Source: a virus | Reading direction: 5' to 3' (one strand) | DNA length: 22,342 nucleotides | IMG/VR virus record: IMGVR_UViG_3300028800_000328 | Span: 1-22,342 of that record | In this document: in pieces, positions 1 through 22,342 of the stretch | How positions within the stretch are numbered: the stretch's first letter is position 1 | Layout of the letters: each line of letters opens with the position of its first letter | The notes under the pieces: model-generated | The model's database searches: none | Seen by the model: only the letters and a program-made list of their open reading frames with translations | What the model was told of the DNA's origin: nothing | Position numbers and translations under genes: made by a program

Positions 1-1005
1 AAGCTTGGTTCTCTCAAGAAGCTCACCAAGGCCGAGAAGCAGCAGCGCCTAGCAACGATCCTCGCTGACAAGGCAAGCGGTATGCATCGCCTTGGCCAGG
101 GAATGATCGGCCCGATCCAGATCCGTATTCGATATGAAGGCATGGTTCGGAACGTCCTCCTAGAGGACACCCTAGAGCGCGGCCCGCTCATGCCGTACGA
201 CATCCTGGACGATCTTGGCCAGGCGTACATCCTCAACCAGACCGACGCCGAAGTCAAGGTACAGGTCTTCGAAGGCAAGCAGGCCTTCCCGTTCCTCTTC
301 CGCATCGCCTCGTTCCCACGAGTCCGAAAGGAAGACCTCTACTACCTCCGCGTCAACGCGGTAGAGTACGCGCAGGACGAGTCCCGTCAGGCAATCCAGA
401 AGCAGGAAGACTACAAGCTCATCCTTCTTCTTGAGACGGCGATCACCGACTACGGCGCAGCAGGTCAGGTTCCGGTCGGCGGTATTCAGACCGGTATCTC
501 GGCAGGCCCGTCCGGGCACACCAACGAGAAGACAGTCCTCATCGGAGCTAACAACCCGACTGAGCCGACCGACTTCTACTCGGCAGTGTCGATGGTCGAG
601 ATCGAGCAGCTAGAAGCTTCTCGCGTCCTCATCCACCCGCAGGATCTCCGAGACCTCTACACCTGGGACATCAACGTCACCGGTTGGACGTTCAAGGATA
701 AGGTCTTCGCTGGTGAGAAGATCACCCAGTTCGGTGAGTTCCAGGTTCAGAAGTCGGTCATCGTGCCGCAGGGCGAGATCTTCCTCGCCGCTGACCCAGA
801 GTTCGTCGGAGTCTTCCCCGTCATGTACTCGCTAGATGTCGAGGAGAACCACCTTGTCGAGCAGTTCTACAAGGGCTGGGTCATGGACGAACTGATCGGA
901 ATGCTCATCCTCAACGCTCGCGGTCTTGCTCGCGTCATGAAGCAGGATTCGTACGCAGCGTCGGGTGTCATCACCAACATCGCGAATCGTGGTCTGTACG
1001 CCTAA
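1..1005 (+). CDS. Major capsid protein, probable (5' truncated)
   Basis: The frame is open from base 1, so the gene begins upstream; 334 residues are visible and the ATG at 82 is internal, since the preceding 27 codons (Lys/Gln-rich) read as protein. The fold looks like a large alpha/beta capsid subunit of the HK97 type, with a central stretch (DILDDLGQAYILNQ, then KVQVFEGKQAFPF) and a C-terminal part with long beta segments (GEFQVQKSVIVPQGE). It would form the shell of the head. Support comes from its length, its composition, the strong terminator right after it and its place upstream of the neck and tail genes. I cannot name the family by a catalytic motif because capsid proteins have none, so another abundant head protein remains possible. 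The last residues end in GLYA before the TAA stop. Confidence 0.72.
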   Translation, partial: KLGSLKKLTKAEKQQRLATILADKASGMHRLGQGMIGPIQIRIRYEGMVRNVLLEDTLERGPLMPYDILDDLGQAYILNQTDAEVKVQVFEGKQAFPFLFRIASFPRVRKEDLYYLRVNAVEYAQDESRQAIQKQEDYKLILLLETAITDYGAAGQVPVGGIQTGISAGPSGHTNEKTVLIGANNPTEPTDFYSAVSMVEIEQLEASRVLIHPQDLRDLYTWDINVTGWTFKDKVFAGEKITQFGEFQVQKSVIVPQGEIFLAADPEFVGVFPVMYSLDVEENHLVEQFYKGWVMDELIGMLILNARGLARVMKQDSYAASGVITNIANRGLYA

Positions 1006-1032
1006 CCGATTCGCCCTTCAACAGGCACTTGA

Positions 1033-1060
1033 GAAGCCCCGGCAACGGGGCTTTTCTTTT
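1033..1060 (+). terminator. Rho-independent terminator after capsid gene
   Basis: An 8 bp GC-rich stem (AAGCCCCG at 1034-1041 with CGGGGCTT at 1046-1053) closes a GCAA tetraloop and is followed by TTCTTTT. It lies 28 bases past the capsid stop codon, where it would let the capsid mRNA accumulate separately from downstream genes. Confidence 0.9.
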
Positions 1061-1061
1061 G

Positions 1062-1098
1062 CTTGCCAGATTTGGCAAGTATCTACTTTTTGGCAAAT
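1062..1098. promoter_or_regulatory. Dyad plus extra half-site, operator-like
   Basis: CTTGCCA (1062-1068) and TGGCAAG (1073-1079) form a perfect 7 bp inverted repeat with a GATT spacer. The half-site TTTGGCAA occurs again at 1089-1096, 18 bases on from its first copy at 1071-1078. The arrangement resembles a repressor or activator binding region between the capsid terminator and the next gene. It could also act as a second weak hairpin, since a T-run follows at 1087-1091. No convincing -35/-10 pair was found here. Confidence 0.4.
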
Positions 1099-1115
1099 AG
1101 TCCGATGAATCTAGA

Positions 1116-1385
1116 GTGAAGTACAGAGTCTTGAAAGACCATGGAGTGCTCATGCCCTGGCGGACGATCAGAGCGGCCAAGAAGGCCGGTGTCCCCCTCT
1201 CTCTAGCATGTGCCCTGCTGGTCACAGGAGCGCCCTGGAGGCAACGGCAGCGGATTCTTGGTCTATCCCTCGTTGGCGGACTGATCGAAGCTAAGAATGT
1301 CCAGGGGGCGGCTAGAGAGATCTCCCAGGATCCCCAAGGATTGCTTGAGACAATGGCCTACTTCAAGAGACTCGGCATCGACTAG
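1116..1385 (+). CDS. Small protein of unknown function, lysin-like N-terminal helix
   Basis: This 89-residue reading frame starts with GTG at 1116; an in-frame ATG at 1152 (residue 13, MPWRTIRAAKK) is an equally good start, and neither has a clear Shine-Dalgarno sequence. Residues about 20-35 (AAKKAGVPLSLACALL) resemble the helix that precedes the catalytic Glu in endolysin and transglycosylase domains of actinophages. However, no Glu follows where it would be expected, and the rest (TGAPWRQRQRILG, then a helical C-terminus ending FKRLGID) does not continue that fold. It may be a remnant or a small independent protein. It sits between the capsid terminator and a gene with a strong ribosome binding site. 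I do not recognise a function. Confidence 0.55.
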   Translation: MKYRVLKDHGVLMPWRTIRAAKKAGVPLSLACALLVTGAPWRQRQRILGLSLVGGLIEAKNVQGAAREISQDPQGLLETMAYFKRLGID

Positions 1386-1406
1386 ATAAGTGGTACACAC
1401 CACGGC

Positions 1407-1424
1407 CTCCCGCATATGCGGGAG
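1407..1424. repeat. Perfect 18 bp palindrome in leader of the next gene
   Basis: CTCCCGCATATGCGGGAG reads the same on both strands. As RNA it would fold into a 7 bp stem with an ATAT loop, 14 bases upstream of the Shine-Dalgarno of the gene at 1453. No T-run follows, so it is not a standard terminator. It could be an mRNA-stabilising or processing hairpin, or a dimeric protein binding site. Confidence 0.6.
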
Positions 1425-1452
1425 ATGACATAGATCCAAGGAGGATCGAACT

Positions 1453-2160
1453 ATGGCAACCCCACGTAAGGCAACCACCAAGAGCACCACCACCAAGCCC
1501 CGAACACGCAAGCCCGCTACGCGCAAGCCTGTTACTCGGAAGCCCGCCGTCAAGGCAGTGGCACCGGTAGTAGAGGAGACAGAGGTCGAAGAAGCGCCTC
1601 TTCCGCGTCGGGCACGACCCAAGGTCACAGGCGCAACGATCCGCAACCTTCGCGGCGCAGTCGTCCATCTCCGCCTCTTCTCGAACAATCCCGAGAAGCC
1701 CTACCGCATTGCTCTTGAGCCTCGCGGCACCAACGGCGACACCTGGACGATTCCTCACGACCTCACCGATGACCCGACCTTCCTCAAGGCCATCGATGTC
1801 CTCGTAGAGGTCATCACCCCGGCCGAGGAGCGAGCGTTGAAGCTCGACTACACTCCAGGCGGTTACCAGGGTCGCACAGACGCACCTCGCGTTGAGCGCC
1901 CCGAGGACACCACCATCATGGTGGCGGACAACTACGACGGTAAGGCTCGTCAGGTTCCGACTGATCGTGGGATCGCCCGCAAGCAAAACCTGCGGAACGA
2001 TCCGAACGAGAACGTCGGCCAGCAGTTCGCTGACCTGCCAGGTACCGACCAGGCTCTGCATGCAGCACTTCGAGCAGGACAGTCGGCACTTCCACCCGAA
2101 GCAACCTTTGACCGTGGTCGAGTTCAGATCGAGCGCGTCAGAGGCGACCGCAACATTTAG
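1453..2160 (+). CDS. Virion-associated protein with basic Thr-Arg-Lys-Pro N-terminal tail, unassigned
   Basis: A 235-residue protein with a strong ribosome binding site (AAGGAGG at 1438-1444, 8 bases before ATG), suggesting high expression. Residues 1-36 are low-complexity and very basic, with three tandem TRKPA/TRKPV-like units (about 17-31) reminiscent of linker-histone tails; an acidic patch follows at 40-48. Residues about 58-130 look like a compact beta domain (TIRNLRGAVVHLRLFS, then a stretch ending in EVITPAEE). The C-terminal third is charged and probably extended. Its position straight after the capsid region and its strong translation signal suggest a head component, for example a decoration or internal DNA-contacting protein. 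That role is an inference; I do not recognise the family. Confidence 0.75.
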   Translation: MATPRKATTKSTTTKPRTRKPATRKPVTRKPAVKAVAPVVEETEVEEAPLPRRARPKVTGATIRNLRGAVVHLRLFSNNPEKPYRIALEPRGTNGDTWTIPHDLTDDPTFLKAIDVLVEVITPAEERALKLDYTPGGYQGRTDAPRVERPEDTTIMVADNYDGKARQVPTDRGIARKQNLRNDPNENVGQQFADLPGTDQALHAALRAGQSALPPEATFDRGRVQIERVRGDRNI

Positions 2161-2162
2161 CC

Positions 2163-2633
2163 ATGTTCTCGCTAAAGAAGTGGTTCCGACCTGATCCGGT
2201 TGTGTTCAGCCCTGAGCCGGTCGTTGATCCGATTGAACCAGACAACCCTGAGTTCTTGTTCTTCGTGCCTGCAAGCTGGGAGGAGATCGAGGCAAACACA
2301 ATCCGGCCAGATCGATTGGCACATGCATCTACAGATACCACCTGGCATCCGACATCAGAAGATCTGGTCGAGGGTCGCGAGTTCGAGAAGCAATATGAAC
2401 CTCGCCCATACGAGCGCGTCCTTCCAAAAGGAGCGCTCTACATCCCTCGCAAGCTCACTAAGAATGAGTATGAACTGCACCGCCTCGGTATTCAGTTGAG
2501 ACGGTTGGGTCTAGATGCAAAAGTCCCTAAGGCTGTTCTGACAAAGCTCAAGGACTACGAGAAAGGGCCGCGTCGAGTAACACTAGACGCAAACGGCAAG
2601 AAGAAGGAAGTCAAAGGAACGGCCCTCAGTTGA
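2163..2633 (+). CDS. Hypothetical protein, 156 aa
   Basis: Starts with ATG two bases after the previous stop and is probably translationally coupled to it; no strong Shine-Dalgarno is visible. The N-terminus (MFSLKKWFRPDPVVFSPEP) has a short amphipathic head followed by a Pro/Glu-rich stretch to about residue 50. The middle is polar, and the C-terminal half is helical and basic (KLTKNEYELHRLGIQLRRLG, then a Lys-rich tail). There is no signal peptide, membrane segment or known motif. Base composition is slightly less GC-rich than the capsid gene. Its last codons lie inside the terminator hairpin that follows. Function unknown; the setting suggests a head-proximal or accessory protein. Confidence 0.7.
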   Translation: MFSLKKWFRPDPVVFSPEPVVDPIEPDNPEFLFFVPASWEEIEANTIRPDRLAHASTDTTWHPTSEDLVEGREFEKQYEPRPYERVLPKGALYIPRKLTKNEYELHRLGIQLRRLGLDAKVPKAVLTKLKDYEKGPRRVTLDANGKKKEVKGTALS

Positions 2634-2647
2634 GGGCCGTTTCTCTA
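2618..2647. terminator. Bidirectional terminator between convergent genes
   Basis: AACGGCCCTC (2618-2627) pairs with GAGGGCCGTT (2632-2641), a 10 bp stem with an AGTT loop. It is followed on the plus strand by TCTCTATT and on the minus strand by TTCCTTT. It serves both the plus-strand gene ending at 2633, whose stop codon is in the hairpin, and the minus-strand gene ending at 2645. Confidence 0.88.
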
Positions 2648-3028
2648 TTCCACTCCGCAGTTCCTAGCTGAGTAGTACCACTGATTGCCGCCGAATCTGT
2701 TGCCATTGTTCATCCAGATTAGGTAGCCGATTTGGTACTGCTGCCACGGCGTAGCATCAGCAGGATCTGACGGATAGTTCTTCGTGATGTCAGGGTACTT
2801 CATCAGCATCGTGTTCCAGGTGCCGATGTCAATCTGGAGTCCACCATGGTCAGTGGACGGGGCGCCAGTCCAAGTCGTAGTCTTGTGCCAATCGACCGAC
2901 TCATGTCGATGAATGCAATGTGCTTCGTTCATCCAAGCTCTCGTAGGTTTGAGAGCGTTGCTTGCGTGTGCTGTCCCAGCAAATGTGATGGCTAGGATCA
3001 TCATCGTGATTGTGAGTAGGTGTCTCAT
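2645..3028 (-). CDS. Secreted lysozyme-like / transglycosylase-like enzyme
   Basis: A 127-residue protein read leftward. I chose the start at 3028 because it places a classical signal peptide at the N-terminus (MRHLLTITMMILAITFAG, cleavage after AHA at 20-22); the open frame reaches 3136 but would bury it. The mature part has a single small domain: CIHRHES with candidate catalytic Glu43, GGLQIDIGTW at 62-71 (the GGLQ..TW motif of Rpf and transglycosylase-like domains), and Cys38 and Cys124 likely forming a disulfide. It should cleave peptidoglycan outside the membrane. Orientation opposite to all neighbours and a terminator of its own mark it as an independently transcribed accessory gene (moron). 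A 13 bp dyad (CGAGT-GAA-ACTCG, 3037-3049) lies just upstream of the start. It could be the endolysin, a release helper or a host-altering factor. Confidence 0.8.
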   Translation of the reverse strand: MRHLLTITMMILAITFAGTAHASNALKPTRAWMNEAHCIHRHESVDWHKTTTWTGAPSTDHGGLQIDIGTWNTMLMKYPDITKNYPSDPADATPWQQYQIGYLIWMNNGNRFGGNQWYYSARNCGVE

Positions 3029-3114
3029 AACGTCCGCGAGTGAAACTCGACTGACAAACTCCAGACTTTCTCGCGGGGGCCTAGTGGCCAACTCCTTCCG
3101 TGGACTCAATGGAA

Positions 3115-3133
3115 AGACGGCTCTGCGCCGTCT
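3115..3133. repeat. Hairpin upstream of the reverse-strand lysozyme gene
   Basis: AGACGGC (3115-3121) pairs with GCCGTCT (3127-3133) around a TCTGC loop. On the minus strand it is followed by TTTCC, a weak terminator context that could limit leftward read-through into the lysozyme gene. A -10-like TATAAG sits just upstream on the minus strand (3146-3141) but I find no matching -35. Confidence 0.45.
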
Positions 3134-3136
3134 CAT

Positions 3137-3287
3137 GCATCTTATAGGTCGGAGGGGGAGGAAACTAGGCCCTCAGAAACCCGCACCAGCAGGGCCATAA
3201 CTGATGCAGAGACCAACTTCCGGGGCTTTGGGTCGCGAGCGACCCGTGCAGCGGCTAGGAAGGGCCAAGGCCCTGAAGGAACACTAG
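3137..3287 (+). promoter_or_regulatory. Leader of the neck operon with two tandem hairpins
   Basis: No plus-strand gene covers 2634-3287; the last 150 bases form the leader of the gene at 3288. Two perfect inverted repeats are present: GGGTCGC-GA-GCGACCC (3230-3245) and AGGGCC-AA-GGCCCT (3261-3274). The second ends directly before the Shine-Dalgarno GAAGGA (3275-3280). Neither is followed by a T-run. They may tune translation or protect the 5' end of the mRNA. A plus-strand promoter is expected in this gap because a terminator precedes it, but none with good consensus was found. Confidence 0.5.
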
Positions 3288-4184
3288 ATGCCATACGGTT
3301 ACGAACAGCAGCCACGCACGATGATCGGCAACACGGCGCCCTTGACGGCGACGTTGTACGCGCTGGATGACGAGACGCTAGTTCCGCAAGGCAACATCTC
3401 CAGCGTTCACTTCACCGTTGTCACCCCTTCGGATGATCCTAGCACCCCGACAGTCAACAACGTTGCTGGCACTGTTGCCGCCGATGGCGTAGGCCAATAC
3501 GTTGTGCCGACGACCGTCAACACACAGGCTGGCGACTACAAGGCTATCGCCACCTTTGCCTACGACGATCCCGGTGGCCTAACAGGACTTACGAAGTCAA
3601 TCCCCGTGGACTACAAGGTCGATGATCCATTCGTGCGCGCAGGGATTTCACCGGCCTCCGCAGCCGTTAGCCAGGCCTGGATGTTCCTCGAAGACTGCTT
3701 CGACTCTGAGTTCGGTGGCCCTTGGCTCCGAGACATGACCAAGGCTGTCTTCGATGAAACGAAGCTCCGTGGTCTGATCCCTCAGACTCTCCTCACCATC
3801 AACGCACAGATGCCGACCACGAACTACACTGAGGCAAGCTTCCCATATGTTTCGGGCATGACTTCTTCGGGTGCCACTGAAGGAAGTGACGGTCAGGCCC
3901 TCTTCGCATTGGGTCTTCTCTGCCAGGCCGAGCGACAGTTGATGCGAGCCTATGTCGAGCAGCCTGTCCTCAACGGCTCTCCAGTTGCCTACGAAGACCG
4001 CACGCGCTACCAAGCTTCTTGGCAGGCCATGTACGCCATTGACAACAAGGAGTTCATGCACTGGCTCAACCGTTGGAAGCTTACTCAGTACGACCTCTCT
4101 TCCGGCTCGCTACTCATCGCCTCGAAGGCAGGCCGAATGTTGCCTGGCCCGATGCGGTCGCGCAATGTCGGTCGCGGTTTTTGA
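3288..4184 (+). CDS. Putative neck/head-tail connector protein with N-terminal Ig-like domain
   Basis: 298 residues, ATG with Shine-Dalgarno GAAGGA 7 bases upstream. Residues about 10-112 form a beta-rich Ig-like domain (TATLYALDD, VHFTVVTPSDDP, a GQYVVP turn and DYKAIATFAYDD), of the kind seen in many virion proteins. Residues about 120-298 are mainly helical (SQAWMFLEDCFDSEFGGPW, ALGLLCQAERQLMRAYVEQ, RYQASWQAMYAIDNKEFMHWL) and end in a basic tail. It is first in the block between head and sheath genes, which is where adaptor and head-completion proteins usually lie. The assignment rests on position and fold impression, not on a recognised motif. Its final 20 bases overlap the start of the HNH gene. 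Confidence 0.7.
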   Translation: MPYGYEQQPRTMIGNTAPLTATLYALDDETLVPQGNISSVHFTVVTPSDDPSTPTVNNVAGTVAADGVGQYVVPTTVNTQAGDYKAIATFAYDDPGGLTGLTKSIPVDYKVDDPFVRAGISPASAAVSQAWMFLEDCFDSEFGGPWLRDMTKAVFDETKLRGLIPQTLLTINAQMPTTNYTEASFPYVSGMTSSGATEGSDGQALFALGLLCQAERQLMRAYVEQPVLNGSPVAYEDRTRYQASWQAMYAIDNKEFMHWLNRWKLTQYDLSSGSLLIASKAGRMLPGPMRSRNVGRGF

Positions 4185-4647
4185 TAACCGCTACGTGGTT
4201 TCTAATCACGTCGTACACCTAAGAAATGTGGACAAGATCTGTATCGATTGTGATAAGTCTCTAGACATCACTAGCTTCTACAAGCTCCAGGGAAATAAGG
4301 ACGGATACAACGTTCGCTGCAAGGCGTGTTACAAGATTAAGTACCCGTCTCAGACAATCGACAAAGTTCTCCAACGCACATATCAAACTCGCTTGCGCAA
4401 TCGTAAGTATCTTTGGACGTATCTACTCAGTCACCCCTGCGTAGACTGTGGCGAGTCTGACCCCATTGTCCTTGAGTTCGACCACGTAAGAGGCGAGAAG
4501 CATTCGGATGTAGGGAAGATGGCACACAACACGCGCTCGCTCAAATCTATCCAGACAGAGATCGACAAGTGCGATGTTCTTTGTGCAAACTGTCATCGCC
4601 GTCGCACAGCGCGATCTCAACAGTGGGACAAGGCGGTAGCATTCTAA
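4165..4647 (+). CDS. HNH homing endonuclease, free-standing
   Basis: 160 residues from ATG at 4165; GTG at 4195 or 4228 are possible later starts, and no start has a good Shine-Dalgarno. The N-terminal part has a zinc-binding module with Cys26/Cys29 and Cys52/Cys55 (ICIDC, then FYKLQGNKDGYNVRCKAC). The C-terminal part is a complete HNH nuclease: Cys92/Cys95 (PCVDC), the first active-site pair Asp106-His107 (LEFDH), then LCANCHRRRT with Asn142 and His144 and zinc ligands Cys140/Cys143. It would nick or cut a specific phage DNA target and spread its own gene. It is inserted between two neck genes and its codons look more AT-rich than its neighbours, consistent with recent acquisition. All key residues are present, so it is probably active. 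Confidence 0.9.
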   Translation: MSVAVFDNRYVVSNHVVHLRNVDKICIDCDKSLDITSFYKLQGNKDGYNVRCKACYKIKYPSQTIDKVLQRTYQTRLRNRKYLWTYLLSHPCVDCGESDPIVLEFDHVRGEKHSDVGKMAHNTRSLKSIQTEIDKCDVLCANCHRRRTARSQQWDKAVAF

Positions 4648-5361
4648 GTGCCCTACAATAAGCTCAATAGGAACTACGGGCCGCCCAATACTCCACAGGA
4701 TGTGCGGCGTCGGCGTCAGTCGATCATGGACGCGATCCTCCGTGTCGGCCAGCCCGTCTTCCATCGTCACGTCTATGGACTCCAGGACGTAGACTCCAGT
4801 GTGGCCAAGAAGTGCCCGGCTTGTTGGGACGAGGCCTACAGTCAGACCCGCTTCGACTGCCCCGTGTGCTATGGTCAAGGGTTCGTTTCAGTAGAGAACA
4901 ACCCCGACACGATCTGGATTACTCAAGCAGGCCTGCTTATTGAGCAGTCTTCTCCTGACTCTGGCTGGATCCGCGCCCCACGCTACGGCGGCTTCGGCAA
5001 GCCCACCTTGACCTACGTCATTCAGCCCGACATTGCTGTCGATGTCTTCCGACTCAACGATATCGGCGCGCTCGTGCAGCAGTATGACTCAAAGGCATTT
5101 GCTCCGTGGAACCCCACGATGGGCGACAACGACATCCTCATCGATGTCGATCTCTGGAACGGAGATGACTTCACGAATCAAGGCGAGTACGACCGCTTCT
5201 CGATCAAGATGGCTGAGCAGATGACGGTGCGCGGCCAAGGCAAGAACAACCATGGCTCCAAGCTCGGCCAGCCCTTCCTCTTTGGGCAGACCTTCGAGAT
5301 GACTAAGGTGCCCCTTCACAACGTTCTCAACAACGTACCGGCTGATGAAATCTGGTACTAG
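4648..5361 (+). CDS. Putative head-tail joining protein with zinc ribbon
   Basis: 237 residues from GTG immediately after the HNH stop codon; AAGGCGG about 12 bases upstream may serve as ribosome binding site. Residues 1-50 are basic and helical (QDVRRRRQSIMDAILRVGQP). A four-cysteine zinc knuckle follows (Cys56, Cys59, Cys71, Cys74 in CPACWDEAYSQTRFDCPVC) and leads into YGQGFVSVENN. The rest is beta-rich (LLIEQSSPDSGW; DNDILIDVDLWNGDDF). Proteins with a short Cys-x2-Cys ribbon in this position between connector and tail terminator are common in actinophage structural clusters. A neck or head-closure role fits, but the family is not recognised. The 3' end overlaps the next gene by 17 bases. 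Confidence 0.72.
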   Translation: MPYNKLNRNYGPPNTPQDVRRRRQSIMDAILRVGQPVFHRHVYGLQDVDSSVAKKCPACWDEAYSQTRFDCPVCYGQGFVSVENNPDTIWITQAGLLIEQSSPDSGWIRAPRYGGFGKPTLTYVIQPDIAVDVFRLNDIGALVQQYDSKAFAPWNPTMGDNDILIDVDLWNGDDFTNQGEYDRFSIKMAEQMTVRGQGKNNHGSKLGQPFLFGQTFEMTKVPLHNVLNNVPADEIWY

Positions 5362-5737
5362 CCCGGAGCTAACTCGCAGCACGAAGAGGCTCATGACATT
5401 GGCAGTTCGCATGGCCAATCAGCAGATGCGAGTTCAGATCCTTCCGCAGTTGTCATACACGAATAAGCACGTCGAGCGGTCGTGGAATCCCTTGATGTCA
5501 GATTCGGCAAACCTTACCGAACTCAGCATGCGACTACGCATGCCAGATGACCTTGTAATCCAGCTACTGCAAAATGGCTCGCTAATGAGCCAAGTTGACG
5601 AGATCATCGATGACGCAATCTTCGATGCGCTCAACAGAAATGTCGAGATCGAGAACACGTCCTTCGTAGCGGCTGTTCTCCGCGACCTAGTAAGTGAGGA
5701 CTCAGAGTGGCAAACGGAATCAGAACAACCGATCTAA
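5345..5737 (+). CDS. Small neck/head-completion protein, unassigned
   Basis: 130 residues from ATG at 5345, overlapping the previous gene. A second in-frame ATG at 5392 (residue 17, MTLAVRMANQQMRV) follows AGAGG and is a plausible real start. The protein is mostly helical: residues about 55-100 (LTELSMRLRMPDDLVIQLLQ, then DEIIDDAIFDALN) form an amphipathic helical bundle. The C-terminus is acidic (DLVSEDSEWQTESEQPI). No signal peptide or membrane segment is visible. Tight overlaps on both sides (17 and 31 bases) show it is part of the neck operon. The function is not identified. Confidence 0.68.
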   Translation: MKSGTSPELTRSTKRLMTLAVRMANQQMRVQILPQLSYTNKHVERSWNPLMSDSANLTELSMRLRMPDDLVIQLLQNGSLMSQVDEIIDDAIFDALNRNVEIENTSFVAAVLRDLVSEDSEWQTESEQPI

Positions 5738-6522
5738 ACGTTTCGTCGTATAGGCGCCTAGTCGTACGGTCGATCATCCCTGCGCTCGCGTCGGTCTTCA
5801 ACGCCTACACCGAAGAGCGGCAGCTAGCTGGCCTACAGATCACCAACCAGTACCCCAAGAAGGAGCAGGACTATCCCTGTGTTGTTGTGGAGTTCCATGG
5901 AGGATCGGTACAACGCGCTGGTGTCGGCCACGTCGAGATCTTTCAAGACGAGACTGGTGTCGTACGCAAGTGGCTCCACAACCTCTTCCGTGGGAGTCTC
6001 AACCTTCATTGCTACGCGCTCTCATCCCTCGACCAGGACATCTTGGCCGATGCAGTGATGGACATCCTCACCATGGGTACGATCTACGGTGACCCCAACG
6101 ACCTCTTCTGGAAGGCGATCTACGGTGACCCTAACAGCACGACCGTGCTCTTCCTGCTTTCGCAGTTGATGCTGAACCTCGATGAGATCTCTGACTCGGG
6201 TGTGTCAGTAGCGGTGCCATCATGGCGCGCCGAGGATCAACTCATCTATTCGTCTGTGCTATCATTGGAATGCAACGGCGCGTACTACAACACCGTCCCC
6301 GACATCACCTACGATTACATCACAGGTGTCACCCCGTCGACATATCCTGAAGGCGATGTCACGATCACGCTGCCGCTGGCCAATAGCCATGGCCCGATCA
6401 CCAACCCGCGTCAGTTCTACGACGACAACGAGCAGCAGGATCCGACAAAGCCCGCCGACCCGTTCCAGCCCAATACGCTCAAGGGCGTGGCCGTCATTTC
6501 CGGTGCCGAGTCTAAGAGCTAG
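5707..6522 (+). CDS. Putative tail terminator / tail completion protein
   Basis: 271 residues from GTG at 5707, with GAGG 8-9 bases upstream inside the previous gene. The N-terminal half (SYRRLVVRSIIPALASVFNAY, then DYPCVVVEFHGGSVQRAGVG) has the helix-plus-sheet pattern of tail completion proteins that cap the tube and sheath at the head-proximal end. Residues about 95-150 continue with beta strands and a helix (LNLHCYALSSLDQDILADAV). The last 60 residues are Pro/Asp-rich and probably extended. It lies directly upstream of the tail sheath, the usual place for a tail terminator. The assignment is by position and fold pattern. Fifty-six non-coding bases separate it from the sheath; they contain only the sheath ribosome binding site. 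Confidence 0.7.
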   Translation: MANGIRTTDLNVSSYRRLVVRSIIPALASVFNAYTEERQLAGLQITNQYPKKEQDYPCVVVEFHGGSVQRAGVGHVEIFQDETGVVRKWLHNLFRGSLNLHCYALSSLDQDILADAVMDILTMGTIYGDPNDLFWKAIYGDPNSTTVLFLLSQLMLNLDEISDSGVSVAVPSWRAEDQLIYSSVLSLECNGAYYNTVPDITYDYITGVTPSTYPEGDVTITLPLANSHGPITNPRQFYDDNEQQDPTKPADPFQPNTLKGVAVISGAESKS

Positions 6523-6578
6523 AAAACACTCGTGCGCGCTGTAGTAAGCAGTGAGATCCACGTCCCTGGAGAAAACCT

Positions 6579-8555
6579 TTGACCCTAGCATATGTAAAGC
6601 CCGGCGTTTCGATCACGGAAGTAGTCTCCCCGTCCTTTTCGCCGTTGCTTCTCAACCCCACCAGCATCGGTATCGTCGGTGCTTCTCAGGGTTTCGCGCC
6701 GAACACAGAAGTCTTCGTACTCGCTGACAACGCCGAGCAGCAGCTTGCCCTCTTGAATGTCGATATCACAACACTCTCTGTCGTAGACGCTTCGAACATC
6801 ATCTCTTCGCCGTTTGTTGCTGGCACCGACTACACCATCGACACATCTCTTCTCGCGACAACGGGCGCTGTCTCGCTCAAGCGCGCAATGCAGACCACCA
6901 TCTCCAACGGCCAGCAGGTCGTTGTCTACTTCGAGAACTCTGGCTCGCCTGTACAGTCGGACGCACATAGCGTTCGCATCACCCTCAACAATCTCCTGAG
7001 CGTTATCCCGGCCAGCGTCGCCTCTGGCACAGTGGCGGCCAGCATCGTCGTTCAGTCCGAAGGCAAGGCGCCCTCTGGGGACTACACCATCTCGGGCAAC
7101 GGTGGAGCTACCCCGACGATCACCTGGCAGTCAGGCGCAACCGTTCTTCGCAAGTTCCAGCAGGTCTACATCGACTACACAATCGCAAGCGTGCCGACCA
7201 CAGATGCTGTCTTCCAGCTAAACAACAACTCGGCTGTCTCTCTGCCCGCAAACGCTACGGTCGTAAACGTCAAGAATGCTCCAGGCGCTAGCACAACCGT
7301 CAATGCCGTCACCTACCAGAAGGGCACCGGCACCACGCTCGACTACATCATCACCGGCTCCGGCGCAACGACTTCTATCGCTCGTTCGGCGGGTAGCACA
7401 ACCATGGGCGTTTCGAACGACAAGCTCACCGTCCGAGTGACCTACCAGGCAACGCCGACAAGCTACTGGCTTCCGACTCGCTGCTTCTCTCAGGGCGATG
7501 TCGAGAACAAGTATGGCCCGGCTTTTGACTCGCAGGGCAACATCCTCAACGAGCTTTCCTTCGCGGCCAACATCTGCTTCCAGAACGGCGCAACAAGCGT
7601 CATCTGCCAGGCTGTCTTCACCGAGGGTTCGCCTCGCACTCAGACCACCGGGATCACGACCGACTGGGTGAACACGCTCGTAAACCTACGAGACATCGAG
7701 GATCTAAACGTCCTCGTTCCTGCGATCCCGCAGGGTTCAAACGACGGCTTTGCTCTCACCATCCTCGGCGCGATTCAGAACCATGTCAACTACATGGCTC
7801 AGAACCAGAACCAGTACCTCATCGCGATCTGCGGCGAGGACTCGACCTCGGGCGCGTCCGCCTCCGAGGCAACTCTTCAGGCACACGGAGCTTCTGTTGG
7901 CTCAGGCGCAGTTGCCGACTCGATGGTGCTCGTCTCGCCAGCATCCTTCTCCTTCCCCAACCCAGTCAACGGCAAGCAGTCTCTCATGGGTGGCCAGTTC
8001 GCAGCGGCCGGTGTGGCTGGCATGCTAGCACGCTACTCGGTACAGACCTCTCTTACCCGCAAGATCCTCTCGGCCATCGTCTCGATCAACGACACTCGTA
8101 CTGAGATCAACAAGAACGCCGACGCGCAGGCAGGCCTGCTTGTCATCGAGGCTAAGCGCGGACGCATTCAGATCCGCGACGCAATCACGACTTCGCAGAT
8201 CAACCTTGCAGAGCAGCAGCTAAATGTCGTTCGAGCGAAGCACTTCCTCATGGCCAATGTCGTGCAGGCCATTGATACTCAGGTCATCGGACAGATCCTA
8301 CTCGACGCCGATGCGACCTTCAAGGTGCAGCTTCTCATCACAGCCGTTCTTCAGCAGATGCAGAACCAGGGCATCATCGTTTCCTACGATGCGATCCAGG
8401 TCATCCGCGATCCGAACATCGCAACGGCCCTCGATGTCCAGTTCTCGTACCTCCCGGCCTACGCGCTCAATCAGGTCTTCATCACGTTCTCCCTCGACTC
8501 CTCGCAGGGCGTAACGTTCGACACGACCACCAACTCCAACATCCAGGGAATCTAA
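6579..8555 (+). CDS. Tail sheath protein
   Basis: 658 residues from TTG at 6579 with GGAG about 7 bases upstream. The N-terminus YVKPGVSITEV is the hallmark start of contractile sheath proteins. The conserved core spans about 295-550, and the C-terminal part (residues about 585-640: QLLITAVLQQMQNQGIIVSY, DPNIATALDVQFSYLPAY) is the sheath domain that joins neighbouring subunits. Residues about 72-292 form an insert of three similar beta modules, each with a DYTI/DYII strand and a final V-x-V-x-Y strand (about 79-119, 157-202, 243-291). Six-start rings of this protein surround the tube and contract to drive it through the host envelope. The TTG start is unusual for such an abundant protein, but no better start precedes YVKPGVS. 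Confidence 0.95.
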   Translation: MTLAYVKPGVSITEVVSPSFSPLLLNPTSIGIVGASQGFAPNTEVFVLADNAEQQLALLNVDITTLSVVDASNIISSPFVAGTDYTIDTSLLATTGAVSLKRAMQTTISNGQQVVVYFENSGSPVQSDAHSVRITLNNLLSVIPASVASGTVAASIVVQSEGKAPSGDYTISGNGGATPTITWQSGATVLRKFQQVYIDYTIASVPTTDAVFQLNNNSAVSLPANATVVNVKNAPGASTTVNAVTYQKGTGTTLDYIITGSGATTSIARSAGSTTMGVSNDKLTVRVTYQATPTSYWLPTRCFSQGDVENKYGPAFDSQGNILNELSFAANICFQNGATSVICQAVFTEGSPRTQTTGITTDWVNTLVNLRDIEDLNVLVPAIPQGSNDGFALTILGAIQNHVNYMAQNQNQYLIAICGEDSTSGASASEATLQAHGASVGSGAVADSMVLVSPASFSFPNPVNGKQSLMGGQFAAAGVAGMLARYSVQTSLTRKILSAIVSINDTRTEINKNADAQAGLLVIEAKRGRIQIRDAITTSQINLAEQQLNVVRAKHFLMANVVQAIDTQVIGQILLDADATFKVQLLITAVLQQMQNQGIIVSYDAIQVIRDPNIATALDVQFSYLPAYALNQVFITFSLDSSQGVTFDTTTNSNIQGI

Positions 8556-8558
8556 GAG

Positions 8559-9134
8559 ATGGCTAACACGACCTCGACAATCATCGATCAGCCTCAGAAC
8601 TTCCGCGTAGGCGGCTCCGGCTTTACCGCATTCTGGTGGCTGGGACAGCCGATTGCTTTCGCGCAGTCGGTAGCCAACCAGTCTCCGCAGCCGGTCGCGG
8701 CTCCAGTGGCCATCCAGCCGCTCGATCAAGAGTACCCGATGCAGATCCTCGTACCTGCGGCCATCGGCCCAGGTACCTTGCAGGTTCAGCTATTCGAGCT
8801 TTACGGTTCGAAGGTCTGGGACACGATCATGGCGATCACGGACTCCTCGATTGCGAACCAGGCTGGCTCGCTTCCGCGATACAACGACCTTGCCGAGGTC
8901 TTCCTTCGCCTCTCCGGTCTTGGCACTCCAATCAACGCTTCGAAGATCATCTACCCACCGAACACAGGTCTTCGTGGTGGCCCGAAGGTGCGTCACTTCG
9001 CCGAGCTTTACCACAACATCATGATCACGGATATCCGCGATGACGAGACGATTCAGATCGGCACGATGGAAGTCGTCAAGAACATGACGATCCAATACAC
9101 TCGCATGACCCGCGAGTCTGAGACCACCTCCTAA
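8559..9134 (+). CDS. Tail tube protein
   Basis: 191 residues; the ATG lies three bases after the sheath stop, with GGGA upstream. Length and position directly after the sheath are typical for the major tube protein of contractile tails (gp19-like). The sequence is beta-rich, with the pattern expected for hexameric tube rings: FTAFWWLGQPIAFAQSVA, YPMQILVPAAIGPGTLQVQL, and a C-terminal strand set ending MEVVKNMTIQYTRMTRE. It polymerises from the baseplate up to the terminator and is wrapped by the sheath. There is nothing odd in the gene. Confidence 0.9.
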   Translation: MANTTSTIIDQPQNFRVGGSGFTAFWWLGQPIAFAQSVANQSPQPVAAPVAIQPLDQEYPMQILVPAAIGPGTLQVQLFELYGSKVWDTIMAITDSSIANQAGSLPRYNDLAEVFLRLSGLGTPINASKIIYPPNTGLRGGPKVRHFAELYHNIMITDIRDDETIQIGTMEVVKNMTIQYTRMTRESETTS

Positions 9135-9144
9135 CACATCAGAA

Positions 9145-9192
9145 GTGCCGCTTTAGGCACAACTGTCGGCTTTGCGCATCATATTTGGCGCA
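9145..9192 (+). repeat. Two small hairpins between tube and chaperone genes
   Basis: GTGCC/GGCAC (9145-9149, 9156-9160, loop GCTTTA) and TGCGC/GCGCA (9173-9177, 9188-9192, 10-base loop) fill most of the 77-base gap. Neither has a full U-tract. They may attenuate transcription so that chaperones are made in smaller amount than tube and sheath. Confidence 0.35.
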
Positions 9193-9211
9193 TTAGACCG
9201 ATCACTCAGCT

Positions 9212-9730
9212 ATGTCTACCCCAACGCCAGAGCTAGATGCAGATCTGCTCTATACCCTCGACAACGACGAGGAGACCGGCGCCTTGCTTGTCAATGCCGT
9301 GGAGGCAGACGAGTTTGACCCCAGGCACTCCAACGACGTTGAAGGCCTCCTCTTCCTCGGGAAGCTGACACACAATGCCGAGATCTTCGGGCATTCATTC
9401 ATCCTCAAGACCTTGACACGGGGCGAGAGACTTGCTACATCGCTAATCGTCAAGGAGTACGAGGGGACTCTCGGTGAAGCCGATGCCCTTCAGACAGCTA
9501 CGGTTGCAGCATCGATCTTGACCGTAGATGGCCGACCGCCAAGCTTCGCACTCACTCCCGAAGAGAACTCTCCCTTGGCTCGCATTCGAGCAAACTTCGC
9601 GGTTGTGACCACCTACTACGATCCGATCATCGAGACCCTGTGGGCCGAATACGGAAACCTCCTGATTCGACAGGTGGCAGCGTTCCAGGCGATGCAGGGA
9701 AAATCGACAGCGAGTCGTCGTACGTTCTAG
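9212..9730 (+). CDS. Tail assembly chaperone, short (zero-frame) product
   Basis: 172 residues from ATG at 9212; no clear Shine-Dalgarno, which fits a protein needed in low amount. The sequence is acidic at the N-terminus (residues 7-40) and then helical (LTRGERLATSLIVKEYEGTL; DALQTATVAASILTVDGRPP), matching the G-type chaperones that bind the tape measure during tail assembly and are absent from the finished virion. It lies between the tube and tape measure genes, exactly where this pair is found. The slippery heptamer near its 3' end produces a longer form. When ribosomes do not slip, translation ends at TAG 9728-9730, nine codons after the site. Confidence 0.88.
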   Translation: MSTPTPELDADLLYTLDNDEETGALLVNAVEADEFDPRHSNDVEGLLFLGKLTHNAEIFGHSFILKTLTRGERLATSLIVKEYEGTLGEADALQTATVAASILTVDGRPPSFALTPEENSPLARIRANFAVVTTYYDPIIETLWAEYGNLLIRQVAAFQAMQGKSTASRRTF

Positions 9731-10080
9731 CCCTTAGTCGGCTCGCTAAAGAACAGGGCCTCCTCGTGGGGGATTTGAACGAGATTCAGACTCTCGCGCT
9801 TTTGGCCGTGCTCAGAGCCGACGAAGACGAGAAGGATGAGAAGGAGTGGAGAGACTTCCGCTCGATGATCTTTGCAATGCACCCGGCCGAAGGAAAGCTC
9901 CTGCTCGACGCCATCGACAAGGCACGCGACGATACGGCCTTGGCGGAGCACAACCTGGCCGAGTTCGCGCCTGCACTCACAGACGAAGAAATGGAAGGGT
10001 ACGTCCCGTTCTCGGATCAGGAAGCCGAAGAAGCCATTGCGCTCCTGAGACGCTTCGGAGTTGCTAGCGTAGGTCAGTAG
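9212..10080 (+). CDS. Tail assembly chaperone, long product via -1 frameshift
   Basis: Joining 9212-9703 to 9703-10080 gives 164 + 125 = 289 residues; reading goes ...QAMQGK|IDSESSYVLALSRL. The second part (9640-10080 is open in that frame, and its Met at 9640 is not a likely start) is helical and acidic (RADEDEKDEKEWRDFRSMIF, ALTDEEMEGYVPF, EAEEAIALLRRFG), like GT/T-type extensions. In phages with lambda-like organisation the ratio of short to long form is fixed by frameshift efficiency and is needed for correct tail length. No independent ribosome binding site precedes the second frame, which supports synthesis only by frameshift. Confidence 0.85.
9697..9747 (+). promoter_or_regulatory. Programmed -1 frameshift site with stimulatory stem
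   Basis: The heptamer GGGAAAA at 9697-9703 is in the correct phase (G GGA AAA) for tandem slippage. Five bases downstream, AGCGAGTCG (9709-9717) can pair with CGGCTCGCT (9739-9747) in a 9 bp stem with one G-T wobble and a 21-base loop. The zero-frame stop codon lies inside the loop. This is the canonical layout of frameshift signals in phage tail chaperone genes. Confidence 0.85.
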
Positions 10081-10113
10081 CCCAACTTTCCGTTCTGACG
10101 CGGGAGACGGGCG

Positions 10114-10142
10114 CTGAGGGCCTTAGAGAGGCCTTCTGAGGG
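10114..10142. terminator. Weak hairpin between convergent genes
   Basis: GGCCT (10119-10123) pairs with AGGCC (10129-10133) around TAGAG, followed by TTCT. It is flanked by a direct repeat of CTGAGGGC (10114 and 10136). It fills the gap where the chaperone gene and the reverse-strand gene converge, but it is short and lacks a good U-tract. That would suit late read-through into the tape measure gene. Confidence 0.4.
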
Positions 10143-10433
10143 CTAGGTGTGGAGCGCTGCGCTCACCAGCACGATCAGGATGAAAAGAGCGATAACGCTC
10201 ATGATCATCGCAGGGTGGTACTTCTTGTAGTAGTCGTGCTCCTTCGGCGGCCGAGGTTCCCACTCTGGATTGAAGAAGAGCTTGTAGCCATCGTGGGTCT
10301 CGGGGGCATGAACAGCGATAACGCGAGGGTGCCCATTGTGGTCGGTCTGTTGCCAATAGCGCTGAGAGTCCCAATGGGTCGCCGGTTTCGCTGTTTTCAT
10401 TGCCTCCTGTCTCTCTGTTGGTGAAAGTTTCAT
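10143..10433 (-). CDS. Small tail-anchored membrane protein (moron-like)
   Basis: 96 residues read leftward from ATG at 10433, with AAAAGGA just upstream; ATG at 10400 after AGGAGG is an alternative, and the open frame reaches a TTG at 10469 that coincides with the probable transcription start. Residues 1-74 are polar, rich in His, Pro, Trp and Tyr (HWDSQRYWQQTDHNGHPRVI; PEWEPRPPKEHDYYKKYH). One hydrophobic helix spans about 75-93 (AMIMSVIALFILIVLVSAAL) and only three residues follow it. The Lys/Tyr-rich side before the helix predicts a cytoplasmic body with a C-terminal anchor. It has its own promoter and lies antisense within the tail operon between chaperones and tape measure. Possible roles are superinfection exclusion, a holin-like or lysis-timing role, or host modification; none is proven. 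Confidence 0.75.
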   Translation of the reverse strand: MKLSPTERQEAMKTAKPATHWDSQRYWQQTDHNGHPRVIAVHAPETHDGYKLFFNPEWEPRPPKEHDYYKKYHPAMIMSVIALFILIVLVSAALHT

Positions 10434-10469
10434 CTCTTCCTTTTCGGTCGGGATCTTGCCTGTAATCAA

Positions 10470-10497
10470 AGGATAGCCCCTTTCGAGCGAAAGTCAA
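10470..10497 (-). promoter_or_regulatory. Sigma70-type promoter with dyad in the spacer
   Basis: On the minus strand TTGACT (10497-10492) and TATCCT (10475-10470) are separated by 16 bases, a good housekeeping promoter for the membrane protein gene starting at 10433. A perfect inverted repeat CTTTCG-AG-CGAAAG (10480-10493) covers most of the spacer and the end of the -35, as a repressor operator would. The -35 lies only 4 bases from the tape measure ATG on the other strand. Confidence 0.7.
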
Positions 10498-10501
10498 GTC
10501 A

Positions 10502-12595
10502 ATGCCTTCAACACCCGGCAGAACGAATCGCATCGAGGTCGATCTCAAACTCCTTCAGGATGGCAACATTCAGAAGCTCAAGGAGTTCGGCGCTCAGTTC
10601 GACAAGTCCGTTCTAGCTCTAACAGACACCCTAAGCACCTACGCTGACCGGCTGGCCGGTATTGTCGGCGTGGAGGGTGGATCTGGTGCAGGAAAGCCGG
10701 GGCCAGATGCTACAGTAGCCAAGCCTTCGGTACTGGCTACTCGCCAAGGTGGCACAGAAGCCCCGACGCTTGTCAATGCCCCTCCAGGATCTCCTCCTCA
10801 GTCACCTGGTGGTGGATCGATTGCCGACCAGGGCGGCGTAGAGAATGGGCCAAATGCGCCTAGGATTGCCACCGGCCCTGGGACTGGACTTCCAGGGATT
10901 GAAGAGCAATACGTTCGAGCACAGCGATACATTGGCTCTGTGCCGGTCGGTCTTCGTCAGACTCTAGGCTACATCGCCGAGGGGCAGTTCTACGGACAGT
11001 CACCTGAAGAAGCCAAGGATGAGTTTGGCAATGTGATCCTTGACGAGCAAGGCAGAACAACCTACAAGAGAGACGAGTTTGGACATCTCCAATACTCCGC
11101 CGCAGGTATCGGCCCATTCAAGCTCAGTCAGCAGACCGCCCAGAGCATCAGCAACAACCTACAGCTTGGACAGTCTATTGGCTCGAATGCCGGGTTGCTC
11201 ATGCAGCACTTCAGCAACATTCGCTCGGGAATCCTCGGCTATACACAGACCGGTATGAACCTCGGCGCTCCTAGAACTGACTCTGGATTCTGGGGTGGCA
11301 TTGAGGGTATGCTCGGTGGCATCGGCGGCCCTGCCTTCCGCATGGCGGCTGGTCAAACCTGGGACGCCCTGAAGAGTTCAATGTTCGGAGTCGATCCGAA
11401 CTTCTCGCCACAGCAAGCGCAGCAGGTCAAGCAAGCAATCCAGGGTTATGGCTACGGATCAGGCGGCACCTACAACTGGCTTTCCGACTCACTCAAGAGC
11501 TTGTGGATCCATCAGAACATCACGCCGGACGCAGCCATGTCCGTGCTCGATCCTTCGATCCGCTTCGGTGGCTCGGAAGACCTTAGCCAGTTGACCGACA
11601 TCCTCCAGGCGATCCCCGGCGCGGCCAAGGCTGCGCGCATGAATCTCCAGGACTTCACGGCTGCGCTCGTGCAGACAGCCCAGTCGGTCTCCCAGACCAC
11701 TGGCATGACGGTCGCCAATGCCGCGTCGGGGATCATGGCCTACTCGACCGTCACAGGCCTCAACCCCGCAGAGGCGCAGACGCTGATGAGCAATCCTCAG
11801 AACTACCTCCTAGCTTCAGGGATGACTGGCCAGTCGATCTGGCAGTTGACGGCAGGGCACAACAACATGGCGCCCCTCATGTCGTTCGGGATGACACAGT
11901 TTGCTCAGTCCGTCGGCAATCTCACTCCTGCCCAGATCGCAGCAGGTCTCAAGGCCCCGAAGAACTCCGCAGCGTATCAGCAGGCGAATCAAGTCATGTC
12001 CCGAGCACAGCTTCTCTATCTCCAGAACCCTCAGATCTTCGGAGGACAGTCTCCGCGTGAAATGCTCAACCAGGGTCTTCGTGCCGGAAGCTGGCAGGGA
12101 GTTCTCAATCGCGTCTCCGTCGTACAGCAGCTAGAAGCCGACAACACCTCGAAGCACATCGACTTTGCCAACTTGATCGGCAAGTATGGCGGCACGGTGA
12201 AGCAGAAGGAGAAGTGGGAGTCAGACATGGAAGCGGCAATGGGTCATGTATCTGCGAAGGGTAAGACGCAGGCCGAGTACCAGCAGGCTCGGACACAAGC
12301 TGCGCGCAAGAAGCTCCTGGCCGACTTCCAGGGCGCGGCGGGTCAGGCTGGCAAGAAGGCTGCGGAGAAGATCACGATTGGTCTGACCGGCGATGGTGCG
12401 CGATGGTTCAAGATCATGGAGGCCGCTTACGGATCGGGCAACAAGTCCGATACAAACCAGTACAAGAAGGCGGCGGCCTATGCTCGACACGCCATGAACA
12501 ATGACGCTCTTGACCGGGCAACGAACTGGACTGAGAACGAAGCAGTAGACATTGGTCGTCGTGGGGTCGATAGCATCGCAAACCTCTTCGGATAA
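10502..12595 (+). CDS. Tail tape measure protein
   Basis: 697 residues from ATG at 10502, without a clear Shine-Dalgarno; the dyad CTTTCGAGCGAAAG ends 8 bases upstream and could mask the start in RNA. The identification rests on position after the chaperone pair and on composition: an N-terminal helix (DGNIQKLKEFGAQFDKSVLA), a Gly/Pro-rich low-complexity stretch at about 56-130, then long Ala/Gln-rich helical regions with a hydrophobic Gly-rich patch (FWGGIEGMLGGIGGPAF) that may be a membrane-active segment. It should sit inside the tube and fix its length; at the usual 1.5 angstrom per residue this predicts a tail of roughly 105 nm. The C-terminus is Lys/Ala-rich and helical. It is short for the class, and no lysozyme or peptidase domain is fused to it. 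Confidence 0.8.
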   Translation: MPSTPGRTNRIEVDLKLLQDGNIQKLKEFGAQFDKSVLALTDTLSTYADRLAGIVGVEGGSGAGKPGPDATVAKPSVLATRQGGTEAPTLVNAPPGSPPQSPGGGSIADQGGVENGPNAPRIATGPGTGLPGIEEQYVRAQRYIGSVPVGLRQTLGYIAEGQFYGQSPEEAKDEFGNVILDEQGRTTYKRDEFGHLQYSAAGIGPFKLSQQTAQSISNNLQLGQSIGSNAGLLMQHFSNIRSGILGYTQTGMNLGAPRTDSGFWGGIEGMLGGIGGPAFRMAAGQTWDALKSSMFGVDPNFSPQQAQQVKQAIQGYGYGSGGTYNWLSDSLKSLWIHQNITPDAAMSVLDPSIRFGGSEDLSQLTDILQAIPGAAKAARMNLQDFTAALVQTAQSVSQTTGMTVANAASGIMAYSTVTGLNPAEAQTLMSNPQNYLLASGMTGQSIWQLTAGHNNMAPLMSFGMTQFAQSVGNLTPAQIAAGLKAPKNSAAYQQANQVMSRAQLLYLQNPQIFGGQSPREMLNQGLRAGSWQGVLNRVSVVQQLEADNTSKHIDFANLIGKYGGTVKQKEKWESDMEAAMGHVSAKGKTQAEYQQARTQAARKKLLADFQGAAGQAGKKAAEKITIGLTGDGARWFKIMEAAYGSGNKSDTNQYKKAAAYARHAMNNDALDRATNWTENEAVDIGRRGVDSIANLFG

Positions 12596-14605
12596 ATGAG
12601 CCTCAAGCCAACTACCCCAGGATCTCAAAGCACACCGCTTTCGGGGATTGACGAAATCTCCCTGCCAGTGAACGCCGTCCTGATTTTCTCCCACCCAGCA
12701 GTCAAGAGAAACGGCAGAGTTAGTCCCCTTTACATTTACTCCGGCGCCACAGCTATCCAGTGGGCTTACACCCTGAACACGAAGACGACACCCACCGTTG
12801 GCGGTGAGGTTGTCCAGATCTTGTCGTCGTCAGCAGGGCCGATCAACATTCAGGGGCAGACGGCAGGACTCTCAACCACGAAGGGTCGTAAGCTCGATGA
12901 CGACCGCGTAGGTGGTTGGGTCGATCAAGGCCAGCGTAAGGCCTACGGCCCGAATCATGAGTTGAAGGCTATCGTGGAATGGTTCCGTGACTACATGGAG
13001 GTCGCAGGATCGAACACAAGAGGGAACGTCCGCCGAGACGAGCGGGCTATTGACTTCAAGTACCCCGAGCGCAACTGGCACTTCAAGATTCAGGTCACGA
13101 ACCTCTCTGGCTTCCGGTACGACTCCACTGTCATCAGTCCCATCTGGTCGATCACCGCCGAGATCGTCACCGACAACGCGCTCGACTACTTCCAGGGTGC
13201 TACGATGTCAAGCTTTACCGACAACCTGATTTCCAACGTCGCCGTGTTGGGCAAGGTCGGCCTCTCGGCCTTCGGGAACTCAGGCACCGAGACTAGCAAT
13301 GCCGCCTTTGGCAACACAGGAGACTTTGGATCGAGCGACCCTTTCCTCAACCCCGAACTCTCAACCAACCTGACTTCGGCTCGACAGTTCGGAGACAACT
13401 TCCAGCGCCTGGTTGCGGCCTGGTCGTCCGGGGACACCAACTTCGTACAGGGCGCATTCGGCGCCTTGGCTGACAACCAGGGAAACCCGAAGAATGTCGA
13501 TCAAGTCTACCAGTCGATCTTCGGCTCGAACTTCATCTCGGGTCAAACCTCGGGCACCGGCACGTCGGGTAGTGGTCAGCAGGTCGTCGGCTCAGACCCT
13601 GGCACGACTTCTAGCAACAATAGCCTCACCTCAGCAGGCATCGCTGGTCAAATCAACCAGGCATTCTTGGCCGTTGGCATTCCTGGATACCTGGGTGTGG
13701 CTGTCGCACTCCAGGAATCTAGCCTCAATCCAGATAGAACTCAGCAAGACTGTAACGAGAAGGCTTGTGGCATCGGACTATTCCAGGTCTCTGGTGATGG
13801 ATCTGGTGCTGATAATCAAGAAGCTGTCCTTCAGGCAGGCATCCATCGAGTCTACAACTCCACAAGCGGCAATATCACTCCGTACTATTCCATCGGCCAG
13901 CAGATTCAGGCCGCCGCTGGGTGGTTCACCGCCGCAGCCAAAGACATTGGATTTGATCCTATGAGTGCTACTCCAGACCAACTCGCACTTCTCGCATACA
14001 CGGCACAACGACCCCATGACCAATCGGCCTACGAAGCAGCTATTCTCGGTAAGCTAAGTCAGGCCAAGGAGTTGATCGGCTCAGCCGCCGTGCAGGCAGC
14101 CGCGTCGGGCTTTGTCTCTTACGACCAAGGCGATCCGCGCTGGGCATCGCATCCGATCTACTCGGGGGGCGACACGATTGGCGGAGCAGGCTGTGGCCCG
14201 ACTTCGGCCGCCATGGTCATCGCCACGCTTACCGGCAAGGCTGTCACTCCGATCCAGACCGGCGACTACATGACACAGAACAACGGCTTCGCCGCGGGCA
14301 AAGGCGCATCTACCGCAGGACTCGAAGCGGTCTGCCAGAGCTATGGACTCAACGTGCAAACGTTGTCGTCGTGGGATCAGGTCAGCCAGATTCTTCAGCA
14401 GGGCGGCCTAGTAATCAGCGGAGGCCATGGAGATCCGTCGGGGTCGCCGCCGTATGTCTCGGCCGGGCACGTCGTTGTCTTCCGTTCGATTGCCTCAAAC
14501 GGCAACATCATCGTCGGCAACCCAGCAGGCAACTTCCCCAACCCATCGGGCGGCTTCCCGCCTCCCATCGCAGGCATGCAATACATGATCGGAGTCACGA
14601 AGTAG
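12596..14605 (+). CDS. Tail lysin: tube/hub-like domain + lysozyme-like domain + C39-like cysteine peptidase
   Basis: 669 residues; ATG directly follows the tape measure stop. Residues about 40-200 are a beta-rich tail domain (IQWAYTLNTKTTPTVGGEVV; WHFKIQVTNLSGF; SPIWSITAEIV). A Ser/Gly/Thr-rich linker covers about 225-345. Residues about 347-495 are a lysozyme/transglycosylase-like domain with catalytic Glu374 in ALQESSLNP and GLFQVS at 394-399; Cys386 and Cys391 may be paired. Residues about 505-669 are a C39-like (papain-fold) peptidase: AGCGPTSAAM with Cys533, AGHVVVF with His625 and GNPAG with Asn642, where many relatives have Asp. Such proteins sit at the tail tip and open the peptidoglycan, the lysozyme domain on glycan and the C39-like domain probably on peptide bonds. 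Both active sites look intact. Confidence 0.85.
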   Translation: MSLKPTTPGSQSTPLSGIDEISLPVNAVLIFSHPAVKRNGRVSPLYIYSGATAIQWAYTLNTKTTPTVGGEVVQILSSSAGPINIQGQTAGLSTTKGRKLDDDRVGGWVDQGQRKAYGPNHELKAIVEWFRDYMEVAGSNTRGNVRRDERAIDFKYPERNWHFKIQVTNLSGFRYDSTVISPIWSITAEIVTDNALDYFQGATMSSFTDNLISNVAVLGKVGLSAFGNSGTETSNAAFGNTGDFGSSDPFLNPELSTNLTSARQFGDNFQRLVAAWSSGDTNFVQGAFGALADNQGNPKNVDQVYQSIFGSNFISGQTSGTGTSGSGQQVVGSDPGTTSSNNSLTSAGIAGQINQAFLAVGIPGYLGVAVALQESSLNPDRTQQDCNEKACGIGLFQVSGDGSGADNQEAVLQAGIHRVYNSTSGNITPYYSIGQQIQAAAGWFTAAAKDIGFDPMSATPDQLALLAYTAQRPHDQSAYEAAILGKLSQAKELIGSAAVQAAASGFVSYDQGDPRWASHPIYSGGDTIGGAGCGPTSAAMVIATLTGKAVTPIQTGDYMTQNNGFAAGKGASTAGLEAVCQSYGLNVQTLSSWDQVSQILQQGGLVISGGHGDPSGSPPYVSAGHVVVFRSIASNGNIIVGNPAGNFPNPSGGFPPPIAGMQYMIGVTK

Positions 14606-15402
14606 TGGCCATTCAGCCAGCATCAACCATCAGAACTTCAGGCGTTGTCAAGAACCCCAACGCACCATTTCGGCTCAGCGCTCAGCCGCCGCCGTTTCGC
14701 GCCACGGGTCGAGGATACTTCAACAAGCTCCCGTACTTCCCAGCCGGTTCGTCCAACGCCAACGGGTCGCTGCTCAATCTCGCCACGGGGATCAACGACC
14801 TTCAGAAGCACTACCTCTTTGTGAACTCCGTGGAGACAGGATGGACTCTTGCTGGCGAGACCACCCAGACCCAAGGGTCGCGCAGCTTCTATCCTCGCAA
14901 CCTCTCCCAGGACGAACTCATCATCGAGGGAATGGTGGCTTCTCAATACGAGTACGACAAGCTCGTGCAGTTTGTTCTTCACCATCACACGTCGCAGTTT
15001 ACGGCTGTCAATCTCAACAACACCCTGGACGGCGATGGCAACTATCCTGGTGTGATCTTCACGCTCTTCAAGGCTGCGAACGCCCAACTAAACACCTTCT
15101 CTCAGATGCAATACATGGTGGTCATCACAGACGTTTCGGCTGGCGCGAAGCAGTTTCAAATGGCAGGCATCCCGTGGCAGTTGACCTGCAAGGTCGTCTA
15201 CGACTATCTACAGAAGCAAGTCAATGTTGAAACTGAGATCGAGACCACCGTCACCAACGCTCAAGTTTTTGGCGCTGTCTCGAATCCAACTCCTTCTCCA
15301 GGCTGGGTCGCCGATGAGCAAGCGGTCACGGTGTCTGCCGAGCAAACACTCAACTCTGACGGTACCAACTCCGACAGCACGAACGTAGCGACGGGGACGT
15401 AA
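14605..15402 (+). CDS. Baseplate/tail-tip protein related to the N-terminal domain of the tail lysin
   Basis: 265 residues from GTG at 14605, sharing one base with the previous TAG stop; GGAG lies 10 bases upstream. The open frame continues further left, but that part overlaps the tail lysin and does not look like protein. The core (about residues 70-205) shows GWTLAGETTQTQGSRSFYP, DELIIEGMVASQYEYDKL, MQYMVVITDVSAG and IPWQLTCKVVYDYL in the same order and spacing type as the N-terminal domain of the preceding gene. The C-terminal 50 residues are Thr/Asn/Ser-rich and likely disordered. A role as tube initiator or hub ring between tube and baseplate is plausible, because such tube-like rings lie at this place in contractile machines. 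I do not recognise the exact family. Confidence 0.72.
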   Translation: MAIQPASTIRTSGVVKNPNAPFRLSAQPPPFRATGRGYFNKLPYFPAGSSNANGSLLNLATGINDLQKHYLFVNSVETGWTLAGETTQTQGSRSFYPRNLSQDELIIEGMVASQYEYDKLVQFVLHHHTSQFTAVNLNNTLDGDGNYPGVIFTLFKAANAQLNTFSQMQYMVVITDVSAGAKQFQMAGIPWQLTCKVVYDYLQKQVNVETEIETTVTNAQVFGAVSNPTPSPGWVADEQAVTVSAEQTLNSDGTNSDSTNVATGT

Positions 15403-18071
15403 TGAAACGATTGATCTATGCGCCCAAGGTGTATATCTTCATCCGCTCCTCGAACCTCGGGGGGCGGGTGTACGACGTATCCTCCGATGTCGTCTCGGGG
15501 TCGGTTACCCAGAACCTCAACGAGGTCTCAACCGCGAGCTTCTATCTCCGCAACCGCTATCAGAAGTGGATCCGAGACCCATCGTCGGGCAACCGCTCAA
15601 TCTTCTTGCCGATGGATCTTGTGACCATCTGGCTTCAGCGTGTCTCGGGCAAGCCGATCCAGGTCTTCACCGGCTATCTCGACTCGGCCCCGTACTATCA
15701 AGCCTACCCCGGAGACGCCTTCTTCGAGGCCACTTGTACGCTCAAGAAGCTCGCCTACACATGGTTCGATCCGGGCCTGCCGTTCTTCCAGCAGTGGATG
15801 ATGTCCACAGACGGCTGGACGTACGATGTCTCAACCGGCGAAGCTATCAACCCTCAGTATCAGCTAACAGGTCAACCCGTAACAACCGCAGGGCCAGGTA
15901 CGGGTCAAACAGCCTCGCTCAACGACGGTGGCTTTGCCGATCTTTTGGGTCGCTTCATGACCGAGATCGCGGGCTGGTCTGGTGACGACATCTTGATCTC
16001 CTCTCTCCCGGCTAACATCCCGAAGATCGCGGCTAAGCTCTACACCAACATCGAGACCCAGACCGAGGTAGATCTGACCACTCTGTCCAACTTCATGAGT
16101 CAGGCTCTTGGAGTCTCGGGGTGGGGATCGCCTACTACGACCCAATCCACTACCTCAGGCGGCACAGCTATCCAGGGCAATCAAGTCGTCAGCATCACGG
16201 GCGAGATCGCATCTGTTGCCTCCCAGGCGAACGTCCCAACTCTAGTTTGCATCTTCGCTGCTCTGTGCTTGTCGAGTCTCAAGCCAAGCTTCTCGGGCGG
16301 CCCCGGCAAGGGCGTCGGCAACAACTGGGGCTATGGACTCTACGCACTTCAGCCACCGAACATCACAAGCGTGTCTCCCCTAGGCGGTACTACTCCTGGG
16401 GTGACCAATCAGGTTGGCGGCGTTTACGCCACGACTATTGAGGGCTACACACCCGAGCAGCTTCTCGACCCGAGCACATCGACCAGCGTCTTCTGCAAGC
16501 TTCTCAACCAGAATCCAGGCTCTTGGGTACAGGGAGCGCGCAACAACAACCAGGCCTCGATGGTGCAATGGATTGAGCTAGCCATTGGGAGAGACCTTCC
16601 GAGTGGACTTGACCTCACCTCTCTCTTCAACCAGGCCAAGCAGCTAGCGCAAACTAGCAACGTAGTTGTGCCCACCCAGTCGCCGTCGGCCGAGGTAGAT
16701 CCCTCCTCGGTAACATGGTCAGATCCTATCGTTCAAAATCTGCTAAGCGCTTCTCCTCGTGACTCATCTATTCAGAGCAAGTATTATGCCTCTTCTGTTG
16801 ATTGGATGTCAGCCCTATATATGCGCGCAAAGACGATTTCTCCTAACATCCAACTCTCAACTTGGACTGGGCAGCCCAATGACAGCATCCTTTTCACCGG
16901 CTCTCTTTCAGACTTGAAGGCACTCTTCACAAGTCTCCAGGGAACTGACCCTCAAAACGCCAACATCGACATAGTGCAGTTCCAGTCGAGCAATACCACA
17001 TCTGTCCTGTATCAGGGAGCACTGTCATCCAGTACATCCAGCACGCCCATCACCGGTATCACAGCACAACCATCACTGGCAATCGTTGAGTCATCTAAGC
17101 CCCCCTCAGGCACAACCATCTCGGGATCGATTGGGGGCGGTACTGACACCTCAGCTACCACCACCTCAGCTACGACTGCCTCTTCTGTAGGTCAGACTCC
17201 GGGCGGCTCGACCTTCGAGCAGATGGCAGCCTTCTCAGCTAACGCAGCCTTTGCGGCCAACTTCTCCTTCCCTGCTGACTACCTCTTGGCTACCAACCTC
17301 ACGGGTGACCGCGCCCTCATGAACGACACCTCCTGTCTCGATGCAGTGACGCAGTTTTGTCAGGCCTCCCTGCGCGCTTATCGATCTATGCCCGACGGTC
17401 GCTTCTTGGCCTTCTACCCCGACTACTTCGGCGCGCAGCGCCAGGCCTACTGGAGCATCAAGAACATCGAGATCATTGACTTTGGTATTCAGCTAAACGA
17501 CGAGTCCTTGGCCACACATGTTTACGTCATAGGCGACACCTTCGACGGCGACGGCACAATCTCCGACTACGACGAGATCTCGACTCGCGGTGTGGCCACA
17601 ATCAACCAAGCCTTCATGCTTGACTCCTTCATCGAGACCTATCAGCCTCCGACCGATGCTAAGGGAACCGCAACACAGCAGTCTCTAGGGCGTCTGTCTG
17701 ACGCACAGGCCTTTCTCCAGCACTATGGCGCTCGACCCCATGAGGAAGAGCAGCCGCTGATTCGCAACACCTTCTACGAGTTCTTGATGGCTTGGCAGCG
17801 CTTCATGCAGCTATGGGCAAGCCAGTTCGCCACCTCGGCCAGCTTCACCTTCCAGCCAGAGGTCATGGCGGGCGGTCTCATCGCATTCCCTGACCACGGG
17901 ATCCAGATGTTTTGCGAGTCGGTGAAACACAGCTTCGATTACGCACAGGGCTTCTCGACAGACGCCACACTCTCAGCACCATCTCTTCTCCCTGGGGCGC
18001 AACCTGACCGAACGCACAAGCCCGGCTTCGCGCTCGCCGGAAACGTCAACACAGTAGGCCTCGGTGCCTAA
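15402..18071 (+). CDS. Baseplate hub protein (gp27/gpD-like) with inserted lysozyme-like domain lacking catalytic Glu
   Basis: 889 residues; ATG overlaps the previous TAA by one base. Residues 1-130 have the hub pattern: YIFIRSSNLGGRVYDVSSDV, SGSVTQNLNEVSTASFYLRN, a PMDLVTIWL strand, FTGYLDSAPY and FEATCTLKKLAYTW. The hub fold resumes at about 625-850 (CQASLRAYRSMPDGRFLAFY; IKNIEIIDFGIQLNDESLA). Between them, residues about 264-420 look like a lysozyme/transglycosylase domain (ITGEIASVASQANVP, ALCLSSLKP, WGYGLYALQPP, LLDPSTST), but the position of the catalytic Glu is Leu290. A second insert of unknown fold covers about 435-540, followed by a Ser/Thr/Gly linker to about 605. The protein would form the trimeric hub below the tube. 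It is much longer than typical hubs because of the inserts. Confidence 0.85.
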   Translation: MKRLIYAPKVYIFIRSSNLGGRVYDVSSDVVSGSVTQNLNEVSTASFYLRNRYQKWIRDPSSGNRSIFLPMDLVTIWLQRVSGKPIQVFTGYLDSAPYYQAYPGDAFFEATCTLKKLAYTWFDPGLPFFQQWMMSTDGWTYDVSTGEAINPQYQLTGQPVTTAGPGTGQTASLNDGGFADLLGRFMTEIAGWSGDDILISSLPANIPKIAAKLYTNIETQTEVDLTTLSNFMSQALGVSGWGSPTTTQSTTSGGTAIQGNQVVSITGEIASVASQANVPTLVCIFAALCLSSLKPSFSGGPGKGVGNNWGYGLYALQPPNITSVSPLGGTTPGVTNQVGGVYATTIEGYTPEQLLDPSTSTSVFCKLLNQNPGSWVQGARNNNQASMVQWIELAIGRDLPSGLDLTSLFNQAKQLAQTSNVVVPTQSPSAEVDPSSVTWSDPIVQNLLSASPRDSSIQSKYYASSVDWMSALYMRAKTISPNIQLSTWTGQPNDSILFTGSLSDLKALFTSLQGTDPQNANIDIVQFQSSNTTSVLYQGALSSSTSSTPITGITAQPSLAIVESSKPPSGTTISGSIGGGTDTSATTTSATTASSVGQTPGGSTFEQMAAFSANAAFAANFSFPADYLLATNLTGDRALMNDTSCLDAVTQFCQASLRAYRSMPDGRFLAFYPDYFGAQRQAYWSIKNIEIIDFGIQLNDESLATHVYVIGDTFDGDGTISDYDEISTRGVATINQAFMLDSFIETYQPPTDAKGTATQQSLGRLSDAQAFLQHYGARPHEEEQPLIRNTFYEFLMAWQRFMQLWASQFATSASFTFQPEVMAGGLIAFPDHGIQMFCESVKHSFDYAQGFSTDATLSAPSLLPGAQPDRTHKPGFALAGNVNTVGLGA

Positions 18072-18703
18072 TGACTAAAACGATTCCATCTAAGGCACCT
18101 GGCACAAGCCAGCAGATTGTTGTCCGTATCGAGAACGTCGATATGGTCAACCGTAGCGTCCACTGCTTCGAGAAGACCAAGGGTCGGATTGACGTATCCT
18201 TCCGGGACATCCCTGGCGGAGGATTGCTTCGCATCCCAGCGCAGGGAGAGCGCTGGACGGCCGAGCGTTTCGGTCACATCTGGCGCCTAACAGGTCGCCT
18301 CTCCTCCCATGATGAGCAGATCGCACTCTCAAAGCTCCTCGTTCCAGGAGACTCGCAGCTTTCAACGCCTGGCATCCTCTACATCGATGTCGATGAGATC
18401 GTTTTCAACGGTCGGCACATCGGCACGACTGTCCACGACACCTACAGCCAACCCCTCTCCCCTTTCACTGTTGTCACGCTCTCAGCCACTCCCGTAGATC
18501 AGGGCACCGTGATGCCCTATCTGAACGGGCTGCTCTGTCAGCAAGAGCTATGGAATCTCAGCGGTCGCACCCTGACGTTTCGTGCCCCCCTCGGCTTCGG
18601 CAACCTCGTCGTCTACTACGAGTCGTCAGGATTTGCACACGATGACACGGCGGTCGTATCAGGGAAGTCAAAGGTATCTGGCCTTGAATCCTACACCCCA
18701 TAA
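18071..18703 (+). CDS. Baseplate OB-fold protein (gp5/gpV N-terminal-like)
   Basis: 210 residues; ATG overlaps the hub stop by one base (TAATG), so translation is coupled. Residues about 13-80 look like an OB-fold (IVVRIENVDMVNRSVHCFEK, IDVSFRDIPGGGLLRIPAQG, then ERWTAERFGHIWRLTGRL), as in the hub-associated N-terminal domain of spike proteins. Residues about 133-186 are a small beta module with the common virion pattern NG...LW.LSG..LTF..PLGFGNLVVYY. There is no beta-helix or metal-binding HxH tip, so it is not a complete piercing spike; a separate spike may be encoded outside the window. It should bind the underside of the hub encoded just upstream. Confidence 0.75.
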   Translation: MTKTIPSKAPGTSQQIVVRIENVDMVNRSVHCFEKTKGRIDVSFRDIPGGGLLRIPAQGERWTAERFGHIWRLTGRLSSHDEQIALSKLLVPGDSQLSTPGILYIDVDEIVFNGRHIGTTVHDTYSQPLSPFTVVTLSATPVDQGTVMPYLNGLLCQQELWNLSGRTLTFRAPLGFGNLVVYYESSGFAHDDTAVVSGKSKVSGLESYTP

Positions 18704-18723
18704 TGGCGCAGATCTGAGCCGTA

Positions 18724-18753
18724 ATGGTTGACCCTTTGGAGTTGACCCTATGA
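18724..18753 (+). repeat. TTGACCCT direct repeat and nine-codon mini-ORF before the gp25-like gene
   Basis: TTGACCCT occurs at 18728-18735 and again at 18742-18749, separated by TTGGAG, which is the likely Shine-Dalgarno. An ATG at 18724 opens a nine-codon frame (MVDPLELTL) whose TGA overlaps the next ATG in an ATGA junction. It could couple translation of the wedge gene, but the mini-ORF has no ribosome binding site of its own. Confidence 0.35.
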
Positions 18754-19217
18754 CCTGGAGTTTCCAAGTTTACAACGGGGATCTGAATATCTCGGGGCCG
18801 GGCGGATTTGCGACAGTAACCGGACAGCAGAAGCTTATCCAGGATCTCAAGGATTGGCTCCTCACTCCGAGAGGTACAGACCCGTTCCATCCCGATTTCG
18901 GATCTTCCCTCGACGGTGGCGTTATGCCTGACGGTACGGTGATCGAGGCCGCCATCGGCTCACTCATCACGGCCGAGTCCATGACCTCCATCGAGTCAGA
19001 GGTTCGTCGGGTGCTCAACGCCTACCAGCAGCAACAGTTGAATCGAATCGCTCGGGAAGCCCCGCTCTACGCTGGCCAAAACACCTTCTCGGCCGGAGAG
19101 ATCCTACAGAGTGTCAACGATGTCAACGTTACTCAGGTTGGGCCAACACTTCTTGTAGCTGTCTCGATCACCACAGGTGATGGATCGGCTCTCACTTTCT
19201 CACAAGCTGTTACCTAG
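18750..19217 (+). CDS. Baseplate wedge protein, gp25-like
   Basis: 155 residues from ATG at 18750 with TTGGAG 8 bases upstream. The motif LLTPRGTDPFHPDFGSSL at residues 37-54 is the signature of the gp25/W family (historically called gp25-like lysozyme; it is structural, not an active lysozyme). It is followed by the family's helix (IEAAIGSLITAESMTSIESE, then VRRVLNAY) and C-terminal strands (NVTQVGPTLLVAVSI). In contractile tails this small protein joins the first sheath ring to the baseplate wedges and acts as template for sheath assembly. It lies directly upstream of the J-like gene, the standard order, and overlaps its open frame by about 38 bases. Confidence 0.92.
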   Translation: MTWSFQVYNGDLNISGPGGFATVTGQQKLIQDLKDWLLTPRGTDPFHPDFGSSLDGGVMPDGTVIEAAIGSLITAESMTSIESEVRRVLNAYQQQQLNRIAREAPLYAGQNTFSAGEILQSVNDVNVTQVGPTLLVAVSITTGDGSALTFSQAVT

Positions 19218-21282
19218 CCCTAAAGGACAGGGAGTTACCATTCTTACCGTCGATCAAATCGTCACTCAGATCATCAACCAGCTTCGGCTGCTAGACCCGA
19301 CCGTATCGGCCGAGGTCGGTACGCCCGAGCGCGAGATCATCGAGGCCGTCGCCGAACTCATTGCGTCTCAGCAGGTTGACTTCACCGTCCTCAATCAGCA
19401 GTTCGACATCTCCTCGATGTCAAGCGGTCGCCTAGACGCCTACCTTTCCGTCTTCAACTTCGGCCGACAGCAGGCAACGCCCTCGAACGGCGCAGTTACG
19501 TTTGCTTCGTTGCTAGCGGCGACAACCGCAGTCACGATCCCTGCGGGAACACAGGTCATCGCCAACACGGCCTCGACCACACTCTCCAGCCTCACCTTCG
19601 TCACCACTCAGGCAGCTATTCTCGCTGTTGGTCAGACCACGGTCACCGTGCCGGTGCAGTGTACGATTGCCGGAACGATTGGCAACGTAGATGCAAACAC
19701 CGTAGTTGGATTCGCCTCTTTGAACTCGATCTCAGGCATCTCCACGGTCACCAACGCCAGCGCCATGACGAATGGCCAAGATCAGGAGTCGGACACCACC
19801 TACAAGACTCGATTCCAGAACACCTTCCTTCGCAACGTCTCGGGCACTGACGACATGTACCTCGCTTTGGCGGTCTCGCAGAACGGAGTCTCGAAGGCAA
19901 TCGTAGTCGGGCCGATCTCGCGCTATCAAGAGTACGTACAGGTGCCGAACTCAGACGACTCCAATCAGGTCACGCCATACGACACAGGCGGCACGATCTT
20001 CGCGCACAAGCGCACGACGGCCGAGTCTACGATTCCGTACTCGAAGACGACGTACGACACGAACTACTACCTCACAAATGGCACGCTTGATCCTTCCACT
20101 GCCCGATTCTACAAGCCTGGCGTCGATTACATCTTCAATACCCCGCCATGGAATGGGACTACCGGCGCTGTCGATTCGGCCCATCCCTATACCCCCGATA
20201 TCACCTTCTTGAACCTTAGCGCCTCGGCTCTTGCGGGCGGAGAGGTCTTGCTGCTTGAGCATGCGTACATCTCGAAGAACTCTCGCAACGATCTCGGCTT
20301 CGGGATCCTCAACTGCGTGGACATCTTTGTCAACGGCGAAAACGACACATCCGCTGACTCCGTTGAGCTTGTCCCAACGGCTTCGAACAACCTTCAGAGC
20401 ACCAACGCGAACATCTGGACATATCAGCATCCCGCCTCGACCACCGTCATCAACTTCAAGCGCGTCATCGATGGTACCCCCTCAGCAGTTGGCTCACGCA
20501 TGCAGCCACTGTACTGGCAGCCGGTTGTGGCCATCCCTGACAACATCCAAGTCGGCACAGCTACTTACTACCAGGCCAACTTCTACAACACAGGCGACTC
20601 GACCTACTACAACCAGTTCGACGGGACGACCTACAGCCTCAAGGCGCACTACATCTTGGCACAGGAAGTCAATGGCTACTACGGGACGATCCGGTCGCGG
20701 AATGGCATCGAATGGTTCCTCTCAGGCAACAACTACCTCGGCGGTCAGTTGCCTACCGATTCTTCAACGAGCTACACAGGGCCGACCATCGATACGTTGG
20801 CCGGAACGCAGTTCACGGTCGAGGGCTATCTCTACGACTCGAACATCTCTGACCTCCAGGCGATCATGGAACAGAACAAGCAGACCACATCTGACGTGCT
20901 CGTTCACAAAGCGAAGCTCCGCTACTTCCAGCCCATTATCACCGTCATGTACACCTTCGGGACGACTCAGAGCGTTGTCAACGCTTCGATCATTGTCGCG
21001 CTGGCAAACTTCTTCGAGACCCAATACTACGGACAAGCAGTTCAGCTTTCGGACATCCTTCAGGTCATCCACAACGTCCCTGGAGTAGACAACGTTCGAT
21101 GGACAAACCAAGACTCGTCGGGCAACAAGGTGCAGGAAGTCAATGCCGACGGCTCGGCTCTTTCTGGCGGCGCCGTTTACTTCACAACCGACTTCTTCGT
21201 TCAGGACAACGAGCTTGCTCAATCCCCGAATACCGATCCCGTAGTCATCACTGTCCGAGCACAGAATACATGGGGAACCTAG
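19180..21282 (+). CDS. Baseplate wedge protein J (gp47-like)
   Basis: 700 residues if started at ATG 19180 (GTG 19177 is one codon further out); both starts lie inside the gp25-like gene. The N-terminal wedge pattern is clear: TVDQIVTQIINQLRLLDPTV, PEREIIEAVAELIASQQVDF, a GRLDAYLSVFNFGRQQ loop and TVTVPVQCTIAGTIGNVDAN, then RFQNTFLRNVSGTDDMYLAL. This is the baseplate_J domain arrangement. About residues 240-580 hold a large insert, including one beta module (KPGVDYIFN ... GGEVLLLEHAYI, bases about 20111-20272). The C-terminal part (LRYFQPIITVMYTFGTTQ; YYGQAVQLSDILQVIHNVPG) is the conserved distal domain. It forms wedge arms with the gp25-like protein and transmits the contraction signal. The true start may be an ATT at 19240, because the only strong Shine-Dalgarno lies just before it. 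Confidence 0.9.
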   Translation: MDRLSLSHKLLPSPKGQGVTILTVDQIVTQIINQLRLLDPTVSAEVGTPEREIIEAVAELIASQQVDFTVLNQQFDISSMSSGRLDAYLSVFNFGRQQATPSNGAVTFASLLAATTAVTIPAGTQVIANTASTTLSSLTFVTTQAAILAVGQTTVTVPVQCTIAGTIGNVDANTVVGFASLNSISGISTVTNASAMTNGQDQESDTTYKTRFQNTFLRNVSGTDDMYLALAVSQNGVSKAIVVGPISRYQEYVQVPNSDDSNQVTPYDTGGTIFAHKRTTAESTIPYSKTTYDTNYYLTNGTLDPSTARFYKPGVDYIFNTPPWNGTTGAVDSAHPYTPDITFLNLSASALAGGEVLLLEHAYISKNSRNDLGFGILNCVDIFVNGENDTSADSVELVPTASNNLQSTNANIWTYQHPASTTVINFKRVIDGTPSAVGSRMQPLYWQPVVAIPDNIQVGTATYYQANFYNTGDSTYYNQFDGTTYSLKAHYILAQEVNGYYGTIRSRNGIEWFLSGNNYLGGQLPTDSSTSYTGPTIDTLAGTQFTVEGYLYDSNISDLQAIMEQNKQTTSDVLVHKAKLRYFQPIITVMYTFGTTQSVVNASIIVALANFFETQYYGQAVQLSDILQVIHNVPGVDNVRWTNQDSSGNKVQEVNADGSALSGGAVYFTTDFFVQDNELAQSPNTDPVVITVRAQNTWGT
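19222..19242 (+). promoter_or_regulatory. Shine-Dalgarno positioned for an ATT start of the J-like gene
   Basis: AAAGGA (19222-19227) and GGGAG (19230-19234) lie 5-12 bases before an in-frame ATT at 19240, which opens ILTVDQIVTQ, the expected N-terminus of J-like proteins. No ATG, GTG or TTG is correctly placed after this site. Initiation at ATT is rare in bacteria, so this is a suggestion only. Confidence 0.4.
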
Positions 21283-21386
21283 TTCACAAGTGGTGCCGTC
21301 ACGGCTCCGTCACCACCAAACTTCGTTTTCACATCGGACGCCTGACCGTTCAAATCGACTGGTGGAATAAGCCATGCCCACGCTAG
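21270..21386 (+). CDS. Possible small protein, 38 aa, bridging J-like and next gene
   Basis: An ATG at 21270, inside the end of the J-like gene, opens 38 codons that cross the 91-base gap and stop at TAG 21384-21386 inside the next gene. The peptide (about residues 6-35: HKWCRHGSVTTKLRFHIGRL, then TVQIDWWNKP) is basic and has a plausible two-strand pattern with several Trp. There is no strong ribosome binding site, so it would rely on coupling to J translation. Without comparison to relatives, chance cannot be excluded; otherwise the gap contains only the ribosome binding site GGTGG for the next gene and a repeated CCGTCAC. Confidence 0.4.
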   Translation: MGNLVHKWCRHGSVTTKLRFHIGRLTVQIDWWNKPCPR

Positions 21387-22342
21387 CCCAACTCTCAGGA
21401 TCCTCGACGGCAAACCCGTCGATTGTCACGATTCAGACCAACAATCCAGTGGTCGAACCCCTGGACGGGCCAACTAGCGTCGATGATGTCATGGATCGCT
21501 TCCCGCCTGAGGTCTACCAGCAGGGACGCGACACCCACCTCTACCGATACCTCTCAGCCCTCGGAGGAGATTCCGGCGCCGGACTGATCAAGAACATGAC
21601 CTTTAGCATTCGGCTCTACCTCGAAGCCGAAGGGATGTTCTTCCACGCTCTCGACCAGTTCTTTGCTGGGCAGTTCAACTTCAACCGCCTAGCGTCTGAG
21701 ACCTATTACTTCGACACCTCTGGCGGACTGACTCCAGAGGAATGGAACGTGGTGCTGCTAGCAGATCAGTCATACAAGCAGCGCATCATCGAATACTTCA
21801 CGGCTACCCGGCACGGAAACTCGCCCGAAGGTATGCGCGTCATGGGACAGGCCGGTACGGGCATCGAATGCGACCTCATTGAGAACTACAAGTGGATCTT
21901 CGATCAACTATCGGACGATCCCCTAGGCCTCGTTCCGCAAGGTTACACCGCTTCGACATCTGAGTTCATTCTGATCCCGAAGTTCCTCAACCTCTCGACC
22001 GACATCTACGACGAGGGCTTCGAGCAGATGCTCACATGGACTCCAAACATCACTCCGGCTTCTTTCACGACCACGCGACCGGCAACTGGATCGGCTGCGT
22101 CAGCATCTGGCCGAACCTACTCGACTTCGGCTCGGACGATGCTCAATCCCGATGTCGAGCGCAACGCCATCGACCTTTTCGACCAGCTTAGCTCGGTTGG
22201 AACGATAGCCACGATTCTGCCTGTCAACTCACAGTTCCTCAACGTCCCAATCGCTGGGATCCCGTTCGCATCTTCGACTCGGCTCAACGTTTCCCGATTC
22301 GTCACTGGGCAGTCCGGTGTCCCGTGGCCCGCTGTAAACGCA
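21374..22342 (+). CDS. Baseplate/tail protein downstream of J, tail-protein-I-like position (3' truncated)
   Basis: An open frame of 323 codons starts with ATG at 21374 (GGTGG 8 bases upstream) and runs off the window. The N-terminal 40 residues are Ser/Thr/Pro-rich. Then come FPPEVYQQGRDTHLYRYLSA and helical regions (FSIRLYLEAEGMFFHALDQF; QRIIEYFTATRHGNSPEGM), a Ser/Thr/Ala-rich segment at about 235-252 and DVERNAIDLFDQLSSVGTIA. The PPEVY..G....L.RYL pattern at the start recalls the tail protein I / gp53-like baseplate components encoded after J. Its job would be to tie the wedges to the hub or receptor-binding proteins, but this is inferred mainly from position. Confidence 0.75.
   Translation, partial: MPTLAQLSGSSTANPSIVTIQTNNPVVEPLDGPTSVDDVMDRFPPEVYQQGRDTHLYRYLSALGGDSGAGLIKNMTFSIRLYLEAEGMFFHALDQFFAGQFNFNRLASETYYFDTSGGLTPEEWNVVLLADQSYKQRIIEYFTATRHGNSPEGMRVMGQAGTGIECDLIENYKWIFDQLSDDPLGLVPQGYTASTSEFILIPKFLNLSTDIYDEGFEQMLTWTPNITPASFTTTRPATGSAASASGRTYSTSARTMLNPDVERNAIDLFDQLSSVGTIATILPVNSQFLNVPIAGIPFASSTRLNVSRFVTGQSGVPWPAVNA

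What the first reader, a model, noticed from the sequence alone, without database searches (positions are those of the whole stretch)
10143..10510. Antisense moron with spacer-dyad promoter abutting the tape measure start
A 96-residue tail-anchored membrane protein is encoded against the direction of the tail operon. Its promoter (TTGACT, 16 bases, TATCCT) is close to consensus, contains the perfect dyad CTTTCG-AG-CGAAAG at 10480-10493, and sits 4 bases from the tape measure ATG. The layout predicts expression independent of late genes (for instance early in infection or in a prophage), control by a dimeric regulator, and interference between leftward transcription and tape measure expression. 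It is a good candidate for an exclusion, lysis-timing or host-modifying factor.
Basis: partly seen in the sequence, partly recalled or inferred. Interest (0 to 1): 0.6.

Follow-up and report, generated by a model that had tools for sequence, protein, structure and literature searches.

The report
Backwards membrane gene beside tape measure
In a small group of tailed viruses of actinobacteria, a spot in the tail-building gene row that is tightly closed in their cousins holds a backwards gene for a small membrane protein, a different protein in each virus, most likely made early in infection to change the host membrane, perhaps to shut out competing phages.

Summary
[quoted passage not shown] Its TTGACT-16-TATCCT promoter is the only strict TTGAC/TANNNT match in the window. 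The ORF has the phage's codon signature and weakly matches a phage family of unknown function (phrog_22291).

New here: in 14 sampled loci of more distant relatives the chaperone and tape measure abut or nearly so. In the window's own three-phage clade the gap is 422, 568 and 633 nt. Each gap holds an antisense membrane-protein gene, and the three proteins are not detectably related. In the nearest relative the promoter sits at the same place and shares TTGAC-N3-CGCTCGAAA, which occurs once in its 150-kb genome.

The dyad is not conserved and is ordinary for the window, so a dimeric operator is not supported. No integrase was found, so prophage expression is unlikely.

Best reading: an antisense moron slot carrying interchangeable membrane proteins, made before the late genes. 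Superinfection exclusion at genome entry is the leading function. HK97's exclusion moron gp15 occupies the same slot, on the other strand. Function is inferred, not shown.

The parts
10143..10433 (-). antisense ORF, 96 aa, one C-terminal transmembrane helix (proposed moron)
   Evidence: weak match to phrog_22291 (E 0.001)
10434..10441 (-). Shine-Dalgarno-like AGGAAGAG of the antisense ORF
   Evidence: sequence
10470..10475 (-). -10 element TATCCT
   Evidence: TAGTCT at the matching place in L042
10492..10497 (-). -35 element TTGACT
   Evidence: TTGACA in L042
10481..10497 (-). TTGAC-N3-CGCTCGAAA, shared with the nearest relative, once in the window and once in its 150-kb genome
10480..10493 (.). 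dyad CTTTCG-AG-CGAAAG; right half shared with the relative, left arm not
10081..10501 (.). slot of 421 nt between the chaperone stop and the tape measure start; closed or nearly closed in other Bxz1-like phages
9212..9730 (+). tail assembly chaperone, first frame
   Evidence: phrog_2792, E 1.9e-9
9478..10080 (+). -1 frame open past the chaperone end (frameshift extension, by synteny)
10502..12595 (+). tape measure gene, 697 aa; no clear Shine-Dalgarno before its ATG
   Evidence: synteny with E3, ScoobyDoobyDoo, Skog; N-terminus NRIxxDLKLLQD shared with two relatives

Best explanation
[quoted passage not shown] Host RNA polymerase with its housekeeping sigma factor reads the conserved promoter as soon as DNA enters, before the late genes. 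The protein inserts in the cytoplasmic membrane through its C-terminal helix, with the N-terminal domain in the cytoplasm, and most likely blocks genome entry of related superinfecting phages, in the manner of HK97 gp15. Shown: the gene's position, coding signature, membrane helix, clade-wide slot and promoter conservation in one relative. Inferred: early timing, topology, exclusion, and the tape measure as the thing recognised.
For: Slot: 14 relative loci have a gap of -18 to +62 nt between the chaperone and tape measure frames (Skog's annotated start gives +2); the window and two relatives have 422, 568 and 633 nt. Each of the three gaps holds an antisense ORF with one or two predicted transmembrane segments and the best coding score of six frames (z 3.4, 4.9, 8.0). 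Promoter: the collinear upstream regions of window and L042 align better than nearly all dinucleotide shuffles under three of four scorings (1 to 8 of 2000 reach the score), and no shuffled pair held TTGAC-TANNNT in both regions (0 of 3000). TANNNT is the preferred -10 of mycobacterial SigA (PMC6448022). Precedent: HK97 gp15, annotated as a moron, lies between the chaperone and the tape measure. [quoted passage not shown]
Against: No detectable homology to HK97 gp15 or to any PADLOC defence model. The three slot proteins are unrelated to each other by BLASTP, so they need not share one function. No TTGAC/TANNNT promoter was found in the L063 relative. Over the whole gap the promoter alignment is not significant (215 of 1000 shuffles), and under the fourth scoring of the restricted test 61 to 132 of 2000 reach it. 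Significance therefore depends on restricting the test to the upstream region, which was done after the shared site had been seen.
Confidence: 0.4

Rival explanations
1. An antisense membrane-protein moron as above, but acting on the host or on lysis (holin or antiholin-like, or membrane remodelling) rather than excluding phages.
For: Small proteins with one or two transmembrane segments fit holin-like roles. The same clade has a second antisense gene in the virion operon, encoding an exported transglycosylase-like protein in the relative (PF06737, E 2.3e-9), so cell-envelope cargo is a theme.
Against: A 75-residue N-terminal domain and a C-terminal anchor are not typical of holins. No lysis cassette was identified beside it. 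An early-type promoter suits neither late lysis nor a structural role.
Confidence: 0.25
2. The conserved element mainly makes an antisense transcript or an occluding promoter that tunes tape measure expression; the ORF is secondary.
For: The promoter abuts the tape measure ATG and is better conserved than the protein. The tape measure ATG lacks a clear Shine-Dalgarno in both phages.
Against: Transcription runs away from the tape measure gene, so no antisense RNA to its coding sequence is made. All three ORFs carry coding signatures and membrane segments. The predicted 5' end near 10463 does not overlap the tape measure start.
Confidence: 0.12
3. A sense-strand element (late promoter or mRNA leader) explains the shared bases, and the antisense TTGAC/TANNNT match is coincidental.
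For: The shared bases lie just upstream of the tape measure start in both phages.
Against: By eye, no sense-strand -10 at a suitable distance from the tape measure ATG is seen in either phage. The sense RNA folds no better than shuffles (z -1.05), and no Rfam family matches.
Confidence: 0.08
4. The antisense ORF is a chance open frame in a non-coding insertion.
For: An open frame this long arises in 34 of 500 shuffles of the gap. No close homologue was found in phages or IMG/VR.
Against: Codon-usage z 3.4 with the antisense frame best of six, membrane helix, ribosome site, match to phrog_22291, and the same arrangement in two relatives.
Confidence: 0.05

Closest known systems
HK97 gp15 moron (superinfection exclusion protein)
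   Same: [quoted passage not shown] an extra gene among the tail genes. That morons carry their own promoter is from general knowledge, not tested for gp15 here.
   Different: HK97 gp15 is on the sense strand, with an annotated terminator, in a temperate siphovirus of Escherichia coli; 62 aa; no sequence similarity. Here the gene is antisense, in a contractile-tailed actinophage without an integrase found.
HK97 gp23, annotated as a reverse moron
   Same: Antisense small gene within the tail gene row.
   Different: Different slot (upstream of the J-like gene); homology not tested here.
JBD26 Tab (tail assembly blocker)
   Same: Small moron protein encoded in the late operon, linked to the tape measure by function (PMC10884400).
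   Different: Tab acts on virion assembly of invaders; its gene lies elsewhere in the late operon; sequence not compared here.
phrog_22291 (Gordonia phages Niagara, ASerpRocky)
   Same: THDG-KLF-EW-R-KE-D-K-HP block shared with the N-terminal domain.
   Different: Those proteins are about 80 aa, cysteine-rich and without a membrane helix, in a replication-gene region.

Membership tests
moron (inserted, independently transcribed phage gene) | inserted between two genes that are adjacent in relatives | tested here: met
   gap 422 nt against -18 to +62 nt in 14 relative loci
moron (inserted, independently transcribed phage gene) | own promoter | tested here: met
   sequence level only: single strict match in the window, conserved in one relative; activity not measured
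moron (inserted, independently transcribed phage gene) | own terminator | tested here: inconclusive
   GGCCTCTCTAAGGCC stem after the stop lacks a T run and folds no better than shuffles; terminator-like matches on that strand lie inside the ORF
moron (inserted, independently transcribed phage gene) | base composition different from flanking genes | tested here: not met
   about 55% GC against 58% for the tape measure and sheath genes; a frequent, not an essential, feature
HK97 gp15 superinfection exclusion protein | sequence similarity | tested here: not met
   no BLASTP alignment
HK97 gp15 superinfection exclusion protein | location between chaperone and tape measure | tested here: met
HK97 gp15 superinfection exclusion protein | blocks DNA entry of superinfecting phages | not testable with these tools
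   needs plating and DNA-entry assays
phrog_22291 | match to the family profile over most of its length | tested here: inconclusive
   E 0.001, 47 residues; cysteines absent here
temperate-phage lysogenic conversion gene | phage carries an integrase | tested here: not met
   no PF00589 or PF00239 match in the window or relatives' records; the window and two records may be fragments

The most novel reading that the evidence does not exclude
A clade of lytic actinophages keeps a dedicated antisense cargo slot against the tape measure start. A host-type promoter is retained while the membrane protein behind it is swapped for unrelated ones as the tape measure diverges, making a phage-borne, exchangeable exclusion cassette co-inherited with the protein it recognises.
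Probability: 0.25. Interest if true: 0.7.

Novelty: new variant of a known kind. Interest (0 to 1): 0.5.

Why it matters
Morons beside the tape measure are known from temperate phages, where they act in the prophage. Finding a conserved antisense slot with changing membrane proteins in phages with no integrase found would extend exclusion cassettes to large lytic actinophages. It would also give a short list of small proteins to test for blocking genome entry, and a natural comparison of tape measure and exclusion protein evolving side by side.

Tried and rejected
Dyad as a regulator site: rejected as unsupported. A shared promoter regulon: the motif occurs once per genome. An outside exact match in IMG/VR, L060, lies beside T4-like-looking genes and carries no more similarity than a chance hit would, so it was set aside. 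Protein relatives of P0001 in viral contigs: none direct; a profile with the Gordonia proteins found only their own kind. Host-genome copies of the tape measure: none. Sense-strand RNA structure or Rfam element: none. AlphaFold model too weak outside the helix for a fold search. Whole-gap DNA alignments: not significant.

Full report
What the window is. The genes are those of a contractile-tailed phage related to the Bxz1-like actinophages: major head protein, tail sheath, a structural protein after the sheath that matches phrog_2756 (taken here as the tail tube by synteny), tail assembly chaperone, baseplate J and others. The closest named relatives in the phage collection are Mycobacterium, Gordonia and Rhodococcus phages at 33-38% identity in a large tail protein. 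The record is a 22,342-base virus contig.

The observation. The antisense ORF, its ribosome site, its C-terminal membrane helix and the TTGACT-16-TATCCT promoter are as described. A loose promoter scan finds as many sites as chance gives. A strict actinobacterial form (TTGAC, 17-19 nt, TANNNT) occurs once on both strands of the whole window, and it is this site. The dyad is real, but perfect 6-bp inverted repeats are ordinary in this window (36 against 28.5 expected).

Is it a gene? The antisense frame has the best codon score of the six frames (z 3.4 against shuffles; the length alone is not striking, 34 of 500). GC by codon position follows the phage's other genes. The N-terminal part matches phrog_22291 at E 0.001, and a member of that family, Gordonia phage Niagara gp55, at E 7e-9 in a single pairwise comparison. 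I take this as supportive, not proof.

The slot. A search by the baseplate J alignment found a 150-kb relative (63% identity). A search by the tube alignment found that relative and two records of a third phage (64%), identical over the stretch compared. Between chaperone and tape measure the 150-kb relative has an antisense ORF of 121 aa from its likely ATG, with two membrane segments. The third phage has one of 183 aa with two membrane segments. Both have coding signatures (z 4.9 and 8.0). The three proteins are not detectably related. In 14 sampled loci of more distant relatives the gap between the chaperone frame and the tape measure start is -18 to +62 nt (taking Skog's annotated start); in the three-phage clade it is 422, 568 and 633 nt. 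One phage, E3, appears twice among the 14, and some of the IMG/VR loci are likely copies or close kin of one another, so these are fewer than 14 independent cases.

The promoter. Immediately upstream of the relative's antisense ORF, at the collinear place 21 nt from its tape measure start, stands TTGACA-17-TAGTCT. The two sites share TTGAC-N3-CGCTCGAAA and a downstream CTT-GATTA. TTGAC-N3-CGCTCGAAA occurs once in the relative's 150 kb and once in the window. Restricted to the upstream regions, 1 to 8 of 2000 shuffles reach the alignment score under three scorings and 61 to 132 under a harsher one; 0 of 3000 shuffled pairs hold the promoter pattern in both. Over the whole gap the same alignment is not significant, so the weight rests on its position; the restricted test was made after the site had been seen. 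The dyad's left arm is absent in the relative. The third, GC-rich phage has no such promoter; a CATAAT 7 nt before its likely ATG could give a leaderless transcript, which is only a reading of the sequence.

How it most likely works. SigA of mycobacteria prefers TANNNT as its -10 (PMC6448022), so host polymerase could read this promoter on entry. No tyrosine or serine integrase was found in the window or the relatives' records, so early infection is a likelier time than lysogeny. [quoted passage not shown] I therefore put superinfection exclusion at genome entry first (0.4), a host or lysis role second (0.25). Antisense control of the tape measure is less likely, because transcription runs away from that gene.

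Caveats. Only three phages of the clade were found. No experiment supports expression or function. The tape measure in the window and its nearest relative lacks a clear Shine-Dalgarno, and the clade has lost the overlap with the chaperone seen in most of the relatives sampled; how the tape measure is translated is not explained here.

Noticed in passing
window 2645-3028 (-): A second antisense gene in the virion operon: 127 aa with a signal-like N-terminus. Its counterpart in the 150-kb relative (L042:11118-11537) is a Transglycosylase-like (PF06737) protein, 42% identical over the aligned part; the window protein itself has no Pfam match.
   Followed up: partly
window 2615-2645: A strong hairpin AACGGCCCTCAACTGAGGGCCGTT follows that second antisense gene, a likely terminator.
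   Followed up: no
window 3952-4647 (+): HNH endonuclease-like ORF between structural genes (phrog_2255, E 2.9e-34), a possible homing endonuclease.
   Followed up: no
L060:9622-9649: A T4-like-looking contig carries TTGACTCTCGCTCGAAAAGGATTATACT upstream of small genes; resembles this promoter, judged coincidental.
   Followed up: partly
L003:5935-6165: In Gordonia phage ASerpRocky gene 54 is annotated on the strand opposite to the frame that matches phrog_22291; the annotation is probably on the wrong strand.
   Followed up: partly
window 10502: The tape measure ATG has no clear Shine-Dalgarno in the window or the nearest relative, while most other relatives sampled have the chaperone stop overlapping or abutting it.
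   Followed up: partly
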